From a virus: 64,000 nt of DNA. Below are positions 1 through 64,000 of the stretch, piece after piece. Under the pieces are notes generated by a model. That model saw nothing but the letters and a program-made list of their open reading frames with translations, did no database searches and was not told the DNA's origin. Where the stretch lies: the IMG/VR virus record IMGVR_UViG_3300047444_000299, positions 64,001-128,000 of that record; one strand, written 5' to 3'. Within the stretch, counting starts at the first letter, position 1. Each line of letters starts with the position of its first letter. The position numbers were made by a program, and so were the translations under genes.

Positions 1-2
1 AA

Positions 3-638
3 ATGGCTATCTCGACAATACCTTTCGGCGGTTTTTACAATTCGATTCATGATTCTGAAATCGACAATACACTAGAGCGGATGTTTTCCGACCGGGATAC
101 TGGCAACGAACGCAATGAGGGGCTAGAACAAGCCTTCTATAGAAAGTGCGATTTTTCCGTGGTTCACCTTGACTATGCGAAAGCCTACGCCGAAGCATTC
201 GCGGATAAATTCGAAATCAAAGCCGAATTTGAATCCATGTCAAGCCCTAAAGAGTACAATTTTACAACTGACCGGATTTTTATCACGATTGCCGATAGTG
301 AGGTGGTCCGGTTGCATTCGCTTGTAAAGGCTGATGAACTCGACAAGGTAGCGAAAGAACGGTTTACCAGTTACGACGGGTTTAGTTCCTCCTATTCGAA
401 CGATGTAGGGGATTGGGGACCGGTTGCCGAATGGGATCACAACCAAATCGGCGCACTGATTCAGGCTTATGTCAATCAAGAATCAGATTCGGAATTTGAT
501 CAATATTCTGAATTGAGTTTGATGGAATCCTTTACAAGCAACGGCGGTTTAGATAGCTCGCTGGATACCGCCAACCCGGAAGCGGCTCGCCTGTACAAGA
601 TCCATGATTATCTGGAAAATCGAAAAGAACGCAAATAA
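3..638 (+). CDS. Hypothetical acidic early protein (211 aa)
   Basis: I do not recognise this protein. It is acidic, rich in Asp, Glu and Ser, with no membrane segment or clear catalytic motif. The last third is Ser/Asp rich and the C-terminus is a basic tail (ENRKERK). The ATG at position 3 is the first in frame, but the upstream sequence is outside the window, so the true start could lie further left. It is followed by a class A promoter and heads the early host-takeover region. A DNA-mimic or anti-restriction role would fit the acidity but is only a guess. Confidence 0.7.
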   Translation: MAISTIPFGGFYNSIHDSEIDNTLERMFSDRDTGNERNEGLEQAFYRKCDFSVVHLDYAKAYAEAFADKFEIKAEFESMSSPKEYNFTTDRIFITIADSEVVRLHSLVKADELDKVAKERFTSYDGFSSSYSNDVGDWGPVAEWDHNQIGALIQAYVNQESDSEFDQYSELSLMESFTSNGGLDSSLDTANPEAARLYKIHDYLENRKERK

Positions 639-651
639 CATCAAATAGGGG

Positions 652-679
652 TTGCATCAATTGCAGCCCCTGTTATACT
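652..679 (+). promoter_or_regulatory. Class A early promoter
   Basis: TTGCAT (652-657), 16-nt spacer, TATACT (674-679). The -35 box lies inside an imperfect inverted repeat whose arms are AGGGGTTGCA and TGCAGCCCCT, so a regulator could bind over it. It drives the gene at 710. Confidence 0.75.
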
Positions 680-709
680 GACCAGACCAACTAAGCAAGG
701 GGCTACAAA

Positions 710-1015
710 ATGAAACAATCCAGCTACGGCGACATAGAAAAATTCGCGGCTGAACAAGCCCAAATCTCGCCCGTACCTTGTGATTTTAAGGTCGGTGACA
801 AAGTGACCTATACCAATGAATATGGGGTAGTCTGGCCGGGTAAGGAAATTATCGGCTTTCGCGCATCGATAGACCCAGACTTTTTACCGGATCGGTTTAT
901 CTATATTGATACCGATGGTTATTGGTTCCCCAAGAAAATTTCCGAACTGAAACATGAATCAACCGGGCCTAATATCCCGGCATGTGACTACACAATCGAT
1001 ATGGATCAACACTAA
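710..1015 (+). CDS. Hypothetical early protein (101 aa)
   Basis: Unrecognised small protein in its own transcription unit between two class A promoters. Residues 25-50 (DFKVGDKVTYTNEYG and following) read like an SH3-like or KOW-like beta barrel opening, a pattern common in small phage proteins, but no family can be named. The ATG is preceded by AAGGGG at a suitable distance. Expression is expected immediately after infection from the promoter at 652-679. Confidence 0.75.
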   Translation: MKQSSYGDIEKFAAEQAQISPVPCDFKVGDKVTYTNEYGVVWPGKEIIGFRASIDPDFLPDRFIYIDTDGYWFPKKISELKHESTGPNIPACDYTIDMDQH

Positions 1016-1033
1016 AATAAAATCAAATAGGGG

Positions 1034-1061
1034 TTGCATCAAATACAACCCCTGCTATACT
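1034..1061 (+). promoter_or_regulatory. Class A early promoter
   Basis: TTGCAT (1034-1039), 16-nt spacer, TATACT (1056-1061). It contains TTGCATCAAA and an inverted repeat with arms AGGGGTTG and CAACCCCT. It drives the gene at 1095. Confidence 0.8.
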
Positions 1062-1094
1062 TACCCTACACCAACCAAAACAGGGGTTTGAATC

Positions 1095-1313
1095 ATGCAA
1101 CTGCACACCGTCGCCAAGGGCTCTAAAGTCACACTAGATCATCTTTTTGATGCGTTCCGTGCAATGACCCGCGAAGCCAATACGTCTACCCTGATGCATG
1201 GTCGCGTGTTCACCATGTCGCATCCTGTGACGGGTATGTGGTTTGTGTATGCCCACGACGTTGTAACAGGCGCACAACTGGCGTGCGCGCAGTTCGATCA
1301 ATTCGACCTGTAA
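1095..1313 (+). CDS. Hypothetical early protein (72 aa)
   Basis: Unrecognised 72-residue protein alone in its transcription unit. It begins 34 nt after the -10 box of the promoter at 1034-1061, with AGGGG upstream of the ATG. It has mixed alpha/beta composition, no membrane segment and no metal-binding motif. The promoter for the next gene begins 18 nt after its stop. Confidence 0.7.
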   Translation: MQLHTVAKGSKVTLDHLFDAFRAMTREANTSTLMHGRVFTMSHPVTGMWFVYAHDVVTGAQLACAQFDQFDL

Positions 1314-1331
1314 AAATTTGATGCAAAGGGG

Positions 1332-1359
1332 TTGTATTTGATTCAACCCCTGCTATACT
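1332..1359 (+). promoter_or_regulatory. Class A early promoter
   Basis: TTGTAT (1332-1337), 16-nt spacer, TATACT (1354-1359). It is overlapped by a perfect inverted repeat GGGGTTG/CAACCCC and preceded by TTTGATGCAA at 1317-1326. It drives the gene at 1392. Confidence 0.8.
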
Positions 1360-1391
1360 TCCAACACACCAAACGAATCGAGGGTTACAAA

Positions 1392-1709
1392 ATGTCGGAA
1401 TTGATCAAACAACTAGCCGAAGGTCTGGAATTCGCAACCGCTACCCTGAACGCCAACGGTGGTCCGCATGGTCAAAAGATCCTGTCCGCTGACCCCGGCA
1501 AGGTTTGGGTGCGTATCGTCTCCACGGACGTGAATCAGGATGGTTCTGTAAGCGACCGTCGCTATTGCTGGGGCTTTATGGATCAAGAAGGCAATTTGTG
1601 GAAATCGGCGGGTTGGAAAGCCCCGGCAAAGAACAAGCCACGGGGAACGGTTGCCGACCTGTTGGACGCCAAGAAGGTCGAAAACTGGCGTTATGGTGGT
1701 ATCCAGTGA
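1392..1709 (+). CDS. Hypothetical early protein (105 aa)
   Basis: Unrecognised. The reading frame opens further upstream, but the ATG at 1392 is chosen because the earlier ATG at 1332 overlaps the promoter. Residues 35-75 (KVWVRIVSTDVNQDGS, then a CWGFMDQEGNLWK strand pattern) suggest a small beta-rich fold. The stop codon overlaps a GTG that could start the short protein at 1706. Confidence 0.75.
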   Translation: MSELIKQLAEGLEFATATLNANGGPHGQKILSADPGKVWVRIVSTDVNQDGSVSDRRYCWGFMDQEGNLWKSAGWKAPAKNKPRGTVADLLDAKKVENWRYGGIQ

Positions 1710-1795
1710 GCCGCTGTAGTGACTGTGACGGCGTTTTGTGGTCGGATGAATCCAAACGGTTAGGGTATCACCCCGAATGCCGCCAAGACCCCTAG
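1706..1795 (+). CDS. Possible 29-aa zinc-knuckle peptide
   Basis: A GTG at 1706 overlaps the stop of the preceding gene (GTGA) and opens a 29-codon frame with Cys4, Cys7 and Cys25 plus His22, a possible CxxC...HxxC zinc site. The coupling and the Cys/His spacing favour a real peptide. The non-ATG start and short length keep confidence low. A terminator follows after 44 nt. Confidence 0.4.
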   Translation: MSRCSDCDGVLWSDESKRLGYHPECRQDP

Positions 1796-1839
1796 AGGGG
1801 GATCTAGAGGACCAATTAGAACAACTTCTGACCGACGAA

Positions 1840-1860
1840 AGCCCCGACTAGGGGCTTTTT
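1840..1860 (+). terminator. Intrinsic terminator
   Basis: AGCCCC-GACTA-GGGGCT stem-loop followed by five T. It ends the 1392-1795 unit. Confidence 0.85.
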
Positions 1861-1894
1861 CATTTATTTTAAAATAATTGCATCAAATTGCTTG
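1851..1894 (+). repeat. 44-bp direct repeat, copy 1 (terminator tail plus promoter lead)
   Basis: The 44 bp from the descending terminator arm through an AT-rich stretch and TTGCATCAAA to the GCTTG of the next promoter recur at 2206-2249 with two mismatches. Confidence 0.85.
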
Positions 1895-1919
1895 ACCTGA
1901 CCCGAAACCATGTCATAAT
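1892..1919 (+). promoter_or_regulatory. Early promoter
   Basis: TTGACC (1892-1897), 16-nt spacer, CATAAT (1914-1919), with TTGCATCAAA just upstream at 1878-1887. It drives the gene at 1983. Confidence 0.7.
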
Positions 1920-1982
1920 GAAACCACACAAGGCGAACGCCTTACCGCATAACCGGGCGGCTCTACCGGTGGGGATTCAATC

Positions 1983-2198
1983 ATGGCTACTCTGATCATC
2001 GGTAACGTTAATCACACAAATGAACACCTAATCAAAGGCATTGCAGGTGATGCCGGTTATGGTGGTTCGGTGCGACTGATAGACGAATGCACGCGCCGAA
2101 TTTGTCTGATGGTAGACAATGAGGATGAACGCGCCGAAGTCGAGCAAATGATAGGCCGGTATGCCCTAGCCGGGTTTGATGTAAAGGTTCAAGACTAA
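1983..2198 (+). CDS. Hypothetical early protein (71 aa)
   Basis: Unrecognised 71-residue protein with alternating strands and helices (TLIIGNVNHTN, RRICLMVDN, EQMIGRYALAGFDVKVQ), compatible with a small ferredoxin-like or ACT-like fold. The leader between promoter and ATG contains the short inverted repeat AAGGCGAACGCCTT. A terminator begins at the stop codon. Confidence 0.7.
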   Translation: MATLIIGNVNHTNEHLIKGIAGDAGYGGSVRLIDECTRRICLMVDNEDERAEVEQMIGRYALAGFDVKVQD

Positions 2199-2215
2199 GC
2201 CCTTCGGGGCTTTTT
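2198..2215 (+). terminator. Intrinsic terminator
   Basis: AGCCC-TTCG-GGGCT with a T tract, immediately after the stop of the 71-aa gene. Confidence 0.8.
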
Positions 2216-2249
2216 CGTTTATTTTAAAATAATTGCATCAAATGGCTTG
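2206..2249 (+). repeat. 44-bp direct repeat, copy 2
   Basis: Second copy of the 1851-1894 repeat (two mismatches), again joining a terminator to the next promoter. Confidence 0.85.
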
Positions 2250-2274
2250 TATTGCATCAAATTAGGCGTATACT
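2247..2274 (+). promoter_or_regulatory. Class A early promoter
   Basis: TTGTAT (2247-2252), 16-nt spacer, TATACT (2269-2274). TTGCATCAAA occurs twice here, at 2233 and 2252. It drives the gene at 2320. Confidence 0.8.
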
Positions 2275-2319
2275 GACCACAAGCAAAGGCAATCACGCCT
2301 AACCCAAGGGGATGCAAAC

Positions 2320-3141
2320 ATGGCAATCGCAAATTCAGAAGCAAAATACACCTTCATATCGACCGGCGACAAAGTTGCCATGTACACCTTGCGGGTTATG
2401 TGCCTTGATACCGTGCAATGGGGCGCCGAATCGTTCAAAGAAATGAACGATTATTACATTCAAAACCTGTCGAATGATAAGGCAACCGCCGAAGCTAAAG
2501 CGGTGGAAATGTCGGCATTGATGGGCCTGCCGTTCAAAGGCAACGCGGATTTTGAACTGAATGAAATTCGCCGGGTGCGTGATGCCGAAGCCACGGCCAA
2601 ACGTGAAGCCTCAGAACGTGCCTACGCCGAACGCGTGGCGGCATGGGAAGCTGAAAAGGTTGAACAAATTCAAGCCGGTGTTTTCATCCTAGGCAAGCAT
2701 ACCGGGTTAACCGCTGCCGAAGTAGCCGCGACCGATTTGGGTTATCTGTTTTGGGTTGCCCAACAAACCGACGCCACTGGCAAAATGGCGGTATGCGTGG
2801 CAATCGCTGCAAACTACATTAAAGAAACCGGCGTGGAACTTCCCGGCTATGTCGGCACCGTCGATCAACCGATTGAGCTAAGCCTGACCCTGAAACGTGT
2901 GTTTTGGACCCAATCCCAATATCCGACCCTGATGCATATCGCTCAAACCCCGGAAGGTAATGAAATTGTGTTTTTCAGCGTGGCCCAAGGGTTCAAAGAA
3001 ATTGAAGTAGGCCAGCAATTCACCATTACCGGGACCGTTAAAGAACAGCGCGAAGGCTGGGGAGGCGTCAAACAGACCGTTATCGGTAAGCCTAAGCTGC
3101 CGAAGCCAGCCAAACCGGCAAAGGTCAAGAAAGCCCCTTAA
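2320..3141 (+). CDS. Hypothetical early protein (273 aa)
   Basis: Largest protein of the first early block, unrecognised. Residues about 80-118 form a charged Ala/Glu/Arg helix, probably coiled coil. The middle (GKHTGLTAAEVAATDLGYLFWVA) loosely resembles the GKH...YL.W motif seen after some exonuclease domains. The last 15 residues are a Lys/Pro/Ala tail. It has an ATG with upstream AAGGGGATG. A weak hairpin (AGCCCC/GGGGCT) spans its stop codon. Confidence 0.8.
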   Translation: MAIANSEAKYTFISTGDKVAMYTLRVMCLDTVQWGAESFKEMNDYYIQNLSNDKATAEAKAVEMSALMGLPFKGNADFELNEIRRVRDAEATAKREASERAYAERVAAWEAEKVEQIQAGVFILGKHTGLTAAEVAATDLGYLFWVAQQTDATGKMAVCVAIAANYIKETGVELPGYVGTVDQPIELSLTLKRVFWTQSQYPTLMHIAQTPEGNEIVFFSVAQGFKEIEVGQQFTITGTVKEQREGWGGVKQTVIGKPKLPKPAKPAKVKKAP

Positions 3142-3180
3142 CGGGGCTTTACCCGCTATAAATTTATTTGCATCAATCGC

Positions 3181-3209
3181 TTGACATATTGAATTGATGC
3201 TATTAGAAT
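3181..3209 (+). promoter_or_regulatory. Early sigma70-type promoter
   Basis: TTGACA (3181-3186), 17-nt spacer, TAGAAT (3204-3209), with TTGCATCAAT at 3168. It drives the 3237-3754 gene pair. Confidence 0.75.
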
Positions 3210-3236
3210 CAACCCATATTCAAAGGAGTTTCAAGA

Positions 3237-3482
3237 ATGCGAAACCTACTCAAAAAGCTGGATCTGGTAACTGATCAACAAATAGCCGAATTCGTGGATT
3301 CGATCCAACATCATCGATCTGATTGGTTCACCATTGTGACCGTTGGGGCTAACGTGAATTCGGTGCCGAACCTGAATTTTCATTGGGGTAAAGTCGCCCC
3401 GGTGGTCGGTAGTGTGGCCGAAGTTGAACACGGTTATTATCAGAAAATCGTCGCGGTTCTGGATAAGAAGGGTTCGCAATAA
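3237..3482 (+). CDS. Hypothetical early protein (81 aa)
   Basis: Unrecognised. It has a strong Shine-Dalgarno sequence (AAAGGAG) before the ATG. Predicted mixed fold with an N-terminal helix (MRNLLKKLDLVTDQQIAEFVDSI) and later strands. It overlaps the next gene by a TAATG, so the two are probably translationally coupled. Confidence 0.75.
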   Translation: MRNLLKKLDLVTDQQIAEFVDSIQHHRSDWFTIVTVGANVNSVPNLNFHWGKVAPVVGSVAEVEHGYYQKIVAVLDKKGSQ

Positions 3483-3754
3483 TGAAAATGACATTAGAAC
3501 ACTTCGACAAGATCAAAGCGGCCTGTATGGATGTTTTGAAAGCCAACCCGAACGCGGCTCAAGACTACAAAAACGCCGGGTTGTCTGATAAGCGTTTCAA
3601 TTTTGACGTGTACCGGGCTGCCAAGATTGACGGCAAACCATCGTTACGCTTTACGTGTGACGTGCTGTATCCCTACCTGAATGATACCCATATCGGGACC
3701 GCGCTCAAGCTGATCATGGGCAATTCCGGCCTAGGCAAAGACGGTAAGCCTTAA
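3482..3754 (+). CDS. Hypothetical early protein (90 aa)
   Basis: Unrecognised basic protein coupled to the preceding gene (TAATG). The sequence has a helical N-terminus (TLEHFDKIKAACMDVLKAN) and a segment LSDKRFNFDVYRAAKIDGK. Its end lies just upstream of the promoter for the structured RNA at 3793. Confidence 0.7.
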   Translation: MKMTLEHFDKIKAACMDVLKANPNAAQDYKNAGLSDKRFNFDVYRAAKIDGKPSLRFTCDVLYPYLNDTHIGTALKLIMGNSGLGKDGKP

Positions 3755-3758
3755 CCGC

Positions 3759-3786
3759 TTGACACACCGCCAAACGGTGCTAGGGT
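3759..3786 (+). promoter_or_regulatory. Promoter for small RNA
   Basis: TTGACA (3759-3764), 16-nt spacer, TAGGGT (3781-3786) with an extended -10 TG. No protein gene with a ribosome site follows before the terminator. Confidence 0.6.
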
Positions 3787-3792
3787 TGATTC

Positions 3793-3881
3793 TAAGCGTA
3801 CAGGATGTACGCGGCTTGCGGGAGTCCACAACCGCCAGCCATCCCTAGCCCGCAAGGCCCGGAAGCTTTGCGGGCCTTTTT
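3793..3881 (+). ncRNA. Putative structured small RNA (~90 nt)
   Basis: Between a promoter and a strong terminator lie three successive stem-loops. Hairpin 1 is 3796-3812 (GCGTAC/GTACGC). Hairpin 2 is 3813-3840 (GGCT...AGCC with inner GCGG/CCGC). Hairpin 3 is 3848-3875, an 8-bp perfect stem GCCCGCAA/TTGCGGGC followed by five T. The only ATG lies inside hairpin 1 without a ribosome site. It does not fold as a tRNA. Function unknown; an antisense, RNase-decoy or host-regulator role is possible. Confidence 0.55.
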
Positions 3882-3945
3882 ATGGGTTGGATTTGTTGCA
3901 TCAAATAAGGGATTAAAGCAAATGAAATATTGTCATGATTTGTTT

Positions 3946-3974
3946 TTGCATTGCATCAAAACCTATGGTATATT
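3946..3974 (+). promoter_or_regulatory. Class A early promoter
   Basis: TTGCAT (3946-3951), 17-nt spacer, TATATT (3969-3974). TTGCATCAAA at 3951-3960 and again at 3896-3905. It drives the gene at 4092. Confidence 0.65.
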
Positions 3975-4091
3975 GATACTACTCGGGACATATACCCCGT
4001 TTTTAGGGTTTGTGGTCTGGGCTGGTATCAAAAATATTTTGATCTAAACTTGATCTATACAGGGAATTTGATAGAATGAAAGGTAAAGGAT

Positions 4092-4457
4092 ATGAGAGAC
4101 AAAAATTTACGACACGAACTAATCCCAGCCGAAAAACGGTTGGCCCGGATTGATGCAATTGACCGGGAACTAGAACGCCGAAGGGCCGCAAATGAAATTG
4201 ATTTGGTCGAGTATGTTGCAATCAAGCAACCCCTAACAGTCAAGCGGTTTAAAGAGTTTCGGTTAGTTGAACGGGCGATGGGTTGGAACCATTACGAAAA
4301 TATCGATGTACCCGAAAAGGTGCCGATAGTTGTGGAACCCGAACCAACCCCGGAACCCGAACCGGTGGCAATCGGCCAACGCCTGCTAGGTCTAACGGTG
4401 GTCGTTGTGTTGGTGGTCGTGATTAGTTGGGTTTGGTGTTGGTTGTCTAAGCCCTGA
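4092..4457 (+). CDS. Tail-anchored hypothetical membrane protein (121 aa)
   Basis: Unrecognised. Domain order: charged helical region (residues 1-60), a Pro/Glu-rich linker (about 78-94) and a single C-terminal transmembrane segment (about 99-118, LLGLTVVVVLVVVISWVW). The topology suggests a cytoplasmic domain held at the inner membrane by a C-terminal anchor, so an early host-membrane or signalling target is plausible. The purine-rich AAAGGA lies close before the ATG. Confidence 0.7.
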   Translation: MRDKNLRHELIPAEKRLARIDAIDRELERRRAANEIDLVEYVAIKQPLTVKRFKEFRLVERAMGWNHYENIDVPEKVPIVVEPEPTPEPEPVAIGQRLLGLTVVVVLVVVISWVWCWLSKP

Positions 4458-4477
4458 AAAAATTGATGCAAAACCGC

Positions 4478-4505
4478 TTTACAACCCTGTAGGGTTTGAT
4501 ATAAT
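4478..4505 (+). promoter_or_regulatory. Early promoter with consensus -10
   Basis: TTTACA (4478-4483), 16-nt spacer, TATAAT (4500-4505). ATTGATGCAA lies at 4462-4471. It drives 4538-5272. Confidence 0.8.
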
Positions 4506-4537
4506 CAACTTACTAACTTATAGAAAGGATGTTCAAA

Positions 4538-5056
4538 ATGACTAATTCCACCGTTGCAACCAAACCAGTTAAAGCCAAGAAGACAACCGCGCCTAAACTA
4601 ACAACTGTCGCCCCGGCTACTAACAAGACCCCAGAAGCTGCCAAGCCAGCCCAAGCGGCCAAACGTACCCGTAAACCAGCGGCTGCTAAACCTGTCGTTG
4701 TGGCTGATCCGGTGGCCCCTGTAGCTGTTGTGCCTGTAGCTGCCCCAGTGGTCGCAACCCCTGTTAAAAAAGGCGCGGGCCGTCCGCTGTCGTCGGAAGC
4801 TGCTAAAGTCCGTCGCCGGGTTGTTGGTGCCTTTGTCAAGCTGGCGGCTGCCGGTGAAATTGAAGTAACTGTAAAGGCCACGGCCAAAACCGTTAAACTG
4901 AAAAAGTCAACAGTTTCCAACACAATTCGTTGGGCCGAAGCCGAAGGCATTTTGACCCGAATCGGTTACAAGCTGAAATCTGGCCCCGGTCGTAAAGAAG
5001 TGTTCTATACCATCAATGCCGCCATGCTTGCCGCCGAAGCTGCAAAGGCCGCGTAA
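4538..5056 (+). CDS. Histone-H1-like winged-helix DNA-binding protein
   Basis: 172 aa. Residues 1-85 are a low-complexity Ala/Lys/Pro/Val region like bacterial H1-like (AlgP-type) tails. A short GAGRPLS resembles a minor-groove hook. Residues about 90-165 fit a winged helix-turn-helix (AAKTVKLKKSTVSNTIRWAEAEGILTRI, then a GPGRKEVFYTI wing). The start at 4538 is preferred over the in-frame ATG at 4529 because GAAAGGA is correctly spaced only for 4538. Probably a phage nucleoid-associated protein or transcription regulator made early from a strong promoter; target unknown. Confidence 0.7.
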   Translation: MTNSTVATKPVKAKKTTAPKLTTVAPATNKTPEAAKPAQAAKRTRKPAAAKPVVVADPVAPVAVVPVAAPVVATPVKKGAGRPLSSEAAKVRRRVVGAFVKLAAAGEIEVTVKATAKTVKLKKSTVSNTIRWAEAEGILTRIGYKLKSGPGRKEVFYTINAAMLAAEAAKAA

Positions 5057-5068
5057 AGGGGTTGACAA

Positions 5069-5272
5069 ATGACTGTTAAAGAAAAACCGAAAAAGCCTGT
5101 ACAAATTCGTTTGGTTGGGTTAGAGGGTAAAATTATCGGCGCCATCTTTCAAGATGCGAAAGGGTATTTTTACCGCCCCAAACGTAACAGCATCACCGTG
5201 GGGCCGTGGTCGTCAAAATGGGACGGTGACCACTACCCGACACAAAAGGAATGCGAACGAACGCTGTACTAG
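5069..5272 (+). CDS. Hypothetical early protein (67 aa)
   Basis: Unrecognised basic protein, 12 nt after the H1-like gene and in the same unit. The sequence (IRLVGLEGKIIGAIFQDAKGYFYRPKR) suggests a small beta sheet. An intrinsic terminator follows 17 nt after the stop. Confidence 0.7.
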   Translation: MTVKEKPKKPVQIRLVGLEGKIIGAIFQDAKGYFYRPKRNSITVGPWSSKWDGDHYPTQKECERTLY

Positions 5273-5289
5273 CCCTAGTTGACCACCCC

Positions 5290-5312
5290 AGCCCCTTAAC
5301 CGGGGCTTTTTA
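5290..5312 (+). terminator. Intrinsic terminator
   Basis: AGCCCC-TTAACC-GGGGCT followed by a T tract. Confidence 0.85.
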
Positions 5313-5326
5313 TTTCTTCAAATTGC

Positions 5327-5354
5327 TTGTATTTGATGCAACCCCTGTTATACT
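5327..5354 (+). promoter_or_regulatory. Class A early promoter
   Basis: TTGTAT (5327-5332), 16-nt spacer containing TTTGATGCAA (5332-5341), TATACT (5349-5354). It drives the gene at 5387. Confidence 0.8.
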
Positions 5355-5386
5355 GCTAACACACCAAACGAAATCAGGGGTTTGAC

Positions 5387-5632
5387 ATGAAAGACTTTTC
5401 TTATATCGATCAAGGGTTGTTTACCGCATTCATACCTAACACACCAGAGGCGGAAACCGCATGGCGTGAACTGGCAACGGTAACCGAGGGAACCGGGAAA
5501 GTTCCAACTATTCAGGCGAAACAGTTTATCTATCAATTGAGGAAAGCCGGGTACACCGTAGGGAAAGCCCCGAAAGCCAAGCCCCTGACCACTGATCAAA
5601 TTGATGATATGTTAGCCGAACTGGAATCCTGA
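5387..5632 (+). CDS. Hypothetical early protein (81 aa)
   Basis: Unrecognised. Starts 32 nt after the -10 box with AGGGG before the ATG. Mostly helical, with an acidic C-terminal helix (TTDQIDDMLAELES). Sole gene of its unit, between its own promoter and terminator. Confidence 0.7.
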   Translation: MKDFSYIDQGLFTAFIPNTPEAETAWRELATVTEGTGKVPTIQAKQFIYQLRKAGYTVGKAPKAKPLTTDQIDDMLAELES

Positions 5633-5647
5633 AAAATCCAGTTGACA

Positions 5648-5668
5648 AGCCCCGATAAGGGGCTTTTT
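5648..5668 (+). terminator. Intrinsic terminator
   Basis: AGCCCC-GATAA-GGGGCT followed by five T. Confidence 0.85.
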
Positions 5669-5687
5669 ATTGCCTGCAAAAAAGTAT

Positions 5688-5715
5688 TTGACCTATGTTC
5701 TGATTCGTGTATAGT
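5688..5715 (+). promoter_or_regulatory. Early promoter
   Basis: TTGACC (5688-5693), 16-nt spacer, TATAGT (5710-5715). It drives the kinase-like gene at 5747. Confidence 0.75.
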
Positions 5716-5746
5716 TCGCGCCATTCTGTTTCTAATGGCTTGCATC

Positions 5747-6403
5747 ATGAATCAAAACACAATCCTAGAACTGTTTCGCTACCATCAAGACCGCAACCTA
5801 ACCGACTACAAAGCCCTAAAGGCTAGTTTCTGGCACGGTATGGAACAAGCCGGGGCTAAGCTACTGGGGGCCGGTTGGTATTCGACTGTATGGGCTATCG
5901 GGGGCCGGGTGTTCAAGATCAATTCAGGATCGAACGGGGGCCGGGATGGTTTTGTCCATTGGGTTGATGGTATCCGGGAATATGGATCTAATCCGCATTT
6001 GCCTAGGGTTGGGGCCGTGGCGGTTGACTATGAACGCTATTGCATCGAATTAGAGCCCCTGACCCCGTTGGGATCTATCGACGCTCGGTTGATGGGTGAT
6101 AGCGGATTACATCTAATCACCGTCGATATGCTGGCGGATTATGTCCGGGGCTTGCCTGATTTGGTCGCGGCTATCGATCTGGCATACGGCATTGTGCAAC
6201 GGGTGAACCCTGAGCATGATTATGGCCCGTTCCCTGATCTGGCGTGCAAGCTGCATTGCCTTGACTTTTCGGACGGGGCCGGGTTTAGCAATTTGATGAA
6301 ACGCGGGGACATTCTTGTATTAAATGACCCGATAGCGTATAGCGCCGAATCAATCGAGCCCTATAACATCAAATTGCGGCAAAGTCTAGGTCTAGCGGCC
6401 TGA
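5747..6403 (+). CDS. Protein-kinase-like protein, T7 gp0.7-related
   Basis: 218 aa. Residues about 37-56 (GAGWYSTVWAIGGRVFKI) look like a kinase glycine loop followed by the ATP-binding Lys. NPHLPRVGA and the hinge-like ERYCIELEPL follow. Near residues 177-200 LDFSDGAGFSNLM...LVLNDP reads as a catalytic-loop Asp/Asn and a DP in place of DFG. T7-group gp0.7 kinases share this layout and shut off host transcription. The role here is inferred from those motifs and the early location. The ATG at 5747 is chosen; an in-frame ATG at 5735 is the alternative, and neither has a good ribosome site. Confidence 0.6.
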   Translation: MNQNTILELFRYHQDRNLTDYKALKASFWHGMEQAGAKLLGAGWYSTVWAIGGRVFKINSGSNGGRDGFVHWVDGIREYGSNPHLPRVGAVAVDYERYCIELEPLTPLGSIDARLMGDSGLHLITVDMLADYVRGLPDLVAAIDLAYGIVQRVNPEHDYGPFPDLACKLHCLDFSDGAGFSNLMKRGDILVLNDPIAYSAESIEPYNIKLRQSLGLAA

Positions 6404-6434
6404 ATCGGTTTTGAAAATAATTACATCAAACCCC

Positions 6435-6463
6435 TTGACTCTAACCGGGCAAGGGGCTATAGT
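6435..6463 (+). promoter_or_regulatory. Promoter with no obvious gene
   Basis: TTGACT (6435-6440), 17-nt spacer, TATAGT (6458-6463). TTACATCAAA lies at 6421. Transcription would read into the first 34-bp repeat copy. Confidence 0.65.
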
Positions 6464-6514
6464 TTGATTATGAGGTTGCGGGGTTGTAAACCCGGAGATA
6501 AACAGGGAGGGACG

Positions 6515-6548
6515 GCGAGATTTGAGTTGGCACGAATTTTGCTATGCA
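6515..6548 (+). repeat. 34-bp direct repeat, copy 1
   Basis: Core CGAGATTTGAGTTGGCA then GAATTTTGCT. It recurs at 6660-6693 with two mismatches. Each copy lies about 40-50 bp downstream of a promoter -10 box. Confidence 0.85.
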
Positions 6549-6591
6549 TATACCATGCCAGAAAATATTTTGGAATTTGATGCAAATGGGG

Positions 6592-6619
6592 TTGCATTCT
6601 TTTTGGGGTATGCTATTCT
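6592..6619 (+). promoter_or_regulatory. Class A promoter with no obvious gene
   Basis: TTGCAT (6592-6597), 16-nt spacer, TATTCT (6614-6619), preceded by TTTGATGCAA at 6576. It leads into the second 34-bp repeat copy. Confidence 0.6.
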
Positions 6620-6659
6620 ATAGTTACTGGGGAGGCTCAGAGGAAATCACCGGGGGTGG

Positions 6660-6693
6660 GCGAGATTTGAGTTGGCATGAATTTTGCTTTGCA
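6660..6693 (+). repeat. 34-bp direct repeat, copy 2
   Basis: Second copy of the 6515-6548 repeat, two mismatches. Confidence 0.85.
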
Positions 6694-6744
6694 GGATTCG
6701 TGCCACTTTTCGCGAAAAATTTTCGAAAAAGTTGAAAATAGGGG

Positions 6745-6773
6745 TTGACAGGGGGTCGGGGACGTGCTATACT
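6745..6773 (+). promoter_or_regulatory. Strong consensus promoter with no obvious gene
   Basis: TTGACA (6745-6750), 17-nt spacer, extended -10 TGcTATACT (TATACT at 6768-6773). It is one of the best sigma70 matches in the window yet no coding gene follows for 500 bp, suggesting an untranslated transcript. Confidence 0.75.
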
Positions 6774-7133
6774 GGGTGTGATGCCCGCGATTTGACCCAG
6801 ACGGGCAGGGGACCACCCTCCCCTCTCGATTTCGCGTTTTTCGAGAATTTTTCTCATTTGGACGTTTTTCGGGCCACCCTCCCCTATCAGATGGGATTTG
6901 TTCCGAAAATTTCTACAGAAGCCCCATGCGGGGCTAGAAGCAAGCTTCTAATCTAGACCTATTCAATCCTTCTATATAGAAGCTATAGATGTACAGGCGA
7001 GCCGTAGGCGAGTCTGTAGCCCTGCAAGGGCTTGATAGAGGCTTGGTTGGGTTTGTATATATTATCGGTTTTGGCGAATAGGCATTCAGGGTATCACACT
7101 TTTCAGCCAACCTAAACACATCCGGCAAAAAGC

Positions 7134-7232
7134 TCGACCAAAACTAGTTCGACCAAAACTAGTTCGACCGAAAAAGACCTCCACCGGCAAACGGTTCGAC
7201 CGATTTTCGACCATCTGGAAAGAAGCTCGACC
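7134..7232 (+). repeat. TCGACC motif cluster
   Basis: TCGACC occurs six times on this strand, at 7134, 7149, 7164, 7196, 7207 and 7227. The first two are in perfect 15-bp tandem units TCGACCAAAACTAGT and the third begins a diverged unit. Iteron-like, or a binding array for a regulator of the adjoining promoter. Confidence 0.8.
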
Positions 7233-7233
7233 G

Positions 7234-7268
7234 ATTCTGTTTGGATTCAGATTCGGTTGTGGTATCAT
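7234..7268 (+). promoter_or_regulatory. Class B promoter
   Basis: Box ATTCTGTTTGG (7234-7244) and TATCAT (7263-7268), the same spacing as the other class B sites. The predicted transcription start falls on or next to the ATG at 7275. Confidence 0.75.
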
Positions 7269-7274
7269 AGAAGA

Positions 7275-7865
7275 ATGAAAACAAAATTAGTACAAGGTTA
7301 TGGGATTTACACGAAAGGCGTCTACAAATCTGAGATAGATGGTGATGAGGCTACGGAATATGGAATATGGGCGAGTATGATCAAACGGTGCCGCCCAGAC
7401 GGCAATTTACAATTGAGACAACCTGCATATATAGGCTGCTCAGTTCACCCAGATTTTATCAATTTCCAATGGTTTGCCGAATGGTGCCAATCCCAGATTG
7501 GGTTTGGCCTAAAAGGTTGGGCAATGGATAAAGATATTTTGATCCAAGGTAACAAGGTTTATGGGCCTGATACATGCTGTTTTGTCCCCAGAGAATTGAA
7601 TTTGATGTTAACCCATAAGCGCAAAAATCAGGGCGCGTACCCAACCGGCGTTAGCTATCACAAACAGTCTGGGAAATACAGAACACAGATTCATACCGAC
7701 GGGAAGAATCTGTGTATCGGAAGCTTCAAAACCCCCGAAGAAGCTTCCGAAGCCTATAAGGTGGCGAAGCTGGCTGAAATCCACCGCCAAGCTGACATCT
7801 ATAAGGAACGGATTGACCCCCGCGTTTACGCCGCACTGAAAGCCTATAGATTCGATTCAAAATAA
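7275..7865 (+). CDS. AP2-domain mobile endonuclease-like protein
   Basis: 196 aa. The N-terminal half has the pattern of HNH-type phage homing endonucleases with a WASMIKRC motif, W/F-rich spacing, and DKDIL...GPDTCCFVP near residues 90-110. The C-terminal half (about 121-170: GVSYHKQSGKYRTQIHTDGKNLCIGSF...EEASEAYKVAK) is a typical AP2 DNA-binding domain. Such genes are free-standing mobile elements that cut related genomes. The ATG at 7275 is chosen because the frame upstream overlaps the -10 box, which makes the mRNA nearly leaderless. It lies next to the repeat block, a likely insertion point. Confidence 0.7.
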   Translation: MKTKLVQGYGIYTKGVYKSEIDGDEATEYGIWASMIKRCRPDGNLQLRQPAYIGCSVHPDFINFQWFAEWCQSQIGFGLKGWAMDKDILIQGNKVYGPDTCCFVPRELNLMLTHKRKNQGAYPTGVSYHKQSGKYRTQIHTDGKNLCIGSFKTPEEASEAYKVAKLAEIHRQADIYKERIDPRVYAALKAYRFDSK

Positions 7866-7873
7866 AAATGTGC

Positions 7874-7908
7874 ATTCTGTTTAGGTAGACCGGAAACTGC
7901 GGTATGAT
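7874..7908 (+). promoter_or_regulatory. Class B promoter
   Basis: ATTCTGTTTAGG (7874-7885) and TATGAT (7903-7908). It drives the gene at 7957. Confidence 0.85.
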
Positions 7909-7956
7909 TCACCCATCGAAACAAAACAAATCAACCATCGTGAGAAATAAAGAAGC

Positions 7957-8634
7957 ATGAGCGCAATCAAACAACTGCAATCCCAAGCAAAACAAAACAC
8001 CTTTACCCCAGTTGTAGACCTGAGCATTCGCCATCTGTTGGCTAAAGCCCTGACCGATTCCGGCAAGTTCGAAGCCGTGAATTCCAAAGCAGATACCCGC
8101 CGTGGTTCCCTGTCGGTCAAGCTGCGCGGTTCCCGTATGGTCCGTAACGCCGAAACCATCGAAGCACTGGCCCGTAAAGCTGGCCTGACCGTTAAAGCGC
8201 GTCTGACCAGTTCCGATTTGGCAGAAGCTGGTTTCAAAATCGAACAACTGCAAATCACCAGCGATGTGAAAGCCCCGGCATCGACAACTGTTCAAACCAA
8301 CCAACTGGTAGCTGGTCTGACCAAATCTGCACCGGTTTACAACGGTTCTATTTCGGTTACTGTCGCCGGGGTATCGTGTGGTTATGTTTCTCAGGAAGCC
8401 GCTACCAAGATCAAGGCACTCATTGCCGAAGACCAGAAGCCGAAGATTCAAACTGTCACTATGGTGGACCTGAATACCAACGCCCCGGTGCATGTCATGA
8501 TGCCGAATGCGGTTGCCGAAGCTATCAAAGGCAAGGTTCCAAGCTTCAATTCCGGTGAATGGTCGGTCAAGTCCAGCTCTAGCATTGTGATCGTTCGCCA
8601 CACCAAAACTGGCGGTCATTGGGTTGTTATCTAA
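7957..8634 (+). CDS. Hypothetical protein (225 aa)
   Basis: Unrecognised soluble, basic protein with its own class B promoter and terminator. The N-terminal 90 residues are helical with a KADTRRGSLSVKLRGSRMVRN segment. The C-terminal third (VPSFNSGEWSVKSSSSIVIVRHTKTGGHWVVI) is predicted beta. Single-gene unit, so it is probably regulated independently of its neighbours. No function can be assigned. Confidence 0.8.
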   Translation: MSAIKQLQSQAKQNTFTPVVDLSIRHLLAKALTDSGKFEAVNSKADTRRGSLSVKLRGSRMVRNAETIEALARKAGLTVKARLTSSDLAEAGFKIEQLQITSDVKAPASTTVQTNQLVAGLTKSAPVYNGSISVTVAGVSCGYVSQEAATKIKALIAEDQKPKIQTVTMVDLNTNAPVHVMMPNAVAEAIKGKVPSFNSGEWSVKSSSSIVIVRHTKTGGHWVVI

Positions 8635-8659
8635 TCCCAATCTGTAATTGATTCAATAA

Positions 8660-8682
8660 GGGGGCGAAAGCCTCCTTTTTTT
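8660..8682 (+). terminator. Intrinsic terminator
   Basis: AGGGGGC-GAAA-GCCTCCT followed by seven T. Confidence 0.85.
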
Positions 8683-8690
8683 AAGGATAA

Positions 8691-9167
8691 ATGATGCAAT
8701 ACAAAACTGTTAAGGGCAACCTGTTTGATTATCTCAAACCGGGTGATGCAATGGTGCATGGTTGTAACAATCAAGGTGTAATGGGATCTGGTATCGCACT
8801 TGAGGTTAAAGAACGATTCCCCGGTGCCTATAGCACCTATCGAAACAAATACGACCTACACGGCCTAGAGCTGGGTGAAATCATACCATATTTTGATCGA
8901 TCCGGTAAAATCATCATCAACGCGGTGACCCAGAATTTCTATGGCAAAGACGGTAAACGGTATGTCAAATATGATGCTGTAGCCGATTGCTGTTACCACA
9001 TCCGCGAAGGCTTCAAAGTCATGCTAGAACCACCAAAAACCCTGTACTTCCCATTGATTGGGGCCGGGTTAGGTGGTGGTAACTGGAATGTCATATCCGA
9101 AATCATCAAATCAGAATTTGATGGTATGACCGGTACGGAATTGGTTTTGGTTCTGAAAGATGCTTGA
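8691..9167 (+). CDS. Macro-domain (ADP-ribose-binding) protein
   Basis: 158 aa, a complete single macro domain. It has the early GNLFDYL, VHGCNNQGVMGSGIALEVKERFP (ribose-binding loop about residues 23-45), NAVTQ and the late IGAGLGGGNW loop, characteristic of the Poa1/ALC1-like branch that binds ADP-ribose, hydrolyses ADP-ribose-1''-phosphate or removes ADP-ribosyl groups. In a phage this could reverse host ADP-ribosylation or remove an NAD-derived signal (inference). Two ATGs in tandem (8691, 8694) follow AAGGA. It overlaps the next gene by 8 nt. Confidence 0.9.
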   Translation: MMQYKTVKGNLFDYLKPGDAMVHGCNNQGVMGSGIALEVKERFPGAYSTYRNKYDLHGLELGEIIPYFDRSGKIIINAVTQNFYGKDGKRYVKYDAVADCCYHIREGFKVMLEPPKTLYFPLIGAGLGGGNWNVISEIIKSEFDGMTGTELVLVLKDA

Positions 9168-9426
9168 CCAACTGAAACGCCTGCAAGAAATCAATGCGGA
9201 GCTAACAGAATTGGTCAAAAGTATGCTGACCGATATCAAGGAATTGCAGGATCAAACCGGCATTACCTTCGACCGATGGAGAGAAACCAGAAAAGAACAA
9301 AATCTGCTTTACATCCGTGACAGAATTGAATATCATCGTTCGCATGGTGAGGGGATGATGGGTGCCAAGGTACTGGCAGTCAAAGACCTTCGCGAACTAC
9401 ATCAACGGGAATTTCGAAACTCATGA
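9160..9426 (+). CDS. Hypothetical coiled-coil protein (88 aa)
   Basis: Unrecognised. Heptad-like N-terminal helix (LDQLKRLQEINAELTELVKSML). Overlaps the macro-domain gene at its start and the lipoprotein gene at its end (ATGA), so the three form one translationally coupled unit. Confidence 0.75.
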   Translation: MLDQLKRLQEINAELTELVKSMLTDIKELQDQTGITFDRWRETRKEQNLLYIRDRIEYHRSHGEGMMGAKVLAVKDLRELHQREFRNS

Positions 9427-10433
9427 AAAAGACATTGATCGCTGTTTTGATTGCTTCTGTATTCACTACTGGTCTGACCGGTTGCGGTAAGAGCGATAAA
9501 GAACTGAAAATGGAAGCCGATGCTGCGGCCTATCAACAGGCTCAAGCCGAAGCCGTGAAACAGCAACAGCTTGAGTTGGAAGCCCAACAAGCGGCATCGG
9601 CTCAGCAAGCCCAAGACACCCAAGAATTGGCAGATGTAGTTGCCGAACTGAAAAAGGGTGATCCACTCGTTAAAGATGCCTATTACGGCTATAACGAAAA
9701 GGGTGATCGGGTGTTGCATGTGATTCGTGACAACCCACCACAGCAACAACCTCAGACCGGTTATGGTCAACCTCAATACCAGAATGCATCTGGTCAACCG
9801 GTGATCATCAACAACCAACCGGCTCAGCAAGCCTCTAGCGGCGTGTCTGAATCGATTTGGCCGCTGGCCGCTGGTGTTGGGGCGGGTATGTTGCTGGCGC
9901 ACGCTATGAACAGCGGTGGGGGCTATAACAGCTATTCCAGCTATCACCAGCCGTACAGTTCCCGCAATTGGAACAGCGACAACGATTATCGCCGTGAACG
10001 CACTACGGTTGTGAACAACTATCACACCACCACAATCAACAACACCCGGACTGCCTACCGCAATCCGAATGGTCCTGTTGCGCAGAAAATGGCGGCTCAG
10101 GGGTTCCAACCGGTTAAACAAGCCCCGGCTGCACCCGGCTTTGCTCAAACTAAACAACTGGCGAGCCCTACCACACTGGCAAAACCTGTACAACCTGCAC
10201 AGCAACCGGTGGCAAAACCTTTGACCAATCCACAGGTTAATTCCTATTGGAGTCAACCGAAACCAGAACCGGTTAAACCAGCAGCTCCAAGCAATTCGTA
10301 CTGGGGTTCTACCGCGAAGGCTTCACCGTCTCCAGCAGCGGCTAAGACCACCGGTTATAGTTCTGGTTCGAGTTACAAGCCATCAGCTAGTCCGGCTCGG
10401 ACTTTCACAGCCAGCCCTGCACGTCGCCGTTAA
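9423..10433 (+). CDS. Low-complexity phage lipoprotein (336 aa)
   Basis: SPII signal peptide: KK n-region, hydrophobic core (residues 4-17) and lipobox LTGC with the lipidated Cys at 21. After it come a Gln/Ala/Glu coiled coil (about 30-72), a Pro/Gln-rich linker, a short hydrophobic segment (IWPLAAGVGAGMLLAHAM, about 140-158), a Ser/Tyr/Asn/Arg region and a Pro/Ala/Ser tail ending in ARRR. Likely anchored at the inner face of the outer membrane or in the periplasm. Superinfection exclusion or envelope modification is possible, but no family is recognised. Confidence 0.8.
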   Translation: MKKTLIAVLIASVFTTGLTGCGKSDKELKMEADAAAYQQAQAEAVKQQQLELEAQQAASAQQAQDTQELADVVAELKKGDPLVKDAYYGYNEKGDRVLHVIRDNPPQQQPQTGYGQPQYQNASGQPVIINNQPAQQASSGVSESIWPLAAGVGAGMLLAHAMNSGGGYNSYSSYHQPYSSRNWNSDNDYRRERTTVVNNYHTTTINNTRTAYRNPNGPVAQKMAAQGFQPVKQAPAAPGFAQTKQLASPTTLAKPVQPAQQPVAKPLTNPQVNSYWSQPKPEPVKPAAPSNSYWGSTAKASPSPAAAKTTGYSSGSSYKPSASPARTFTASPARRR

Positions 10434-10447
10434 TTAGGAAAATAGTA

Positions 10448-10909
10448 ATGAAAGTAACATCAAAGCAAGTTAAAGATCATCGTGACATGTTGTTGAACAA
10501 ACTTCGCGACTATGTTCCACAAACCTTTTCCGAGAAGTTTGGTCATGTTGCGTTTGGTTACGGGTTCTTTGCCCTGTTCCCGCTGATGTCCACCCAGTAT
10601 CCAAGTGCGATGTTTCTGGCTAATGTTAGTCTAGGTCTGTTGATGTTTATCCAGTTGTGTGCATTGTGTGTCATGACGTTCACGTTGCAGTTCATGCGAC
10701 AAATGCCGAACGATGTTCGCAAGATGCAATACACCCTGTTGGGTGATGAAAAACACCGGATTCTCAATCTGATCTTTGGCCCGCTGTTGGTGTACACCCT
10801 GTTTGCATGTGGGTTCCCGGTATTTGCCGCCATCATCGGTATATTCTCGGTTAGTCTGTTTGTTGTAAACAGCAAGTACCGTAATCTGTGTAATGTAGGG
10901 ACTGTGTAA
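10448..10909 (+). CDS. Hypothetical multi-pass membrane protein (153 aa)
   Basis: Unrecognised. Hydrophobic segments at about residues 33-50, 55-82 and 105-142 suggest three or four transmembrane helices, with a charged N-terminus (SKQVKDHRDMLLNKLRD) and loop (QFMRQMPNDVRK). It follows the lipoprotein gene by 14 nt, so the two may act together in the envelope. Confidence 0.75.
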   Translation: MKVTSKQVKDHRDMLLNKLRDYVPQTFSEKFGHVAFGYGFFALFPLMSTQYPSAMFLANVSLGLLMFIQLCALCVMTFTLQFMRQMPNDVRKMQYTLLGDEKHRILNLIFGPLLVYTLFACGFPVFAAIIGIFSVSLFVVNSKYRNLCNVGTV

Positions 10910-11124
10910 TGCACGGTTTATATAAAATTAAGGTGGTTAACGTGCAAAGTATGAACTTGGTGACTGAGTACCATGCTTGCACCCACCCGGCGAAGGGGGA
11001 TTCCCTAGCCATGCCTGATGGTACGGTGTACCGGGTCGATTCTGTTGTACATATGATGAAAAACGACAATAACGGCTCACAGCGTTATATCGGCTTTAGT
11101 CATGTATTACTGACAGTCTTTTAA
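10909..11124 (+). CDS. Hypothetical protein (71 aa)
   Basis: Unrecognised. Coupled to its upstream neighbour (TAATG) and to its downstream neighbour (TAATG). Sequence has a beta-rich character (LYKIKVVNVQSMNLVTEYHA; DGTVYRVDSVVHM). Confidence 0.75.
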   Translation: MHGLYKIKVVNVQSMNLVTEYHACTHPAKGDSLAMPDGTVYRVDSVVHMMKNDNNGSQRYIGFSHVLLTVF

Positions 11125-11330
11125 TGATCGAATTCACACCAAACGAAGTACGTCGGATGGCTAAAAACCCCGACGTACTTCGAGCCGTAGCTAACGACCA
11201 TGATTATTGTGGTTTGGAAGCTGATGCATGTGACCCTGTGCTGTATGCCGGGGCGATTAAGTTTCACACAACCCGTTCGCTTGAATTAAATACCGAAGCC
11301 GACCGACTGGATGAACAGTATGGGTGTTAA
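11124..11330 (+). CDS. Hypothetical protein (68 aa)
   Basis: Unrecognised, acidic and helical (FTPNEVRRMAKNPDVLRAVANDHDY). Part of the coupled 10448-11805 operon. Confidence 0.7.
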   Translation: MIEFTPNEVRRMAKNPDVLRAVANDHDYCGLEADACDPVLYAGAIKFHTTRSLELNTEADRLDEQYGC

Positions 11331-11538
11331 ACTAACCAATACCACCAGAGTACAGGTGATGGTCGAAATTTGCGGTATGAGCAACTGGGCAATGGAAGCG
11401 ACTTTGGAATCAGTCCACAAACAAGCCAAACAGGAAGCATTGGGTAGACTTACCAAAGCCCTGTCTGCTCATGATGTACGAATCATCGGTGACATGCGAG
11501 TTCTACACATCGTTTCCGAATCCGACCCAATTAAATAA
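11320..11538 (+). CDS. Hypothetical protein (72 aa)
   Basis: Unrecognised. An in-frame ATG at 11311 exists, but GGATG is correctly spaced for 11320, so that start is preferred. It overlaps the preceding stop by 11 nt. Short alpha/beta protein with a strand-helix-strand pattern (TRVQVMVEICG, a helix, DVRIIGDMRVLHIVSE). Confidence 0.65.
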   Translation: MGVKLTNTTRVQVMVEICGMSNWAMEATLESVHKQAKQEALGRLTKALSAHDVRIIGDMRVLHIVSESDPIK

Positions 11539-11547
11539 AGGTGATGT

Positions 11548-11805
11548 ATGGACCCAAAATTGATTCTCGCTGACGCAGAAGTAGTCCGACCGAATCCGGT
11601 TGTTATCGGTGGTGGCAATGGTAAGTCAACGCCTTCAATGGCAATGATCGCGGCATTGTTAGGCCAGACCTTCCAACCCGAAAACCACTCAAAACAATAC
11701 CAACCGAAAAACTTACTTTCGATTGACTATGACGCCAAACTGTCGGCAGCAGAAGCCAAGCGATTAAAGCGACAACAACGAAACATCAAAAACGCCTCGG
11801 TATAA
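11548..11805 (+). CDS. Hypothetical protein (85 aa)
   Basis: Unrecognised. Contains a GGGNGKSTPSMAMIAAL stretch near residues 22-38, reminiscent of a phosphate-binding loop but without a proper Walker A. The C-terminus is a basic helix (AEAKRLKRQQRN). Last gene of the operon; its stop lies within the terminator hairpin. Confidence 0.7.
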   Translation: MDPKLILADAEVVRPNPVVIGGGNGKSTPSMAMIAALLGQTFQPENHSKQYQPKNLLSIDYDAKLSAAEAKRLKRQQRNIKNASV

Positions 11806-11817
11806 CCGGGGCTTTTT
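11794..11817 (+). terminator. Intrinsic terminator
   Basis: GCCTCGG-TATAA-CCGGGGC followed by five T, embedding the stop codon of the 85-aa gene. Confidence 0.8.
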
Positions 11818-11832
11818 ATTTGAGATTAGATT

Positions 11833-12606
11833 ATGCCAAGACCTAAAAATACCGAAAAACCAACCGGATTGTTAGCTGGGTTGCGGATTGTTGACCTAGA
11901 ACCCCCGGTTAAACGTGGTAGAGGACGCCCGAAGGGTGGAACTAACCAAAAACGGGTTAGACGATCCGAAATCCAAATAGCATTGGATGAAATTGGTAAG
12001 AAAGAACCTAATATCACCCAAGCGCTAATTGATACAATCGCTCAGTTCCAGACTGATAATGAACGACTGCGATTCCTAACCAACGAATACGCCCGATCTT
12101 TTGCCGAACGGAGACAATCCACCCGGCTATTAACTAATGCGATCCAACAAATGGCCGAACAGAAAGCACCATCCAAATCAGATAAAATCGGAATCCATAT
12201 TTTCATCCCGGTTGATTTGCATCATGAATTCCAGAACATTCTAGAAGACACCCCGCTTAACCGTAATGAAATCCTGACCAATTTGATTTTGAATTACATC
12301 AAAGCCCACAAAGGATTCTCAAAGACCATCCTACAGGACATTAGCGGCGATTTGGGGCGATTGGAGAAGCAAGAGTACCGGAACACCAAGATTGCAGCGG
12401 AAATGCTTGAGAACGCACCATACGACGCCGTGCGAACCGGTGGTAGTGGGAACGTAGCTAGGAAAGGGATTTTAGAAGAAAGTACAGCAGACGAGGAATA
12501 CGCTAGAAAGGTTGACCAGCCGTATACAGAGGAAGGTGTGACCAAGGCGATGAAGAAATCGAAAGGTCCGACCGTTGATATGTCGGAATTGTTCAAAAAA
12601 GACTAA
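11833..12606 (+). CDS. AT-hook plus ribbon-helix-helix DNA-binding protein
   Basis: 257 aa. Residues 27-36 contain a canonical AT-hook core (RGRP, GRGRPK). Residues about 118-158 fit a ribbon-helix-helix unit: strand IGIHIFIP, helix VDLHHEFQNILED and helix NRNEILTNLILNYI. The middle is helical, possibly coiled coil (QTDNERLRFLTNEYARSFAERR), and the tail is charged. A dimeric DNA-binding regulator or nucleoid-associated protein is likely. Located at the end of the early strand just before the convergent terminator. Confidence 0.65.
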   Translation: MPRPKNTEKPTGLLAGLRIVDLEPPVKRGRGRPKGGTNQKRVRRSEIQIALDEIGKKEPNITQALIDTIAQFQTDNERLRFLTNEYARSFAERRQSTRLLTNAIQQMAEQKAPSKSDKIGIHIFIPVDLHHEFQNILEDTPLNRNEILTNLILNYIKAHKGFSKTILQDISGDLGRLEKQEYRNTKIAAEMLENAPYDAVRTGGSGNVARKGILEESTADEEYARKVDQPYTEEGVTKAMKKSKGPTVDMSELFKKD

Positions 12607-12636
12607 TAAAAAAGGGAGCCAATGGCTCCCTTTTTG
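12607..12636. terminator. Bidirectional terminator
   Basis: GGGAGCC-AAT-GGCTCCC flanked by A and T runs, so it works for the plus-strand gene ending at 12606 and the minus-strand gene ending at 12644. Confidence 0.85.
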
Positions 12637-12643
12637 TTTTCCA

Positions 12644-12934
12644 TCAATTGATGTTACACACAACCCCGACCAGATCATTCAGAGCCAACGGTTTTGGTGT
12701 AGGAGGTGGATACAATTTATCCAATTCTCTTTTTACCAATGTACCGATTGAAATCTGTAGCATCGAGGCGGTTGCAGCAGCGGACGGTGTAATTGTTTCC
12801 ATGTAATATGTACGCTGGATGGTATAGGGTTCTACATCCATCAGAGTAATATCAATGGCATGGGGATCGACGTTGATATCAACGGTTACAGTCCCCAAAT
12901 CAAAGTTAACACCGGTTACTTTAAATGTATTCAT
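12644..12934 (-). CDS. Hypothetical protein (96 aa)
   Basis: Unrecognised. The ATG at 12934 overlaps the stop of the PP-loop gene (ATGA), so that start is preferred. Beta-rich N-terminus (FKVTGVNFDLGTVTVDINV) and a Pro-rich patch (YPPPTPKP). Last gene of the tail-fibre transcription unit, hence probably late. Confidence 0.75.
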   Translation of the reverse strand: MNTFKVTGVNFDLGTVTVDINVDPHAIDITLMDVEPYTIQRTYYMETITPSAAATASMLQISIGTLVKRELDKLYPPPTPKPLALNDLVGVVCNIN

Positions 12935-13896
12935 TTCCAAACAGTTTCCCAGTTTTCATTAACAAGCAGAATATTCTGTAGAATGTTCTTTGTATCAGCG
13001 GAATATTCTTGTAAAGACGCAGATTTAGTTTTACTCGGCCATACCGGTTCAAACTTGATAATGTCTATAATCAATTCTTTGTATTGATATTTATAGAGGT
13101 CGATTCCGATTCCAGCCTTTTGACTGGCATCCTGTTGCGCCCAACCTTCAAAATCTCGGGTATTGAAGAATGATACAAACCCCTTACCCGGTGATCCTAA
13201 GCCCAATTTGATTGGGAAATTCATTTCATCCCGATCCCATAGGCAAGAAAAGTCCAACCACCATGCTAAATTGGGCGCATTCATTGCCACCGGCATTAGA
13301 TCGGTTAGGGGTCTGATTTTCTTCAATTGAACTTCTACCCATAGATCAGATTGCCCGGTAAACTTGACCATCAAATCATGTGGGGTCATATCCCAGATAT
13401 CGGTGTAAATCGCCGGATCATCCATATCATCTAAAATTTCACCGATTAAGATAGAATCCGCGTGCGTCCCAGTAACCACCATCCCACCCCTAGCAGTTAC
13501 TGCTTTCATTGCATCAATCGATAATTCTTCGAATGTTGAAAACTGTTTCAACCATTCTACCACTTTTGGGTCACAGGCTTCATCAACTTGAGCTGAATGA
13601 CTGATTGTAATCTTGTGGCGTGGTTGTGCCAAACTGCATAGGTATGCAGCAAGTAGGGTTGAATCAATACCACCGGAAAACATGATATAGATTTCATCAT
13701 ATTTTGCCAGAATTTCGGTTGCTCTATTGAAACATGCTTGTTTTAAACTAATCGATGATGGCGGCGCAATTGGGGTACTAATACCGGAATATAGCTTACC
13801 CGCTCTTGGGATAGCAAATTCATTCATGGTAACTTGCGTGAGTGCCATTCGAAAATGGTCACCGGAACGCCATCTGCTATGGTATCTGTATGTCAT
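12931..13896 (-). CDS. PP-loop ATP pyrophosphatase, asparagine-synthetase-like
   Basis: 321 aa. The signature FSGGIDST (residues 73-80) is the ATP-binding PP-loop of N-type ATP pyrophosphatases. The architecture resembles the synthetase half of asparagine synthase B without the N-terminal glutaminase domain. Such enzymes adenylate a carboxylate or carbonyl and transfer nitrogen (or sulfur). Placed directly after the tail fibre and adhesin genes and coupled to a 96-aa gene, it may be expressed late. Whether it modifies a virion protein, a nucleobase or a host metabolite cannot be decided. Confidence 0.7.
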   Translation of the reverse strand: MTYRYHSRWRSGDHFRMALTQVTMNEFAIPRAGKLYSGISTPIAPPSSISLKQACFNRATEILAKYDEIYIMFSGGIDSTLLAAYLCSLAQPRHKITISHSAQVDEACDPKVVEWLKQFSTFEELSIDAMKAVTARGGMVVTGTHADSILIGEILDDMDDPAIYTDIWDMTPHDLMVKFTGQSDLWVEVQLKKIRPLTDLMPVAMNAPNLAWWLDFSCLWDRDEMNFPIKLGLGSPGKGFVSFFNTRDFEGWAQQDASQKAGIGIDLYKYQYKELIIDIIKFEPVWPSKTKSASLQEYSADTKNILQNILLVNENWETVWK

Positions 13897-13928
13897 TTAT
13901 ATATTCTCATTGTTCATGGTTGGTGGTA

Positions 13929-14789
13929 TCAACCCACCAACCCAGAATAGTTGCCGGTGTTACCGATGTAACTATTTACGTTACCCCAGCCGAGGTATGC
14001 ATATCCGGCAGTTCCACCGGGACCACCGGGCCAAGCACCGGAACATTGGCTACCCTGTCCACCACCGCCACCATCGGAGCCCGCAACACCCCACCAACCA
14101 CCCCAACCACCAGTCCCACCGTAACCATCCCCACCGGAGTTAGTTCCAGATCCACCAGCGGATTGGTAGCCACCGTATCCCATCCCGTTACCGCCACCCC
14201 CACCCCATCCCCATGAACATGATGGGTTATTAGAGGTTCCTGTTTGAACCACTCCACCACCGCCTCCACCACCGCCTCCACCACCGCCATAAACCCATCC
14301 ACCGTTTATATACAATGTGATAGATCCACCGACAATGTTGTTAGTGAATTGAAGTGCATAACCACCGGCAGTACCGGGCGAGCCCCAACCCTGATAACCA
14401 CCGGCACCGCCGATACCACCATAGGCTTGGATAGTTCCGCGAAGTTCGATTGTAAGTTGGGTATAATTAGGCCAGAACCCAACAATACACGCTGGTGTAC
14501 CAGCATTATAAGAATAGAAGTTACCAATCAAGATTAGATAGACTTTAGGTTGTCCTGCATAACCATTGGCGTTGGCTATATTACGAAGGTTACCGTTTTG
14601 TATACCACTGACGGTTAATGTAAATGTGTTTGATTTGCTACGAAGGTTTGCCATCGAAATCTGACCGGACGATATTTGTGCCAGAGTCCGAACCGCACTA
14701 AGGTTTAACGACGTGTTGGCACGGTTATACGCAGCGCCCAATTCGACGTTGACATCAGACATCGCAATTTGACCAGCAGGTGTAGTCAT
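13929..14789 (-). CDS. Glycine-rich distal tail-fibre adhesin (gp38-like)
   Basis: 286 aa. Residues 1-55 are a conserved attachment segment seen in phage glycine-rich fibre proteins (TTPAGQIAMSDVNVELG, SAVRTLAQISSGQISMANLR). Residues about 120-275 contain many polyglycine runs with Trp and Tyr, the kind of sequence that forms stacked polyglycine-II helices in T-even gp38 adhesins, which bind receptors at the fibre tip. It lies directly downstream of the long tail fibre gene, as gene 38 does. The glycine runs suggest host-range recombination hot spots (inference). Confidence 0.75.
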   Translation of the reverse strand: MTTPAGQIAMSDVNVELGAAYNRANTSLNLSAVRTLAQISSGQISMANLRSKSNTFTLTVSGIQNGNLRNIANANGYAGQPKVYLILIGNFYSYNAGTPACIVGFWPNYTQLTIELRGTIQAYGGIGGAGGYQGWGSPGTAGGYALQFTNNIVGGSITLYINGGWVYGGGGGGGGGGGGVVQTGTSNNPSCSWGWGGGGGNGMGYGGYQSAGGSGTNSGGDGYGGTGGWGGWWGVAGSDGGGGGQGSQCSGAWPGGPGGTAGYAYLGWGNVNSYIGNTGNYSGLVG

Positions 14790-14821
14790 GATTGTTACTC
14801 AATAAGGTGAATATTATATAG

Positions 14822-14829
14822 TATTTATC
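14822..14829 (-). promoter_or_regulatory. T4-type late promoter (GATAAATA)
   Basis: One mismatch to TATAAATA, upstream of the adhesin gene starting at 14789. Confidence 0.65.
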
Positions 14830-14833
14830 AAAT

Positions 14834-14857
14834 AAAAAAGGGGCCGAATGGCCCCTT
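14834..14857 (-). terminator. Intrinsic terminator after the tail fibre gene
   Basis: On the minus strand: AAGGGGCC-ATTC-GGCCCCTT then a T run, right after the stop at 14863. Confidence 0.85.
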
Positions 14858-14862
14858 ATAAG

Positions 14863-17800
14863 TTACTTGCTAATTGCTGCGATCAATGCCGCAACTTGTT
14901 GTTTTAGAGTTTGGATTTCTTTATCCTGCTCTTTGATTGCTTCCACCAATACCGGCACCAAGCGCTCATATTTCAGAGTCAGGTAGTTTTCACCGGTCAA
15001 CGATTCACCTTTAACATCAGATGTATCGAATGGGGCGCGTTCTACCGCTTGTGGGGTAGTTGCTTGAACATCTTGAGCCAGTAGCCCAATTTCTTGTTTC
15101 TCTGGATCATATCCGAACGAAGCACCCAAGGCGTTAGCGTTATAGGTGTAACCAGTCCAAGCCCGAACAGTGTCCAAGGCGTTAGCGATTGGTTTCAAGT
15201 TCTCTTTCAGACGTTTATCGGAGTAATACGCGATTACGTTACCAGTTGATGCAATATCGTTCGATACATACAGCCCTTTAGATCCGTATACACGTACCCA
15301 AGTTGTATCCTGCATAAAGATACCGCCACCGAAATCTTGGCTGTACCACCCGGTTGCACCAGACGAACGCCACCAGTTGCTATGGGTAGTTGTTCCGGTA
15401 AAAGTATGTGTTCCACTGAATGCCGCTGTACCAGAAGCAGTTAAAGCACCTGCAACAGTCACGTTAGCATTGAATGTCCAGTTTGCACTGGATTGCATCG
15501 CACCGGTTGACAACGCCATGATAAGTGGTCGGTAACTGTTATATGTACCGTATGGGTCACCTGACGCGGTTTGCATCAGATACAGGTTAGTACCATCGTT
15601 ACGCCAGAAACTACCGTAGTTACCTTGAACTTGTCTGTAGCTGTTTGTAGCCGCCGATTGTAGTTCACCGGCAAAAAGGTTGACCGATCTATCAAGTTTT
15701 GCAATGTTTGGATCAATTGAAGCAGCACCAGTAACCGTAATACCGGTTTCACTGGTGATAATAGCCGCATCCCAAGTACCGGTATCCCATCCCGCAAGGC
15801 TGGCCCCGGTGAACCCTAGATTGACATCTTTAACAGTAACAGTTGGGAATGACCAAACCGATGTTGTAGTACCAATCAGAATGCAGTTGTTTGTACCATC
15901 AAATGCGAATCGTACAGTTTGACCCATCGCAGATGTTGGGCCGCCGTTTGTACTTGCCGACACGTTAATCCATGCTGGTGTACCGTTATAGTTATAACCA
16001 CCTACCAGCAACTCAGTATTGGTTTTATCAACACCATAATCGAAAATACCAATACGCATTTTCATCATTGTGTTGTTATACCCAACCGGTAAAACAATTT
16101 TCAGCGTACCAGTGATTGTGCTACCACCACCACCAACAAACTTAGTCAGAACCTGATCATAAACTTTAGCCGACGTACCAGTACGCGAAATCGGACCAGT
16201 TAACAACCCACCAGTGGTTGGGAGTTTAGTCGGATCGGCAATGGTAATGTTCGCAGTACCATCAAAGTTTACACCGTTGATTGTACGGGCAATGTTAAGC
16301 TTAGATGCAGTTGAAGCTAATCCAAGAACGTTAATGTTATAGGTCGAACCATCAACAATAGTCGAAACTGTAATCCAATCCGACCAAACCCCACCACCGG
16401 CTGGGTTAAATTGTCTAAATTCAATAGCCGGGTTACCGGTGTATTGATAGGCCATCTGGAATCTGGCTGATGTGTTCGAAATCGAACCAGTCCAAATTGT
16501 GTTAATATACCAGTAGGTTGACCCGGCATTTGGTGTGTTAATATGATTGGTTACAATCAGGTTAAGCAATGTAGTGTTAGGGTCATCACCAACCAATGCG
16601 GTTGCGGTGTTCTGAGCCATCTGAGCCGCGATTACACCACCAACTTTAACGGTATCTAATGCCATTGCAGCGGTTGAACCAGATGCCCCTAGGAACTTGG
16701 CATCGGCTTCTGCTTTGCTGTAAACATTCAATGTACCACGGGCCGCGTTAGGGTCCGGTAGATCCGATAGGTTCGAAGTCTTTTTCAGGTACGGTGAACC
16801 GTTAACAATGCTTTCCCAAACATATTTCGATCCGTTCCAACCACGATAGATGTAAGTAACCATCAAACCGTTATCAGCAGCGGTATAGGTCAGGTTGGCA
16901 ACCCCACCATCCAGAAGCTGGGTAGAAGTGTTTTGTAGACCGACGTTAACCGGGAATGCGGTCGAGTTGATTACAGCAGTAACGGTGTCACCGACTCTTA
17001 CTTGATCAATTTGCGGCAACAGGATTGTTTGACCAGATGCACCGGTAAGGGTAACAAATGAATTCGCAATCATCGATCCAGTGGACATCGCCGGAACAGC
17101 AGTTGTATCGTTAGTTGTGAATATCGACCATTCACCCTGTTTGAACAGGAACAGGGTTTTGCTACGTTGTTTGATTCTGTATGTTGTGGTGTTTTGTGTC
17201 ACACCGTTCATACGGAAGAAACCACCACCGGACGCGGTAACCACTAAAGATCCTGTTGCTACAGGATCTTGGAACTTAGCAATTACTTCAACCCAATCCC
17301 CATCAGATACCGATGTCGAGATTGGTAGGTTCAATGTTTTAGCAGTACCGTCTAATGTAACAAATACACTCTGGTTAACCAGTGGGGTCAGGGTTTCCAT
17401 TCTACGACCGGAACTGGCTACGCTAACAGCTTTCCATTCACCCGATGACTGATCGAACAGCATCGAAACAATACTACCATTACGGTTAATTACATACGAC
17501 GCAGAACCGTTGATGTTCTTACCGTTACCGTTGATTGTAATGTTAAAGTTTGCCGCGTTGGATACACCATCCGAAACCACAACCCATTGGCCTTGAACCG
17601 GGTTGATTGGTAGAATAACGGTGATCGGAGCTGTAGTTAATTGAACATAGTTGAACGTATTAGGTGCAACGGTTTGGTTTGTACCAATCAGTTGGTATTG
17701 CGGTCTTGCAATACGAACAACCCGCCATGTACCACCCAAGAACACAACCTGAGTTGTATCAGATGAATTGATGGCATAGGTTGACACACCAGAGTTGTTG

Positions 17801-18258
17801 AATGTGTTTGTACCGGCGCTCAGAATAATCGGGTTGGTTGACGCAGTACCTTCATCGATGATAAAGACCACATCACCTTCCTCTGCAATCACCGGTAGGG
17901 TAATCGTTACAGAACTGGAAGCTGTGTTTAACAGCAGGCAATCACCGGGTTCGGCTGTATAAGCACCCGCGATTCTCTGCCATAGGTTGAAGGCGTGGAT
18001 TTCTGTCCATGCATTTAGATCAAATGCCCCGACTGCAATAGCCGATTTGGCTTTGTACAGGCGATCCGAACGCTCCACGATGAATCCTTGTGGGTATGTA
18101 CGGGTTGGATCAAATGTCTGTACGGTGTTCTTAGCCACCAGATACTGGGCGTTGACCGCATCTGTTGGGTTGATCGGGTCACCAACGTTGATGACCTGCA
18201 CGCCGTTGGAATCGACGCCTAATCTGGCTTTGAAAGGTTTTGCTTGTGGTCCGCTCAT
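14863..18258 (-). CDS. Long tail fibre with C-terminal S74 chaperone
   Basis: 1131 aa. The N-terminus has an attachment-like segment (VDSNGVQVINVGDPINPTDAVNAQYL). A long repetitive beta-rich shaft follows. The last ~120 residues are a peptidase S74 intramolecular chaperone: SDKRLKENLKPI, the GLLAQDVQATTPQAVERA segment and a terminal coiled coil (LVEAIKEQDKEIQTLKQQVAALIA). S74 domains trimerise the fibre and then cleave themselves off, at or near the Ser of SDKR. It carries receptor recognition together with the adjacent adhesin. Confidence 0.9.
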   Translation of the reverse strand: MSGPQAKPFKARLGVDSNGVQVINVGDPINPTDAVNAQYLVAKNTVQTFDPTRTYPQGFIVERSDRLYKAKSAIAVGAFDLNAWTEIHAFNLWQRIAGAYTAEPGDCLLLNTASSSVTITLPVIAEEGDVVFIIDEGTASTNPIILSAGTNTFNNSGVSTYAINSSDTTQVVFLGGTWRVVRIARPQYQLIGTNQTVAPNTFNYVQLTTAPITVILPINPVQGQWVVVSDGVSNAANFNITINGNGKNINGSASYVINRNGSIVSMLFDQSSGEWKAVSVASSGRRMETLTPLVNQSVFVTLDGTAKTLNLPISTSVSDGDWVEVIAKFQDPVATGSLVVTASGGGFFRMNGVTQNTTTYRIKQRSKTLFLFKQGEWSIFTTNDTTAVPAMSTGSMIANSFVTLTGASGQTILLPQIDQVRVGDTVTAVINSTAFPVNVGLQNTSTQLLDGGVANLTYTAADNGLMVTYIYRGWNGSKYVWESIVNGSPYLKKTSNLSDLPDPNAARGTLNVYSKAEADAKFLGASGSTAAMALDTVKVGGVIAAQMAQNTATALVGDDPNTTLLNLIVTNHINTPNAGSTYWYINTIWTGSISNTSARFQMAYQYTGNPAIEFRQFNPAGGGVWSDWITVSTIVDGSTYNINVLGLASTASKLNIARTINGVNFDGTANITIADPTKLPTTGGLLTGPISRTGTSAKVYDQVLTKFVGGGGSTITGTLKIVLPVGYNNTMMKMRIGIFDYGVDKTNTELLVGGYNYNGTPAWINVSASTNGGPTSAMGQTVRFAFDGTNNCILIGTTTSVWSFPTVTVKDVNLGFTGASLAGWDTGTWDAAIITSETGITVTGAASIDPNIAKLDRSVNLFAGELQSAATNSYRQVQGNYGSFWRNDGTNLYLMQTASGDPYGTYNSYRPLIMALSTGAMQSSANWTFNANVTVAGALTASGTAAFSGTHTFTGTTTHSNWWRSSGATGWYSQDFGGGIFMQDTTWVRVYGSKGLYVSNDIASTGNVIAYYSDKRLKENLKPIANALDTVRAWTGYTYNANALGASFGYDPEKQEIGLLAQDVQATTPQAVERAPFDTSDVKGESLTGENYLTLKYERLVPVLVEAIKEQDKEIQTLKQQVAALIAAISK

Positions 18259-18283
18259 TATTACCTCGGTGTCACTATCGACC

Positions 18284-18318
18284 GGTTTGTTTAGATGCAG
18301 ACGAAAATCTGCTATGAT
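18284..18318 (+). promoter_or_regulatory. Class B promoter
   Basis: Box GGTTTGTTTAGA (18284-18295) and TATGAT (18313-18318) at class B spacing. First of two promoters before the gene at 18455. Confidence 0.7.
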
Positions 18319-18322
18319 TATC

Positions 18323-18330
18323 TATTTATA
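18323..18330 (-). promoter_or_regulatory. T4-type late promoter (TATAAATA)
   Basis: Perfect TATAAATA on the minus strand, 64 nt upstream of the tail fibre start and 4 nt from the opposing class B -10 box. Confidence 0.8.
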
Positions 18331-18373
18331 GGGGAAAATTTTGATGGAATCGATTCGAAACAAAATTCCATGA

Positions 18374-18408
18374 ATTCTGTTTAGGTAGACCGGAAATCAT
18401 GGTAAAGT
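18374..18408 (+). promoter_or_regulatory. Class B promoter
   Basis: ATTCTGTTTAGG (18374-18385), TAAAGT (18403-18408). Drives the 18455-20264 unit. Confidence 0.8.
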
Positions 18409-18454
18409 GGCACCAAATGAACGAACCCAAACCAGTATTTAGAAGGTGGCGAAT

Positions 18455-18778
18455 TTGAAGAAAACGAAAGCCAAGGCCAAGCCAACAGGCCCGGTAGAAG
18501 ACACAGTGTTCTATACACTGGGTTGGGAGACGGGTGTGGGGGTATTTGTCAGGATGGGTAACAACCCGATGATGCCGCATCAGATGATCATTCGACCGAT
18601 TGCCTGTGTCAGTTCCCAAGATCCGACCAAGCTCTGGAACGACGGCCACCGGGGCGAAATCTCAGTGGGTAGTCGCGACGTGGTACGTTGCTCTGCGGCG
18701 TATGTCTATGGTTGGATCAAAATGCAAGAGACTTTGACTCAATACCGAGCATCAATAAAAGGTAAAAAGAAAGCGTGA
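18455..18778 (+). CDS. Hypothetical protein upstream of rnh (107 aa)
   Basis: Unrecognised. A TTG at 18455 is the likely start because AGAAGGTGG is well spaced for it. The in-frame GTG at 18446 lies inside that ribosome site. Lys-rich N-terminus (KKTKAKAKP) and a folded middle (FYTLGWETGVGVFVRMGNN). It overlaps the RNase H start (GTGA), so the two are coupled. Confidence 0.7.
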   Translation: MKKTKAKAKPTGPVEDTVFYTLGWETGVGVFVRMGNNPMMPHQMIIRPIACVSSQDPTKLWNDGHRGEISVGSRDVVRCSAAYVYGWIKMQETLTQYRASIKGKKKA

Positions 18779-19677
18779 GTTTAGCGGAATTTCTGGGTGA
18801 AGAAGAACGAAAATCTGGTTTGATGATTGTCGATTTCTCCCAAATCATAATCAGTACAATCAACGCGACATTCCGACCAACCGAAGAACTATCAGTTGAT
18901 TTGATACGTCACGTTGCTTTGAACTCGATTCGTTTCAACGTTCTAACCAATAAAGCCATCTACCCAGATATCGTTCTGGCGTGTGACCGTGGGCCATACT
19001 GGCGTAAAGAGATTGCCGAGTATTACAAGGCCCACCGAAAAGACCAACGAGACAATTCCGGTTGGGATTGGAAAGTGATATTTGAAGCGATGAATCAGGT
19101 TCGTGAAGAACTGCATTTGATCTTTCCTTACAGAACCATCCAGATTGCCGGGATTGAAGCGGATGATATCGCCGGGGTTCTGACCCACCAGCTTTGGCAC
19201 AAATATGATCGAATCCTTTTGGTTTCGTCTGATAGTGACTGGGCGCAGTTGTCCAAGTTCAAGAACGTGAAACAATGGTCACCTATCCAGAAGAAATGGG
19301 TTGAACCGAAGCACGGTTCTGCACACTTGCATTTGATGGAAAAGATCATCAAGGGCGACCCAAAGGATTGTATCGCTAGCATCAAATCGGTTGCAGACCA
19401 TTTGATGAATTTCCGGGATACACGCCAAAAGTCGATCTACCAAAAAGAGCTTGACATATGGATGCACGAACCAGTGGAAAACTGGGGCGATGAATTCACC
19501 ATCAAGCGGTTCCACGAAAACCAGAAAATGCTGGATCTGGGGATGATTCCTCAAGAGATTCAGGACAAAATCATGGCCGCATTTGACGAACCCCGCCCTA
19601 ACGGTGCCGGGATCTTTAACTATTTCATCAAACATCGTTTGAAGGAAATGCTAGGCCGCATCGGAGAGTTTGTATGA
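18775..19677 (+). CDS. rnh: RNase H, 5'-3' exonuclease of the FEN family
   Basis: 300 aa, like T4 RNase H (305 aa). Acidic metal-site residues are visible: MIVDFSQ near the N-terminus, CDRGPYWRKEI and YKAHRK, AGIEADDIAG (about residues 125-134) and SSDSDWAQL. It removes RNA primers and flaps from lagging-strand DNA. GTG start overlapping the upstream stop. Lies upstream of rII as part of the replication module. Confidence 0.9.
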   Translation: MSLAEFLGEEERKSGLMIVDFSQIIISTINATFRPTEELSVDLIRHVALNSIRFNVLTNKAIYPDIVLACDRGPYWRKEIAEYYKAHRKDQRDNSGWDWKVIFEAMNQVREELHLIFPYRTIQIAGIEADDIAGVLTHQLWHKYDRILLVSSDSDWAQLSKFKNVKQWSPIQKKWVEPKHGSAHLHLMEKIIKGDPKDCIASIKSVADHLMNFRDTRQKSIYQKELDIWMHEPVENWGDEFTIKRFHENQKMLDLGMIPQEIQDKIMAAFDEPRPNGAGIFNYFIKHRLKEMLGRIGEFV

Positions 19678-20264
19678 GCTATACACAGTTGGAAGCCGCA
19701 TTTGTTAAACAGCTTGATTGGGCTAATCGCGAACTTCGCACCACCGAACAATGGTGGGATGATGTATCCAACGATCCAGAAAAATTGATTCTCTGGCTCA
19801 AGGATCAATTCTACGGTGAACAAACGGCTGCGGCTCGAATTCGCGGCCTTCTGGATCAATACCCGGACATTACCAAGACCGAAAGAGAATTGGTGACCAT
19901 GATTGCCGACGATGAAGACAAGCACGCCGAATGGGTGAAAGGTCTTCTGATCGCCCGTGGTATTCCGGTTACCTATTTCCGTGAAAAGAGCGTTCGGTAT
20001 TGGGATAAAACCCTACCGAAAGGTGATGCAACCTTCTCCCAGATGTGCGCAATCGGTCACCATGCCGAAGTGATGCGACTGGAAAGGATCAAATTGCTGG
20101 CTCAGGATGGGCGGTTTGATGATATTGCCAGAGTATTTGGTAAGATCCTCCCGGACGAAGAATTCCATACCAAAGCATTCAAGGTGATGTCAACCCCGGA
20201 AGACATCGCAGCCGCGTTGCCTGCCCATCAAGAAGGCATGAACGCCTTGGGTCTGGTAGCGTAA
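19674..20264 (+). CDS. Ferritin-like diiron-carboxylate protein
   Basis: 196 aa, not recognised as a standard T4 gene. The sequence shows the full ferritin-like diiron pattern: E49, then E81xxH84, then E132, then E162xxH165, each on a predicted helix. This is the E...ExxH...E...ExxH arrangement of four-helix-bundle oxygenases, oxidases and ferritins. It is coupled to rnh (ATGA) and lies before rIIA. It could hydroxylate a nucleotide, RNA or protein, or handle iron or peroxide; the substrate is unknown. The 'ferritin-like' call rests only on motif and length. Confidence 0.65.
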   Translation: MSYTQLEAAFVKQLDWANRELRTTEQWWDDVSNDPEKLILWLKDQFYGEQTAAARIRGLLDQYPDITKTERELVTMIADDEDKHAEWVKGLLIARGIPVTYFREKSVRYWDKTLPKGDATFSQMCAIGHHAEVMRLERIKLLAQDGRFDDIARVFGKILPDEEFHTKAFKVMSTPEDIAAALPAHQEGMNALGLVA

Positions 20265-20274
20265 GAAAATTTCG

Positions 20275-20321
20275 AATTCTGGTTTGATTCTGTTTAGGTC
20301 AAACCAGAATTGTGATAGAAT
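20275..20321 (+). promoter_or_regulatory. Class B promoter inside a perfect palindrome (rIIA)
   Basis: Box ATTCTGTTTAGG (20287-20298) and TAGAAT (20316-20321). The 11 nt TTCTGTTTAGG form the loop between perfect 13-bp arms AATTCTGGTTTGA (20275-20287) and TCAAACCAGAATT (20299-20311). It drives rIIA-rIIB. Confidence 0.85.
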
Positions 20322-20354
20322 TTGCATATCAAAACATAGTGAGTAATTAATTTA

Positions 20355-22496
20355 ATGATTGTAACCCAAGGCAGCAACGCAGTCAGTAACATCGAAGACC
20401 GCCACGCATTCACCATCAAAGCTAACGCAAAAGCATTCAAATTGCTTTCGAGCAACCTGTATAGTAACAAACCACTTGCAATCCTACGTGAAATAGGTTG
20501 TAACGCACTCGATTCCCACCAAGCCGCTGGCAAAGCAGACGTACCTTTCAAACTGGTACTACCGTCTGATATGCACCCGTGGCTGGAAATCATAGACTAC
20601 GGTACTGGTCTAGACGACGATCAGGTGAAAAACATATTCACCACTTATTTCGAATCCACCAAAACCACCAGTAACGATTACATTGGTGCGATGGGTCTTG
20701 GATCGAAATCACCGTTTTCGTATACCGATGCGTTCGAAGTCTATGCCCGTCAGAACGGCGTACAGAACACCTATACCTGTTTCTTAAACAAGTCTGGTGC
20801 GCCTGAGCTGTTCCTATTGGAAACGAATTATGATGATCCTGAAAAGGGTATCAAGTTCGAAGACGGCGTGACCATCAAGGTTCCAATCAAGGCAAACGAT
20901 TACGAACTGTTCCGTAAGGCTGCATTACAAGCCTATCGTTTCTTCCCTGTCAAGCCTTTGGTGGGTGTGACTGGTAAAAACTTCCAGTGGGATGAAGTCA
21001 ATTATGGATTTGAAGGAACCAATTTCAAGGTTCTGAAAGGTTCGAAACAGTGTTTCGCGCTGATGGGTCCGGTTGCCTATCCTCTGGATTTGACCCAATT
21101 CACTACAGACGGTTTCATGAAGCGTCATATGGATGCTGATCTGGGTGGGTTTGTGATCGATTTCGGCATTGGTAAGCTGGATGTCAACGCCGGTCGTGAA
21201 GGTCTGTCGTATGACGAAGACACCATTGAAAACCTAATCGAAGGCGTCAAAAACATTCGTGCTGAAATGGCTGCGAAACTAGAAGCCGAGATTGAAGCTT
21301 GCCCGACGATTTATGATGCAATGCGTTATAATGCAGATAAAGACCCAAAAGGTTTGTTCAAACTGCAATATAAAGCAAAAGGTATTGGTAACGTTCTGTA
21401 CTACCGATTTGTTGATGATAAAAACATGGCTGAATGGCAGTGTAAAGAAATCAATTCCCGGTACAAAGAACGCCTGAAAGATGTCAGGGCGCACGAAATC
21501 ACAATTTCCCCGGCGAGCGGTGGTAATTTTGTTCTGATCGACGTTAAACGCAAGTATCAGAAGAAAATTCGCTGGACTTCCGAAAACATGTCGAATACGA
21601 CTTTCCTACAGGCACTGGATAGCGCCGATGGTAAAGATCAATTTGACGATGTGATTGCGAAACTTGAACTGGATGGTACGCCGTACAAATTCATTTCCGA
21701 TATCGTGGATGAATCGCCGGTAATGACCCGTGGGCCTTCTGATCCAACGGTAGCCGCTGCTCGGGCCAAGATTACCTATTCAGGTTTCTATAAGTACCAG
21801 CAAGCCCGTGGGGTGATTGCTGTAGGCCAGCACACCAATACCAATGGTGTTGAACAGGATAACCCGGATACCCTTTACATCAAATGGGATACCAGCGCTA
21901 AGCGCTATCAGTTTGGTAGTAGCATCGTATCTGGTGACGAAATTTCTCCAGTGATCTGGGGCATTATTGATGGAATCATCAAGGATACAGGCCGACCACT
22001 GGTTATTGCTACACAGAAGGTCTACGACAAGATCCCGGAAGACTGGGAAGACATTTCAGAACTGATCCCGGCGAAGCTGGCTGTTGTAATGTCGAAACAA
22101 TCCTTTGTCGAGTCTCAGCACAAATGGGCTTGCACTGGCTTGAATCTTGAACAAGCTAAATATGATGCAGCGGTGAATGACCCACAGGTCAACCCGATGT
22201 TCAAAGAATATTTTGATGCAATTCGCGGTATCACGTTTGGCACCTCGTATGATTACCTGACCATTCAGTTCATTAAGAATGTGTACGGCGATTCGAAAGC
22301 TGCCAATCCGTTTGGTTTTGTCTCGAAATTCGCAAACCATGTTTTCAACCTGCAAATGTTGAAAACACTGGCTAACCGCCACTATAGCAATTGGCCTGAA
22401 ACAGAATTCAAAGAATCTTTGATTGTGTTTAGCTCGATGGTCAAGTGTGGTATTATAGACGAACAAAAGCTGAAAAGCATTCTGATGAAGAAGTGA
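20355..22496 (+). CDS. rIIA: rIIA-like protein with GHKL ATPase domain
   Basis: 713 aa, close to T4 rIIA (725 aa). The N-terminal GHKL ATPase motifs are present: N-box EIGCNALDSHQ (N50, D53), D81YGTG and GAMGLGSKSPFSY. In T4, rIIA and rIIB act at the membrane and protect against RexAB-type abortive infection. Preceded by a class B promoter within a palindrome; overlaps rIIB by one base (TGATG). Confidence 0.9.
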   Translation: MIVTQGSNAVSNIEDRHAFTIKANAKAFKLLSSNLYSNKPLAILREIGCNALDSHQAAGKADVPFKLVLPSDMHPWLEIIDYGTGLDDDQVKNIFTTYFESTKTTSNDYIGAMGLGSKSPFSYTDAFEVYARQNGVQNTYTCFLNKSGAPELFLLETNYDDPEKGIKFEDGVTIKVPIKANDYELFRKAALQAYRFFPVKPLVGVTGKNFQWDEVNYGFEGTNFKVLKGSKQCFALMGPVAYPLDLTQFTTDGFMKRHMDADLGGFVIDFGIGKLDVNAGREGLSYDEDTIENLIEGVKNIRAEMAAKLEAEIEACPTIYDAMRYNADKDPKGLFKLQYKAKGIGNVLYYRFVDDKNMAEWQCKEINSRYKERLKDVRAHEITISPASGGNFVLIDVKRKYQKKIRWTSENMSNTTFLQALDSADGKDQFDDVIAKLELDGTPYKFISDIVDESPVMTRGPSDPTVAAARAKITYSGFYKYQQARGVIAVGQHTNTNGVEQDNPDTLYIKWDTSAKRYQFGSSIVSGDEISPVIWGIIDGIIKDTGRPLVIATQKVYDKIPEDWEDISELIPAKLAVVMSKQSFVESQHKWACTGLNLEQAKYDAAVNDPQVNPMFKEYFDAIRGITFGTSYDYLTIQFIKNVYGDSKAANPFGFVSKFANHVFNLQMLKTLANRHYSNWPETEFKESLIVFSSMVKCGIIDEQKLKSILMKK

Positions 22497-23362
22497 TGAA
22501 GAAACTAGAACTACGGTTTATTATCAACGAACAAACGATTTACGTTTGGTTGGAAACCGAGAAGGGCCAGAAAATGTCTGGCACCTTCCTCCGCGCAGAA
22601 GATCCACAAGCATTTGAAACATTAGCGAAAGCCCTGAAAGAAGACAACAAAAAGAAAATCAAAGAACTTGTTTCGATGAAATTCGACCTGATCCAAGCTA
22701 TCAATAGTTTCGGTGATGGTAAAGTTGGCTTCACTGATGGCGATCTGTTCTATGTTACCCAAGATGGTGATAAGAACCCAATCGATACCAAGCTGACCGC
22801 GAAAATCAAGGAATTGATTCGTACCGGTGCTGATGCTGGTGTATTGGTTAAGTTCTTGGATAACTTGCTGGATAACCCAAATCCACGCTCGATCAAAGAT
22901 TTCTATGACTTCTTGATCGTAAACAATCTGGCAATGACCGAAGACGGCCATTTCCTAGCATACAAGATCGTTGGGCCTAAGTTCCTAGACCTGTATACCG
23001 GTAAAATGGATAACAGTCCGGGTGCTGTAGTTCAAATGGATCGTAGCAAGGTTAACGACGATCCTAGACAGACTTGCTCGCATGGCCTGCATATCTGTTC
23101 GAAAGATTACCTACCGAACTACGGTGGCTTCTACGGCAGCGGTAACGGCAGTAACAAGATTGTTGTGGTCAAGGTTAACCCGAAGAACGTTGTTGCGTTC
23201 CCATTGGACTACAACAACGCCAAAGCCCGTGTATGTGAATATACGGTAGTTGGTGAGTTTGTTGTTCGGGAAACTCTGAAAGAGCAAATTGCCAAGATCG
23301 AAGCTGGTGTAACAGTCAACATCGAAAGCGTTAAGAAGCTGATTGCGGAAGCAATGGCTTAA
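22496..23362 (+). CDS. rIIB: rIIB-like protein
   Basis: 288 aa (T4 rIIB 312 aa). Partner of rIIA, identified by order, length and the C-terminal segment FYDFLIVNNLAMTEDGHFLAYKIV, then a CSHGLHICSKDY stretch typical of rIIB. The start ATG overlaps the rIIA stop, so stoichiometric translation is expected. A 10-bp stem-loop follows the gene. Confidence 0.9.
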   Translation: MKKLELRFIINEQTIYVWLETEKGQKMSGTFLRAEDPQAFETLAKALKEDNKKKIKELVSMKFDLIQAINSFGDGKVGFTDGDLFYVTQDGDKNPIDTKLTAKIKELIRTGADAGVLVKFLDNLLDNPNPRSIKDFYDFLIVNNLAMTEDGHFLAYKIVGPKFLDLYTGKMDNSPGAVVQMDRSKVNDDPRQTCSHGLHICSKDYLPNYGGFYGSGNGSNKIVVVKVNPKNVVAFPLDYNNAKARVCEYTVVGEFVVRETLKEQIAKIEAGVTVNIESVKKLIAEAMA

Positions 23363-23372
23363 TTGATTAATA

Positions 23373-23400
23373 ATGAGTTGGGTGTAACAGCCCAACTCAT
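23373..23400 (+). promoter_or_regulatory. Stem-loop between rIIB and dsbA
   Basis: Perfect arms ATGAGTTGGG and CCCAACTCAT with an 8-nt loop but no T tract. More likely an mRNA processing or stability element than a terminator. Confidence 0.5.
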
Positions 23401-23425
23401 TGAAGTTTAATTGTGAGAGAAATTT

Positions 23426-23737
23426 ATGAGCGTTATTGAAACTGGCAACTACGACCACCTATCCCCTACCGAACTGAAATCGGTGCAAGACGCTGCGAAA
23501 GAAGCGGCTAAATCCCTGATGCGCAGCGATGCCGAAAAAGATGTTCGAAACGGTATCAGTGCGATGGTCAAAGAAGAATTCAATATCAAGAAATCCGACT
23601 TCAACGATCTGGTAAACCGTTACCATCGTCAGGACAAAGAAGCCGTGACCGCCAAACGTGAAAACCAGAACGCATTGTTCGACAAGGTGTTCCCGGATGG
23701 TCCTACCCCACTGAATGATGACGAAGCCGATGAGTAA
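23426..23737 (+). CDS. dsbA: DsbA-like double-stranded DNA-binding protein
   Basis: 103 aa (T4 DsbA 89 aa). The C-terminal half (FNDLVNRYHRQDKEAVTAKRENQNALFDKVF) matches the DsbA pattern. T4 DsbA binds dsDNA and modulates late promoters. Same position as T4 (rnh-dsbA-33-59-32), although here rII genes intervene between rnh and dsbA. Confidence 0.75.
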   Translation: MSVIETGNYDHLSPTELKSVQDAAKEAAKSLMRSDAEKDVRNGISAMVKEEFNIKKSDFNDLVNRYHRQDKEAVTAKRENQNALFDKVFPDGPTPLNDDEADE

Positions 23738-23960
23738 AATCATTCAATTCAGTACAGCGGTTGAAATCCATGCCCGTGATACAGCGTGTAGCTATATCCA
23801 AGCGTGTCTGGAAATCGCAGACCAACAGGAAATTGACGAGGATAAAATCTCGAAATACATTTCCGAATCCCTGAAACAAAAGATCGAAATTGAAGCAGTT
23901 CGAGAAAACACCTTGCGTGGCAATTCGGCTGGTTCAAGCTCCCTAACCGACTTTATTTGA
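23730..23960 (+). CDS. 33: gp33-like late transcription coactivator
   Basis: 76 aa (T4 gp33 112 aa). The ATG at 23730 overlaps the dsbA end. The C-terminal half (DEDKISKYISESLKQKIEIEAVRENTLRG, then SSLTDFI) parallels the T4 segment ending in NTLDFLL, the clamp-binding tail. gp33 bridges RNA polymerase to the gp45 clamp at TATAAATA promoters. Shorter at the N-terminus than T4; order dsbA-33-59-32 supports the call. Confidence 0.7.
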   Translation: MSKIIQFSTAVEIHARDTACSYIQACLEIADQQEIDEDKISKYISESLKQKIEIEAVRENTLRGNSAGSSSLTDFI

Positions 23961-23969
23961 TGGTGTACG

Positions 23970-24593
23970 ATGTCCAGTTTGATGCAAATAGATCCAGATT
24001 CGATCCCAACTGGATATCGTAGCGGGTTTGAGGCATACAAACTGTATGTTGCGGTGTCGTCGCATATCACCCAACCAAAATTTGATGCATCCAAATACCG
24101 GTGGAAACGCAAGATCAATCAGGCTCATGGGCCGGATTCGTTTCCAGACAAATACACATTTGATAAAATTGCCAAACGATACCCACGCGAAGAATGGTCC
24201 CTCCTATTTGGTCGGGCTAGCATCAATTCCGGGTGGGTTCGTGACATTCTCAGCGACGATGCAGAACAACGGTATCTAGAATCCCGTGGGTTCATTGAAA
24301 ACGCGGAAAATAAATTTGAGATTCTGTTTAGGTCATACCTGATTTCGTTGCATAATAGAGGTATGAAGTTCGCAGATTCGCTAACCGGCCAAACCCCTTG
24401 GATATTCAATCAGGTTCAACAGAAAGTCTATCCAATTGAGTTTTGTGTTCTGGTTGATTTGATACACCCCTTCCTAGCAACCACAGATTCTATCGTGTAC
24501 GGTGGAATTGCCCAAAAATTAACCAAATACAGTAAATTGTTCTGTATTGACAAAAAGATATTATCGAATGTCGTTAAATCCGCATGTAGTTGA
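23970..24593 (+). CDS. 59: gp59-like helicase loader
   Basis: 207 aa (T4 gp59 217 aa). All-helical protein with recognisable blocks: GFEAYKLYVAVSSHI, FDASKYRWKRKIN, SFPDKYTFDKIAKRYPREEWSLLF, and a C-terminal SKLFCIDKKILSNVVKSACS. gp59 loads the gp41 helicase on gp32-coated forks. A class B promoter is embedded in its coding sequence at 24321. Confidence 0.85.
   Translation: MSSLMQIDPDSIPTGYRSGFEAYKLYVAVSSHITQPKFDASKYRWKRKINQAHGPDSFPDKYTFDKIAKRYPREEWSLLFGRASINSGWVRDILSDDAEQRYLESRGFIENAENKFEILFRSYLISLHNRGMKFADSLTGQTPWIFNQVQQKVYPIEFCVLVDLIHPFLATTDSIVYGGIAQKLTKYSKLFCIDKKILSNVVKSACS
24321..24356 (+). promoter_or_regulatory. Internal class B promoter within gene 59
   Basis: ATTCTGTTTAGG (24321-24332) and CATAAT (24351-24356), spacing one base longer than the others. 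It would feed gene 32 independently. Confidence 0.7.
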
Positions 24594-24837
24594 TATTTGC
24601 TTAGGGACTTGTCAAACCCCATTCAGATTTAATCCAACCAAAGTTCACGACTTGTATGCCAAAGAGAGCTTCTTGTATATCGAACTAATGGTCGATGCGA
24701 GATTTCTGGTGCCGTATGAATTCGAATATCTTGAGCTAGATGATCTTTGGAAAGACTTTCGAGCAATATCTGAGATTTTGACCGATATAAATACTACGTC
24801 ACCAGAGCGTGACGAGTTAGTAAAACTAAACAAATAA
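24568..24837 (+). CDS. Hypothetical protein between 59 and 32 (89 aa)
   Basis: Unrecognised. The ATG at 24568 is preferred to the in-frame TTG at 24547 because it shortens the overlap with gene 59. Acidic C-terminal half (LELDDLWKDFRAISEILTDI). Cotranscribed with gene 32. Confidence 0.65.
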   Translation: MSLNPHVVDICLGTCQTPFRFNPTKVHDLYAKESFLYIELMVDARFLVPYEFEYLELDDLWKDFRAISEILTDINTTSPERDELVKLNK

Positions 24838-24877
24838 TCAAATCAATTAAAATTAATCAAATCGAGTAAAATTAAGA

Positions 24878-25828
24878 ATGTTTAAGCGTAACCAAAAATC
24901 TGCCGCCCAACTTCAAGAACAACTGAAAGAACTGTCCGGTTCGCAGAAGTTTGAAAAAGACCCAAAAGAATGGACCATGACTGTTGATAAAGCAGGCAAC
25001 GGTTCGGCGGTAATTCGGTTCTTGCCTGCAACGGGCGAAGGCGAGGAAGTAATTCCATTCGTCAAAATGTACTCTCACAGTTTCAAAGATCCGAAAACCA
25101 ACAAGTGGTACATCGAAAACTGCCCAACTACCATTGGCAAGCCTTACGATGATTGCCCTGTTTGTTCGGGTAACAGCGAACTGTTCGAGAAAGGCAAAAC
25201 CAACAAAGAAATCAAAGATTACGCAAGTTCTCGCAGCCGTAAACTGTCCTACTGGGCAAACATCGTTGTTGTGAAGGATGAAGCAAATCCCGAGGCTGTT
25301 GGTGGTACTTTCAAATACCGTTTCGGTAAGAAAATTTTCGAGAAAATCGAATCTGCTCTTAACCCGGATCTGGATGAAGAAAGCCCAATTCTGGTAACCG
25401 ACGTTTACGAAGGTGCAAACTTCCTTCTGAAAGCCAAGAAAGTATCCGGCTTCCAGAACTACGACGACTCGCGTTTTGTTAGTCAAACTTCTGAGCTGTT
25501 CGACGGCGACGAAGAAAAGCTGAACAAAGCATGGGCTGCAATGCACCCACTGAAACCGATTGTTGCTGAAAAAGAATTCAAGTCGAAAGCTGAACTTGAT
25601 AAGTCGTATGCCCGTGCTACCGGTGGTACTGCCGCCCGTAAAGAAACCACAGGCGAACGCGAAGTTCGTGAAGCTCGCGAAGAAAGTCCAACCAAAAATT
25701 ACGAGAACCCAAAAGGTTCTGTAGTTGAAGACGACACACTGCCATTCGATACCGAACCAAAAGGTACTGGAACCGTCAGTGACGACATGGACGACATCCA
25801 GAGCTTCTTGGACGGTCTAGACAGCTAA
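24878..25828 (+). CDS. 32: gp32-like single-stranded DNA-binding protein
   Basis: 316 aa (T4 gp32 301 aa). Basic N-terminal LAST-like segment (FKRNQKSAAQLQEQLKEL), OB-fold core with zinc ligands H67, C82, C93 and C96, and an acidic C-terminal tail (DDMDDIQSFLDGLDS) that recruits partners. It coats ssDNA in replication, recombination and repair. A strong hairpin follows. AT-rich leader between 24838 and 24877 resembles the autoregulatory leader of T4 gene 32 (inference). Confidence 0.92.
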   Translation: MFKRNQKSAAQLQEQLKELSGSQKFEKDPKEWTMTVDKAGNGSAVIRFLPATGEGEEVIPFVKMYSHSFKDPKTNKWYIENCPTTIGKPYDDCPVCSGNSELFEKGKTNKEIKDYASSRSRKLSYWANIVVVKDEANPEAVGGTFKYRFGKKIFEKIESALNPDLDEESPILVTDVYEGANFLLKAKKVSGFQNYDDSRFVSQTSELFDGDEEKLNKAWAAMHPLKPIVAEKEFKSKAELDKSYARATGGTAARKETTGEREVREAREESPTKNYENPKGSVVEDDTLPFDTEPKGTGTVSDDMDDIQSFLDGLDS

Positions 25829-25834
25829 TTGTGA

Positions 25835-25858
25835 ATAGGGGCGAAAGCCCCTATCCTT
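25835..25858 (+). terminator. Hairpin terminator after gene 32
   Basis: ATAGGGGC-GAAA-GCCCCTAT, 8-bp stem, followed by CCTTTA. The weak T tract suggests partial termination. Confidence 0.65.
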
Positions 25859-25873
25859 TACGGGAGTTATATT

Positions 25874-26374
25874 TTGATCCAAATGATCTACGCAACAAGC
25901 CTGAATCATTTCATCGGCTTGAATGGTGGTTTGCCGTGGCCCTATATCCAATCGGATATGGCATGGTTCCAACGCAACACCAATGAGAAAGTTATCTTGA
26001 TGGGCCGTAAGACTTGGGAGTCTATTGGCCGACACCTACCCAATCGAATTAATGTGATTATCAGCTCAAAAGAAATTGCAGGTGCAGACCTGACCGTAGC
26101 TGGTGAACCCTATGATGTAATCGCAACTATCCAATCAAAATACCCCGGCAAAGATATTATTATCATCGGTGGTATGCAGGTTTATGTGCAATATGTGATG
26201 TTGTGTGATCGAATTTATTCGTCGTTGATTCAAGCAGAATACGACGGTGATATCAAATTCAGTTGCCGAGCCCTTTGCCAACAAGCCTACAAGTTAGTTA
26301 GCTCTAGTCACTTACCAGAATCCGAGGATACCCCCGGTGTTCTTTACGAAGTTTACGACAAGATTATTCAATGA
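25874..26374 (+). CDS. frd: Dihydrofolate reductase
   Basis: 166 aa. A TTG start at 25874 is supported by GGGAG 7 nt upstream and by the resulting N-terminus MIQMIYATSLNHFIGLNGGLPW, which aligns with the usual DHFR start. The ATG at 25883 would be too far from the ribosome site. Further motifs: MGRKTWESIGRHLPNR (NADPH site) and IIIGGMQVY. Supplies tetrahydrofolate for the adjacent thymidylate synthase; ATGA overlap with td. Confidence 0.92.
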   Translation: MIQMIYATSLNHFIGLNGGLPWPYIQSDMAWFQRNTNEKVILMGRKTWESIGRHLPNRINVIISSKEIAGADLTVAGEPYDVIATIQSKYPGKDIIIIGGMQVYVQYVMLCDRIYSSLIQAEYDGDIKFSCRALCQQAYKLVSSSHLPESEDTPGVLYEVYDKIIQ

Positions 26375-27324
26375 CCCCTTATATCCAACTGCTTATCAAA
26401 ATCCTCAATACCGGTGAATCGGTTGTGGATCGTACCGGCGTGGGCACTCTTGCCATTTTCGGTGAACAAATCAAGTTTGACCAAACCGAAGGCTTTCCGG
26501 GTGTAACCACCAAGAAATTGGCGTGGAAGTCTGTTGTATCCGAACTGTTGTGGTTCCTCAAAGGTTCAACCAACGTCAACGAATTACGGGCTTTGCTTCA
26601 CGGTGAAGAACATCGGTTCAATCTGGCTAAGAAAACCATTTGGGATGCGAATTACGAAGCTCAAGGTAAAGCTCTGGGCTATACAGACGGCGAATTAGGT
26701 CCGGTGTATGGTGGTCAGTGGCGGAATCGTAAGGATATCGTAACTACGGACTCCTACGATGAATCAGGGGACGTTTTAGAGACTCAAGGGTACACCAAGA
26801 TAGGTTATGAAACTTATCACGGCTATGACATCTATGAACGCCGTGTAGACCAAGTTAAAAACTTGCTTGAGCGAGCCAAGACCAACCCAGAATGCCGTCG
26901 TCTGATTGTCAGTGCATGGAACCCAGAAGAACAACATCTGATGACCCTGCCACCATGTCACTACGGTTTCCAAATCCGTATTACTGGTGACTACCTCGAT
27001 CTGCTCTGGACACAACGGTCTGTTGATACATTCCTTGGACTGCCATTCAACATTGCATCATATGCACTGTTACAAGCAATCTTTGCACGAATTCTGGGTA
27101 AGAAGCCTAGATACCTGACCGGTCAACTGGGTGATACTCATATCTACCAGAACCACCAACAACAAGTATTGGAACAGGTTAGCCGGTCGCCTTATGAACT
27201 ACCGAAGTTATGGATTAATCCAGACTTACAAACTCTGGAAGACTTCGAGAATGCGAAAGTTGATGATTTCCTGTTGATTGGGTACGAACATCACCCATTG
27301 TTAAGCGCACCGATGGCAGTGTAA
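26371..27324 (+). CDS. td: Thymidylate synthase
   Basis: 317 aa. Catalytic Cys196 lies in the PPCHYGFQ motif. Also visible: DRTGVGT (start), GELGPVYGGQWR, ECRRLIVSAWNP, LDLLWTQRSVDTFLGLPFNIASYA and HIYQNH. It makes dTMP from dUMP. Compared with T4 td it has no intron. Overlaps frd by ATGA. Confidence 0.95.
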   Translation: MTPYIQLLIKILNTGESVVDRTGVGTLAIFGEQIKFDQTEGFPGVTTKKLAWKSVVSELLWFLKGSTNVNELRALLHGEEHRFNLAKKTIWDANYEAQGKALGYTDGELGPVYGGQWRNRKDIVTTDSYDESGDVLETQGYTKIGYETYHGYDIYERRVDQVKNLLERAKTNPECRRLIVSAWNPEEQHLMTLPPCHYGFQIRITGDYLDLLWTQRSVDTFLGLPFNIASYALLQAIFARILGKKPRYLTGQLGDTHIYQNHQQQVLEQVSRSPYELPKLWINPDLQTLEDFENAKVDDFLLIGYEHHPLLSAPMAV

Positions 27325-27369
27325 AGGGCATTGCCCTGCTATTAACCCAACTAAATAGTAAACCAATTT

Positions 27370-27401
27370 TGGGAACTTCGATTGGCGGGGTTCCTTGTTT
27401 T
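27370..27401 (+). terminator. Probable terminator after td
   Basis: GGAAC...GTTCC stem with a 12-nt loop followed by TTGTTTTT. Confidence 0.5.
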
Positions 27402-27416
27402 TAAGTGATATTTTAA

Positions 27417-28436
27417 ATGCCCGATCTAGTTCGAATTAAGACTAAGCAAGAAAATTATATCATCGATTATCCCCAAGCAGTTGACGCGGCACAGAAGCAA
27501 TTAAGCATTATGTGGTTTGCTAAAGAACTTGGTGTAGAAAAAGATGAAAGTGATATAAGAACAAAATGTACCAGTGGCGAACGCTACGGCATTACCTACC
27601 TCCTTAAAATTTTCAACAAGTATGAATTAATGCTTGGTGGTAATGAATTCTGGGGTGGTAAGATTCAAAGAATGTTCCCACGCGAAGACATCGGCCAAAT
27701 GGCTATTGTGTATGCGATGGTTGAACGTGCTGTCCATGCACCGTTCTACGATTTGATCAATAAAACCCTGAATATTGCCACCGAAGAATTTTATAACGAG
27801 TGGAAAGACGATCCAGTTCTATCTGAGCGAATCAAATTCATTTCCAAGTATGCAGAATTGGAAGGTTACGGTTACAACGACCTGTTGTCGCTGGCTGCAT
27901 TTGCCTTCTTGGAAGGTGCGGTTTTGTTCTCCGCATTCTCATACCTGAAAAGTTTCAACACTGGCGGTTATAACATGATGGCTCACGTAGCCTCTGGTAT
28001 TGACGCAAGTGCAAAAGATGAAAACTTCCACTCGATGTCGGCTGCATGGTTGTTTAACCAGTACCTGTCGGAATTGATTGAAGCCAAACATATCACCCAA
28101 GAAGAAATCGACCAGCTCTATGCTGAAATCGATAAAATCTCGCTTGTTGTGTATGAACATGAAGGTGCCATCAACAAAGAAATCTTTTCGAAAGGTGGTA
28201 ACCGTACCGCAAACTTCGAAGACCAAATGCATTTCGTGCGTAACCGCATTGACGATGTACGAGCCTATTTGAAAACCAAACCAATGTTTGGTGATGAACA
28301 AGGCAAGATTTCGCAGTGGTTCTACGGTGCCCTTAGTACATTCAAATATGCAGACTTCTTTTCGAACTCGCAAGTGCAATATGTACGCAATTGGAACAAA
28401 GGTAAACTGAAATTTAGAATAGAGTTGGCAGCATAA
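27417..28436 (+). CDS. nrdB: Ribonucleotide reductase class I beta subunit
   Basis: 339 aa. Radical-helix features: candidate radical Tyr in VHAPFYDL four residues after the metal His; second-shell ligands FLEGAVLFSAF (E) and KDENFH (ExxH). The first ExxH ligand pair reads ERAVH, one residue longer than the E. coli or T4 ETIH. It generates the radical for dNTP synthesis with NrdA. No clear ribosome site precedes the ATG; stop overlaps nrdA start (TAATG). Confidence 0.9.
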   Translation: MPDLVRIKTKQENYIIDYPQAVDAAQKQLSIMWFAKELGVEKDESDIRTKCTSGERYGITYLLKIFNKYELMLGGNEFWGGKIQRMFPREDIGQMAIVYAMVERAVHAPFYDLINKTLNIATEEFYNEWKDDPVLSERIKFISKYAELEGYGYNDLLSLAAFAFLEGAVLFSAFSYLKSFNTGGYNMMAHVASGIDASAKDENFHSMSAAWLFNQYLSELIEAKHITQEEIDQLYAEIDKISLVVYEHEGAINKEIFSKGGNRTANFEDQMHFVRNRIDDVRAYLKTKPMFGDEQGKISQWFYGALSTFKYADFFSNSQVQYVRNWNKGKLKFRIELAA

Positions 28437-30130
28437 TGGCACAGAGTTTCGAGGAATTAAGTCAAGAGCGGAAAGAACTACAAGTGAAGGGTTGGTTGCC
28501 TGAATGGTACACCACCCAAGCATGGCAAATGTTCAAAGCAAAATACGCTGTGTCGGGTGAACAAGCAGTTTACGGACGACACAAAACAATTGCAAAAACC
28601 CTATCGGCTTACATGGTCGGCAACGAAGCATATTGGGAAGAAAAGTTCTTCCAACTGTTGTGGAAAGGATGGTTGTCACCATCAACCCCAGTCCTATCTA
28701 ACTGCGGTACTGATCGTGGTCTGACGGTTTCCTGTTCCGGTCAATATGTCGGTGACTCTGTAGATTCGTTCTATAAAGCAAGACATGAATGGGCGATGTT
28801 GTCCAAGAATGGTTTCGGCTGTTCGGGTGACTTCAGCGATGTTCGTCCGCGTGGTGCAGCCATCAGTAAAGGTGGTACTGCCGAAGGTCCAGTGCCTTGG
28901 ATGATTCGTGCGGCTGATGATGCTTCCCTGATTTCTCAAGGTGGTAACCGTCGCGGTTCGATTGCAACCTATCTGGATATCGAACACCCAGACTTTGATG
29001 AAATGAATGACAAACTTCTGGCCGAGCCGGATGGTTTGAACATTGGTTGGACAATTACAGACGGTTTTGTTGCAAAACTGAAAACCGGTGATGAAGAAGC
29101 CCACCGCCGATTCACCGCTGCGGTTTATACAAAACTGGTAGTTGGTAAAGGTTATTTCTTCTTTATCGACAAAGCAAATCGTCATCGTCCGATGGTTTAC
29201 AAGGATCTTGGACTTGATATCAAGGCTTCCAATCTTTGTACCGAAATTATGTTGCATAGCTCCGAGTCCCTGACTTTCAGTTGTGTACTAAGTTCGATGA
29301 ACGCTTACAAATGGGATGAATGGAAGGATACCACTGCGGTATTTGACTCGACCGTATTCCTTGACTGTGTTGTTTCCGATTTCCTAGAGAAGTCGAAAAA
29401 CATTCCGGGTCTGGAAAAAGTTCGTAAGTTCACCGAGAAAGGTCGGGCCGTTGGTCTGGGCATTCTGGGTTGGGCTTCTTACCTACAAGCGAATCGTATT
29501 CCATACGAATCTCTAGATGCTCATTACATGAACATCGATATGTTCAAGAAGCTGCATGACGACTCGCTGGCGGCGTCCCAATGGATGGCTAAGGAACTTG
29601 GTGAGCCTGAATGGTTAAAAGGCCGTGGCGAGCGTATGACGCACCGTACAGCACAGGCACCAACCAAATCGACATCCGGTTTGATGGGCAATCTGTCCGA
29701 GGCTTGGTTCCCAGAACCGGGCATGGTGTATGAACAAGGTTCGGCTGCCGGTGGGATGCATAAAATCATTCCTGAAATCTACAAGATCATGGTTGAACGC
29801 GGGGTTTATTCGAAAGAAACCTGTGACGATATCGTGGCTCATGTTGGATCTGTACAGCATGTAACTTGGCTAGATGATCATGAGAAAGAAGTTTTCAAAA
29901 CCGCTTTCGAAATTGATCAACATGTATTACTGCGATATGCAACTACCCGTCAACCGTGGCTGTGTCAGGGTCAATCCTTGAACTTCTTCTGGTCGGAAGA
30001 CGGCGACGAAGACCGTATTGCCGAAGTCATGACAGAAGCCTTCTTGCATGAAGACTGCCTGTCGGTTTACTACTTCTATTCAAGAAGTGGCGTAATCGTT
30101 AACAGTGTTTGTAGTGCTTGCGAGGCTTAA
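28436..30130 (+). CDS. nrdA: Compact ribonucleotide reductase class I alpha subunit
   Basis: 564 aa, against about 750 in T4 and E. coli. No N-terminal ATP-cone. Catalytic residues present: C100 (C225 of E. coli), NLCTE with C268 and E270 (C439/E441), C283 (C462), the YY pair in LSVYYFYSRSG and the C-terminal redox pair C559/C562 (CSAC). It reduces ribonucleotides to deoxyribonucleotides. Absence of the cone suggests loss of dATP feedback inhibition. Terminator follows. Confidence 0.92.
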   Translation: MAQSFEELSQERKELQVKGWLPEWYTTQAWQMFKAKYAVSGEQAVYGRHKTIAKTLSAYMVGNEAYWEEKFFQLLWKGWLSPSTPVLSNCGTDRGLTVSCSGQYVGDSVDSFYKARHEWAMLSKNGFGCSGDFSDVRPRGAAISKGGTAEGPVPWMIRAADDASLISQGGNRRGSIATYLDIEHPDFDEMNDKLLAEPDGLNIGWTITDGFVAKLKTGDEEAHRRFTAAVYTKLVVGKGYFFFIDKANRHRPMVYKDLGLDIKASNLCTEIMLHSSESLTFSCVLSSMNAYKWDEWKDTTAVFDSTVFLDCVVSDFLEKSKNIPGLEKVRKFTEKGRAVGLGILGWASYLQANRIPYESLDAHYMNIDMFKKLHDDSLAASQWMAKELGEPEWLKGRGERMTHRTAQAPTKSTSGLMGNLSEAWFPEPGMVYEQGSAAGGMHKIIPEIYKIMVERGVYSKETCDDIVAHVGSVQHVTWLDDHEKEVFKTAFEIDQHVLLRYATTRQPWLCQGQSLNFFWSEDGDEDRIAEVMTEAFLHEDCLSVYYFYSRSGVIVNSVCSACEA

Positions 30131-30136
30131 ACCAAT

Positions 30137-30159
30137 AAGGGGCCGAAAGGCTCCTTTTT
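30137..30159 (+). terminator. Intrinsic terminator after nrdA
   Basis: AAGGGGCC-GAAA-GGCTCCTT then a T tract. Confidence 0.8.
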
Positions 30160-30179
30160 ATTTTATTAGTGAGAATTGA

Positions 30180-30569
30180 ATGAAAGTATTTTTAGGCGGA
30201 ACTTGCAACGGTTCCTCATGGCGCGAAACCCTGATTCGTATGTTGAACTGTGATTACTTCAATCCAGTCGTGGACCATTGGTCTGAGGATTGTATGGCCG
30301 AAGAAATTCGACAACGAAGAATCTGTGATTACAACCTGTACGTGATTACTCCCAAAATGACTGGGGTGTTCTCGATTGCGGAAGTAATTGATGATTCGAA
30401 CAAACGACCTTCCAAAACCATTCTATGTGTTCTAGAAGGTGATGGCGGTATTGAGTTTACCCCACATCAATTGAAATCAATGAGTCAGGTTTGCCGCATG
30501 GCTGCTGAAAATGGGGTTGCGGTATTCAACACCCTTGGGGCTGTAGCGAGATTCTTGAATGACAAGTGA
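30180..30569 (+). CDS. Nucleoside 2-deoxyribosyltransferase-like protein
   Basis: 129 aa. Matches the Nuc_deoxyri_tr2-type pattern: KVFLGGTCNGSSWRETLI at the N-terminus, YFNPVV, DYNLYVITPKMTGVFSIAEVIDDSNKRP. The family exchanges or hydrolyses deoxyribonucleoside glycosidic bonds. The adjacent nrd, cd, td and frd genes support a role in nucleotide salvage or base exchange. Overlaps the spanin gene by 11 nt. Confidence 0.75.
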   Translation: MKVFLGGTCNGSSWRETLIRMLNCDYFNPVVDHWSEDCMAEEIRQRRICDYNLYVITPKMTGVFSIAEVIDDSNKRPSKTILCVLEGDGGIEFTPHQLKSMSQVCRMAAENGVAVFNTLGAVARFLNDK

Positions 30570-31008
30570 AATAAAATGGATCATCGGTGCGGTAATAGCA
30601 CTGATTCTCATCTTTGGTGGCTACAAGCTGTATCACCTCGGCTATGACGAAGCAATGGCTACCATAGACCATGACAACAGAATAGCCACAGACGCGGCGG
30701 TTGCATCTGCTCAAAAAGAGTTGGAATCGGCACAAAAACTAATCCAGACTGGTATCCAGAATGTCCAATCCACAAAAGAGAAAATTGTTTACGTCACTCA
30801 GAAAGCTCAAGCCATTGTGGCGCCTAAGTGCCCCGATGTTGGCCCTGACTTTGCTGGGGTGTATAACCAGTACATCAATACAATACAAAGCAACGCCGAT
30901 ACAAGTAGACACCAGTTTGATGCAAAAATGTCCACTCCATCTGCTAATGCTAATGCCGGAATCAACCCCACTCAGCCCGCTACCCCCATCGGTGGTCGCA
31001 CAAATTGA
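30559..31008 (+). CDS. Inner-membrane spanin (Rz-like)
   Basis: 149 aa. N-terminal transmembrane anchor (residues about 6-25, IKWIIGAVIALILIFGGYKL), then a periplasmic coiled coil (about 45-85) and a Pro/Ala-rich end, the i-spanin layout. It should span the periplasm and fuse membranes with the o-spanin encoded in another frame within it. Identity rests on topology and on the out-of-frame lipoprotein partner. Confidence 0.75.
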   Translation: MTSEIKWIIGAVIALILIFGGYKLYHLGYDEAMATIDHDNRIATDAAVASAQKELESAQKLIQTGIQNVQSTKEKIVYVTQKAQAIVAPKCPDVGPDFAGVYNQYINTIQSNADTSRHQFDAKMSTPSANANAGINPTQPATPIGGRTN

Positions 31009-31123
31009 TGGGCACAACCTTGCATTGCTGAATGAATGCATAGGCCGTCAATCGATCCTAATTGATGTAATTGATTCAGCAAATCGTGACAGAATTTCTA
31101 AATTGAGTTTAGAATCCCAATAA
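30761..31123 (+). CDS. Outer-membrane lipoprotein spanin (Rz1-like), overlapping in another frame
   Basis: 120 aa. Starts inside the i-spanin gene in a different frame and runs 115 nt past its stop. Basic n-region (KRK, RKLK), short hydrophobic stretch and lipobox LLGC (Cys34), then a Pro/Ser-rich mature part. The overlapped architecture is a hallmark of Rz/Rz1 pairs. The exact start is uncertain; the internal Met at residue 26 would give a shorter signal peptide. Confidence 0.7.
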   Translation: MSNPQKRKLFTSLRKLKPLWRLSAPMLALTLLGCITSTSIQYKATPIQVDTSLMQKCPLHLLMLMPESTPLSPLPPSVVAQIDGHNLALLNECIGRQSILIDVIDSANRDRISKLSLESQ

Positions 31124-31136
31124 ATTGTGGTATGAT
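31102..31136 (+). promoter_or_regulatory. Degenerate class B promoter
   Basis: ATTGAGTTTAGA (31102-31113) and GTGGTATGAT (-10 at 31131-31136). Start site predicted at about 31143. Confidence 0.65.
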
Positions 31137-31142
31137 TGCCTC

Positions 31143-31259
31143 ATGAAAAACAAAATCCTGTTGTTATCCGCGCTGTACTCGAACAAGATCCAAGCCCTGA
31201 ATGACCTAGCCATGCCTATTTTTGTAGGCGGCGTTCTTCTGGTGTCGTTTGTTCATTGA
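31143..31259 (+). CDS. 38-aa hydrophobic peptide upstream of cd
   Basis: Short frame beginning at the predicted transcription start. Basic N-terminus, then hydrophobic segments (ILLLSALY and PIFVGGVLLVSFVH). Its stop overlaps the start of the dCMP deaminase gene, suggesting a coupling or leader peptide. Length and leaderless position keep confidence modest. Confidence 0.45.
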   Translation: MKNKILLLSALYSNKIQALNDLAMPIFVGGVLLVSFVH

Positions 31260-31686
31260 GAAATGGGACTACCGATACCTCGAAATGGCAAGACTGGTGG
31301 CATCATGGTCGAAAGATCCGTCCACTAAAATCGGTAGCGTTATCATGGACTCAAACGGAAATCCAGTAAGTCATGGATTTAATGGATTTCCAAGGGGTAT
31401 GGTAGATACCCCGGAACGCTTGAATAATCGAGAATTCAAGTATCGTCACATACTGCATTCCGAAGACAACGCTATGGCGTTCGCGAATGTGAAATATTTT
31501 GATGGATGCACGATTTATATCACCCATCCACCTTGCGTCAATTGCCTATCCAGAATGCGCCAACGGCGTCTGTTCCGGGTGGTTTGCTACGATGGCGGGG
31601 AAGAATTTGCAACACGCTGGCCGACTCAAGATTCCGTGGATTTAGCCAAGGAATTGGGTATCGAACTTATTATCATCAAATCGTGA
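31249..31686 (+). CDS. cd: dCMP deaminase
   Basis: 145 aa. Zinc motif HSEDNAM (HxE) and PPCVNC (PCxxC), preceded by the substrate segment WSKDPSTKIGSVIMD. It converts dCMP to dUMP to feed thymidylate synthase. A stop codon closes the frame at 31225 and no ATG lies before WDYRY, so the TTG at 31249 is the likely start, coupled to the 38-aa frame. Confidence 0.9.
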   Translation: MFIEKWDYRYLEMARLVASWSKDPSTKIGSVIMDSNGNPVSHGFNGFPRGMVDTPERLNNREFKYRHILHSEDNAMAFANVKYFDGCTIYITHPPCVNCLSRMRQRRLFRVVCYDGGEEFATRWPTQDSVDLAKELGIELIIIKS

Positions 31687-31696
31687 GAAAAATAGA

Positions 31697-31999
31697 ATGA
31701 CCAAGACTTACAACATCAACCCGGACCAGAAATTTAGCCGTGAATTCCTTGTGGAACGCCTGTCTGCCGGTGCCGCTTACGTTCGATTCACCAAAGTGTC
31801 CAACGGCGAAGACCGTGTGATGCACTGTACCCGTGACCCTGCCGTAGTTGAACTGATTCTGGGCAAGGCCGATGAATCCTTGAAAACAGAATCAACCCGC
31901 AAAATGACCGATGCGTCTCTGCGTGTGTTCGATCTGGAAAAACGTGAATGGCGTACATTCAACATCGCTACCGTCTACCACGTAGGCGACAAGGCATGA
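31697..31999 (+). CDS. WYL_2/SH3-barrel-type small protein
   Basis: 100 aa. Pattern AAYVRFTKVSNGEDRVMHCTRDP and RVFDLEKREWRTFNI is that of the phage WYL_2 (SH3 beta-barrel fold) family. The family may bind nucleic acid or ligands; its role is unknown. Overlaps the next gene by ATGA. Confidence 0.7.
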   Translation: MTKTYNINPDQKFSREFLVERLSAGAAYVRFTKVSNGEDRVMHCTRDPAVVELILGKADESLKTESTRKMTDASLRVFDLEKREWRTFNIATVYHVGDKA

Positions 32000-32184
32000 G
32001 TGAAAGACTTCCTATAGTCTTCACCCAACACGAAATCGATCAAATGGCTAACAAGCCATTTGACGTTTACGATCATCAACTACGTGCGCGTATGGATGGA
32101 TACCAATCTGTTTTGGATGGTATCGCAGAACGTGACGCTGCACGACAAGCCGCAATTGAAAAATATAAACTGAGAACAGAATGA
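31996..32184 (+). CDS. Hypothetical protein (62 aa)
   Basis: Unrecognised. ATG at 31996 overlaps the previous stop. Charged helical C-terminus (AERDAARQAAIEKYKLRTE). Overlaps the cochaperonin gene by ATGA. Confidence 0.7.
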   Translation: MSERLPIVFTQHEIDQMANKPFDVYDHQLRARMDGYQSVLDGIAERDAARQAAIEKYKLRTE

Positions 32185-32495
32185 CCAAGCTCGCTGACCT
32201 GAAAAATGTAACCCTGACCAACAAAACCGTCCTGCTGGATGTATCCCATGTGAAAGCCCAAGGTGACGAAATCACCCAAGGTGGAATCATGATCGGTAAG
32301 GTTCTGCAATCCGAAGTCCCGACCTACGGCTATGTAGTAGGATTCGACCCGGCGATTGAAACCCTGAAAATCGGTGATGTCGTACCGATTGCCCAAGCCG
32401 GTAGCCTTCGCGTGTTCGAATGGCCCGGAAAATCGAAGGATCAAAAGGTTGTTTCGATGCGTTTCGAATTCATCGACGGTGTGATTTCCCTGTAA
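32181..32495 (+). CDS. 31: gp31-like GroES-type cochaperonin
   Basis: 104 aa (T4 gp31 111 aa). TLTNKTVLLDVSHVKAQGDEITQGGIMIGKVLQSEVPTYGYVV contains the GroES beta-barrel pattern with the mobile-loop equivalent (GDEITQGGIMIGK), which parallels T4 GDEEVTESGLIIGK. gp31 replaces GroES on host GroEL so that the major capsid protein gp23 can fold. The call rests on these blocks and on the T4-like context. Confidence 0.85.
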   Translation: MTKLADLKNVTLTNKTVLLDVSHVKAQGDEITQGGIMIGKVLQSEVPTYGYVVGFDPAIETLKIGDVVPIAQAGSLRVFEWPGKSKDQKVVSMRFEFIDGVISL

Positions 32496-32512
32496 TCGAA
32501 ATAAATTTTCAA

Positions 32513-32547
32513 ATTCTGTTTAGATTCACCGAAAACTGGGGTATAGT
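32513..32547 (+). promoter_or_regulatory. Class B promoter
   Basis: ATTCTGTTTAGA (32513-32524), TATAGT (32542-32547). First of two tandem promoters before the gene at 32688. Confidence 0.8.
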
Positions 32548-32604
32548 GATCTCACTTCCCCAGTGAAGACAAAGCAAAAACGAATTGAAACAAAAAGATT
32601 TGAG

Positions 32605-32639
32605 AAAGTGTTTGGCACAGAATCAAATCGTGATAGAAT
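32605..32639 (+). promoter_or_regulatory. Second promoter before the basic protein gene
   Basis: Degenerate box AAAGTGTTTGGC (32605-32616), TAGAAT (32634-32639). Also readable as TTGGCA-N16-TAGAAT. Confidence 0.65.
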
Positions 32640-32687
32640 GACCCCATCAGCACAAAGCTGACCTTAACTGAATTAGGAATTGAAAGA

Positions 32688-33212
32688 ATGGCAAAGCTCA
32701 AGGGTAACCACGCAAGCAAGAAATCCCAAGCCACCGCTTACAAAGCGATGATCAAGGCTGGCAAGAACAAGGCTATCAAGCTGGCTCGCCACCTGAAAAA
32801 GCATCCGAACGATGCGCAAGGGGCTGCTGCGGTTAAAGGTGCCCGTGAACACACTGGTCGTACTGCTCCAAAACGTACTGGCGCACGGTTGAACCCGTTC
32901 ATCAGCGAAATCGACAAAATTGCTCTGGCGGAAGTCATGATCCGTGAGAAGCAAGCCGGACGCGACGAACTGAATTTCCAGTCTCGTTCGTTGAACCTGC
33001 TGAGCGGTCGTGTATCGGCCTTCGGCAAGCGCGTTGCACAGCACCTGAGTTTCAGCCGTGCGGTTCGCAACGAAGCTCAGTTCGATAAGAAAGGCAAGTC
33101 CTTTCCGAAACCGAACATGACCAAAGCTGATCGTGACGCGGCGAAAGCCCGTGCGATGGCTAAACAGGCAGAACCGGCCAAGAAATCGAAGGCGCCGCGT
33201 AAAGCTGCGTAA
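32688..33212 (+). CDS. Lys/Ala/Arg-rich basic protein (174 aa)
   Basis: Unrecognised. Strongly basic along its length, with a Lys-rich N-terminus and a PAKKSKAPRKA tail. Predicted mostly helical. Two tandem promoters and its own terminator suggest high, independent expression. A nucleic-acid-binding or ribosome-associated role is likely from composition alone. Confidence 0.7.
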   Translation: MAKLKGNHASKKSQATAYKAMIKAGKNKAIKLARHLKKHPNDAQGAAAVKGAREHTGRTAPKRTGARLNPFISEIDKIALAEVMIREKQAGRDELNFQSRSLNLLSGRVSAFGKRVAQHLSFSRAVRNEAQFDKKGKSFPKPNMTKADRDAAKARAMAKQAEPAKKSKAPRKAA

Positions 33213-33220
33213 TTGATCTT

Positions 33221-33248
33221 AAAAGGGAGCCGAAAGGCTCCTTTTTTT
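33221..33248 (+). terminator. Intrinsic terminator
   Basis: AAGGGAGCC-GAAA-GGCTCCTT followed by a T run. Confidence 0.85.
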
Positions 33249-33266
33249 GTAACTAAAGGAATTGTC

Positions 33267-33716
33267 ATGAGTAGAAATGGTTTCACTGATCCGAAGCAAG
33301 TTATTGTTGCTCGACTGGATCTAAAAATGCCTCCCGGTAAACTGGCGGCTCAGGTAGCTCATGCCTCAGTTGCGGTTTTGCTGAAACATGGCCGATGGGA
33401 AAACGATTTCCAATGTGGTGATCCTGATGTCCCACGCGATAAATTCGTGTTGCATCCAACCGAAGCAATGGAACATTGGATGAAAATTTCGTTCCCAAAA
33501 GCTGTTTTGGAAGCTAAAGACGAAATGGAAATGGAAATCCTGTACGCCGAAGCTCAAAGAGCTGGCTTGCCATGTTCCAAAGTCATTGATTCTGGTCGTA
33601 CCGTGTATAACGGCGAACACAATCTAACCTGTATCGCTATTGGCCCCGCCGAGCGATCTGAAATTGATAAAATCACAGGCCATTTGCCGCTGTACAAAGG
33701 GGTTTTTCATGGATGA
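33267..33716 (+). CDS. Type 2 peptidyl-tRNA hydrolase (Pth2-like)
   Basis: 149 aa. Pth2 pattern throughout: KQVIVARLDLKMPPGKLAAQVAHASV at the N-terminus, ILYAEAQRAGLPCSKVIDSGRT, LTCIAIGPAERSEIDKITGHLPLY at the C-terminus. The enzyme releases tRNA from stalled peptidyl-tRNA. A phage copy could rescue translation stalled by host defences (inference). ATG with AAAGGA; coupled to the next gene. Confidence 0.88.
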   Translation: MSRNGFTDPKQVIVARLDLKMPPGKLAAQVAHASVAVLLKHGRWENDFQCGDPDVPRDKFVLHPTEAMEHWMKISFPKAVLEAKDEMEMEILYAEAQRAGLPCSKVIDSGRTVYNGEHNLTCIAIGPAERSEIDKITGHLPLYKGVFHG

Positions 33717-33900
33717 TTGGATCGCCGCGTTTTGTATTGTCGGGTTCTTGGGGTTACTTTCATACGGTATCTCTAAAGGCACACATGATGAACAAATCAT
33801 GGTGGACAAATGCACAGAACAGGGTGGGTATCCAACCCATGTGCAAAAGCAAGGGGTAGTATGTCTCAAAGACAATACCCAAATTTCTCTTACCAAATAG
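33709..33900 (+). CDS. Small membrane protein (63 aa)
   Basis: Unrecognised. One N-terminal transmembrane helix (WIAAFCIVGFLGLLSYGI, residues 3-20) and a short soluble tail with two Cys (C35, C52). Overlaps the Pth2-like gene by 8 nt. Confidence 0.7.
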   Translation: MDDWIAAFCIVGFLGLLSYGISKGTHDEQIMVDKCTEQGGYPTHVQKQGVVCLKDNTQISLTK

Positions 33901-33908
33901 GTTAACTG

Positions 33909-34181
33909 ATGTCCGAACAAAATGAAGTTATGCCGGTCAATGAACTGCATATTTCCGTATCTGGTAAATCCCATATCGGCAAAACTGCGGTGATCGAATC
34001 CATCGCACACATCCTGTCAAGCCTTGGCTTGGTGGTTGTATTTGACCCAAATTCGCAGAACATGCGCGAACAGAACAACCAGATGCTTGACCCACAAGAC
34101 GCTCAAGACCGTCTAGCGGCGATTGTATTAAAAGGTAATCTGTTGGTTGTGTTGAATGAGACAAATGCTCGGCCTGCCTAA
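33909..34181 (+). CDS. Minimal P-loop protein (90 aa)
   Basis: Residues 19-26 (GKSHIGKT) form a Walker A within strand-loop-helix LHISVSGKSHIGKTAVIESIAHIL, and LVVVFDPNS and LLVVLNET follow as core strands. At 90 aa it covers only part of a P-loop NTPase fold and lacks an obvious Walker B Asp-Glu. Possibly a small nucleotide-binding phage protein; partner unknown. Confidence 0.65.
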   Translation: MSEQNEVMPVNELHISVSGKSHIGKTAVIESIAHILSSLGLVVVFDPNSQNMREQNNQMLDPQDAQDRLAAIVLKGNLLVVLNETNARPA

Positions 34182-34377
34182 GCCGATCAACACCAAATTG
34201 AGAGAAATACACGGCAAAACCTTGTATTTCTCTAATCGATCCCTGACCTATAAGGATTCGGAAGGGTTTGATTATGGGCGACATGAAATCGATTGGATGG
34301 TATCCAAAGGGATCGTGTTGCAAACCATCAATTTCCGGCTAATGGTCTACGAATTCACCGTCTCCCCGTACTACTAA
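34156..34377 (+). CDS. Hypothetical protein (73 aa)
   Basis: Unrecognised. Overlaps the P-loop gene by 26 nt. Basic N-terminus and a strand-rich C-terminus (VLQTINFRLMVYEFTVS). The start could instead be the in-frame ATG at 34165. Confidence 0.6.
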   Translation: MRQMLGLPKPINTKLREIHGKTLYFSNRSLTYKDSEGFDYGRHEIDWMVSKGIVLQTINFRLMVYEFTVSPYY

Positions 34378-34378
34378 T

Positions 34379-34840
34379 ATGAAGAAATCCATTTGGAAGC
34401 CGTGGGAAGACGGTCAGACGCATATCAACGTTTATAGTAAGGGTAAGACCGATCTAGGCCAATGGCTGTCCAATTTCGCTTATAGCCCGTTTAAACATCC
34501 TAAGTATGGATCATTTGATTCAATCGAAGGGTTTTGGTACTGGCTGTCTACCGGAATGCAATACGACAAGCTCCGAACCCTGCATGGTTATCTAGCCAAG
34601 GCTCAGGGTAAGAAATACGCGATCATCGAACACCCGAACTTTGAACAATGCATCAAAACTGCTATTCGTGCAAAGCTGATAGCCAACCCAGATCGTTTAA
34701 GACAGATTATCGACAATCCATTACCCCTGACGCATTACTATGTGTACGGCGACAAGGCTATGCACGCCGGGTATGAATGGATAACAGATTACTATCAAGA
34801 AATACGGCGAGCGTGTATCGCCAAGAACTACAGACCATAA
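34379..34840 (+). CDS. NADAR/YbiA-like protein
   Basis: 153 aa. Carries the pattern of the NADAR (DUF1768) fold: LSNFAYSPF, SIEGFWYWLSTG in the place of the SxExxYQ motif, LHGYLAKAQGKKY, then AIRAKLIANPDRLRQII and THYYVYGDKAMHAGYEW. NADAR proteins act on ADP-ribose-linked substrates and some reverse guanine ADP-ribosylation of DNA. Sequence is divergent, so the assignment is moderate. Three genes downstream of Pth2 in the same run. Confidence 0.6.
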   Translation: MKKSIWKPWEDGQTHINVYSKGKTDLGQWLSNFAYSPFKHPKYGSFDSIEGFWYWLSTGMQYDKLRTLHGYLAKAQGKKYAIIEHPNFEQCIKTAIRAKLIANPDRLRQIIDNPLPLTHYYVYGDKAMHAGYEWITDYYQEIRRACIAKNYRP

Positions 34841-34843
34841 ATA
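34836..34843 (+). promoter_or_regulatory. T4-type late promoter (CATAAATA)
   Basis: One mismatch to TATAAATA, 24 nt upstream of gene 49, which also has a late promoter in T4. Confidence 0.7.
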
Positions 34844-34866
34844 CCTTTATACAATGAAGGTATTTT

Positions 34867-35331
34867 ATGAAATTCCCTAAACAACTGACCCCGACAACCG
34901 CCAAGAAATACAAAGCTCAATTGATCATCGATCAGAAGGGGCTCTGTAGACTGTGTGGGCACCCGTTGCCAATTGACATGTCCAAGATACACCTTGACCA
35001 CGATCATGACACAGGGCATGTCCGAGGGGCTTTGCATTCGAGCTGCAACCGAACAGAAGGGAAGTTGAAGTCTGTGTATAGACGTATGGGCGGTGATCCA
35101 TCAATTTATTTTGAATGGTTGGCGTCATTATCCGTCTATCTGCAACAAGATTCAACCCATAATCCAATACACCCTCAACACGTTTTAGATCAAACTAAAA
35201 AATTCAAGGCTTTGACCAAACCCGAACAGGAATTGCGGTTGAAGTCTTTGGGCGTTGCTTTTGATGAAAAGGCAACAAAAAATGACCTGACGAAGCTCTA
35301 TCAGAAGTATCTGAAAACCTTCACCAAATAA
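34867..35331 (+). CDS. 49: Recombination endonuclease VII
   Basis: 154 aa (T4 gp49 157 aa). Zinc and catalytic pattern: C27xxC30, HLDHDHDTGHVRG (D44, H45, H47) and HSSCN (C60, N61). The first Cys of the second zinc pair is replaced by His57. C-terminal four-helix dimerisation region. It resolves branched DNA before packaging. Preceded by a late promoter. Confidence 0.9.
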   Translation: MKFPKQLTPTTAKKYKAQLIIDQKGLCRLCGHPLPIDMSKIHLDHDHDTGHVRGALHSSCNRTEGKLKSVYRRMGGDPSIYFEWLASLSVYLQQDSTHNPIHPQHVLDQTKKFKALTKPEQELRLKSLGVAFDEKATKNDLTKLYQKYLKTFTK

Positions 35332-35342
35332 GGCAGTGTAGA

Positions 35343-36158
35343 ATGGGCAATCAACAAAATCGTAACAAGCGACCAACCAGAGCCGAACGTAGAGACGCGA
35401 AAGCGACAATTGCTGCGTTCAATCAGGGACTAGGTGATGGAATTGATCCAAATCCAACCCCACGCGGTAAAGGTAAAGGCACTAGGCCGAATCCTGCTGT
35501 AATGGTCGGTGTAAAACTCGATTTGACCAAATCCCAAAAGACCGTAGGTAATCTAATCAAATCGCGAGATTTGCTGTTTATCCAAGGGGCTGCGGGTGCT
35601 GGTAAGACTATGGGGATTCTAGCTGAATTTGTATCCCAATTTCTTGCAGACAACACAAAACAAATCATAGTCATTCGAACCCCTGTCGAGGCCGGTTCCG
35701 ATAAAATCGGATTCCTACCGAACGCATTGAGTGACAAGATCGAACCTCACTTTGCATCAGCTAAAGACGCGCTGAATCTGTTGCTTGGGAAAGGTAAGGT
35801 TGAAACTGCTATGGATGATCGTATCCATTTCAAAATCCCGAACTATTGCCTAGGTTCTACTTGGGATAACGCTCTGGTTCTGATTGATGAAGCCCAGCAA
35901 ATTCAACCGATGATCATGAAACTGTTGCTAGAACGTGCTGGTAAAAATACCAAAATCGTTGTAGCTGGTGACCCAACTCAGTTGTATGTAACCGATACAA
36001 CCCGTAACGGCCTGTCCAATGCTCGTTCCAAGTTCATTGACACAGACGGGGTTCCATTCTACCCAACCGTAGATTGGTTTGACTTCCCACTGGAAGACTC
36101 GAAAACCCGCTCTGAATTGGCGTATACCGTTGTACATGCCTATAACACAAAACGTTAA
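35343..36158 (+). CDS. phoH: PhoH-like ATPase
   Basis: 271 aa. Walker A GAAGAGKT (82-89), the PhoH signature IRTPVEAGSDKIGFLPN, Walker B LIDEAQ and the sensor GDPTQ. A basic 50-residue N-terminal extension (RNKRPTRAERRDAK) precedes it. PhoH-family proteins are RNA-helicase-like ATPases common in T4-superfamily phages; the exact phage role is unknown. Terminator follows. Confidence 0.92.
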   Translation: MGNQQNRNKRPTRAERRDAKATIAAFNQGLGDGIDPNPTPRGKGKGTRPNPAVMVGVKLDLTKSQKTVGNLIKSRDLLFIQGAAGAGKTMGILAEFVSQFLADNTKQIIVIRTPVEAGSDKIGFLPNALSDKIEPHFASAKDALNLLLGKGKVETAMDDRIHFKIPNYCLGSTWDNALVLIDEAQQIQPMIMKLLLERAGKNTKIVVAGDPTQLYVTDTTRNGLSNARSKFIDTDGVPFYPTVDWFDFPLEDSKTRSELAYTVVHAYNTKR

Positions 36159-36164
36159 TCCATC

Positions 36165-36188
36165 AAACGCCCTTCGGGGCGTTTTTTT
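36165..36188 (+). terminator. Intrinsic terminator after phoH
   Basis: AAACGCCC-TTCG-GGGCGTTT then a T run. Confidence 0.88.
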
Positions 36189-36194
36189 GTTTCT

Positions 36195-36229
36195 ATTCTG
36201 TTTAGGCTGACTCGAAACAGTGGTATGAT
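36195..36229 (+). promoter_or_regulatory. Class B promoter (ligase operon)
   Basis: ATTCTGTTTAGG (36195-36206), GTGGTATGAT with TATGAT at 36224-36229. Confidence 0.88.
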
Positions 36230-36254
36230 AGCCCCATATCACAAAGAGGTCTGA

Positions 36255-37664
36255 ATGACAAACCAATACCCTGATGTCCTGAGTATCATTGAAGCCGTTG
36301 CGAATGTCCCCGGCAAGAATGATAAAGTCGCAATTCTCGAAGCAAACAAAGACAATGAAGACCTAAAGACCGCTGTGTTTCTGGCGCTCAATGGTCTAAT
36401 TTCGTTTTACATCAAAAAGCTTCCTATCGCTACAGAACACCGTGGGGATTATACCCTGCAAGCTGCTCTCAAGCTGCTCCCAATCGTTCTGGCAGGCCGT
36501 CAGAAGACCGGTCACGCTGCGATTGAGTGGGTTAAACACCTGTTGGAATCCTGTTCCGAACGCGATGCCGAAGTGGTTCGACGTGTTCTAGGTCGTGACC
36601 TACGCATGGGTGCATCCGATGGTTCGGCGGATAAGGTCTGGCCGGGTCTGGTCCCATCGTTCAACGTGATGTTGGCGACGGCGTATTCCGACAAAGCTCT
36701 GGCTAAGATCAAATACCCGGCGATTGCCCAGCTCAAAGCCGATGGTAGCCGTACACAAGCGATTGTAGACCTTGATAACCGCACAGCCAGCTTCTGGACC
36801 AGAAACGGTAAGCCTCTTGAGCTTTCCCAAGCATCTATTGATGCAATCGTTGCTACGTTTGATGGAACTGATTGGACCGGTAAGGTTGTCCTAGATGGCG
36901 AGATTGTCTATCGACTCCCAGCAAAAGAAGCTTCACCGTTTGACGACGTACTGGAAACACCCGAAGAACCAGCTATTGCAGATCGTTCGACCGGTAACGG
37001 GATCTATAACAAAGCGGTTAAGGGTACGATTTCCCCAGCCGAGGAAGCCGGACTGCACTTTGTACTATGGGATTTGATTCCATACGATCAGTGGCAAGCT
37101 GGTAAGTCGGCAAACGATTATGAAACTCGTTTGGCTCAGTTGAATGAACTGAAACATACTGTGTTCACGTCGGTCATCGAAACCCATATCGTTAATAACT
37201 TGGCAGAAGCTACAGCGATCTATTCCAAATATATCGCGATGGATCTTGAGGGAATCATTCTCAAGAACTTGAAAGGCTTGTGGACCAATACCCGGTCGAA
37301 AGATCAGGTTAAGTTCAAACAGGTTATGACCGCTGACCTTCTGGTTATCGGCGTCAAGAACGGTAAGGATGGAAAGAAATACGAGGAAATCGCCGGTACA
37401 TTGACCTGTACGACTCAATGTCGTTTGGTTGAAGTTGATGCATCTGGTATGTCTGATGCGGAACGTGAATGGTTCTGGATCAATCGCGAAAAGATCGTTG
37501 TCGATCAAATGATTGTCGAAGTTGAATATAATGGGATTGTAAAGCGCCGTGGCTCGGATGTTTCCAGTCTGTTCCTACCACAGTTCGTGAAAATCCGTGA
37601 TGATAAAACTGTTGCAAATACCTTGGAAGAACTCCAAGCGAAAAAGGCGGAAGTTAGTTTATGA
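36255..37664 (+). CDS. 30: ATP-dependent DNA ligase
   Basis: 469 aa (T4 gp30 487 aa). Adenylated Lys161 in the KxDG motif (LKADGSR), DGEIVYR (motif III), GIILKN region (motif IV) and RSKDQVKFK (motif V). Seals nicks in replication and recombination with ATP. First gene of a class B transcription unit that runs through recombination genes to 41.2 kb. Confidence 0.95.
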   Translation: MTNQYPDVLSIIEAVANVPGKNDKVAILEANKDNEDLKTAVFLALNGLISFYIKKLPIATEHRGDYTLQAALKLLPIVLAGRQKTGHAAIEWVKHLLESCSERDAEVVRRVLGRDLRMGASDGSADKVWPGLVPSFNVMLATAYSDKALAKIKYPAIAQLKADGSRTQAIVDLDNRTASFWTRNGKPLELSQASIDAIVATFDGTDWTGKVVLDGEIVYRLPAKEASPFDDVLETPEEPAIADRSTGNGIYNKAVKGTISPAEEAGLHFVLWDLIPYDQWQAGKSANDYETRLAQLNELKHTVFTSVIETHIVNNLAEATAIYSKYIAMDLEGIILKNLKGLWTNTRSKDQVKFKQVMTADLLVIGVKNGKDGKKYEEIAGTLTCTTQCRLVEVDASGMSDAEREWFWINREKIVVDQMIVEVEYNGIVKRRGSDVSSLFLPQFVKIRDDKTVANTLEELQAKKAEVSL

Positions 37665-37918
37665 ATTTATTCAACAGATCGAAGCCTGTAGAACCGGCGC
37701 CGATTCAGAAACCACGGGTAAAAACCCTTTATTTAAAGTTCCGTGGACCAAACAACAAAGTTATTGATATCACCCATAAAGGGTTGTCTCGATTCTCACC
37801 GTTTCAGTACGGTATGCACGGTATCATCACCCATGAATTTTTCATTGGGGATGTTCATTGGTGCTACAGAGAATCGGATGATTTTATCCTCGCCCAATAC
37901 CATATCGAAGTGGAATAA
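37661..37918 (+). CDS. Hypothetical protein (85 aa)
   Basis: Unrecognised. Overlaps the ligase stop (ATGA). Basic N-terminus, beta-rich body (VKTLYLKFRGPNNKVIDITHKG). Confidence 0.7.
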   Translation: MNLFNRSKPVEPAPIQKPRVKTLYLKFRGPNNKVIDITHKGLSRFSPFQYGMHGIITHEFFIGDVHWCYRESDDFILAQYHIEVE

Positions 37919-37920
37919 GA

Positions 37921-38361
37921 ATGAGCTTAGTAGATTTTGTACAAGAAACGGTAAACCATATTACCCATCACCAGCAAGATGAACCCCTTAATGCACCGGA
38001 TTTGGTTGAACCTACAACCATTCCAGCCGCTCAAGACACTCAAGACACATACCCAAGCTTCGATGACGCTCGTATGGAAATGCAGCGTCAGGTTGCCAAA
38101 TGGGGGATTCAAGACCATTTGAGCTACACCCCGGATACCGTATTTGATGTTGGTACATCAAACGCCGATGATGCGAAACGGTTCTGTAACCGAAAAGCAA
38201 CATCCGGGTTGGTTTCGTGGACTGATATTTTTGCCGAAGAAGTATTAGAAGCAATCGAAGAAGCCAAAAACGGTGACTTGGAAAAGCTTGATACTGAATT
38301 GGTTCAATGCATCGCAGTTGCTCAATCGTGGCGTGAATCCATCAAAAGGAATAAGCGTTGA
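37921..38361 (+). CDS. MazG-like nucleotide pyrophosphohydrolase
   Basis: 146 aa. After a disordered 45-residue leader come RQVAKWGIQDHLSYTPDTV, SGLVSWTDIFAEEVLEAIEEA and LDTELVQCIAVAQSWRESIKR, the all-alpha EExxEA...ExxQ pattern of phage MazG-like proteins. They hydrolyse NTPs or dNTPs, possibly alarmones. Overlaps the next gene (TTGA). Confidence 0.72.
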   Translation: MSLVDFVQETVNHITHHQQDEPLNAPDLVEPTTIPAAQDTQDTYPSFDDARMEMQRQVAKWGIQDHLSYTPDTVFDVGTSNADDAKRFCNRKATSGLVSWTDIFAEEVLEAIEEAKNGDLEKLDTELVQCIAVAQSWRESIKRNKR

Positions 38362-38954
38362 AACCAACTATTTTAGTTGACGTTGATGGAGTATTGGTGG
38401 ACTGGTTTAGCCGGTTCCCATACTTTCTGGAACAGAAAGGAATGCCGCGTGAAAAGGCGATCATGATGTACGCCCATAGCCACTGGCAGACGATTGAAGA
38501 CCTTACAGGGCTCCCCACAGCGGAAGCATCTGTTCTGGTGGACGAGTACAGCCGTTCGAAGTTTATGAAGTACCTGACGCCTTACAAGGACGCTTTGATC
38601 GCAGTCAATCACCTAAAGTATTGGTACGATTTTGTAGCGGTTACGGCTATCTCCAATTCACCTGAAACACTCAAACACAGAACCGAGAACCTTGAGTTTT
38701 GGTTCCCCGGTGCATTCTCCAAAGTGCATTGTGTTGGATTAGATGGAAACAAGCTAGAAATCCTTGCTAAATACGACCCCACGGTCTGGGTTGACGATTC
38801 GCCGGGGTACGTGAAAGAGGGGTTGATGGCAGGCCACCAATGCATTAGACTGGTCCGCGATTCTAGAATGAATCAGATTCCATCATTTATTGCCCATGAT
38901 TGGCAAGAAGTGTCGAATTTGATCCAACAATTGAAACCAATCCGAGTAAAGTAA
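38358..38954 (+). CDS. HAD-family 5'-nucleotidase-like phosphatase
   Basis: 198 aa. Catalytic motif DVDGVLVDW (nucleophile and acid Asp), motif II VTAISNS and motif III-IV WVDDSPGYV. The cap insertion and length fit 5'(3')-deoxyribonucleotidase-like phage HADs. Starts at TTG 38358 with AAAGGA 6 nt upstream, overlapping the previous stop. Confidence 0.8.
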   Translation: MKPTILVDVDGVLVDWFSRFPYFLEQKGMPREKAIMMYAHSHWQTIEDLTGLPTAEASVLVDEYSRSKFMKYLTPYKDALIAVNHLKYWYDFVAVTAISNSPETLKHRTENLEFWFPGAFSKVHCVGLDGNKLEILAKYDPTVWVDDSPGYVKEGLMAGHQCIRLVRDSRMNQIPSFIAHDWQEVSNLIQQLKPIRVK

Positions 38955-38955
38955 A

Positions 38956-39138
38956 ATGATGAAATTCCGCATCCGCCGTGGTTATTTGGTAGAAATCCCA
39001 GTACATTTTGTTGGGGTCATTACCACAAAGAAAACCAAACGTCAACGTAAATCTATTGCAAAACAAAAGGTTTACAAACGTAAGGTCCGGTTGATGCGGG
39101 ATGAATCATTCGCATTCAAAACACAAGAGGCTTATTAA
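38956..39138 (+). CDS. Basic hypothetical protein (60 aa)
   Basis: Unrecognised, highly basic (TTKKTKRQRKSIAKQKVYKRKVRLMR). Two ATGs in tandem, 38956 and 38959. Likely nucleic-acid binding by composition. Confidence 0.65.
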   Translation: MMKFRIRRGYLVEIPVHFVGVITTKKTKRQRKSIAKQKVYKRKVRLMRDESFAFKTQEAY

Positions 39139-39266
39139 TGAAACGCATTAGAAACCCGGTTGCAACCTTCATGGAGGATTTCAACCGGCCTGTCACGATG
39201 GTGGACAGAAAGAAAGCCGACCGAAACGGCAAACGTAAGCACCGAAAAACGTGGAGGGACGAGTGA
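39138..39266 (+). CDS. Basic hypothetical peptide (42 aa)
   Basis: Short frame starting at the ATG that overlaps the previous stop (TAATG). Sequence KRIRNPVATFMEDFNRP... ending KRKHRKTWRDE; strongly basic. Its tail carries the ribosome site of uvsY and its stop overlaps the uvsY GTG, so translation is probably coupled. Confidence 0.6.
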   Translation: MKRIRNPVATFMEDFNRPVTMVDRKKADRNGKRKHRKTWRDE

Positions 39267-39694
39267 GTACCGAAGAACCAAAAGATAAACTGCAAGATAT
39301 GCAGGCTAAATTGGATGCGGATCTAGTGATAGATCCCAGCCATTTGATGTCGGAAGTTGCGGGTAATATCACGAAACATGCCAGTTATTACCACAAATTA
39401 ACCGCATGGAAGGCAAAGTTGAAAATGGCCGAACTTGATCTATTGGCATTGGTTCGAAATAGATACAACTTCTATGCCGGTAAACATGATGACCCTATCT
39501 ACAGCTATAACTTGGCAGCCGCTGGCATCACCAAGAATGTTGAGGGTGATAGTCAAGTTCTGGATAAAATGAAAGCCAATGCCATGATTCAAATCAAAGT
39601 TGATTTTTATGAAAAGGCTTGCAAGTTGTTTAGTGATCGTGGGTTTGCAATTCAAAACATGATTGCAATTGTGAAATTTGAGAATGGGGTTTGA
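39263..39694 (+). CDS. uvsY: UvsY-like recombination mediator
   Basis: 143 aa (T4 UvsY 137 aa). Start GTG 39263 with GGAGG 6 nt upstream. C-terminal SDRGFAIQNMIAIVKFENG matches T4 SRGFAIKHIQDMRAFEAG, and the helical middle is similar. It loads UvsX recombinase onto gp32-coated ssDNA. Neighbour of uvsW, as in T4. Confidence 0.85.
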   Translation: MSTEEPKDKLQDMQAKLDADLVIDPSHLMSEVAGNITKHASYYHKLTAWKAKLKMAELDLLALVRNRYNFYAGKHDDPIYSYNLAAAGITKNVEGDSQVLDKMKANAMIQIKVDFYEKACKLFSDRGFAIQNMIAIVKFENGV

Positions 39695-39696
39695 GA

Positions 39697-40737
39697 ATGG
39701 GCGGTAACGCATTAAAGGAATATGGAGCAACACGATTAGATCGGGCCGAATACGAAAAGATTGCATCAAAACTGGTCAATGCATTGAATCAAATCATACA
39801 ACAAGCTGGCGTCAGCGGTTATGCAACGGTTATTCGTGCATATCGTAATAAGCCGAGTTTCGGTGATATTGATGTTGTTGTTCCTAGAGAATTACATCAT
39901 GCAGTTTCGGATACAGAATTGTCAATACAGTTACCATATCTCATGAACCTATACCCGGCGTTTGTGTTCAAATCAAACGGCCCGGTAACCAGTTTTGGGA
40001 TTCCATTATCAACTGGTGGTGTGTTCCAAGCTGATTTGATCTATACCCAAGCCGATCATTTCGATTTCGCGGTAGAATACTACTCTTGGAACGATCTTGG
40101 CAACCTGATTGGGCGAATCGCTCACAAATTGGGCCTACGGTTCGGACATGACGGCCTGACGATGCCTTTACGGGATGGTGACAATCTATTTGATACAATC
40201 ATCCTAACCAGAGACTTCAAGACCGCTATCGAGTTCCTAGGGTACAGTAACCGCCAGTACCAGCGTGGATTTGATACAATGGAAGACATATTCAAGTTTA
40301 CCATCAATACCTACATGTTCAATTCCGCGATCTATGACCTTGACAACCGAAACCATACCGCAAGGGTTCGTGACAAAAAACGTCCGACATATACCGCGTT
40401 TCTGGCTTGGTTGAAAGAACACCCGGAAGTAGACAAAGAATTCCCATTCCCGAAAGACAAGACCTTCTGGCATCAAGTCATTTGGAATTATTTCCCGGCT
40501 GCGTTGGATGAATACAGTGCAGCAGTGGCTAGATTGCAACGGGTAAAATTCATCAAGAATAAGTTCAATGGGGATTTGATTCGTGGTATCATCGGGCTGG
40601 AAGGTAAGGAATTGGGTGGTTTCATAACCAAATTCAAAGGACTATTCGAACGTCCGGCTGATTTTGAGCGGTGGATCATCAAAACCGATCAAATTGACAT
40701 CAATTTTGCAATCAAGGCGCTTTATGACGAATCTTGA
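39697..40737 (+). CDS. Pol-beta-superfamily nucleotidyltransferase
   Basis: 346 aa. FGDIDVVVP holds the two metal-binding Asp (GxxxxDxD-like), and FQADLIY supplies the third. ATG at 39697 is preferred to the in-frame TTG at 39691. Such NTases are frequent in T4-like phages; whether it modifies tRNA, DNA ends or a host protein is unknown. Confidence 0.75.
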   Translation: MGGNALKEYGATRLDRAEYEKIASKLVNALNQIIQQAGVSGYATVIRAYRNKPSFGDIDVVVPRELHHAVSDTELSIQLPYLMNLYPAFVFKSNGPVTSFGIPLSTGGVFQADLIYTQADHFDFAVEYYSWNDLGNLIGRIAHKLGLRFGHDGLTMPLRDGDNLFDTIILTRDFKTAIEFLGYSNRQYQRGFDTMEDIFKFTINTYMFNSAIYDLDNRNHTARVRDKKRPTYTAFLAWLKEHPEVDKEFPFPKDKTFWHQVIWNYFPAALDEYSAAVARLQRVKFIKNKFNGDLIRGIIGLEGKELGGFITKFKGLFERPADFERWIIKTDQIDINFAIKALYDES

Positions 40738-41005
40738 CAAGAATGAAGTCCATCAAATCATGATGGAAGTACCGGAAAGCTGGCGGTATCGCTGGTGTGG
40801 TGGTGGTGGCCCATGCGGCTGTATGGGATGTTCCAACGTCTCTGGGATGGTTACATCAAAGGGTGTGACCAAAGAACAGTGGGTGGAATGGGTTGCATCA
40901 AATCCTGAGCCCGAACCAGAACCGAATTTGTGGTTGCCGGACGACGACCGAACCCCATTGCAACGGAAGCTGTCGCAGTATTTCGCAGCTAAGGCCATTT
41001 CGTAA
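40724..41005 (+). CDS. Cys-cluster hypothetical protein (93 aa)
   Basis: Unrecognised. ATG 40724 overlaps the NTase end. Residues about 21-36 (YRWCGGGGPCGCMGCSN) have four Cys in a C-x5-C-x-C-x2-C cluster that could bind zinc or iron-sulfur. Pro/Glu repeat (PEPEPEP) in the middle. Coupled to the next gene (TAATG). Confidence 0.7.
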   Translation: MTNLDKNEVHQIMMEVPESWRYRWCGGGGPCGCMGCSNVSGMVTSKGVTKEQWVEWVASNPEPEPEPNLWLPDDDRTPLQRKLSQYFAAKAIS

Positions 41006-41223
41006 TGAAATGGTATGAATGGAAATGGTGGCGACTGGCTAAGGGATTTAGTTCCGGTGGCATGACAGGTGATGGTCATGGAATTTGGATTCCAATTTTC
41101 AATACAAAATTTAAATGGCTATCCGAAAAGGGCCGTAAATTTTGTAGTAACTGCACCCGGACTGTTCCGGCCCCAGTTGATCCATATGAACCACCGCTGT
41201 GTGGGCATTGTCAAGACGTTTAG
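41005..41223 (+). CDS. Zinc-ribbon-like protein (72 aa)
   Basis: Unrecognised. C-terminal CxxC...CxxC pair (FCSNCTRTVPAP, then LCGHCQDV) forms a probable zinc ribbon; Trp-rich N-terminus (MKWYEWKWWRLAKG). Last gene of the ligase-uvsY unit. Confidence 0.7.
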   Translation: MKWYEWKWWRLAKGFSSGGMTGDGHGIWIPIFNTKFKWLSEKGRKFCSNCTRTVPAPVDPYEPPLCGHCQDV

Positions 41224-41228
41224 TTAAT

Positions 41229-41255
41229 AAAAAGGGAGCCAATGGCTCCCTTTTT
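41229..41255. terminator. Bidirectional terminator
   Basis: GGGAGCC-AAT-GGCTCCC flanked by A and T runs, between convergent genes. Nearly identical to the one at 12607. Confidence 0.85.
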
Positions 41256-41258
41256 GTT

Positions 41259-41438
41259 TTATTGCGAAAAGACTTCTGAGTTGCGATAAATCTTGCGGTA
41301 CAAAGACCACGCCGCGCTCATTAGAAACGCCTGATATTGTTCACCGTGCGTATCCATGAATGCCTGTTTATTTGAAGCAACCCATTGGTCCATGCCGGGT
41401 GGGCATTGAGCCTCGACATATTCCAGAAACGTTTCCAT
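41259..41438 (-). CDS. uvsW.1: UvsW.1-like small protein
   Basis: 59 aa. ATG 41438 overlaps the uvsW stop (TGATG). METFLEYVEAQCPPGMDQWVASNKQAF and YATAW-like helical pattern match the small gene after uvsW in T4-type phages. Function poorly known. Confidence 0.65.
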   Translation of the reverse strand: METFLEYVEAQCPPGMDQWVASNKQAFMDTHGEQYQAFLMSAAWSLYRKIYRNSEVFSQ

Positions 41439-42910
41439 CAAACTTTAACCTCTTTGATATGTAGTTCATGTTCCTCGGCATCATAGAACTTCAATCGTTC
41501 TTCCCCGTGACCGTAGGCATAGTTTTTACGGGATTTCCAACACAGATCATCCACCAAGTCAAACATTCTGGCTTTGGCTTTCGATACATGTTTCCGCAGC
41601 AGTCTTCCCAGACTCTGTAGGGAAATGATCTTACTCTTTGTCGGATGGGCAAAAATCGCGTTGTGGAGGTTATTTATGCTGACACCTGTGCTGAAAACTC
41701 CATATGATGCAATTACGACCGATCCCACCTCATTCTCTAGATTCTTCTTGGCTTCGGTGCGATGATCCTTTGCAGTACCACCAAAGATCAAATAGACCTT
41801 CCGTCCAGTCCCTTCTAATTTCTTGACAATCTGTTTGTACAACTCTTTACCATGTTCTACCCGATTGAATAGAACAATGGTGTTTTCATCTTTGAAATGG
41901 CAGGCCAAATTGGTAATGAACTTGTTCCGGCCTTCATGTTTGATAATGAAATCAATTTCTTCTGGGTAGGTTGACTTCTTAACCGCGTTCCGATCTGCAT
42001 CTGAATATTTCAGAATAAATCCATTCACCGAAATAGCCGATGCCGAACCTTCATCGATCATTTGTCGGGTTGTGATCGGGGCGAATACTTCACCGAACAA
42101 ACCAGTCAATTGCATGATATGGCATTTGGTATCTTTCAGAGTACCGGTTAGCCCAAGCTTGTATTCCGCATTGGTCAACTTTTCGTTGATGGTTTGCAGA
42201 GATTGGCCGGTTGCAAGGTGGACTTCATCGTTCAACAGCATTGTGAACTGTTGCATCCATTCAGCGGATTGCTTTGCAGCAGTTTGCCATGTGGTGATAA
42301 CGATCTTTCTTTGCGGACCTTTCTTGGTTTTTGGATCTAGAACTTGGATTTCATCCTGAGTAAACAGACCGTAATCAATCAAATCATCATTCATCTGAGT
42401 TCGCAGAACATCAGTTGGCACTAGAATCAATACCCGGCCTTCATTCTCATATTCCCAGCGGGTCAATAGAGCAATGATTAAGGACTTACCAGCGGATGTT
42501 GGAAGCTTCAACAGGTTACGTTGGTTATTCAAGGCGTGTAGGATCGAATCGTACTGATACCAGTGTGGTTTGATCAAATTGCCTTTCGCGTAAATCTTTT
42601 TAGTTGCCAACCAGTCATCGAAATCCTGTTTCTGGATTTTCTGAGGGATCAGAGACGGGTCACATTTAACCGAATAGGATTCTTGTTTGCAGTATTTCAG
42701 CAGTTCAATGAATAACCCTTTTGGCAGCAACTGGGTATTGATGTTGTACAACCGAATGTACCCATCCCATACGCCGTAACGAACCTTTGGCGAGAACTGG
42801 GAGCCTTCAACATGGAATTTGAACCTATCGGCTAAATCATATCTCACGGATGGGTCACCGGAGACATGGATAAAGGAGTGGTTGTATTCCTTAATAATCA
42901 CATCGGTCAT
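41438..42910 (-). CDS. uvsW: UvsW-like SF2 helicase
   Basis: 490 aa (T4 UvsW about 503). Small N-terminal double-stranded-RNA-like domain (1-85), then motif I LPTSAGKS, Ia ILVPTDVL, II LLNDEVHLA (D-E-V-H), III GLTGTL, VI QSLGRLLRKH. It unwinds R-loops and branched DNA and switches origin to recombination replication late. A late-type promoter lies upstream. Confidence 0.92.
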   Translation of the reverse strand: MTDVIIKEYNHSFIHVSGDPSVRYDLADRFKFHVEGSQFSPKVRYGVWDGYIRLYNINTQLLPKGLFIELLKYCKQESYSVKCDPSLIPQKIQKQDFDDWLATKKIYAKGNLIKPHWYQYDSILHALNNQRNLLKLPTSAGKSLIIALLTRWEYENEGRVLILVPTDVLRTQMNDDLIDYGLFTQDEIQVLDPKTKKGPQRKIVITTWQTAAKQSAEWMQQFTMLLNDEVHLATGQSLQTINEKLTNAEYKLGLTGTLKDTKCHIMQLTGLFGEVFAPITTRQMIDEGSASAISVNGFILKYSDADRNAVKKSTYPEEIDFIIKHEGRNKFITNLACHFKDENTIVLFNRVEHGKELYKQIVKKLEGTGRKVYLIFGGTAKDHRTEAKKNLENEVGSVVIASYGVFSTGVSINNLHNAIFAHPTKSKIISLQSLGRLLRKHVSKAKARMFDLVDDLCWKSRKNYAYGHGEERLKFYDAEEHELHIKEVKV

Positions 42911-42918
42911 TTTTGGGC

Positions 42919-42954
42919 ACTAAATATGGTTGTTAATATCCTTTATTTAGTGGA
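42919..42954. promoter_or_regulatory. Divergent late-type promoters in an inverted repeat
   Basis: CACTAAATA on the plus strand near 42919 and its inverse TATTTAGTG near 42945-42954. Each matches the late box at CTAAATA, giving back-to-back promoters for uvsW (minus) and the decoration-like gene at 42962 (plus). Confidence 0.55.
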
Positions 42955-42961
42955 GTGAAGA

Positions 42962-43480
42962 ATGACTGAACAAGTCAAAGGCAAACGCGGCCCGAAGCCG
43001 AAAGAAAAGCCTACCCAAGAACCTGTTTCCAAAGCCCCTGTAAGCCCTTCTGTTGACCCTATCGGGGAAGACCTAGGCGATGTATCCAATACAACCCTTA
43101 AACCGGCTGCAATCGAATCAGACGAGCTTGTAGACACATTCAGTACCAAACTACCGGTTGGTAGTAACCTTGATGTGGCGTTAGCAGCGGTTCTTGCCGA
43201 AGTTGATTCGGAAGTAACAGCAGCAGTGCTTGCACAATACGCAACCCAAGCAGATTTTAAACCAACCCTACGGCCATCCAGTGTAGGTGGTGAACCGAAA
43301 GGCCCAATGCCTGTACCAAAAGGTATCTTTGATCTGGTGACTAAAGATCCAGAATGGAAAGATAAGATCGATTCCCATACGGCTAAACATGGCCTGAAAT
43401 CGGTTGCACATTGGCAGGATGTAAACGGCCACGTCAAAGTACGCTGTATGTCTAGTTCTAAATTTGGAGAAGTTTTGTAA
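42962..43480 (+). CDS. Decoration-related protein with shared SSSKF domain
   Basis: 172 aa. Residues 1-40 are a Lys/Pro-rich disordered tail. The last 55 residues (VPKGIFDLVTKDPEWKDKI, then SVAHWQDVNGHVKVR, then SSSKF) are clearly related to the N-terminal domain of the Ig-like capsid decoration protein at 45062-45637. This suggests a common capsid- or partner-binding module. Possible late promoter upstream. Exact role unknown. Confidence 0.65.
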   Translation: MTEQVKGKRGPKPKEKPTQEPVSKAPVSPSVDPIGEDLGDVSNTTLKPAAIESDELVDTFSTKLPVGSNLDVALAAVLAEVDSEVTAAVLAQYATQADFKPTLRPSSVGGEPKGPMPVPKGIFDLVTKDPEWKDKIDSHTAKHGLKSVAHWQDVNGHVKVRCMSSSKFGEVL

Positions 43481-43746
43481 TGAATTTTGGTGAAGCATTA
43501 TCGGCATTGAAAGCCGGTGCTAGAGTCTGCCGTGCAGGCTGGAATGGTAAAGGCATGTTCCTGTATCTTGTATCAGGATCGAGATTTACCGTAAGTCGTG
43601 CGCCGTTGCTGGGATTGTTCCCGGAAGGCACAGAGATTGATTACTGCCCACACATTGATATGCGTACAGCCGATGGCAAATGCGCCGTGTGGACCGCAGC
43701 ACAAACCGATATCCTTGCCGATGATTGGCAATTAGTGAATATCTAA
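43480..43746 (+). CDS. Tad2-like (DUF2829) anti-Thoeris protein
   Basis: 88 aa. Matches the DUF2829 pattern over its whole length: MNFGEALSALKAGARVCRAGWNGKGMFLYLV, PHIDMRTADGKCAVW.AAQTDILADDWQLV. DUF2829 includes Tad2, which sequesters Thoeris cyclic ADP-ribose signals. TAATG overlap with the upstream gene. The family call is strong; Thoeris inhibition by this member is inferred. Confidence 0.82.
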   Translation: MNFGEALSALKAGARVCRAGWNGKGMFLYLVSGSRFTVSRAPLLGLFPEGTEIDYCPHIDMRTADGKCAVWTAAQTDILADDWQLVNI

Positions 43747-43748
43747 AA

Positions 43749-43778
43749 AGAAAGGGAGCCATTGGCTCCCTTTTTTTA
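43749..43778. terminator. Bidirectional terminator
   Basis: GGGAGCC-ATT-GGCTCCC flanked by A and T runs, between convergent genes. Confidence 0.85.
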
Positions 43779-43783
43779 TTGTC

Positions 43784-44017
43784 TCAATGTCCGTAGTTGC
43801 AGCCTACAAGCACTTCACGACCATCTACCTGCATACGGAATTCAAAGGTTCCACAACAGCTTACCGCGTTGTCGTAGTCCACTTTCTGGTATGCATCATC
43901 AATGAAACACATCCTGTAACTATCGGAGTATTCCAAATCGTTATCATGGATATTCTCACGCAGTTTTTCCAAACATTGTGGATATCGTTTGAACAGTTCT
44001 TGCATTTCGGTTGTCAT
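43784..44017 (-). CDS. Hypothetical protein (77 aa)
   Basis: Unrecognised. Start taken at the Met of MTTEMQELFKRYPQCLEKL, just after the stop of the 113-aa gene. Acidic; five Cys, including an adjacent pair (SCC) near residue 54. Confidence 0.65.
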   Translation of the reverse strand: MTTEMQELFKRYPQCLEKLRENIHDNDLEYSDSYRMCFIDDAYQKVDYDNAVSCCGTFEFRMQVDGREVLVGCNYGH

Positions 44018-44018
44018 G

Positions 44019-44360
44019 TTACACCGTTGGTTGTGGATTGGTTTCGAGGTTTTTGAACCATTCGATGCAATGATCCAGTAATCGGAGTCTGGCCGCACCG
44101 TATGGGTGTTCTGGGTTCCAGAAATCCCCTATCTGGGCGCGGTTAAATCCGCTATTCGGCGTAAGACCATTCCAACCGGGCACTGGATAGACGTTCAACC
44201 CACTGAAACTATCCCATTCGCGGAAACACAAATATTTCTTGTCAAACCAAACCTCACGAATGATTTGATATTCCGGGTGTTCTTCTACCGCCTGACAGAT
44301 TCCAAACCAATCGGTTTTGGGCCATTCTTTGATCTGTTCCAGTGCTTGCCAAACTTTCAT
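44019..44360 (-). CDS. Hypothetical protein (113 aa)
   Basis: Unrecognised, Trp-rich (VWQALEQIKEWPKTDWFGI; PVPGWNGLT). Overlaps the secreted protein gene upstream by 4 nt. Part of the small minus-strand unit from the promoter at 44987. Confidence 0.7.
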   Translation of the reverse strand: MKVWQALEQIKEWPKTDWFGICQAVEEHPEYQIIREVWFDKKYLCFREWDSFSGLNVYPVPGWNGLTPNSGFNRAQIGDFWNPEHPYGAARLRLLDHCIEWFKNLETNPQPTV

Positions 44361-44596
44361 TCTTCTGTCTCACTCTCAGTTGGTTCTACAGGCAGAACAA
44401 TACATTCGTAATCAGACCACCGATTGTATTCCGGTGTTTCATGATCAGTGGATGTATCATAACCACGCTGTTCCCATTGTTCTACCCACGCTTCACCTCG
44501 GGCAGTACAGGTTGCTTTGTCTGGAACCGGTTCCGTCGAATGGGATAACGATGACCCACTGACCAGAATGTAAACAATCAGCATTTTCGAAAGCAT
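44357..44596 (-). CDS. Secreted hypothetical protein (79 aa)
   Basis: Start taken at MLSKMLIVYILVSGSSLSHS, which has the shape of a cleavable signal peptide (about residues 1-20). The mature part is acidic with Cys27 and Cys62 (one possible disulfide). Overlaps the upstream stop (TAATG). Probably periplasmic; function unknown. Confidence 0.6.
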   Translation of the reverse strand: MLSKMLIVYILVSGSSLSHSTEPVPDKATCTARGEAWVEQWEQRGYDTSTDHETPEYNRWSDYECIVLPVEPTESETEE

Positions 44597-44874
44597 TACA
44601 GCCCCTGTTCTTTGAGTTCGGCAATCCATTTGATGTAATGGGCTTTGCATACTTCGAATGTTTCCGACGACGACAACCCATGACCATCAAGTTTTAATGC
44701 AGATGCCAATGCATATCCAGCCGGATCGATGGTTCTAACCATCGCCATAACAGCCGGAACATGTTCACCCTGACCAGCCGCTTCCAAGGCATGGCACATG
44801 AACCGATAACCTTCATATCGAGTGCTGTAAAATTCTTTCTCAATACAAAATTCCAATGATTCTGACAATTTCAT
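44596..44874 (-). CDS. Hypothetical protein (92 aa)
   Basis: Unrecognised. The frame is open upstream, but the ATG at 44874 (MKLSESLEFCIEKEF) overlaps the stop of a short membrane-peptide frame and is preferred. Helical (FMCHALEAAGQGEHVPAVMAMV). Confidence 0.65.
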   Translation of the reverse strand: MKLSESLEFCIEKEFYSTRYEGYRFMCHALEAAGQGEHVPAVMAMVRTIDPAGYALASALKLDGHGLSSSETFEVCKAHYIKWIAELKEQGL

Positions 44875-44954
44875 GATGCATCTACCCCTGTAACTGCTTT
44901 GATAATGACCAGTAAGGCCACGACGATTGCTGAAAGAATGATTGGTTCCCACAT
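44871..44954 (-). CDS. 27-aa membrane peptide
   Basis: ATG 44954 to TGA 44871 encodes MWEPIILSAIVVALLVIIK then a short tail; almost entirely one transmembrane helix. ATGA overlap with the 92-aa gene and a promoter 33 nt upstream favour a real small protein. Confidence 0.5.
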   Translation of the reverse strand: MWEPIILSAIVVALLVIIKAVTGVDAS

Positions 44955-44986
44955 GAGAATCACCGTTTTTGTTCTGAATGGTCGCC

Positions 44987-45014
44987 ATCATACCCGAAAC
45001 AGAATTCATGTCAA
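44987..45014 (-). promoter_or_regulatory. Consensus sigma70-type promoter (minus)
   Basis: TTGACA (45014-45009), 16-nt spacer, TATGAT (44992-44987), also preceded by ATTCTGTT. It drives the 44954-43784 small-gene unit. Confidence 0.75.
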
Positions 45015-45031
45015 CAGAATTTTTAGACAAT

Positions 45032-45060
45032 AAAAAAGGAGCCGAAAGGCTCCTTTTTTT
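45032..45060 (-). terminator. Intrinsic terminator after the decoration gene
   Basis: Minus strand AAGGAGCC-TTTC-GGCTCCTT followed by a T run. Confidence 0.85.
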
Positions 45061-45061
45061 A

Positions 45062-45637
45062 TTACGCAGTTGCTGTGAACGTCAGGGTATGGCTCAGTCC
45101 AGTGGACACGCCATTGTGTGTTGCAGTAACTGTGATAGTACGCACACCGATTGTGGTGAATGCGTGGGATTTGGTACGAGTTTCCGCACCACCGATTTGA
45201 TCAACAATCGAGCTATCGCCCCAGTCAATGGTGTAACCATTAACCAGACCCGGAGTACCACTTGCGGTGATAGTCAGAGCGGCGGTAGACGGTGCTTTAC
45301 CAGTTGCGATGTCCAACGAAATAGCGAAGGTCAGCGGGGTTGCAACGGTCAGGGTATCACCGGAAATGTGTGGCTTACCGTAAACGATAGTAGCACATTG
45401 GGTGATATCTTGAATTGCTGCGAATTTCGAACTTGATTGCGATCTAACCACACAAGATCCGTTGGTATCCATCCAGTATTTGATGGAATTCAGATAGGTT
45501 TGGCGGGAAGCTGGTTTGTAAGTGCCGATGGTACTAGTCCATCCAGCGTTGGTCGTAACGTACTTGAAAATATCATGGGGAACAAGGATTGCCCCAAGAT
45601 GATCAGCACGACCCGGTTTTAGGTTTGGAACGGTCAT
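45062..45637 (-). CDS. Ig/PKD-like head decoration protein
   Basis: 191 aa. Start at the ATG 45637 preceded by GGAG. Residues about 15-70 form a domain shared with the protein at 42962 (VPHDIFKYVT, SIKYWMDTNGSCVVR, SSSKF). Residues about 90-191 are an Ig/PKD-like repeat (GYTIDWGDSS, HAFTTIGVRTITVTAT). Location after gene 23 and its own late promoter fit an outer-capsid (Hoc-like) role. Confidence 0.7.
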   Translation of the reverse strand: MTVPNLKPGRADHLGAILVPHDIFKYVTTNAGWTSTIGTYKPASRQTYLNSIKYWMDTNGSCVVRSQSSSKFAAIQDITQCATIVYGKPHISGDTLTVATPLTFAISLDIATGKAPSTAALTITASGTPGLVNGYTIDWGDSSIVDQIGGAETRTKSHAFTTIGVRTITVTATHNGVSTGLSHTLTFTATA

Positions 45638-45676
45638 TATATTCTCCAATGATATTTTAGGTACAATACCTTTTAT

Positions 45677-45684
45677 TATTTATA
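45677..45684 (-). promoter_or_regulatory. Late promoter (TATAAATA)
   Basis: Perfect match, 40 nt upstream of the decoration gene. Confidence 0.85.
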
Positions 45685-45702
45685 TCACATCTTTTAGAAA
45701 CA

Positions 45703-45734
45703 AAAAAGGGGAACCCTTTCGGATTCCCCCTTTT
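45703..45734 (-). terminator. Terminator after gene 23
   Basis: Minus strand GGGGGAA...TTCCCC stem followed by T4 or more, after the stop at 45763. Confidence 0.75.
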
Positions 45735-45762
45735 AATTTGTTTTGAACCAGCTAACGATCTA

Positions 45763-47271
45763 TTACAGACCTTTAACAACTACACGGCGGAAGTATGGGT
45801 TCTTACCGATTGTACGCAGAGGCGAACCGTCGATGATTTGTGCTTCTTGCGGCAGAGCAAACGGGTTAACCGACATGGCATAACGAGTTTTCAGAGCCAT
45901 TACAGGTTGCATGTTCGCTGGGTTCTGTCCACGCAGGGTAGTCAGAGGAACATACGGGCTGTAGTACACACCAGCATCCATTTCAGTTTGGCCTTTGTAT
46001 CCAACTACGAAGTAGTCGAATTGGGCGTACTGGTCGATGAACACTTTGAAACGACCACCTAGAACACCAGCGAATACGCTGTTGTTGGTATCAGTGTTGT
46101 AACCGCTTTGTAGACCTTGCGCACCCAGACTAACCAGAGCGTCGGACATTGCCAGAGCAGAAACTACGTTACGGGAAGCGATAATGAAGTTACCGTTACC
46201 ACGTCCAGTCTGACGACCGATTTCGTTTGCTTCTTTTTCGATTTGGATCAACAGCGCTTTGTACGCTTCACCAGCCCAACGAGCGTTTTTAACGTCGTTA
46301 GCATCGGCTAGGTCGAATACACCAGCGGTAGTTGTACCAGCGGTCATACCAGCAGCACCAGTTTGGGCTTGGGTTAGAACGGTGTTAACTGTTTCGCGGT
46401 TGATTTCAACCAGAATTTCTTGTGCCAGAATACCGTACAGCTCGCTATCAGCATCCAGACCGTGAACAGCGCGCAAGTCTTGTGCAAGTTCAATAGAGTA
46501 TTGAGCTTTCAGTTGACGAGATTTTGCAGTTACAGTTTGTTTGTCGATACGGAACGACATTTCAGCGTATGGGTTACCCGAAGTACCGTTGAAGTTTTCC
46601 ATTGTTTCAGCGATGGAAGTCAACAGACCCGATCCAACTGGAACCAGTTGATTCGATTGAACCAGTGCAGCAAAGTCAGCGGCAGCATCAGTTGCAACAG
46701 TGTGGGAACCAACACCAACGTACTGCATGTATTCGCTCGAAGTGTTAGCCCCGGTGAATTTGATGAAGTCGTTTGGTGCAACAGTAGCAGCAGCAACGAA
46801 TGCTACAGCGTTAGGGATTTGCAGAGCGCCGATTGAAGAACCGTCGCCTAGGCTACCCGACCAGCCAGTTTGTGGTGCTTGACCCGGACGGAACGCTTCG
46901 GTGAAACCAGTTTGACGTGGGTTCGAACCGTATACGGAACGCAGGTAGAAAACTTGTCCAGATGGTTGAGCCAGTGGTTGTACACCAACGATGTCAAACG
47001 CCATCAGTTGTGGCATAACACGGCGAACCAGACCCATAACTACAGGAGCTGTACCAACGATACCACCAGTAGTTGTACCACCGGCTACACCAGCGGCACC
47101 GCCAGTATAATCACCCTGTACTTGGGCTTCGGTCAGATGACCAGTTTCGCGTAGGTCGCGCTCTTGGTTCTCAAGGACTGTTGCAATGATTTCCGATTTT
47201 TTAGCGGTTGCAATTGCAGGCAGTTCTTTGTCTTCCAGAAGGGCTTGCCACTTTTCAGTAAGAGCAGTCAT
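45763..47271 (-). CDS. 23: Major capsid protein
   Basis: 502 aa (T4 gp23 521 aa). HK97-type fold expected. N-terminal scaffold-binding arm ends in HLTEAQ; cleavage by the gp21 protease after Glu48 (LTE/A) is predicted, leaving about 454 residues. C-terminal LPQEAQIIDGSPLRTIGKNPYFRRVVVKGL is typical. Needs the gp31-like cochaperonin. Own late promoter upstream. Confidence 0.93.
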   Translation of the reverse strand: MTALTEKWQALLEDKELPAIATAKKSEIIATVLENQERDLRETGHLTEAQVQGDYTGGAAGVAGGTTTGGIVGTAPVVMGLVRRVMPQLMAFDIVGVQPLAQPSGQVFYLRSVYGSNPRQTGFTEAFRPGQAPQTGWSGSLGDGSSIGALQIPNAVAFVAAATVAPNDFIKFTGANTSSEYMQYVGVGSHTVATDAAADFAALVQSNQLVPVGSGLLTSIAETMENFNGTSGNPYAEMSFRIDKQTVTAKSRQLKAQYSIELAQDLRAVHGLDADSELYGILAQEILVEINRETVNTVLTQAQTGAAGMTAGTTTAGVFDLADANDVKNARWAGEAYKALLIQIEKEANEIGRQTGRGNGNFIIASRNVVSALAMSDALVSLGAQGLQSGYNTDTNNSVFAGVLGGRFKVFIDQYAQFDYFVVGYKGQTEMDAGVYYSPYVPLTTLRGQNPANMQPVMALKTRYAMSVNPFALPQEAQIIDGSPLRTIGKNPYFRRVVVKGL

Positions 47272-47325
47272 TCTATTCTCCAGAATGGAAATTGTTAAAA
47301 AGGTTTAAAAAGTTTCTGATATATG

Positions 47326-47333
47326 TATTTATA
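47326..47333 (-). promoter_or_regulatory. Late promoter (TATAAATA)
   Basis: Perfect match, 55 nt upstream of gene 23. Confidence 0.88.
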
Positions 47334-47401
47334 TCGATTGATTTCAATTTTTCGCTAAAAAGTGAAATATTTACAAAATAATTTCACTTTTTATCTATTT
47401 C

Positions 47402-48193
47402 TTAACCTAGACGACGAGCTGCGCCTAGATATGCTTGCATATGCGAACTAACAGCAGGCTTTTCGTCAACAACCGGAGCACTTTCGGTAACTACGTCGGT
47501 TTTATCAGCGGCTGGGGCCGATGGCTTGCTAGCAATTGCTTCTACAATGCGTTTAACTTTTTCGGCATACACATCACTGAAAATCAGATCCGAGGCTAGT
47601 TCACGAACTTTTTCAGCTTGTGATTCGGCTAGGTCGGCTACAGCAGCATCAAGGATTTCTGCTTTCTTACTTTCACTGATTGTTTTGCTCAGTTCGATAA
47701 CTTTTGCTTGAGATTCGGCTAGAGTTTCTTTAACAGTCGCTAGTTCAGCTTCTGCGATACTCAGTACGTCTTTCTGTTCATCGGACAGTTTGATGTTATG
47801 GTTTTCAAACACACCAATCAGTTCCGCCATTAGGGAGCTAAACAGAGCAGCTTTAACGTTGGATTCGACAACTGGTTTGTTGTCGGCAACGAATTCTTCT
47901 GCAAAGTGCTTAACATAGGCGTCAACTTTGGCTTCCATTTCTTCTCTGACCAGAACTTTGTATTCTTCGGCCTTTTCGTTTAGGAAGTTTGTGTGTTCAA
48001 GGGCTTTGGCTTCCAGCTCTGTAACTTTTGCCTCTACCAGTGAGTCAACACCGGCTTTGGTTTGTGCGGCAACAGCGGCATTGAAAACTTCTACGAAGTC
48101 ATCAATCTTACCTGCCGGGGCACCAACACTTTCGAACAGCGCCTTTACTTCATCAGTATTTAGAAGCTCAGCGCCAATAGTTTTGTCAGTCAT
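47402..48193 (-). CDS. 22: Prohead core scaffold protein
   Basis: 263 aa (T4 gp22 269 aa). Glu/Ala/Lys-rich helical protein with long coiled-coil stretches and the conserved C-terminus SHMQAYLGAARRLG. It forms the internal scaffold and is degraded by gp21. Positioned between 21 and 23 as in T4. Confidence 0.88.
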   Translation of the reverse strand: MTDKTIGAELLNTDEVKALFESVGAPAGKIDDFVEVFNAAVAAQTKAGVDSLVEAKVTELEAKALEHTNFLNEKAEEYKVLVREEMEAKVDAYVKHFAEEFVADNKPVVESNVKAALFSSLMAELIGVFENHNIKLSDEQKDVLSIAEAELATVKETLAESQAKVIELSKTISESKKAEILDAAVADLAESQAEKVRELASDLIFSDVYAEKVKRIVEAIASKPSAPAADKTDVVTESAPVVDEKPAVSSHMQAYLGAARRLG

Positions 48194-48220
48194 TAAAGAC
48201 TCTCCAAGAATTGTTTGAAG

Positions 48221-48228
48221 TATTTATA
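48221..48228 (-). promoter_or_regulatory. Late promoter (TATAAATA)
   Basis: Perfect match, 28 nt upstream of gene 22. Confidence 0.88.
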
Positions 48229-48252
48229 TCAATTGGACTGGGCATTCCAGCC

Positions 48253-49041
48253 TTAACCTAGATATTTTTTAAGTTCTTTTACCGGAACGGACCATTTGCT
48301 GGTATCGCATTCAATAATGAGAACGCCGCCCTTAGTGGACAATTTCATCCCATCTTGACCGGTGGTTGATTCAATGATCATCGGTGTATTTAGTCCTGCC
48401 AAATTACGCAGTCCGTAAGACACCCGATCCCAATCAGTTGTGGCTTTCTGTTTCAGCGGAATGTAAATTTGCCCATTGGACTCATATACCCCAGCCATGA
48501 TAGCGCCCGGTGCCGATTGGTTATGCACGAAATCAAAACCAGCAGTTAGTTGGAATTTAGTAATTTCGGTGTACGCTTTGCCGAACTTGGAACGGGCTTC
48601 ATTAATTTGAACCGCCTTTCCTAAACCACGGGTTGAAACCGTAGGAGTCCAGCCACCCTCGATCAAAGCTCGTACTGTCTGACCCTTTTCGGTGCCTAAC
48701 AGCTTGGCTCTGGCGCAAATGTTGTTCCCATCAACCCATAACTTTTCAATCAAATGACTGGCTTCGCTTAGAAGCACGTTAGGGCGTGGTGGGTGGTCGC
48801 ATTCGCCTAGGGCTTGGTGTCGATCTACATAACGTTCGATGTACTGTTGTACGGCCTCTGACATGACTTGGAAGGGGTATACACGCCCGTTCCCGTTCAA
48901 TGTCTCGGCTTGCATCGCAATACCTTCGACGTATAAATTTTTGTCGCCGCTTTTAGAAACTTCGGTAACCATTTCCACTTTGAAGTCTTCAACTTCCGTG
49001 AACAGGTACTCTTGCGACTCGACGATCAGTTGATCAGTCAT
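48253..49041 (-). CDS. 21: Prohead maturation protease
   Basis: 262 aa (T4 gp21 212 aa). Serine protease signatures: YIERYVDRHQALGECDHP (catalytic His) and GWTPTVSTRGLGK (catalytic Ser), with IVESQEYLFTEVED at the start. Cleaves scaffold and gp23 after [hydrophobic]-x-Glu. A C-terminal extension of about 50 residues is longer than in T4. Confidence 0.88.
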   Translation of the reverse strand: MTDQLIVESQEYLFTEVEDFKVEMVTEVSKSGDKNLYVEGIAMQAETLNGNGRVYPFQVMSEAVQQYIERYVDRHQALGECDHPPRPNVLLSEASHLIEKLWVDGNNICARAKLLGTEKGQTVRALIEGGWTPTVSTRGLGKAVQINEARSKFGKAYTEITKFQLTAGFDFVHNQSAPGAIMAGVYESNGQIYIPLKQKATTDWDRVSYGLRNLAGLNTPMIIESTTGQDGMKLSTKGGVLIIECDTSKWSVPVKELKKYLG

Positions 49042-49060
49042 GTTAACCTCTATCTGATAG

Positions 49061-49068
49061 TATTTATA
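49061..49068 (-). promoter_or_regulatory. Late promoter (TATAAATA)
   Basis: Perfect match, 20 nt upstream of gene 21. Confidence 0.88.
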
Positions 49069-49071
49069 TCG

Positions 49072-49506
49072 TTAAATTTCGGAACTATCAGGGTTTGTCG
49101 GTGATCCCGCCTCATCCCCGGCGACCGGAGTTGCATACGTTCCCTGTGCGACAAGTGATTGATACTTCTTAGTGGCTTTGCCAAGCAGTTTGCGCATATC
49201 AAGCGAACCATCTTTTTTGATGTGCGATTCCTTGACGAGTTTCTTCACGACTTTCAGATCCAAGTAATCTTGAACCTTGATGTCGGTGTTTAGAACCCCG
49301 TTGGAATACTTACCCAATACTTGATTGTCTTCATCGTCGTCATTATCACTAATGTCATACGAATCCCCAACTTGCTTAGAAGTCAAATCGAGTTGGGTAA
49401 GAACCATTGCTAGCTCTTTTGGCCCCAACTCATATTTGTATCTGTAACCAGTACCGGTTGCCTCGTACAAAGTCCCAAGGATATCTTGAAGACCTAGTTC
49501 GAACAT
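49072..49506 (-). CDS. 68: gp68-like prohead core protein
   Basis: 144 aa (T4 gp68 141 aa). Identified by position between 67 and 21, length, an acidic stretch (ISDNDDDEDNQ) and a helical Lys-rich second half (KVVKKLVKESHIKKDG). Abuts the upstream gene by one shared base. Sequence alone would not prove it. Confidence 0.6.
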   Translation of the reverse strand: MFELGLQDILGTLYEATGTGYRYKYELGPKELAMVLTQLDLTSKQVGDSYDISDNDDDEDNQVLGKYSNGVLNTDIKVQDYLDLKVVKKLVKESHIKKDGSLDMRKLLGKATKKYQSLVAQGTYATPVAGDEAGSPTNPDSSEI

Positions 49507-50048
49507 TACTTGCCCTTAGTCAGACGTGATAGTTCTGGATACTTTTGATGTACTTCTTTTTCCGACCAGCCCTGATCCTGCAACCATGCGGAAATCTTAC
49601 GGCCATCTTCTGGGGTCGCAACTTTAACTTTAACGACCTTGCCATCACCCGGTTCGGAAGCCGCTGCAATTCCTTTGCTTCTAAGTTGCTTAGATGCAGT
49701 TGCTGGGTTCCCAACTTCGAAAGATAGTGTACGCTCGGTCAGATCAGACTTTTTTGAGTCTTTGTCTTCCTTGTCGTCTTTGTCTTCATCGTCTTTTTTA
49801 TCTGACTCGTCTTTCTTGTCGTCCGACTTATCATCTTTTTTATCATCTTTATCATCTTTATCATCGCCGTCTTCTTTGTCTTTCTTGTCGGCAAAAGGGT
49901 TTTCACCCTTTGCTTCTTGGAAAGGTTTCAGAATTTCGGCTTTAACAGTTGCGCCGGATGCCAGAATTGCGGCTTTAACCGCTTCATCGAACTTCACTTG
50001 AAACTCGATAGGATTCTGTTCAAGGGCAGCGGTCAAAATCTCGCTCAT
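49506..50048 (-). CDS. 67: gp67-like prohead core protein with Asp/Lys repeat
   Basis: 180 aa, more than twice T4 gp67 (80 aa). An N-terminal helix (residues 1-45), a ~60-residue Asp/Lys/Glu low-complexity tract (DKKDDKDDKDDKK type) and a C-terminal folded segment (VKVATPEDGRKISAWLQDQGWSEKEVHQKYPEL). Position after the portal suggests a prohead core role; the C-terminal domain has no T4 counterpart I can name. Confidence 0.55.
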   Translation of the reverse strand: MSEILTAALEQNPIEFQVKFDEAVKAAILASGATVKAEILKPFQEAKGENPFADKKDKEDGDDKDDKDDKKDDKSDDKKDESDKKDDEDKDDKEDKDSKKSDLTERTLSFEVGNPATASKQLRSKGIAAASEPGDGKVVKVKVATPEDGRKISAWLQDQGWSEKEVHQKYPELSRLTKGK

Positions 50049-50051
50049 GCT

Positions 50052-51674
50052 TTAAACCTCGGGGGTAGTTTGTTGATTAGGTGTTTGTCCACCGGGCATA
50101 CCGTCCGGGGCTGGGGCAAATGGGTCTGTATCAGAGATACCGCCGTTCATTGCCAAGTTACGCTGATCCGCAAGTTTATAAATTGGATCATTTTGTTCTT
50201 CGAGAATTTTCTTACGCTGTTCTTCGATTTCTTCGAGGGACATTTTCAGAATTTCTTGTGCGGCCCATTCATGCGAAACGTATACCCCAATAATGTCACG
50301 AACTTGTGCATAGTTGGTTAGACGCATTTGCATCATTTCGGCTTGCTTACGCTCGGCAAAATAAGAGTCGGCAGCGAATTTGACAAGAATTTCGTTTTTG
50401 TTCGCTTCCCATTCTTCTTCCGTAATGATTTTCTTCAAAATCAAATTGGTACGAAGCGGGTCTAGCAACAGGGTAGAGAATTTCAACAGCAAACGTTTGA
50501 TGAATTTATCAAACTTCAATTCTTCACGGGTGATTTCAGTACCACCGGCTCCAAAGTCGATCATTGCACCCGATTCAGCACGCGAACCCGGAACTTGCAG
50601 GGCGTCATACAGATTCTGTTTGTAGTAATTCAACAGATCCGTTGCGTCCATGCTATTGCCACCCGGTAGGGTATCAATTTCAGTACCTTTACCACCTTCA
50701 CGGCGCGGCAACCACATGTCTTCCAACATGGACTGGGTGTTGTAACCGTTTTTAACTTTACCAGTCGTTGCATCATATGACATTTTGTTCTTGAAACCGG
50801 TCATGATCCCACGAACGTATTGTTCGGCTTTCGCTTTCGGGAGGTTACCAGTATCGATATAGAACACACGACGTTCCGGCGCACGGACGATCATGTAAAT
50901 CAATGCAGCGTCTTCCAACATTTTCAGCATGTTGGCTGGTTTGATTGCTTGGTGAATATATGAAATGATCATTTTGCCATCCGGTGCCAATAGGCCGGAG
51001 TGTGCATAGGTGACCATATCGACCGGCAGGATATAATCCTTACGCATTCCGTATCCAACATGGATAGGGTCGGTCTTGTCTACTGGGCGGTACACAAAGA
51101 AGTCGTGAACACCAGTGACAATTTCATTACCATCAATATTTTGTTTTCTATTTTCTCGAACCTTAACAACTTGCTTTGGTTCCAGAATGCGCAGTTCTTG
51201 AATGCCTTTCTTCGGGTTGTTAGGATCAATTACCTTGAGCATAACTTTCCGACCATCGACGTACCAGTCTCGGAAGTAATCATACCCCTTGTGACGGTAA
51301 TCAAGCATTTTCAGAATCAGCTTGAATTCTTCGGACATTTTTAGCTGGATAGCAACACTGAAATCTGTTCCGTCCAGATTTAAGCAGGCCGGGTCTTCAT
51401 CCATTACAATTGCTTGGTCGCATATATCTGATATACCGGAATGCACTTCATGATTTGAAGCAATGTCGCGATACATATCAATAAGGTCTGGCAGGTTTTT
51501 ATATGACGGTTCAAGGTCTATGCCATGCCCACGCCAGTTTTGAAACGCACCAGTATCCATGACATCATGTTCAATCGCCGCGTCGTCGTTAGCAGGGCCA
51601 ACAATAGACGGAAGCTGAATAGTTTCGTCTTCGAACGGTTTGAACATTTTCTGGATGAATGTAGGTAGTGCCAT
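50052..51674 (-). CDS. 20: Portal protein
   Basis: 540 aa (T4 gp20 524 aa). Start at MALPTFIQKMFKPF; the open frame upstream is not favoured. Features: SNHEVHSGISDICDQAI, VDGRKVMLKVIDPNNPKKGIQELR, GKMISYIHQAIKP and the AGGTEITREELKFDKF core. Forms the dodecameric vertex for DNA packaging and neck attachment. Confidence 0.92.
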   Translation of the reverse strand: MALPTFIQKMFKPFEDETIQLPSIVGPANDDAAIEHDVMDTGAFQNWRGHGIDLEPSYKNLPDLIDMYRDIASNHEVHSGISDICDQAIVMDEDPACLNLDGTDFSVAIQLKMSEEFKLILKMLDYRHKGYDYFRDWYVDGRKVMLKVIDPNNPKKGIQELRILEPKQVVKVRENRKQNIDGNEIVTGVHDFFVYRPVDKTDPIHVGYGMRKDYILPVDMVTYAHSGLLAPDGKMIISYIHQAIKPANMLKMLEDAALIYMIVRAPERRVFYIDTGNLPKAKAEQYVRGIMTGFKNKMSYDATTGKVKNGYNTQSMLEDMWLPRREGGKGTEIDTLPGGNSMDATDLLNYYKQNLYDALQVPGSRAESGAMIDFGAGGTEITREELKFDKFIKRLLLKFSTLLLDPLRTNLILKKIITEEEWEANKNEILVKFAADSYFAERKQAEMMQMRLTNYAQVRDIIGVYVSHEWAAQEILKMSLEEIEEQRKKILEEQNDPIYKLADQRNLAMNGGISDTDPFAPAPDGMPGGQTPNQQTTPEV

Positions 51675-51693
51675 TTGGTATCCCAATTTAGAA

Positions 51694-51712
51694 TAGGGGG
51701 CCAAATGGCCCC
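51694..51712 (-). terminator. Hairpin after gene 19
   Basis: Minus strand GGGGCC-ATTT-GGCCCC with a weak T tract. Confidence 0.6.
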
Positions 51713-51721
51713 TGTTTCACA

Positions 51722-52222
51722 TTAAACTGAAGAAGAAGGTTCCCACCAGTCGATTGCTAGAGTAACTTCAAACGTTTCAATTTCGTTGTTGGTATCCCAG
51801 TCCAGTTCAATTGCTGCAACTGTAGTTGGGAACATCCCGACAATGAGGTATTGAACAGTCTGATTACCTTTACGGTCGAACTGACGAACATAACCATTTT
51901 TCTTGTAATCTTCCGGTGCGTCACCGTAGATGTTGCGATCTTGCTGGTGAACCATACGGCTCCAGTCAAGAAACTGTTCACGAACAGAATGACCTGTATC
52001 GTTGTAAACAGTAACCGTCCAGTCTTCGAATTCGCGGTCACCACCTAGATTGATTTTACGGTTCTGATATCCAACCGGAACTTTTTCTACCGTAGAAGCT
52101 GGTAGAGAAGTGGCTTTACATTTGAACTTGAAATCACGACCTAGGAATGGAATTTCGACTTCGAATAAGTTCGGACGGGCCGCATCACCAAGGATCGCGC
52201 CAATTTGCATTTCCAATGCCAT
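51722..52222 (-). CDS. 19: Tail tube protein
   Basis: 166 aa (T4 gp19 163 aa). Typical myovirus tube pattern: RPNLFEVEIPFLGRDFKFKCKATSLPASTVEKV, DWTVTVYND, IELDWDTNNEIETFEVTLAIDWWE. Forms the inner tail tube. Late box TCTAAATA upstream. Confidence 0.92.
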   Translation of the reverse strand: MALEMQIGAILGDAARPNLFEVEIPFLGRDFKFKCKATSLPASTVEKVPVGYQNRKINLGGDREFEDWTVTVYNDTGHSVREQFLDWSRMVHQQDRNIYGDAPEDYKKNGYVRQFDRKGNQTVQYLIVGMFPTTVAAIELDWDTNNEIETFEVTLAIDWWEPSSSV

Positions 52223-52241
52223 TGTGTTTGTTTCCTATGTA

Positions 52242-52249
52242 TATTTAGA
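52242..52249 (-). promoter_or_regulatory. Late promoter (TCTAAATA)
   Basis: Two differences from TATAAATA, 20 nt upstream of gene 19. Confidence 0.6.
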
Positions 52250-52270
52250 AGGGGTCTTTTGACCCCCTCA
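52250..52270 (-). terminator. Hairpin after gene 18
   Basis: Minus strand GGGGTC-AAAA-GACCCC followed by TTCT; overlaps the gene 19 promoter box. Confidence 0.6.
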
Positions 52271-52278
52271 TTTAACGA

Positions 52279-54258
52279 TTAGATTGAACCAAGAAGTTCT
52301 TGGAAATTTGCATCCGTGCGCGTGGCGACGAAGCTCAATGTCACGTAGTTGATCGAACGAGCTGGCTTGATCATGATCGCGGCGCGGAATTCGTTGTTAT
52401 CAATCACTTGACCGGTGTTGTTACGTTCCGAACATTCAACGTAGTAGTCATAAACTCCACGCTGCGAACGGATACCTTCTAGGTACGCATTAACTTCGGT
52501 ACGGAACGAATTACGGGTGAATTCGTCGTTGATTTCAAACAGACGGTATTTCGAAGCATCCGAAATAGCTTTTTCCAGCAAGTTGAACAGTCTACGCACG
52601 TTAATGCGGTTGAATGCCGATGGCTTGTTCGTAGCGGTCTTATCACCGTACATGAACGTACCTTCACCTTCCATGCTGATGATCGGGTTAATCTGTGCTT
52701 CATACAGGCGGTCGCGATGTGCTTGTTTCGGTGCGATTGCCAGTTTTACAACAGACTTGATTTGACCACGGGTTAGACCGGCTGGCGAGTACCATGCTTG
52801 AGCAACTTGGTCAGTGTTTGCACATAGACCTGCAATGTCGCCTGAGAGCGGAACCCAGCGGTTTTTATCGTTGTACTTGTCGTACTGGAACTTGTAGTTC
52901 CCGTCAATTGATACAAAGCTTGTGTTGATGTTCAAGTTGTCTGGAACTTCGGCGCCGGACGAGTTTACCCCATTACGCCAAGCAACAATGTTGTCTACCG
53001 CGTTTACAGTCGATTGGTTAACAACCAGTTCGCGTGGTGGCGAAATCAATGCAAGGCAGTCGGCACGGCTTGTGGCTAGATCCGATAGGTATTTCAGAAC
53101 GGTACTTGCAACAGTAATTGGTTCATCGGAAGCCGCACCGCCGATCATCAGGTTAACAAAGATGTTCTCTTTGTCGCCCAACAGATCCCAACCCATTAGG
53201 TAGTCATCTGCACCAACGTTAGCATCCTTACCACCACCGAAGGTCATACCCAGCGATGTACCAACACCATCTGCAACCCAAGAATCGGAAGTTGCATGAA
53301 TGTATTGACTTGGGCCTTTCTCGAAGAATTCATCGAGATAGATGTTTGTCCCGTAAATGTCCTTGTCACCAACTTTTGTAGAAACTACGAAAGTTTCAAC
53401 CGGAACACCGTCGAAGTAAACAACAATACCGTATTGATCGGAAGTTTGTGGGCCATATTCAAACAATCCAGCAACCGACTTAACAGTCTTGGTAATACCC
53501 GATGGGAATACCGACATGTTGCCTGTTCCAGAGTTGTAATCTGTGTGGTTGATGATATCAACACTGATACGGTCGCCGTATGCACCCGGATACTTAGCAA
53601 TAACGCTAGGAATCTGGTTTGTAATCAGCTTGGTAACTGTGTCCGATGTAAACGCGGTATGCAGCGCAGCATCGTTCGGCATGTAAACACCCGAATCGGT
53701 AAGCATAGCAACAGATACAACACCACCTGTACCAGCACCGCTTGCTAACCGAACTTCAACACCGCCTAATTGGTTTGTGGTTTGTCCACTGGCAATCGCG
53801 GCCATAACACCGGCAGAGCTGATGCGTAGCAGTTGCAGTTCACCAATGCTCGACACATCCATTACAGTTGCGGTTGAAATTACTGTCGCACCGGAGTTAA
53901 CAGTTACATCATATGTAGCACCCTTAACATACCCAGTACCACCAGAAATAATCGTGGGGATAACCGCGTTGAAAAGAGGGGTCGAATTTTTTGCAGTTGC
54001 AGTATCTACCACACGCACAAAACGAAGGTCGTTTGCGTAGCGTAGGAAGTTTGCCATACTGAAAAAGGTTGCAGCAGTGTAGTCATTCGGCGCACCAGCA
54101 CGACGAACCAAATCTGGTTCATCAACATATTGACTGATTTGGAATGCTGGCCCCCACTGTGCTTTACCTACGGTCGCACCACGGCCTGTAGCCGCGTTTG
54201 CGATTGTGGTACTAAGATCAATTTCTTTGACCTCATAACCCGGAGATAGCAATGTCAT
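52279..54258 (-). CDS. 18: Tail sheath protein
   Basis: 659 aa, the same length as T4 gp18. N-terminal LLSPGYEVKEIDLST and C-terminal RSQRGVYDYYVECSERNNTGQVIDNNEFRAAIMIKPARSINYVTLSFVATRT are characteristic. Forms the contractile sheath. Confidence 0.95.
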   Translation of the reverse strand: MTLLSPGYEVKEIDLSTTIANAATGRGATVGKAQWGPAFQISQYVDEPDLVRRAGAPNDYTAATFFSMANFLRYANDLRFVRVVDTATAKNSTPLFNAVIPTIISGGTGYVKGATYDVTVNSGATVISTATVMDVSSIGELQLLRISSAGVMAAIASGQTTNQLGGVEVRLASGAGTGGVVSVAMLTDSGVYMPNDAALHTAFTSDTVTKLITNQIPSVIAKYPGAYGDRISVDIINHTDYNSGTGNMSVFPSGITKTVKSVAGLFEYGPQTSDQYGIVVYFDGVPVETFVVSTKVGDKDIYGTNIYLDEFFEKGPSQYIHATSDSWVADGVGTSLGMTFGGGKDANVGADDYLMGWDLLGDKENIFVNLMIGGAASDEPITVASTVLKYLSDLATSRADCLALISPPRELVVNQSTVNAVDNIVAWRNGVNSSGAEVPDNLNINTSFVSIDGNYKFQYDKYNDKNRWVPLSGDIAGLCANTDQVAQAWYSPAGLTRGQIKSVVKLAIAPKQAHRDRLYEAQINPIISMEGEGTFMYGDKTATNKPSAFNRINVRRLFNLLEKAISDASKYRLFEINDEFTRNSFRTEVNAYLEGIRSQRGVYDYYVECSERNNTGQVIDNNEFRAAIMIKPARSINYVTLSFVATRTDANFQELLGSI

Positions 54259-54316
54259 TGCGATTGTTTCCTCAAAGTGTAAAAAAGTTCTTGGACATAA
54301 TCCAATTATCTAATTC

Positions 54317-54324
54317 TATTTATG
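54317..54324 (-). promoter_or_regulatory. Late promoter (CATAAATA)
   Basis: One mismatch, 59 nt upstream of gene 18; next to a hairpin (54326-54347) that may terminate the gene at 54346. Confidence 0.65.
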
Positions 54325-54345
54325 CAAGAGAAAACGCGGTTTCTC

Positions 54346-54702
54346 TTATTTTTTACCGAAACTTGTAAAATTACTTAAAATATCGGTAAGTTGTTTTCTT
54401 AACCCAAAAATACATACCACACCCAATACAATGACAAAGGTAAACCAATTAGGCAGAGTATCGAGAATGTCGAACCCAGCTTTGATATTGTCACGTAGTT
54501 GTGGGATGAATACCCCAACCATTGGAATTAGAAACAACATAAACAGCAAGTCATCTAATAGGCCAAATTTTTCGGTTGGTTCGGGTGGGGTGCAAGTTGG
54601 TGGAGGGGTACAGCTTGGGGCTGCACCTTCATCCGGCTTTTCAGTCTCTGTAGTCATTTTTCGTGCCTGCAATATCCGCAATAGCGTTAAAATCCAATTC
54701 AT
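54346..54702 (-). CDS. Putative holin (118 aa, two membrane segments)
   Basis: Hydrophobic amphipathic N-terminus (MNWILTLLRIL), Pro-rich linker (TPPPTCTPPEP), membrane helices at about 48-66 (LLDDLLFMLFLIPMVGVFI) and 84-103 (TLPNWFTFVIVLGVVCIFGLRK). The LP-W...FGLR pattern resembles small phage holins. T4 has no gene here. Coupled to the upstream membrane gene (ATGA). A structural membrane protein is an alternative. Confidence 0.5.
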   Translation of the reverse strand: MNWILTLLRILQARKMTTETEKPDEGAAPSCTPPPTCTPPEPTEKFGLLDDLLFMLFLIPMVGVFIPQLRDNIKAGFDILDTLPNWFTFVIVLGVVCIFGLRKQLTDILSNFTSFGKK

Positions 54703-55031
54703 TTTCCACGACCGTATTCTTCTGGCTTAGAGCAGCACTTAGCGAGCGCTAATTTCATTTCGTTTACGGCATCGGTAAGTTGACGCTGACTGGTTTTCAT
54801 TTCGTTAACGAGGTCAGTATTTGCTTTTGTTTGGGCTTCCAATAGGATCATCATCCGGTCTGCCGCCCGTTGATCTGTTACCAGATTGTCAACAGTCGTC
54901 ATAGACTTTTTAATAACCGCTACATCAGAGTTAATCGAAAATACCCACGTACCCATAAAGGCCAATACCAAAATAATCACAGGTAAAATCAATTTGTCCC
55001 AAAGAAAGTTTTGAGTGTTTTCAGTGCTCAT
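54699..55031 (-). CDS. Membrane-anchored coiled-coil protein (110 aa)
   Basis: N-terminal transmembrane helix (about 13-33, LILPVIILVLAFMGTWVFSI), then a predicted coiled coil (38-95) and a CC pair (residues 98-99). Could be an antiholin or another lysis partner of the adjoining holin-like gene. Between terminase and sheath genes, where T4 has none. Confidence 0.55.
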   Translation of the reverse strand: MSTENTQNFLWDKLILPVIILVLAFMGTWVFSINSDVAVIKKSMTTVDNLVTDQRAADRMMILLEAQTKANTDLVNEMKTSQRQLTDAVNEMKLALAKCCSKPEEYGRGK

Positions 55032-55063
55032 TTTCTTAGTCTCTGCGATTTGGTTTGGGTGAG

Positions 55064-57294
<2,231 letters not shown>

Positions 57295-57302
<8 letters not shown>

Positions 57303-58080
57303 TTGGATATTCTTCCGTGGTTTGAATTACATATGGATCGGTGATGTTCGCAGATTCTGGAATAACTTCATTGGTTACCCGGTAAATCGATGCAGCATCA
57401 TCTAATAGGCTTTCCACTTCACCGACAAAGTTAACAATTGTTTTCTTGATAATATTGGCGGATTGGATTTGTGGGTACAGATATCCGTATAGGTCGAATG
57501 TCAAGTTCCACACAACATGCCTACGATCATCTGCCATCAACCCAATCATTTCTTCCGCTGGCTCACACTCGGTTAGATTGATGTAAATGTCTCGGTCTAC
57601 AACCCCGGCCAACGAATACTCTTTGATCTTGGCGTTAAAGTGCGGTTGGAAATACGGTAGAATCTGTTCGATAATCTGCAACATGTCGTCTTCATATCTG
57701 GTGTAGATACAGACTTCAAACTCAAAGTTATACGGAACAGGCGCCAATTGTTTCTGGTGGACCTTAACCCCATCAACTTCGACAACGTTCATCGAGTATT
57801 GCAGGGTGTTGACTTTCCGTTTTTGATCATATGTCATCTTACGCATGAAGAAACTCATGCGCGGCAAGATGGTTTGCATTTCTGGGAAATTAGGATCTGC
57901 GCCGTTTTTGTTCATGTTCTGCAAATAGGCGACGAACTTTTCTTTCGATTGATACGTGATCGGCACAACCATTGGAACTGTTTTATCCGGGCGAAGGATA
58001 TTCACCTTATTGAACAGGGTTCCCATCAGTACGACGTAGTTTCGTACTGACTTGTTGTATTGGTGGTTATCGGTAAACAT
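57295..58080 (-). CDS. 15: Tail completion and sheath stabiliser protein
   Basis: 261 aa (T4 gp15 272 aa). Typical N-terminus FTDNHQYNKSVRNYVVLMGTLFNKVNILR and the ECEPAEEMIGLMADDRRHVVWNLTFDLYGYLYP segment. Caps the tail to join the head. Abuts gene 14. Confidence 0.88.
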
Positions 58081-58823
58081 TAGTAGTTTGCCCCAAATGG
58101 ATCATTTTCATCAAATACTGTAAGCGCACTGCCTTCGGACTCGATCTGATCAGATTCGGAGTAGTCTGGGCGGTCAATGTCGCCATGCGTACCCAATTGA
58201 ATCAATTCATCCAGAATATCCGAAGGAATATCAGTTCCTGTAGGATCTGGGATGGTGGATCTATTGATAAGCGGCATGTCTTCACGGCTATAAGCAAATT
58301 TCTGTGCGGTAATTCTACGGAATGGTAATGTTCCGTTAGGGTGGAACGGGTCATCCGCTTCAACCCAAATGATTTCGAATAGCGAAGGTTGACCAGATGC
58401 GGCGCGAGCATCCCACATAATCAGGTCACCCGGACGTGGGAAGAACCCATTGGTCTGGTGTGCGAACATGTCAGGCTGCACGATTAGATCAATTTCATCG
58501 TTAACCGAAATACCAAACTTCGAATAGAAGTCCTGTTGCCCCTGCCAGCCATTGTAAGACTGTAGGTACATGTTGACTTTATAATAGTCGGTAAACTTGT
58601 TTGTAGAGTCTTCACCAAATATACGATCTAGATTTGGTAGTTCTCGTTTGATGTACCAGAATTCTAACCCGGACATCTGGATTGATTCAGAAACCAGATC
58701 ATTCAACAAATTCGACTCAGATAAGATGGAATTGTGATTGAAATATGGGTTGCGAATGTTATCCAGTGATCTTGGGTCATCAGTTTCAATTGATGCCCAA
58801 GCGTTTTCATTCCATAGCGGCAT
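58080..58823 (-). CDS. 14: Neck protein gp14-like
   Basis: 247 aa (T4 gp14 256 aa). Recognised by order and blocks such as LWNENAWASIETDDPRSLDNIRNPYFNHNSILSESNLLNDLV and FFPRPGDLIMWDARAASGQPSLFEI. Part of the head-completion neck. Confidence 0.85.
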   Translation of the reverse strand: MPLWNENAWASIETDDPRSLDNIRNPYFNHNSILSESNLLNDLVSESIQMSGLEFWYIKRELPNLDRIFGEDSTNKFTDYYKVNMYLQSYNGWQGQQDFYSKFGISVNDEIDLIVQPDMFAHQTNGFFPRPGDLIMWDARAASGQPSLFEIIWVEADDPFHPNGTLPFRRITAQKFAYSREDMPLINRSTIPDPTGTDIPSDILDELIQLGTHGDIDRPDYSESDQIESEGSALTVFDENDPFGANY

Positions 58824-58826
58824 GAA

Positions 58827-59756
58827 TTACTCCATATAAAACGGAAGTGGTTCTTGCAGTAACAGCAGTTCTTTACGAAGTTCGGCAATCTCTGCCTGAG
58901 CCTCGTCATAGATCCCCTGACCGTTTACTGTGATACCGCCCGGTAATGGCTGACCGTTGAATTTCTTCAAATTCGTGCCCCATTGCAGCTTGGTATACGC
59001 GGTCGCCATTTCTTTTAACCAACGGTTGTTATAAATCGATTGATTCATAAACGTCGCGGAATTCGCCGGATCAACAGATGTGCCAGTGATTGTATATGCA
59101 TATGGATTATGGTAATTCTGTTCCGCTCGGGTGACAAACAAGCCAGAAGCGGCATCCGGTTGCGAAATATAGGATTGATCCACGTAAACACCGGAAGCCA
59201 CATAGCATTCGATGATTACCACCTGACCGACTATTAGATTACCTTCACTCAGGATTTTCAATTTTCCCGAATCGGTGTTGAACCAAAAGTTCAAATCTGG
59301 TGTGAAAAATCTTTGAATAAGTTCAAGGTTCTGTTGGAATGCATCATATAGCGCCAATCCATACCCACCACCACTAAACATGCCCCCACCTTGGCTAGCA
59401 GCGCCAAGAGAACCAGACATCATTTTCAGTAGGTCGGCACCGGATTGCCACCCAGCATCGAATACAGAACCATCAGACCATGCCCCACCAACCGACATTG
59501 TGTTTCGGTATACACGGGACACAGCTTGCAATTTGACATCGAGTTGGATCAAACCCGCTGCGACATCATCTTGCGAAATTGTTTTGACCAAATACATCTT
59601 GTTAACACCGTCATAGTGGTAATCAACATAGATGTCTACAGCCCTATCGATTGCTTCAAATAACTGGGGTTCGGTTACGTTAATTGTATTAACCGGGGCG
59701 CCTAGTCGAGAAAGAATGATATTTTTAAGTTGAATAGGATTTGTAGCTGTTGCCAT
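58827..59756 (-). CDS. 13: Neck protein gp13-like
   Basis: 309 aa, equal to T4 gp13. Segments LKNIILSRLGAPVNTINVTEPQLFEAIDRAVDIYVDYHYDGVNK and NNRWLKEMATAYTKLQWGTNLKKF are typical. Joins head and tail with gp14. Late promoter just upstream. Confidence 0.88.
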   Translation of the reverse strand: MATATNPIQLKNIILSRLGAPVNTINVTEPQLFEAIDRAVDIYVDYHYDGVNKMYLVKTISQDDVAAGLIQLDVKLQAVSRVYRNTMSVGGAWSDGSVFDAGWQSGADLLKMMSGSLGAASQGGGMFSGGGYGLALYDAFQQNLELIQRFFTPDLNFWFNTDSGKLKILSEGNLIVGQVVIIECYVASGVYVDQSYISQPDAASGLFVTRAEQNYHNPYAYTITGTSVDPANSATFMNQSIYNNRWLKEMATAYTKLQWGTNLKKFNGQPLPGGITVNGQGIYDEAQAEIAELRKELLLLQEPLPFYME

Positions 59757-59779
59757 GATTTATCCCCAATTGATACACG

Positions 59780-59787
59780 TATTTATA
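59780..59787 (-). promoter_or_regulatory. Late promoter (TATAAATA)
   Basis: Perfect match, 24 nt upstream of gene 13. Confidence 0.88.
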
Positions 59788-59792
59788 AACGA

Positions 59793-59819
59793 AAAAAGGG
59801 GCCATTTGGCCCCTTTTAT
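59793..59819 (-). terminator. Intrinsic terminator
   Basis: Minus strand AAGGGGCC-AAAT-GGCCCCTT followed by T4, after the gene ending at 59820. Confidence 0.85.
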
Positions 59820-60296
59820 TTATTCTACAGTCATCCAGATTGCCCAGAGATTGTCTTCCTTAACTTTCGGAACTTCATGCTCATGGGTAATATTGAATGT
59901 GATAGAATCACCCGGTTCTAACATGAACAGTTCACCGTCAATGATGATCTGTTGGTTTTCACCCAACGCAACACATAAGAAGCTTGCTGTGTTCTTGGTT
60001 CCAACCCAGTTGTTCATGCGATCTAGCAGGCCAACACCTTTGTCATACTTCCGAAAGAAAAACAGGAATGTTTTATCCCAGATACCTTTCGGGGTTACAT
60101 CGATGATATTTGCTTTATCAGGGCGAGGGATTTTGTACCACTTCCACGTTTTATACATAGAAGGGTTCTTCATCCCATTTGCACCCATTCTACGACGAAT
60201 GGATGTCGAATCATCCCAAGCGGCGGTATCTTGAATTGCGGTTAGCAACTTCACAGCCTTCTTGGTCAGATGTTTTCTTCTAATTTGAATGCTCAT
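59820..60296 (-). CDS. Jelly-roll (cupin-like) protein (158 aa)
   Basis: Not a known T4 gene. The C-terminal third (IDGELFMLEPGDSITFNITHEHEVPKV, then LWAIWMTVE) reads as the second half of a double-stranded beta-helix with an HEH cluster. The N-terminus is basic (SIQIRRKHLTKKAVK). Overlaps the 2OG-oxygenase gene by ATGA, so they may work together. A virion component or a modifying enzyme are both possible. Confidence 0.55.
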   Translation of the reverse strand: MSIQIRRKHLTKKAVKLLTAIQDTAAWDDSTSIRRRMGANGMKNPSMYKTWKWYKIPRPDKANIIDVTPKGIWDKTFLFFFRKYDKGVGLLDRMNNWVGTKNTASFLCVALGENQQIIIDGELFMLEPGDSITFNITHEHEVPKVKEDNLWAIWMTVE

Positions 60297-60787
60297 AGGT
60301 AAAGATACAATGCTATATAACGTTTATGGGATACCGGTCTGACCGCATGTACCAGCTTGTTGCCGGTGACATGGATACCAGTGCCGATAGTGTCTGGATA
60401 AAAGGTTTCGTCGCCCGTAGGGCCATCAAAATACGCCGAGAACCCATCACCGTCTGCCACCAGTGGTACAACACAGAAACTCAGGTAGTGATGTGAATCA
60501 ATATGCATCGGGATAAAATCACCCGGCTCATATTTATTTACAATCACTTCCTCAAGGAATTGTCCGCATTTAGGGGCAACCTTGATCAATTTTTCACGAA
60601 TTGATTTGGGAATATCTAAGTTGATCATAGATCGGTATTTAGCAGGCACCTTATCTACAGTACGGAATAAGGTGGTGCCATTAGATCGGTCGGTGAATCT
60701 CTTTGTATCAAATTCATCAAGTTCACCCACAATCTCTTTGCAGAACTCAGGGGTGAACTCTGGAATGTCGATAACGTTTAATGTCAC
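60293..60787 (-). CDS. 2-oxoglutarate/Fe(II)-dependent oxygenase
   Basis: 164 aa. Iron triad H95xD97 (MHIDSH) and distal H147, with R156 for the 2-oxoglutarate carboxylate (HAVRPVSHKRYIAL). Fits the prolyl-4-hydroxylase-like group found in phages. Located between structural genes in the place of T4 wac, so hydroxylation of a virion protein is a reasonable inference; T4 has no equivalent here. Confidence 0.85.
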   Translation of the reverse strand: MTLNVIDIPEFTPEFCKEIVGELDEFDTKRFTDRSNGTTLFRTVDKVPAKYRSMINLDIPKSIREKLIKVAPKCGQFLEEVIVNKYEPGDFIPMHIDSHHYLSFCVVPLVADGDGFSAYFDGPTGDETFYPDTIGTGIHVTGNKLVHAVRPVSHKRYIALYLYL

Positions 60788-61359
60788 TGATTATACAGTC
60801 CTAGACCTAGTAGGTTCTTCGGCCCCATAGCTTCATGCAACCCACCGTCCAATTTAGCCTCATGTTCGGCGGCTTGTTGTTCGATGGTGATAAAGTCGAA
60901 GTCTGGGTTGTTGATGTACGATTGTTTCAGGATCTTGTTAGCGCGTTTCACGCCGTCGATATAATCGTTCATATCGGCAAGTTCATCATGCAGCAAGCCA
61001 GCCTTATCGGCAAGTTTGGTCACAACATCCCGGATCAAATCTAGTTGAACTTCCAAATGGAATCTGGCATAGATTTTTTCTTTACATTGGTTATTTACCA
61101 TTGTTTCGTAGATTTTAGTCTTAGAAGTGGCAATATCCACAATCTTAAAGCTGTCCTTGACCCCTTCAATCTTTTGGGTCTTTACGTCTATTTCAACTTC
61201 AACGTAACTGTAATGTTCTGTATCCAACCACTCCAGTGGAACAACACCAATTGTATTGATGTAGGCACCGGAAGTAGCGTTAAATTGGACCAGCATTTTA
61301 GACTGTCCGGTTGGAATTACACTATCAAGTGCATTAACTGTGTTAATTGTATCAATCAT
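60784..61359 (-). CDS. Hypothetical structural-region protein (191 aa)
   Basis: Unrecognised. N-terminal beta region (QSKMLVQFNATSGAYINTIGVVPLEWL) and a long helical C-terminal half (VVTKLADKAGLLHDELADMNDYIDGVKRANKIL) with a final GGLHEAMGPKNLLGLGLYNQ. Overlaps the oxygenase gene by ATGA. Could be a neck or whisker-type protein by position. Confidence 0.6.
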   Translation of the reverse strand: MIDTINTVNALDSVIPTGQSKMLVQFNATSGAYINTIGVVPLEWLDTEHYSYVEVEIDVKTQKIEGVKDSFKIVDIATSKTKIYETMVNNQCKEKIYARFHLEVQLDLIRDVVTKLADKAGLLHDELADMNDYIDGVKRANKILKQSYINNPDFDFITIEQQAAEHEAKLDGGLHEAMGPKNLLGLGLYNQ

Positions 61360-61368
61360 AATTCACCA

Positions 61369-61899
61369 TTAAGTTGGTAGTGTCCAGAAGTTAAGGTCAC
61401 GCCATCCGCCATTTTCGGTTAGGATCATTGTTCTGCGCACCCATGCGGTTAAGGTCGATGATCCATTCCCCCAACCATGTACATAGTTGTACTGGTCTTC
61501 GAATACGATAACCGAACCAACTGGAACCCCTGTGTATGTACTTACCATCTGAGCTAATGGGCCGGTCCCGCCGTAAATCCAACGCGGTAGGGTTACCGCT
61601 GGTGGGATTGAAGGCTGAATTGTTACGTTCCAGAATTTGACAATGTTTGCGTACACCTGATCCGGGGTAACGTATGCATTGACCGCCCATGATAATATGG
61701 ACTCCGAGTCAGTCGCTTTACGCACCAATCCGGCTACAGTGGTACTAGCATATACCGGGATATACTTCGCCTCTACAATCGCATCCTGCACGTTTGTAGA
61801 GGTGAATCCTTTGGCAACCGCTGCGCCTGTTGTGTTATCAAAAGTGACTTTTGCCCCGGCGTAGGATTCAGAAATCAACTTAGCATTTGTATATGTCAT
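61369..61899 (-). CDS. 12: Shortened gp12-like short tail fibre
   Basis: 176 aa, against 527 in T4 gp12. Residues 1-85 (ESYAGAKVTFDNTTG...STNVQDAIVEAKY...ASTTVAGLVRKATDSES...VTPDQVYANI) follow the T4 gp12 baseplate-binding N-terminus, including the AST...G...AT..E...VTP repeat. The receptor-binding shaft and head are replaced by a ~90-residue domain (VPVGSVIVFEDQYNYVHGWGNGS, then WVRRTMILTENGGWRDL). Position after gene 11 matches T4. Confidence 0.65.
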   Translation of the reverse strand: MTYTNAKLISESYAGAKVTFDNTTGAAVAKGFTSTNVQDAIVEAKYIPVYASTTVAGLVRKATDSESILSWAVNAYVTPDQVYANIVKFWNVTIQPSIPPAVTLPRWIYGGTGPLAQMVSTYTGVPVGSVIVFEDQYNYVHGWGNGSSTLTAWVRRTMILTENGGWRDLNFWTLPT

Positions 61900-61907
61900 G
61901 TTTCACC

Positions 61908-62513
61908 TTACGCGATGCGTAGCCAGCTATAAAAGGTTCTGGTGTATTTAGTCTCGGAACCTAGAAGCTCCCACCAGCCGTAGCCTAGATATCCCGGCGT
62001 ACCACCGAATGTGGTTGTTGTAGTTGCAATGGTCAGGCCAAGTTGGACGTTGTTATCAACCATGTGAGCGGTGGTATCGACAAAGGTAACGGTCACAGTG
62101 TTTGTAGACGCAACAACCGATGCAAACACCGATGTGACAGCAACCAATACAGCTCGGATTTTTGTCGCGATTTGAGTTGTGGTATCGGTTGACAAAATTG
62201 CAACCGTATAACCCATGATTGACAGGTTGCCGGTGGTTGGTGTACCTGTAACGGTAATCACGCTTACTTGCGAACTACTTGACGTAGGGGCAAGATTCGG
62301 GTTACGCGAACTCAGGGTTACAATCACTTGACCGGGTTGGGTCATTGCACCATGCCAAATTTGATCCAATGCCGCCTGTACGTTTGGTGTTAGTACACCC
62401 ACCGCAATTTGGGCTGCCGTAGCAGCCCCAACTTGAGGGGACAAGGTTTGATCAAAAGCAATGTTTACCGCGTTCTTAGTTGTTACACTAGCGGCTGATC
62501 TATTAATACTCAT
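61908..62513 (-). CDS. 11: Baseplate wedge protein gp11-like
   Basis: 201 aa (T4 gp11 219 aa). Start at MSINRS, overlapping the gene 10 stop (TAATG). VGAATAAQIAVGVLTPNVQAALDQI parallels T4 [24 protein letters not shown]; the GYGWWELLGSE...FYSWLRIA end parallels GYGTWNLLGAQ...FYHFERTA. Bridges wedge and short tail fibre. Confidence 0.85.
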   Translation of the reverse strand: MSINRSAASVTTKNAVNIAFDQTLSPQVGAATAAQIAVGVLTPNVQAALDQIWHGAMTQPGQVIVTLSSRNPNLAPTSSSSQVSVITVTGTPTTGNLSIMGYTVAILSTDTTTQIATKIRAVLVAVTSVFASVVASTNTVTVTFVDTTAHMVDNNVQLGLTIATTTTTFGGTPGYLGYGWWELLGSETKYTRTFYSWLRIA

Positions 62514-64000
62514 TATGCAGTTCGCACCCAAATATATGTTGTAATGGCTGGTGGGATAATCGCAAAGTCAGATGCGGTTTGACCCGATGTGCCATTGAAA
62601 TTAACTGTCGCCAATTCATAAGTTGCCAGTGGCATTAATGTTTGGTCTGGATCTGGTAAACAACCTGTTAGGTTGATTTCACCAGTACCTGATAGAGCTT
62701 CCCGCAGGTATTCACGATCCGATACCATTTCAGGGATATGCGCAAGGCTAAGTTGCACTTGACGCGATCCGATCAAGTTACCAGCAATTTTCGCCGGATT
62801 CCCGTAGTCATCCAGTACCGCCGAGTTAACACCAAACAATGGATCTGGCTGACTGGTATTATCCAATGTGTCATCAAAACCAAAAATGGTTTTACCCTTC
62901 GCATATCTAGCCCATGTACCGAATCCCATATAAAGACTTGGGTTGGCCGGGTTATTCGCGTTCATGTACAGAGAACCAACCGGGTAGATCGATTCGAGCA
63001 ATTGAACAACGTTTGCAAACCGGATGTTGGTTTCAGTACCGGCTACGGGGGCCATGTTCTGTGCAGTTGCAGCAGTTGTATCGGTGTAACGAATCTTGTT
63101 CGAACGGTTGAAAATGAACGATGTATCCAAGAAGGCTGTTGCCACTCGGGATTTAATCCCATCCGGGCTATCCCATTCTAGGATCGAACCAATTTCGTTG
63201 TTGTAATAGATGATCGTAACAATGTCACCATCATTTAAATCAGGGCTGATGGTTATTTGGTTCCAACGACCTAGACTGTCAACACTTAATTTGTAGTCTT
63301 CATTTGCAGCCGGGTTTAACAAAGCTTTACCAGATTCAACTAGAACCGTACCATTAACCAGAACCTGACAAGCAGCCGGGTTGATTTCTTCATCCGCAGG
63401 ACAACCAAAGTCTGTCAGGCTGTATGCCCCACCCACTTTGATTCGTGTACTCTGGCCGGATATCGGTGCAGTTGGGTTTGCAGTAGCAAGCATCTGTACA
63501 TCATAACGAACATACGATACCGGGGAACTTGCAACACCTTTACTGTAACTGATGATGGTGATGATATCGCCAATGACCACGTATGGTACATAGATATCAA
63601 CGCCATTTAATCGACCGACAACACCACCAACTTTAGAACCGTAGTCGGTGCTTGCCAATGTCGAATCATAGGTTAGCAAAGTACCGTTACGATAGACTTG
63701 AACCGCAGCGGCGTTATAGCCAGCGGTGCTAATGTTGGTGAAGAAACCGTCAGTATATTGACCACTGGTAACACGGAAAGATTGAACCACAACACCTGTT
63801 CCCGGTGCTTGCGGAACGGAGTCTAATTTCATGTTATTGATGTAACGCCATGTCGCAGGCGAGGTGTATACAAAAGTTAGATCGCTAAAGTCGGTTGCAA
63901 AATCAACTGGGTTGGTTGAACCGCCGATAGAGTCACCGGACATTGGGTGTACAATACAATCATTGGTGCCCCAAGAGGCGTGTACATCGCGTAATTTGAT
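62513..64000 (-). CDS. 10: Baseplate wedge protein gp10-like, cut by the window edge
   Basis: At least 495 codons; the frame stays open to the right edge. The first in-window Met (63943) is internal: the preceding codons read KLRDVHASWGTNDCIVHP, matching T4 gp10 RARDVFATWNVNPVTLVA. Further matches: LLESIYPVGSLYMNANNPANPSLYMGFGTWARYAKGKTIFGF and the C-terminus IPPAITTYIWVRTA (T4 IQPYITVYRWIRIA). T4 gp10 has 602 residues, so roughly 100 are missing. Confidence 0.9.
   Translation of the reverse strand: MKLRDVHASWGTNDCIVHPMSGDSIGGSTNPVDFATDFSDLTFVYTSPATWRYINNMKLDSVPQAPGTGVVVQSFRVTSGQYTDGFFTNISTAGYNAAAVQVYRNGTLLTYDSTLASTDYGSKVGGVVGRLNGVDIYVPYVVIGDIITIISYSKGVASSPVSYVRYDVQMLATANPTAPISGQSTRIKVGGAYSLTDFGCPADEEINPAACQVLVNGTVLVESGKALLNPAANEDYKLSVDSLGRWNQITISPDLNDGDIVTIIYYNNEIGSILEWDSPDGIKSRVATAFLDTSFIFNRSNKIRYTDTTAATAQNMAPVAGTETNIRFANVVQLLESIYPVGSLYMNANNPANPSLYMGFGTWARYAKGKTIFGFDDTLDNTSQPDPLFGVNSAVLDDYGNPAKIAGNLIGSRQVQLSLAHIPEMVSDREYLREALSGTGEINLTGCLPDPDQTLMPLATYELATVNFNGTSGQTASDFAIIPPAITTYIWVRTA

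Follow-up and report, generated by a model that had tools for sequence, protein, structure and literature searches.

The window analysed here, a 64,000-nucleotide stretch of phage DNA, contains a series of sigma70-like promoters that carry a 10-mer, TTGCATCAAA, in two fixed slots. The first slot precedes the −35 hexamer and the second lies within the −35/−10 spacer, with copies starting at −35 to −39 (upstream) or −16 to −18 (spacer) relative to the −10 hexamer and with a −35 hexamer present. If the start of the −10 hexamer is taken as −12, the slots span roughly −48 to −39 and −29 to −20. Where both slots are filled, the two copies are mostly 18–20 bp apart.

Some of these promoters include a stem-loop. 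A forward copy with one mismatch, TTGCATCAAT (652–661, plus strand; start −22), sits in the spacer slot inside the hairpin AGGGGTTGCA-tcaat-TGCAGCCCCT (647–671, plus strand), which fills the −35/−10 spacer ahead of a −10 hexamer TATACT at 674–679. The exact copy at 1034–1043 (plus strand, forward spacer slot, −22) is likewise placed within a hairpin, AGGGGTTGCAT-caa-ATACAACCCCT (1029–1053, plus strand), that spans the spacer before TATACT at 1056–1061. A promoter with TATACT at 1354–1359 holds an exact reversed copy upstream (1317–1326, minus strand, −37) and a reversed copy with one mismatch in its spacer (1337–1346, minus strand, −17), together with the spacer-spanning stem-loop AGGGGTTGTAT-ttg-ATTCAACCCCT (1327–1351, plus strand). 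At 5332–5341 (minus strand) an exact reversed spacer copy (−17; TATACT at 5349–5354) is retained despite loss of the left hairpin arm.

Other copies mark promoters that lack a hairpin, such as the exact forward copy at 1878–1887 (plus strand, upstream slot, −36; TTGACC at 1892–1897, CATAAT at 1914–1919) and the exact forward pair at 2233–2242 (upstream, −36) and 2252–2261 (spacer, −17), both on the plus strand, the latter with TTGTAT at 2247–2252 and TATACT at 2269–2274. Plus-strand copies with one mismatch occupy the upstream slot at 3168–3177 (−36; TTGACA at 3181–3186, TAGAAT at 3204–3209) and at 6421–6430 (−37; TTGACT at 6435–6440, TATAGT at 6458–6463). A reversed copy with one mismatch (4462–4471, minus strand, −38) lies in the upstream slot of the promoter (TTTACA at 4478–4483, TATAAT at 4500–4505) of a gene for a winged-helix (wHTH) protein at 4538–5056 (plus strand). 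The exact copy at 3951–3960 (plus strand) is in the spacer slot (−18) provided that TATATT is the −10 hexamer, and that at 6576–6585 (minus strand) reaches the upstream slot, reversed (−38), only with a weak −10, TATTCT at 6614–6619, and was not scored in a slot. An exact orphan copy at 3896–3905 (plus strand) is intergenic and has no recognisable promoter slot.

All 13 positions listed in an earlier, sequence-only reading hold the 10-mer, exactly or with one mismatch. That reading described every copy as intergenic or on a promoter, which goes too far; the copy at 3896 is intergenic but lacks a recognisable promoter. At up to one mismatch, positions 1–7000 of the window contain 19 copies, six of which it did not list (518, 1337, 2175, 4149, 6040 and 6292); the copy at 1337 is in a promoter, but the other five lie within open reading frames.

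The genome-wide scan that was proposed as a check places the 10-mer far above chance. Exact copies of TTGCATCAAA number 71 in the 183,070-base phage genome (G000), compared with one for the backwards-read control pattern, and within the 64-kb window matches with up to one mismatch also number 71, compared with 9.5 ± 3.2 for shuffles. Of the 71 exact genomic copies, 49 fall within a 27-kb early region (genome positions 44001–71000). Promoter slots hold 44 of these 49 copies, against 3.4% of 1,500 random positions. None of the five exact copies in positions 7001–64000 of the window is in a promoter slot; these, and the copies in eight further loci inspected outside the early region, are apparently coding.

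Among 32 predicted early promoters of G000, 30 carry an exact slot copy (7 upstream only, 17 spacer only and 6 both), and the remaining two have a slot copy with one mismatch. Promoters here are predicted −35/−10 pairs preceding early genes, and those of one clade are not independent. The G000 plus-strand set was reduced from 36 to 32 by dropping 7810 and 13473 (within genes), 23964 (−10 misread) and 11950; row 1377 of L020, row 5164 of Astolliot and the opposite-strand rows of G000, L020 and L025 were also removed before counting. The dropped row at 11950 is a putative small-RNA promoter that lacks the 10-mer. The 10-mer is likewise absent from promoter-like pairs at window positions 5688 and 6745 and near G000 position 55950.

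Related phages carry the word as well. G001 has 57 copies, against none for the control pattern, and 42 of these fall within positions 80506–103715; the G004 record has 20, and the isolates Milchi and Astolliot have six and nine exact copies. When the promoters of every locus in the clade are pooled (69 in total), upstream copies are forward in 23 cases and reversed in 5, and spacer copies are forward in 18 and reversed in 22. In 20 aligned upstream regions of gene pairs, identity is 78% at upstream sites (86/110) and 91% at spacer sites (122/134), compared with 62% (455/736) for the other promoter bases of these rough alignments. The 20 pairs were taken from 61 hits, with L022 omitted as a repeat of L023 and three pairs with a changed −10 skipped; the hex10 figure is biased by the filtering.

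The 10-mer is therefore a repeated site at fixed promoter positions with conservation beyond its flanks, and a short word that is held in fixed slots and conserved above its surroundings has the pattern of a protein-binding site. We consider it probable, although with restrained confidence, that TTGCATCAAA is a putative operator through which a single sequence-specific DNA-binding protein governs early promoters in this T4-like phage and in closely related ones. One protein would bind TTGCATCAAA at both the upstream and the spacer slot, in either orientation. Because both slots lie within the RNA polymerase footprint, the bound protein would most likely be a repressor, such that early promoters are switched off as it accumulates after infection. 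A shared regulator site had been proposed from the sequence alone, and this proposal agrees with the fixed slots, the use of either orientation, the recurrence in several related phages, the conservation above the rest of the promoter and the lack of shared neighbouring bases, but it does not extend to the inverted arms discussed below.

The same reading offered a selected promoter context as its alternative, wherein the word aids host RNA polymerase directly, through upstream A-tracts (UP elements) or through −35 and spacer composition, without a regulator. The upstream slot presumably coincides with the positions of alpha-CTD subsites, and by our own comparison with the consensus AAAATAATTGCATCAAA is a fair fit to a UP element. 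The TTGCAT of the 10-mer also serves as the −35 hexamer in one form of the slot, and T4 early promoters are described as having additional consensus beyond −35 and −10 (PMC2988021). The upstream context is indeed A/T-rich, but the word is not confined to A/T-tracts upstream of the −35: the exact sequence, with its GC-containing middle, also occurs in the spacer, where alpha-CTD makes no contact, and in both orientations. Moreover, 26 hairpin promoters of the related phages Milchi and Astolliot do without an exact spacer copy. A pure UP/−35 context leaves the spacer copies and the reversed copies unexplained, and we regard this account as unlikely, although it deserves serious consideration.

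The inverted AGGGGTTG/CAACCCCT arms that had been noticed at several promoters are present and recurrent, but their inclusion in the operator is not supported. These arms make up the spacer stem-loop, which is found in relatives without the 10-mer. A stem-loop is joined to 16 of the 32 G000 promoters and to 26 of the 34 from Milchi and Astolliot; in these two phages an exact spacer 10-mer occurs in none of the 26 hairpin promoters and in all eight hairpin-free promoters. Where a hairpin is present, the upstream slot is only loosely kept, as an ATCAAA/TTTGAT core, and in 11 of 37 such promoters no upstream match with two or fewer mismatches exists. The 10-mer and the hairpin dissociate, as judged by these promoter sequences, and are separate modules. 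Hairpin and putative binding site can nonetheless share the 16–17 bp between −35 and −10.

The hairpins resemble the promoter-early stem-loops (PeSLs) of T4-like phages, reportedly described by Arbiol in 2010 and by Comeau in 2014. A separate intrinsic terminator lies upstream of only 3 of 52 hairpin promoters, compared with 16 of 31 hairpin-free promoters (Fisher P = 2.7e-6), and no sense-strand T-run follows the hairpin. The stem-loop is most likely a PeSL-like composite promoter-terminator, which would end or shield read-through RNA from the preceding gene. In 44 hairpins that are distinct by sequence (score of 20 required) but are related copies, sense-strand pairing comprises 465 Watson–Crick, 44 GT, 8 AC and 10 other pairs. 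The excess of GT over AC is weakened as proof of an RNA hairpin, as the left arm overlaps the −35 hexamer and transitions restricted to the right arm yield GT anyway. The scarcity of non-GT mismatches still favours pairing in RNA, as do the UNCG loops, which 11 of the 26 hairpins from Milchi and Astolliot possess.

Such modules raise the prospect that the promoters are kept similar by exchange, with the 10-mer merely part of the copied text. Long modules are held in common (for example, TTTTAAAATAATTGCATCAAATGCTTGCATTGCATCAAA), and PeSLs are reported to mediate shuffling among T4-like phages (PMC4503421). Against such spread, neighbouring bases are not shared (45–47% pairwise identity): between site and −10, identity is only 45% among 12 promoters that lack a hairpin and have an exact forward copy in the spacer. 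Two promoter types use the same slot, and the word enters it in either orientation; moreover, the exact word recurs with other flanks in the hairpin-free promoters of Milchi and Astolliot. Copying by exchange consequently seems improbable to us. Related genes sit in differing surroundings among the relatives. A scan of viral contigs with TTGCATCAAA-N5-8-TATACT returned at least 117 stretches, judged to be mostly chance matches, from which only L020 and L030 were used; a pattern scan of the same kind of contigs for the Milchi-type hairpin gave no match, and a 58-base promoter query among isolated phages gave no convincing relative.

If TTGCATCAAA is an operator, its repressor may be the phage's own winged-helix protein, whose gene promoter bears the near-copy at 4462. 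The 172-aa product has a low-confidence basic N terminus and a C-terminal winged-helix domain, and it was found in all five records searched. A search of the phage collection with the protein gave no match at 1e-5, but a 39% relative in Milchi and Astolliot was identified by another route. The promoter of the gene is conserved in three phages, and a palindrome, TTGAT-ATA-ATCAA, overlaps its −10 hexamer. This protein is the leading but unproven candidate binder, and its assignment, which draws on co-occurrence within one clade, is the weakest part of the proposal. That this protein, itself made from the early region, binds both slots at practically every early promoter and silences these promoters jointly is a tentative suggestion, about which we have considerable doubt.

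A host DNA-binding protein might read the site instead, for camouflage or as a timing cue. Such a protein would be available from the start, whereas early promoters presumably act before phage proteins are made. Yet a scan for tandem sites (TTGCATCAAA-N8-10-TTGCATCAAA) across a collection of 84,980 bacterial and archaeal genomes, in which a single-site host regulon would be missed, gave no more than 43 stretches; these are scattered, and Pseudomonas appears in none of their titles. None of six tandem-site contexts inspected resembles this phage promoter, and a host reader strikes us as very improbable. By-eye comparison with consensus sequences gave no fit to FNR/ANR or IHF-type sites.

The word could also be an activator box, analogous to the MotA box, for early or middle genes. 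The centre of the upstream site, near −43, corresponds to the placement of class II activators. Four of the five records searched contain an AsiA homologue, and TGCATCA and the MotA consensus TGCTT(t/c)A (PMC2988021) differ at one base. However, the MotA C-terminal domain (PF09158) was found in none of the five records, and the promoters already possess −35 and −10 hexamers. The gap between a spacer copy and the −10 is about 7 bp, and many of these copies are reversed, whereas the MotA box is placed 12 ± 1 bp away (PMC2988021), and a distinct box, ATTCTGTTTAGG, marks middle-promoter-like sites. Position, orientation and the absent MotA domain argue against a MotA box despite the one-base likeness to the T4 core, and an activator box of any kind has in our estimation only a slight chance of being correct.

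The operator reading bears on how early transcription ends. T4 early promoters stop abruptly within minutes of infection, for which AsiA and ModA are described as insufficient and 'as yet unknown strategies' are invoked in one account (PMC2988021); another calls the mechanism of early shut-off 'not completely understood' (PMC3014915). An operator-like word in 30 of 32 early promoters would make shut-off testable with one protein and one site, and, if the proposal is correct, it offers a candidate answer to the early-transcription stop in T4-like phages. With the winged-helix protein as repressor, this phage would have a dedicated early-gene repressor regulon layered on promoter-terminator cassettes.

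Regulons in which one phage repressor acts at operators in many promoters exist, for example, in stoperator-type systems. The present sites share with them the repetition of one short site at many places in a phage genome, but differ in being tied to promoter slots of a T4-like phage in which no lysogeny module was noticed in the part read. T4 early promoters are similar in their host-type −35 and −10 hexamers, A/T-rich upstream part, many copies and T4-like early region, and we know of no operator common to them. The MotA box of T4 middle promoters is also a short phage-specific box near −35, with a seven-base core that differs at one base; it replaces the −35 hexamer, whereas the 10-mer has another position, free orientation and an intact −35. 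The spacer-hairpin layout is the same as that of RB49, although no 10-mer was seen in the RB49 promoters examined. As in PeSLs, a strong sigma70-like predicted early promoter is fused with a stem-loop, and the unit recurs among the small genes of a variable region, but the promoters described here additionally hold a fixed 10-mer in two slots.

The virus record is 183,070 bases long, the window being its bases 64001–128000, and represents a T4-like genome that encodes rIIA, rIIB, a single-strand binding protein, ribonucleotide reductase and other T4-type families. Among isolates, the closest found were the Pseudomonas phages Milchi and Astolliot, which share roughly 68% identity across half of a 7.6-kb stretch and for which a novel genus was proposed in 2025 (PMC11780129). 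The early region (genome 44001–71000) is composed of small genes, and the first 7 kb of the window form its end.

The 10-mer previously noted at predicted early promoters occurs as 71 exact copies in the whole genome, versus one for the reversed pattern, and 49 of these reside in the early region. All 13 positions listed by the sequence-only reading indeed carry the word. Its assertion that every copy is intergenic or on a promoter was too broad, as five unlisted copies with at most one mismatch lie within open reading frames in window 1–7000.

Sigma70-like pairs preceding ribosome-binding sites were listed without using the 10-mer, and its start was counted from the first −10 base. Copies fall into two slots, one upstream of the −35 (starts at −35 to −39) and one in the spacer (−16 to −18), and in some hairpin promoters, where a stem-loop fills the spacer, a forward-oriented copy begins at −22 or −23. 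Exact copies of the early region lie within slots in 44 of 49 cases, versus 3.4% of 1,500 random positions, a count that is mildly circular for the −22 form because the permitted −35 forms include TTGCAT, which there belongs to the 10-mer copy itself. None of the five exact copies in the remainder of the window is in a slot. Among 32 promoters of this genome (G000), exact copies occupy the upstream slot only in 7, the spacer only in 17 and both in 6, and the best slot match in the other 2 has one mismatch. Across all clade loci, 57 of 69 promoters, which are predicted from sequence and are not independent within a clade, carry an exact slot copy, with both orientations occurring. Upstream and spacer copies are mostly spaced 18–20 bp start to start.

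Copying of neighbouring sequence does not explain this recurrence, because the bases flanking the 10-mer are only 45–47% identical pairwise among 12 promoters that lack a hairpin and carry an exact forward copy in the spacer, and because, when upstream regions of related genes are aligned (20 in all), upstream and spacer site positions are 78% and 91% alike, respectively, versus 62% for other promoter positions. A MotA box reading was rejected, and an UP element alone is insufficient to account for the word. A scan of bacterial and archaeal genomes revealed no visible bacterial regulon with the tandem site. Among viral contigs, only a locus of related record G001 (L020) holds several (four matches); each of the ten other viral stretches holds a single match, and their surroundings do not resemble G000-type promoters. 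No title among the matches listed from the open part of PubMed Central reports the site.

Taking the −10 start as −12, the slots would span roughly −48 to −39 and −29 to −20. Repression would be the simplest reading of these positions, because a protein bound in either slot would encounter RNA polymerase. The near-symmetric site TTnnATnnAA would suit the orientation freedom. A candidate binder (window 4538–5056) has a predicted C-terminal winged-helix domain, modelled with block pLDDT values of about 60–77 and a low-confidence N terminus; the weak Foldseek hits, the best at E 1.5e-3, are to centromere-binding proteins and to repressors of the winged-helix type. The protein occurs in all five records searched, the nearest copy being 80% identical (G001), followed by copies at 69% (related record G004) and 39% (Milchi and Astolliot). 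A second copy (G000 48031–48507, 31% identical) resides at the opposite end of the early region and has counterparts in G001 and G004. The promoter of the candidate gene is conserved across G000, G001 and the G004 locus L023, as are an upstream near-copy of the 10-mer and the TTGATATAATCAA that overlaps its −10; this is at most suggestive of self-control.

A repeated noncoding element of 95–110 nt, which contains TTTGAGTTGGCAyGA...TGCCA and is preceded by a promoter-like pair, occurs at window 6466–6572 and 6621–6716, at 11957–12056 of the G000 locus L009, and once each in L020, L023 and L024. No Rfam family reaches its gathering score for this element, and alignment of six copies predicts 17 consensus pairs, none changed on both sides; it may represent an early small RNA family. 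An AsiA homologue, at G000 9122–9334 outside the window, scores over the cut-off in four of five records, and a MotA C-domain was found in none of the five searched. A middle-promoter-like box, ATTCTGTTTA(g), lies about 19 bases 5′ of GGTATGAT-like hexamers at window 7874, 18374, 20287, 24321, 32513 and 36195; ATTCTGTTTAGG occurs seven times in G000, always on the plus strand (control, 0). Noncoding window 7119–7245 contains short repeats around CTCGACCAAAACTAGTTCGACC.

Spacer-filling arms of the type AGGGGTTG...CAACCCCT are present in 16 of the 32 G000 promoters. The hairpin and the 10-mer are distinct features occupying one spacer of these predicted promoters, because they dissociate doubly in Milchi and Astolliot, where an exact spacer 10-mer is found in none of 26 hairpin promoters (one has a one-mismatch copy) and in all eight promoters lacking a hairpin, and because in G000 the 10-mer is kept despite a lost left arm (window 5332; G000 50403). 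A separate intrinsic terminator lies upstream of 3 of 52 hairpin promoters versus 16 of 31 others (Fisher p 2.7e-6, with related promoters entered individually). The non-Watson–Crick cells of 44 distinct hairpins comprise 44 GT, 8 AC and 10 other, and UNCG loops cap 11 of 26 Milchi and Astolliot hairpins; the GT excess and these loops are consistent with base pairing in the sense RNA, although the left arm is constrained by the −35. The promoter TTGACT/TATAGT at window 6431–6463 carries a different spacer hairpin (CCCCTTG...CAAGGGG). Bases 3′ of the −10 are also similar among early promoters, reading GACCACACACCAACCGAAA in G000 (for example, L009 9692–9740) and GATCACATCAAA in Milchi and Astolliot, and possibly constitute a leader element. 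Phage RB49 exhibits the same spacer-hairpin design as G000, as in TTGACA-GGGGATCggtGATCCCC-TATACT, and we take hairpin promoters of this design to be PeSLs, the promoter-early stem-loops of T4-like phages.

Follow-up and report, generated by a model that had tools for sequence, protein, structure and literature searches.

The stretch of DNA analysed here, referred to as the window, spans 64,000 nucleotides and corresponds to bases 64001-128000 of a virus record that is 183,070 bases long and whose nearest annotated relatives are the cultured Pseudomonas phages Milchi and Astolliot. Several single small genes lie between positions 3150 and 6500, each with a near-consensus sigma-70 promoter, and a TTGCATCAA/TTGATGCAA repeat, perhaps a common control element, often stands beside these promoters. 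Farther along, an HNH endonuclease with relatives among phage homing endonucleases and a weak AP2-domain match is encoded at 7257-7865, and a macro-domain protein (PF01661) that may act on ADP-ribose signals is encoded at 8691-9167. Among the small genes, a promoter, three hairpins and the gene for a 41-aa protein follow one another on the plus strand (Table 1). The initial annotation had described positions 3759-3881 as an early, free-standing non-coding RNA gene. The elements lie where it placed them, but position 3759 marks the start of the promoter and not that of the predicted RNA, while the term early goes no further than the sigma-70-like promoters present among the small genes.

Table 1. 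Features of the element and of the gene that follows it, in window coordinates.
Feature	Position	Strand	Description or basis
Promoter	3759-3786	+	-35 TTGACA (3759-3764), 16-nt spacer, extended -10 TG-C-TAGGGT (hexamer 3781-3786)
Predicted small RNA, ~86 nt	~3794-3880	+	-10 position, UAAGCG block, fold, conservation
SL1	3796-3812	+	GCGUACA-GGA-UGUACGC, 7 bp, GGA in apical loop
SL2	3813-3840	+	Conserved GUCCAC (3824-3829) in loop, proposed seed
Single-stranded C-rich linker, 7 nt	3841-3847	+	AUCCCUA; from the fold
SL3, intrinsic terminator	3848-3881	+	Stem 3848-3875, 11 pairs; T tract (T5) 3877-3881
Downstream 41-aa gene	3922-4047	+	MKYCHDLFLHCIKTYG...; no separate promoter recognisable in the window; may be a target of read-through

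The RNA is predicted to be unusually stable. The segment 3793-3881 folds with -44.8 kcal/mol (z = -4.6), a value that none of 200 dinucleotide shuffles equalled, and its minimum-energy and centroid structures agree; moreover, the predicted RNA is more stable than every one of the 4262 other 90-nt windows tested on both strands of the 64 kb. The three consecutive hairpins that had been proposed are all present and exceed what chance would give. The terminator stem, initially described as a perfect 8-bp stem followed by a T tract, does begin with eight Watson-Crick pairs and then extends through a G-U, a G-C and a C-G pair. A search with ARAGORN found neither a tRNA cloverleaf nor a tmRNA in the element, in keeping with the earlier remark that no tRNA-like fold is seen.

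Related contigs were gathered by a search with neighbouring proteins, and blastn among them then located the element in two independent relatives, L002 and L010/L011 (the fetched loci of the latter two being identical), at about 30% divergence. Among the three distinct sequences (window, L002 and L010), 24-27 substitutions are found per 85-87 aligned bases, along with indels. What is kept in all three comprises TTGACA, TARGGT, the UAAGCG block at the predicted start, the order of the three hairpins, the GGA of SL1, the GUCCAC of SL2 and the terminator, and folding each sequence separately gives this hairpin order, with z about -4. The initial annotation had named compensatory mutations in homologues as a point on which the RNA would stand or fall, and paired changes can be read from the sequences: L002 has UGG/CCA and L010 has GGG/CCC as the inner pairs of SL2, and the arms of the terminator vary with their pairing retained. 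The whole-RNA energy of L002 and L010 is reached by only 7-18 of 1000 random mutants of equal divergence; for SL1 and SL2 without the terminator, a modest test, the figure is 26-120 of 1000. Selection on SL1 and SL2 thus appears likely from these comparisons, though not proven. Reading frames through the element differ or are interrupted among the relatives, so that coding conservation is absent. A closing stem between CUAGGG and CCCUAG, which appears when the full 123 nt are folded, was rejected, as it uses bases of the -10 hexamer that would not be transcribed and its register is broken in L010.

The element has a narrow distribution in the sets searched. The covariance search across related phages that had been suggested at the outset recovered the three known contigs and no new member. 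A pattern loosely describing SL2 and the linker hit 20 viral stretches, and of these the covariance model accepted none beyond the three known contigs. The pattern also hit at least 120 bacterial genome contigs, which are regarded as chance matches since they are spread over many phyla, and the three of them tested were all negative. The model also found nothing in 18 genomes of the genus to which Pseudomonas sp. JM0905a belongs, a weak result given that this search had no positive control. A second loose promoter pattern search gave no additional member, and no viral contig matched a DNA pattern for the promoter half.

The promoter deserves separate consideration. The extended -10 promoter initially reported is present at its place, with a perfect TTGACA as -35; the -10 hexamer TAGGGT matches the consensus at 3 of 6 positions and is weak though TG-extended. 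Both hexamers are identical in L002, and L010 has TAAGGT with a spacer of 17, the spacer sequence being diverged. The predicted start at about A3794 derives from the position of the -10 hexamer and from the conserved UAAGCG block. The weakness of the -10, together with the location of the element directly 3' of the upstream gene (3482-3754) in the window and in L002, is consistent with a different origin, in which the hairpins would be the processed tail and terminator of that gene and TTGACA would not be a working promoter; a ~100-nt ncRNA of the phage PhiKZ is also believed to be processed from a 3' UTR (PMC8545117). Such an origin seems quite unlikely for the present element. L010 lacks the two genes that lie upstream of the element in the window, and there the element directly follows a 273-aa gene, whose stop codon is overlapped by TTGACA; with this different upstream gene, TTGACA and TARGGT are nonetheless kept while the spacer changes. 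In addition, SL1 and SL2 exceed what a terminator needs.

On the downstream side, the 41-aa gene is found in all five related records, with a shared MKYxxxLxLHCIKTYG and a hydrophobic C-terminal half, and its product matches nothing in Pfam or PHROG. The homologue of this gene in Milchi and Astolliot is preceded by a HicA-toxin-like gene, and the small RNA is absent from the slot. The HicA-like gene (L165 875-1081 on the minus strand in Astolliot, where it lacks annotation; L166 840-1046 in Milchi) matches PF07927 with an E-value of 0.00087, which is below the Pfam cut-off. Because the upstream genes differ and the HicA-like gene fills the slot in these two phages, the behaviour of the element fits that of an exchangeable small-RNA cassette starting at its own promoter.

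The 41-aa gene lacks a recognisable promoter of its own in the window, L002 and L010, the three closest genomes, and this leaves room for a leader or read-through role. The free-standing character put forward initially is, for this reason, less certain than the non-coding RNA gene itself, which conservation in the relatives supports. The element could then be a structured 5' leader with an attenuator, sharing one promoter with the 41-aa gene, where transcription would usually stop at SL3 and constitutive or regulated read-through would express the gene. Wherever the element is found, it precedes this gene, a point in favour of such a leader. Nevertheless, Milchi and Astolliot carry the 41-aa gene without the element, and L009 has a separate promoter-like site for it. 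A conserved antiterminator mutually exclusive with the terminator, the hallmark of an attenuator leader, has a candidate in the window only, namely CUUGCGGG (3815-3822) pairing with CCCGCAAG (3849-3856), which by eye is not kept in L002 or L010. An attenuator leader is therefore an unlikely account, though one with some claim to attention. The linker (AUCCCU) could also pair with AGGGAU in the Shine-Dalgarno region preceding the 41-aa gene, but neither L002 nor L010 keeps this pairing, and it was rejected.

In L009, from a record in which a neighbouring protein is 88% identical, the 41-aa gene is preceded by TTGACA-16-TATTAT, a hairpin with a GGA loop, a second and long hairpin, and a terminator; the sequence itself bears hardly any resemblance to that of the element. 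Its three-hairpin fold is possible but not certain, at -39.4 kcal/mol versus a minimum of -40.1 kcal/mol. A covariance model of the other sequences found no match in Milchi, Astolliot or the record of L009. The L009 segment may possibly be a very diverged analogue, which is supporting but not decisive.

The reading tentatively favoured, in which we place a little less than even confidence, is that of a phage-encoded small non-coding RNA gene acting most likely in trans by base pairing. As judged from sequence and conservation, a promoter of its own and an intrinsic terminator bound a short structured RNA that lacks a conserved reading frame. An RNA gene with its own start and stop signals is supported by the relatives: at about 30% divergence, where the upstream genes are different and the frames broken, these signals and the hairpin order persist. 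Base pairing in trans is a common mode of action for small RNAs bounded in this way. We infer that host RNA polymerase would start at the sigma-70 type promoter and terminate intrinsically near 3880; in the resulting RNA, SL1 would protect the 5' end, SL2 would display GUCCAC, the C-rich linker would be single-stranded, and a terminator with U tail would form the end. The SL2 loop and the linker would together form the seed for pairing with a host (or phage) transcript during infection. Among the phage translation starts in the window, no target paired better than shuffled segments.

The loops of the RNA also bear on another potential function, that of a virus-made decoy resembling RsmY, RsmZ or CsrB, which would sequester host RsmA/CsrA via GGA hairpins and tune translation, be it of the host or of the phage, as infection begins. 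Like those RNAs, the element ends in a terminator and presents GGA in hairpin loops, in all three of them in the window. A GGA lies in the apical loop of SL1 in four of four sequences (window, L002, L010 and L009), and SL1 of L010 reads ACACGGAUGU, which fits ACANGGANGU, the motif known from work on RsmA/CsrA. Known decoys carry several such sites, whereas L002, L010 and L009 have a single GGA each, so that only one is conserved among the relatives; a phage-borne CsrA was looked for and none was found. Titration of RsmA would also be an odd aim for a phage, since activation of Gac/Rsm restricts phages in P. protegens (PMC11888443). A decoy function is accordingly considered improbable, and the likeness of the SL1 loop to RsmA/CsrA sites may serve only as a lead.

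With regard to known families, Rfam 15 gave no credible match at either the gathering score or a permissive E-value, and a blastn search of 50,697 phage records with the element returned chance matches only. SdsR/RyeB (RF00111) shows a weak overall alignment, with AGCCAU..CCCUAG and then a terminator in common, and was rejected as the family at 16.6 bits and E 2.7, far under the gathering score of 38. Within the limits of Rfam 15, the sequence of the element would thus define a new family, whereas its character is that of a known kind, as phage-encoded small RNAs have been reviewed (PMC12197685). In particular, PreS of lambda, VpdS of VP882 and Esr41 are likewise short phage RNA genes bounded by promoter and terminator, with hairpins and a U tail (PMC12197685); they differ in having no known sequence relation to the element, whose carrier is not known as temperate. 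Two ncRNA candidates have been reported by Grad-seq for the giant Pseudomonas phage PhiKZ, in which a stem-loop RNA of ~100 nt likewise has a terminator at its end (PMC8545117). The PHIKZ298-linked RNA, thought to be processed from a 3' UTR, has two stem-loops (PMC8545117), in contrast to the conserved promoter and three stem-loops described here.

Collectively, well-supported free-standing small RNAs are few in large Pseudomonas-type phages, and a conserved, apparently swappable RNA cassette in a region of small genes provides a concrete candidate that is invisible to protein-based annotation and whose target could be traced by RNA-RNA ligation methods.

What the first reader, a model, noticed from the sequence alone, without database searches (positions are those of the whole stretch)
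19674..20264. Ferritin-like diiron protein between rnh and rIIA
E49, E81xxH84, E132 and E162xxH165 form a complete diiron-carboxylate set in a 196-aa helical protein. I know no such enzyme in the T4 core. It may hydroxylate RNA, DNA bases or a host target, or protect against oxidative defence.
Basis: inference. Interest (0 to 1): 0.75.

Follow-up and report, generated by a model that had tools for sequence, protein, structure and literature searches.

The report
Phage diiron protein resembling tRNA hydroxylase
A T4-like phage carries a small, well-conserved protein predicted to bind two iron atoms; its modelled shape is closest to the bacterial enzyme MiaE, which hydroxylates a modified base in transfer RNA, so it is probably an oxygen-using hydroxylase, but its real target is unknown.

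Summary
The 196-aa ORF is at 19674-20264, between rnh and rIIA. All six proposed ligands (E49, E81, H84, E132, E162, H165) are conserved in a phage family of 13 aligned members: four invariant in 13/13, two in the 12 complete there, although the two main branches share only 20-25% identity. The gene is under purifying selection (dN/dS 0.09-0.16). AlphaFold2 models of both branches (mean pLDDT 88.5, 95.4) are four-helix bundles whose best solved matches are MiaE, the diiron tRNA hydroxylase (Z 17-19 over nearly the whole chain; best non-MiaE 14.2 and 16.1). All six ligands align with MiaE's, as do W27, R95, Y109 and R138. Sequence profiles alone do not choose between MiaE, rubrerythrin and AcsF-like proteins. 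MiaE's own motifs are absent and the phage has no MiaA or MiaB, so it is not filed as MiaE. It is a phage-specific, MiaE-like diiron protein, most likely an O2-dependent hydroxylase, with tRNA the leading but unproven target. Oxidative defence is less likely but not excluded. No close cellular relative was found in a limited scan; some relatives already carry generic ferritin-like or rubrerythrin names. Substrate, metal content and role in infection are untested.

The parts
19674..20264 (+). gene for the 196-aa ferritin-like diiron protein; its ATG overlaps the rnh stop codon
   Evidence: homologues; dN/dS
19818..19820 (+). codon E49, predicted Fe ligand, first bundle helix
   Evidence: invariant 13/13; aligns to Glu of MiaE DHAHCE
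19914..19925 (+). codons E81 to H84 (ExxH), predicted Fe ligands, second bundle helix
   Evidence: invariant 13/13; aligns to MiaE ExxH
20067..20069 (+). codon E132, predicted Fe ligand, third bundle helix
   Evidence: invariant 13/13; aligns to Glu of MiaE EARSxER
20157..20168 (+). codons E162 to H165 (ExxH), predicted Fe ligands, fourth bundle helix
   Evidence: invariant in the 12 members complete there; aligns to MiaE SExxH
18775..19677 (+). neighbour: T4-type RNase H (rnh), upstream
   Evidence: PHROG 107 (exonuclease), 3.3e-59; the same gene in ACP17 is annotated phage ribonuclease H
20355..22496 (+). neighbour: rIIA, downstream
   Evidence: PHROG 612 RIIA, 1.4e-104

Best explanation
The gene encodes a small diiron-carboxylate protein with a MiaE-type four-helix bundle. 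It most likely binds two Fe ions through E49, E81, H84, E132, E162 and H165, activates O2 using electrons from host redox partners, and inserts one oxygen atom into a C-H bond of its substrate, as MiaE does. The leading candidate substrate is a modified nucleoside in tRNA, for example the isopentenyl group of (ms2)i6A37 that host MiaA/MiaB would place on phage or host tRNAs reading UNN codons. Supported by computation: conserved ligand set, fold, nearest structural family. Inferred: iron occupancy, oxygenase rather than peroxidase chemistry, nucleic-acid target. Not tested: any activity, electron donor, timing of expression.
For: Ligand conservation in a divergent phage family. Two AlphaFold2 models from the two main branches (mean pLDDT 88.5 and 95.4; the same ten sequences in both alignments) put MiaE entries first: Z 16.8-18.8 for the top seven entries of the window protein, next 14.2; Z 17.0-18.0 for the top six with the Colossus protein, next 16.1. 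In both the match covers the chain from before the first bundle helix to the C-terminal helix. Aligned with MiaE, the six ligands plus W27, R95, Y109 and R138 are invariant or nearly so in both families. Pfam MiaE scores 24.0 bits, just below its cut-off of 27. The helix-C Arg and the loop Tyr also align to residues in cyanobacterial cyclase-type (AcsF-like) proteins. The genome has 27 ARAGORN tRNA predictions; Trp, Phe, Ser(UGA), Cys, Leu(UAA) and the CUA-anticodon tRNA carry A36-A37-A38, the sequence MiaA acts on (MiaA rule from general knowledge).
Against: Profile comparisons do not prefer MiaE: phage family vs rubrerythrin 95.8%, AcsF-like 94.5%, MiaE 92.9% probability, and the Pfam Rubrerythrin model matches 13/13 members against MiaE 3/13. 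MiaE motifs DHxxCE, EARSxER and C-terminal RFHSG are missing. The genome and four relatives lack MiaA, and the genome lacks MiaB, so the presumed substrate must come from the host. The T4-like carrier ACP17 has only about three predicted tRNAs. Gene neighbours give no consistent tRNA link: rnh/rIIA here, RNase HI in ACP17, seryl-tRNA synthetase only in Brevundimonas phages.
Confidence: 0.4

Rival explanations
1. O2-dependent diiron hydroxylase or oxygenase of another target: a protein side chain, a DNA base or nucleotide, or a small molecule. Same chemistry, different substrate.
For: Fold and ligands are common to many diiron oxygenases. The jumbo-phage branch scores relatively better with AcsF-like proteins. 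Three MiaE-like PDB entries (5ux1, 8fhb, 8fhc) are titled as having aldehyde-deformylating activity, so MiaE-type structure does not fix the substrate. MiaE-specific motifs are missing.
Against: MiaE remains the closest fold for both branches. No neighbouring gene suggests a particular substrate.
Confidence: 0.33
2. Rubrerythrin-like or Dps-like protection: the diiron site reduces peroxide or oxidises Fe(II), shielding phage replication from oxidative stress or an oxidative defence.
For: The Pfam Rubrerythrin model matches all 13 members, and P0001 is above its cut-off. hhalign gives rubrerythrin the highest of three probabilities. A Dps-like protein (PA4880) is the best non-MiaE structural match.
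Against: Pfam PF02915 is broad: its best cyanobacterial matches are about 360-aa cyclase-type proteins. There is no rubredoxin-type Cys4 domain and one cysteine in all. Rubrerythrin has two Glu ligands three residues apart on helix C (general knowledge); in the phmmer alignment only one has a Glu counterpart here, the other faces a His. MiaE matches cover N- and C-terminal segments that Dps matches do not.
Confidence: 0.18
3. Structural or regulatory protein that kept a metal site without catalysis, for example an iron- or oxygen-sensing accessory factor.
For: No function shown; the gene is accessory and in variable positions.
Against: All six ligands survive divergence to about 20% identity, which is unusual unless the metal site is used.
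Confidence: 0.07

Closest known systems
MiaE, tRNA-(ms2io6A)-hydroxylase (PF06175; PDB 2itb, 6zma, 6zmb, 8afj; relatives 5ux1, 8fhb, 8fhc)
   Same: Fold over nearly the whole chain, six ligands in register, W27, R95, Y109, R138
   Different: About 20% identity; below the Pfam cut-off; lacks DHxxCE, EARSxER and C-terminal RFHSG motifs; substrate unknown
Rubrerythrin family (PF02915)
   Same: ExxH diiron bundle; P0001 scores 27.4 bits, above the 22.8 cut-off
   Different: No rubredoxin domain; second helix-C Glu not present; structural matches place MiaE first
Cyclase-type diiron proteins (AcsF-like, about 360 aa, cyanobacteria)
   Same: Ligands plus Asp before each ExxH Glu, helix-C Arg and loop Tyr align
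   Different: Twice the length; identity about 16%; their identity as AcsF is my reading of the sequence, not a curated match
Phage proteins annotated ferritin-like (Caulobacter phage CcrColossus gp256, Brevundimonas phage Domovoi) and the rubrerythrin diiron-binding domain protein of Acidovorax phage ACP17
   Same: Homologous, same ligands
   Different: Named generically; I found no published functional study in the library searched

Membership tests
Ferritin-like diiron-carboxylate superfamily | Four-helix bundle with Glu, ExxH, Glu, ExxH ligands | tested here: met
   geometry inferred, no coordinates
MiaE | MiaE-type fold | tested here: met
   top matches for two models, Z 17-19
MiaE | Pfam MiaE score above curated cut-off | tested here: not met
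   24.0 bits vs 27
MiaE | DHxxCE, EARSxER and C-terminal RFHSG motifs conserved in the MiaE set aligned here | tested here: not met
   the set is ten sequences, mostly cyanobacterial plus Acinetobacter and Salmonella
MiaE | Hydroxylates the isopentenyl group of tRNA (ms2)i6A37 | not testable with these tools
   needs enzyme assay or tRNA LC-MS
Rubrerythrin | Pfam PF02915 score above cut-off | tested here: met
   27.4 vs 22.8 bits, but the model is broad
Rubrerythrin | C-terminal rubredoxin Cys4 domain | tested here: not met
   one Cys in 196 aa
Ferritin/Dps storage proteins | 12- or 24-subunit cage with iron core | not testable with these tools
   no assembly prediction made

The most novel reading that the evidence does not exclude
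Several unrelated large phages encode a diverged MiaE-type enzyme that hydroxylates a modified base on tRNA during infection, tuning decoding by phage or host tRNAs, possibly on a nucleoside other than ms2i6A.
Probability: 0.3. Interest if true: 0.7.

Novelty: new variant of a known kind. Interest (0 to 1): 0.45.

Why it matters
If it hydroxylates tRNA, phages would have an oxygen-dependent way to adjust decoding in the infected cell. If it hydroxylates something else, it would extend the MiaE-type fold to a new substrate. Either way the protein is small and cheap to assay, and generic annotation currently hides the family.

Tried and rejected
PHROGs and NCBIfam gave no useful family. The genome-contig scan with P0001 found no relative; it used short exact peptide patterns, so distant cellular relatives are not excluded. 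No plasmid match. Searching Pseudomonadota genomes failed for want of a centre; only six cyanobacterial genomes were searched with the phage profile, hitting cyclase-type and other diiron proteins weakly. Net charge does not separate MiaE from the others: the phage proteins are acidic, and so is Acinetobacter MiaE. The permutation test of shared columns is biased because the aligner maximises identity, so I do not rely on its p-value. The one apparent true phage MiaE (Acinetobacter phage MD-2021a) lies among bacterial housekeeping genes and looks like mislabelled chromosome. The key MiaE structure paper (PMC7515727) was not held.

Full report
Observation. The ORF at 19674-20264 (+) encodes 196 aa, and its ATG overlaps the rnh stop. 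In 13 aligned phage homologues E49, E81, H84 and E132 are invariant; E162 and H165 are present in all 12 members complete there. The members fall into a T4-like group with the same rnh-gene-rIIA order (L002, L011, L033; L033 has an endonuclease gene in between and was aligned separately), Acidovorax phage ACP17, a 636-kb uncultured phage, and Caulobacter/Brevundimonas jumbo phages plus one uncultured 359-kb virus. Identity to the window protein runs from 72% to about 21%. Four pairs give dN/dS of 0.09-0.16; two further pairs had saturated synonymous sites. The gene is real and maintained.

Fold. AlphaFold2 with ten family sequences gave mean pLDDT 88.5 for the window protein, with the N-terminal 20 residues poorly predicted, and 95.4 for the Colossus homologue. 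Both alignments hold the same ten sequences, so the models are not fully independent. VIA-align ranks MiaE entries first for both: Z 16.8-18.8 versus 14.2 for the next entry, and 17.0-18.0 versus 16.1 (one MiaE-type entry, 8fhb, falls to 14.8 there). Helical bundles score high in general, so the weight lies on the gap, the full-length coverage and the agreement of two branches. Foldseek E-values are weak (best 1.7e-3 and 4.1e-3; in the second list a Dps-like protein ranks first).

Sequence affinity. Pfam gives Rubrerythrin 27.4 bits (above cut-off) and MiaE 24.0 (below). hhalign of the family gives rubrerythrin 95.8%, AcsF-like 94.5% and MiaE 92.9%. Sequence therefore places the family in the superfamily without choosing a branch. 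The joint alignment with MiaE puts all six ligands in register and shares W27, R95, Y109 and R138, but MiaE's DHxxCE, EARSxER and RFHSG motifs are absent. R138 and Y109 also align to residues in the cyclase-type proteins, which I take as mild support for oxygenase over peroxidase chemistry.

Function. [quoted passage not shown] The phage genome has 27 tRNA predictions, six of them with A36-A37-A38, but no MiaA or MiaB, so a host-made substrate would be needed. UNN-reading tRNAs normally carry that sequence, so this is consistent and not diagnostic. ACP17 carries the gene with about three tRNA predictions, which weakens a link to phage tRNAs in particular. I therefore put about 0.4 on a MiaE-like nucleic-acid hydroxylase with tRNA as leading target, 0.33 on another oxygenase target, 0.18 on oxidative protection.

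Novelty. Homologues already have names such as ferritin-like or rubrerythrin diiron-binding domain protein. I found no functional study in the papers searched, which hold open-licence PMC papers only. I rate it a new variant of a known kind.

Noticed in passing
window 20275-20311: Strong stem-loop (13-bp inverted repeat, z -5) between this gene and rIIA. L002 has a paired change that keeps the stem, and L011 and L033 have a different hairpin near the same place. No T-run follows in the window; role unknown.
   Followed up: partly
L033:2412-2990: HNH endonuclease gene (PHROG 953, 3.1e-63) inserted between rnh and the ferritin-like gene in one relative.
   Followed up: partly
L005:3418-3420: In-frame TAA in the LR756504 homologue just before the last ExxH; the frame stays open after it. 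Tables 11, 4 and 15 all stop there; decay, sequencing error or recoding not separated.
   Followed up: partly
G000 bases 153274-173090 (outside the window): Cluster of tRNA predictions including a CUA-anticodon tRNA and a candidate with a four-base anticodon CGAA.
   Followed up: no
L007, L021, L022: A seryl-tRNA synthetase gene lies two genes downstream of the homologue in three Brevundimonas phages.
   Followed up: no
L115 (CAKLQF020000007.1): Record labelled Acinetobacter phage carries rnc, era, recO, pdxJ and a putative tRNA hydroxylase in what looks like bacterial chromosome order; probably mislabelled.
   Followed up: no
L153 (Acidovorax phage ACP17): QueD, QueE and GTP cyclohydrolase genes annotated in a T4-like phage, suggesting 7-deazaguanine chemistry.
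   Followed up: no

Follow-up and report, generated by a model that had tools for sequence, protein, structure and literature searches.

A stand-alone His-type NADAR protein of a T4-like virus, from a subfamily that is sister to T4 gp30.3 and has an altered phosphate-binding site

The window, a 64,000-nucleotide stretch of viral DNA, encodes a His-type NADAR protein that represents a sister subfamily of T4 gp30.3 in which the phosphate-binding site is altered. That the protein belongs to the NADAR family, whose members remove ADP-ribose from guanine bases, is virtually certain. It probably also has the ADP-ribosyl N-glycosidase activity of a NADAR protein, and our overall reading, which we favor with some reserve, is of a stand-alone His-type phage enzyme that would put this activity to use in counter-defense. 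The open reading frame (ORF) is the following.

34379 to 34840, + strand: 153-aa His-type phage NADAR protein, stand-alone, with an ATG start; the structural model covers the whole domain.

Length by itself gives no significant support for this ORF, as shuffling the local 3 kb 500 times yielded an open frame at least as long in 29 cases. Relatives, by contrast, occur in 529 phage records (tblastn, E ≤ 0.01); a family scan returned 186 from IMG/VR, and a search of bacterial genomes returned 8 in metagenome-assembled genomes. The orthologue in contig L002 is 89% identical and lies in the same gene order, with a dN of 0.059 and a dS of 0.58 relative to our sequence (dN/dS of about 0.10). Given relatives in more than 500 phage records and this signature of purifying selection, the ORF is real, and we dropped the notion of a random ORF: its length may be due to chance, but its conservation and dN/dS are not. 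In one relative, from Salmonella phage GG32 (L018, 1501 to 1959), homology begins about 100 bases upstream of the annotated gene start, so that start is probably misannotated.

The family assignment emerges from profiles and from fold rather than from the single sequence, which returned zero matches to Pfam and, in a phmmer search against PDB, chance matches to TGF-beta only. These empty results reflect the divergence of the sequence; profile and fold comparison resolve the family. When 58 relatives were scanned against Pfam at a loose threshold, the two commonest models were Phage_30_3 (7 members, best E value of 5e-4) and NADAR (3 members, best 0.012), other models being scattered and weak. 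A profile built from the 58 relatives and searched against all PDB sequences had as its top match 8bau, a NADAR-ADP-ribose complex, at an E value of 8.4e-4, with the runner-up at 0.23. The protein falls in PHROG 652 and PHROG 11222, both annotated as "unknown function", and PHROG 652 also contains T4 gp30.3. An hhalign comparison of our family with the gp30.3 family alignment gave a full-length match (E value of 2.1e-11, 134 columns). Independent annotators of Moabite and Muenster likewise matched homologues to YbiA with HHpred, at about 98%.

The predicted structure agrees with this assignment. An AlphaFold2 model built from 58 sequences reached a pLDDT of 96.0 and a pTM of 0.90. Foldseek against PDB ranked Escherichia coli YbiA first (E value of 8.6e-5), followed by 8bau and 8bat (both with probability of at least 0.98), the remainder being noise. 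VIA-align gave Z scores of 11.7 for YbiA (2b3w), 10.3 for 8bau and 9.1 for 8bat, and no other chain at a Z score of 2 or more. The credible PDB fold matches are therefore the three solved NADAR proteins only. A sequence-only reading had proposed a divergent NADAR fold from LSNFAY (residues 30 to 35), SIEGFWYWL (residues 48 to 56) and C-terminal blocks; both motifs stand in the ORF as quoted, and the proposed fold was borne out, with all of Foldseek ranks 1 to 3 and the VIA-align Z scores of 9.1 to 11.7 belonging to NADAR structures. The structure comparison also bears on the outcome named beforehand as fatal to the proposal, a fold unrelated to NADAR, which is not what was found. In the viral structure library (BFVD), rank 1 went to Erwinia phage RAY gp153 (TM score of 0.91), and giant-virus proteins named NADAR ranked lower.

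The residues that characterize the active site are given below, with 8bau numbered after Schuller et al. (PMC11543638).

34421 to 34441, + strand: N-terminal HINVYSK motif, residues 15 to 21; N17 is invariant and H15 and S20 nearly so; aligns with the NFYS strand of YbiA.
34466 to 34483, + strand: LSNFAY, residues 30 to 35; a motif common to YbiA, gp30.3 and 8bau.
34526 to 34528, + strand: Glu50, invariant (58/58); aligns with E43 of 8bau and E88 of C7 NADAR, the distal-ribose Glu.
34547 to 34549, + strand: Ser57, where 8bau (K50) and C7 NADAR (K95) have the phosphate/adenine Lys.
34598 to 34600, + strand: Lys74, K or R in 58/58; aligns with K75 of 8bau (K115 of C7 NADAR).
34733 to 34735, + strand: His119, invariant (58/58); aligns with gp30.3 His123; proposed counterpart of the catalytic Glu/Asp.
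34778 to 34780, + strand: Trp134, conserved in 56/58; aligns with W133 of 8bau, a pyrophosphate contact.

Two of these positions set the protein apart. Schuller et al. describe replacement of the catalytic Glu by Asp in the BC4488 subfamily and by His in phage NADARs (PMC11543638), and the invariant His119 fits this published rule. His123 of gp30.3 is likewise invariant among 8 of 8 gp30.3 relatives. MAFFT, run on the protein together with YbiA and 8bau, did not resolve the C-terminal strand and set His119 one column away from gp30.3 His123; the two histidines coincide when hhalign compares our family with the gp30.3 family alignment. Because sequence alignment does not settle this stretch, we base the likely equivalence of His119 to the YbiA-type catalytic Glu (E125) on strand order and on the published statement. 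The second position is Ser57. K95 is essential in E. coli C7 NADAR, where it is required for guanine-ADPr hydrolysis and is the counterpart of K50 of 8bau; the lysine is largely but not universally conserved across the NADAR superfamily. In the sequence alignment, the position is basic in only 19 of our 58 relatives, compared with K or R in 8 of 8 gp30.3 relatives. The lysine typical of a DarT1-type guanine-ADPr hydrolase is thus replaced by Ser57, and of the DarG1 features, catalytic Asp and K95, the protein has His119 and Ser57 instead. Among the remaining ADP-ribose contacts, Lys78 aligns with R79 of 8bau, R93 is replaced by Phe, and the W89-bearing loop of 8bau is missing.

The source record is a 183-kb virus contig, which two genes mark as T4-like: the major capsid gene (81.5% nucleotide identity to Pseudomonas phage Astolliot) and the DNA ligase (62.6% to Astolliot). 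Two further features of the window bear on the setting of the NADAR gene.

34156 to 34377, + strand: 73-aa ORF that ends one base before the NADAR start; this order is kept in L002.
8691 to 9167, + strand: Macro-domain protein (Pfam Macro, E value of 1.7e-6); a further gene of the ADP-ribose pathway in this phage.

The spacing of the 73-aa ORF and the NADAR gene, together with the order in L002, is consistent with translational coupling. Of the listed neighbors, PTH2 and small ORFs precede the NADAR gene, and endonuclease VII, PhoH and ligase follow it in that order; L002 has the same arrangement. In Astolliot, the closest relative found among isolated phages, the order endonuclease VII, PhoH, ligase is kept but the NADAR gene is missing; the gene thus behaves as accessory cargo. 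The sequence-only reading had called it a second ADP-ribose gene, and the first is presumably the Macro ORF; Macro matches also occur in the contigs of L002 and L024, in Astolliot and in T4. Other features of the window include a PTH2 peptidyl-tRNA hydrolase (33213 to 33716, + strand; Pfam E value of 1.7e-31), which this T4-like phage encodes a few ORFs ahead of NADAR, and a protein resembling AP2 DNA-binding domains (7257 to 7865, + strand; Pfam AP2 E value of 3e-6, under the curated cut-off), a domain frequent in homing endonucleases. The T4 late-promoter core TATAAATA occurs 9 times in the window on both strands against 2.3 expected, with 8 copies on the - strand; several copies of TATAAATA lie directly upstream of - strand ORFs in the 45- to 60-kb part.

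In the mechanism that we propose, the NADAR protein would be made together with the products of the phage's DNA-metabolism genes and would remove ADP-ribose adducts laid down by a host ADP-ribosyltransferase (ART) defense, whether DarT1-like or based on another ART, allowing replication to proceed. The enzyme would break the N-glycosidic bond that links ADP-ribose to a base, with guanine in DNA or RNA as the best-precedented substrate; Glu50 would hold the distal ribose, and His119 would take the place of the catalytic Glu/Asp. Phage NADARs have been proposed to shield phage DNA from host ARTs (Cihlova et al.). T4 gp30.3 hydrolyzes guanosine-ADPr on DNA in vitro (PMC11125620), and the T4 NADAR hydrolyzes guanosine-ADPr on RNA, with lower efficiency than C7 NADAR (PMC11833690). 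We hold with moderate confidence that guanine adducts of nucleic acids are the single most likely substrate; that such adducts are the main physiological substrate has, in our estimate, a little short of an even chance. Shielding of phage DNA from DarT toxins by guanine de-ADP-ribosylation, as the sequence-only reading suggested, is a good hypothesis, with precedent in the activity of gp30.3 (PMC11125620) and in the enzymes reported by Johannesman et al. in 2025. We regard it as plausible and go no further, because Ser57 occupies the K95 position and because gp30.3, the nearest relative to have been assayed, failed to rescue E. coli cells from DarT1 (PMC11125620). Protection against DarT1 specifically is rather doubtful. 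It is also conceivable, if on balance unlikely, that the substrate has changed in this large, phage-specific subfamily of the His119 type, whose K50/K95 position is not strictly basic and whose loop is shortened, and that the subfamily counters a defense other than DarT1; a soluble NAD-derived immune signal or another adducted base may be tentatively named as examples.

A serious alternative keeps the fold and the chemistry and changes the substrate to a small ADP-ribose derivative, so that the gene would counter NAD-based signaling defenses and not DNA ADP-ribosylation. Candidate substrates would include cADPR-type signals and ADPr phosphates from TIR, Sir2 or RNA-repair systems. Earlier work predicted such a role for the Macro, NADAR and SLOG proteins of phages, and its authors favor soluble ADPr derivatives (PMC9503650). 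Domain fusions among the IMG/VR relatives point the same way: DUF4326 and YAcAr-SLOG are fused to NADAR in L030, L045 and L074, DUF4326 alone in L037 and YAcAr-SLOG alone in L032, and both DUF4326 and SLOG are believed to target soluble ADPr products. Macro is fused to NADAR in L053. These architectures match the viral NAD/ADPr network of PMC9503650, in which the fused partners are predicted to belong to ADP-ribose pathways, and they count for the favored reading as well. At 153 aa, our protein is roughly a bare YbiA-like domain, too short to include the proposed DNA-binding N-terminal extension that DarT1-linked NADARs have, and Ser stands in place of C7 K95. Nevertheless, where NADAR activity has been measured, gp30.3 included, it is directed at guanine-ADPr in DNA and RNA, and the NADAR literature cited here reports no measured activity on cADPR. 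We therefore consider small derivatives possible but the less probable choice of substrate, at perhaps three chances in ten.

Two fusions of another kind were considered as support for a DNA substrate. A single ORF of 963 aa (L033, 2986 to 5874) joins NADAR to a 3′-5′ exonuclease and a family A DNA polymerase, and L094 (2998 to 4623) carries NADAR fused to a PD-(D/E)XK nuclease domain. Each was seen once: a scan for a second fusion of the former type returned polymerase relatives only, with no further NADAR fusion, and a scan for a second NADAR-nuclease fusion found none. We therefore give both little weight.

It is improbable that the enzyme clears ADP-ribosylation or NAD by-products of the phage's own enzymes, such as T4-like ARTs and RNA repair, rather than products of host defense. 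The nearest isolated T4-like relative has no NADAR gene, yet has a Macro gene, which could be taken in favor of such a role. However, the NADAR family is spread over jumbo phages, Ackermannviridae and Otagovirus, which hints at a role as accessory cargo, and phage ARTs such as Alt modify proteins and not guanine, which also counts against clean-up of the phage's own products. Least likely of all, at a very low probability, is a catalytically dead NADAR fold serving as a binding module: several ADP-ribose contacts of 8bau are lost, but Glu50 and His119 are invariant in 58 of 58 sequences, Lys74 is always K or R, and dN/dS is about 0.10.

The favored reading, a stand-alone His-type NADAR enzyme for counter-defense, gives a name and a likely chemistry to a protein to which general libraries assign no function (no Pfam match; PHROGs 652 and 11222) and that has relatives in more than 500 phage records. 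Since the subfamily does without a residue that is essential in the DarT1 antitoxin, it also makes substrate choice among phage NADARs testable.

Among known systems, T4 gp30.3 (Pfam Phage_30_3) shares with our protein PHROG 652, a full-length profile match, the invariant Glu and His, and a gene position upstream of DNA ligase (gene 30 in T4) in T4-like phages. It differs in sequence (33% identity over 54 aa by pairwise BLAST), in having Trp at the W89 position and Gln at the position of Lys74, and in that its relatives keep K or R where our protein has Ser57. Proteins of jumbo phages and of Otagovirus (45 to 56%) resemble ours far more closely than gp30.3 does. One of these is Erwinia phage RAY gp153, a jumbo-phage NADAR-SLOG fusion annotated as "DprA-like", whose NADAR half is 48.6% identical and shares the fold, but which carries a C-terminal YAcAr/SLOG domain. 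E. coli YbiA (2b3w) resembles our protein as a bare NADAR domain (Z score of 11.7) with a shared conserved Glu; it differs in its catalytic Glu, where our protein has His, in its substrates (riboflavin intermediates and guanine-ADPr) and in sequence, with about 20% identity. The DarT1-linked NADARs (DarG1; E. coli C7 and G. lovleyi 8bat) have the same fold and distal-ribose Glu, and are distinguished by a proposed DNA-binding N-terminal extension, a catalytic Asp, the essential K95 and a gene beside darT1. Phage orphan antitoxin-like enzymes that neutralize DarTG1 were reportedly described by Johannesman et al. in 2025 (Nat Commun 16:1598); the enzymes, named AdfN, are reported to be NADARs and would, like the protein described here, be orphan phage NADARs. 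Phage NADARs and phage enzymes that neutralize DarTG1 are thus already published, and what is new here is the placement of a sister subfamily beside gp30.3 and its missing phosphate-binding lysine.
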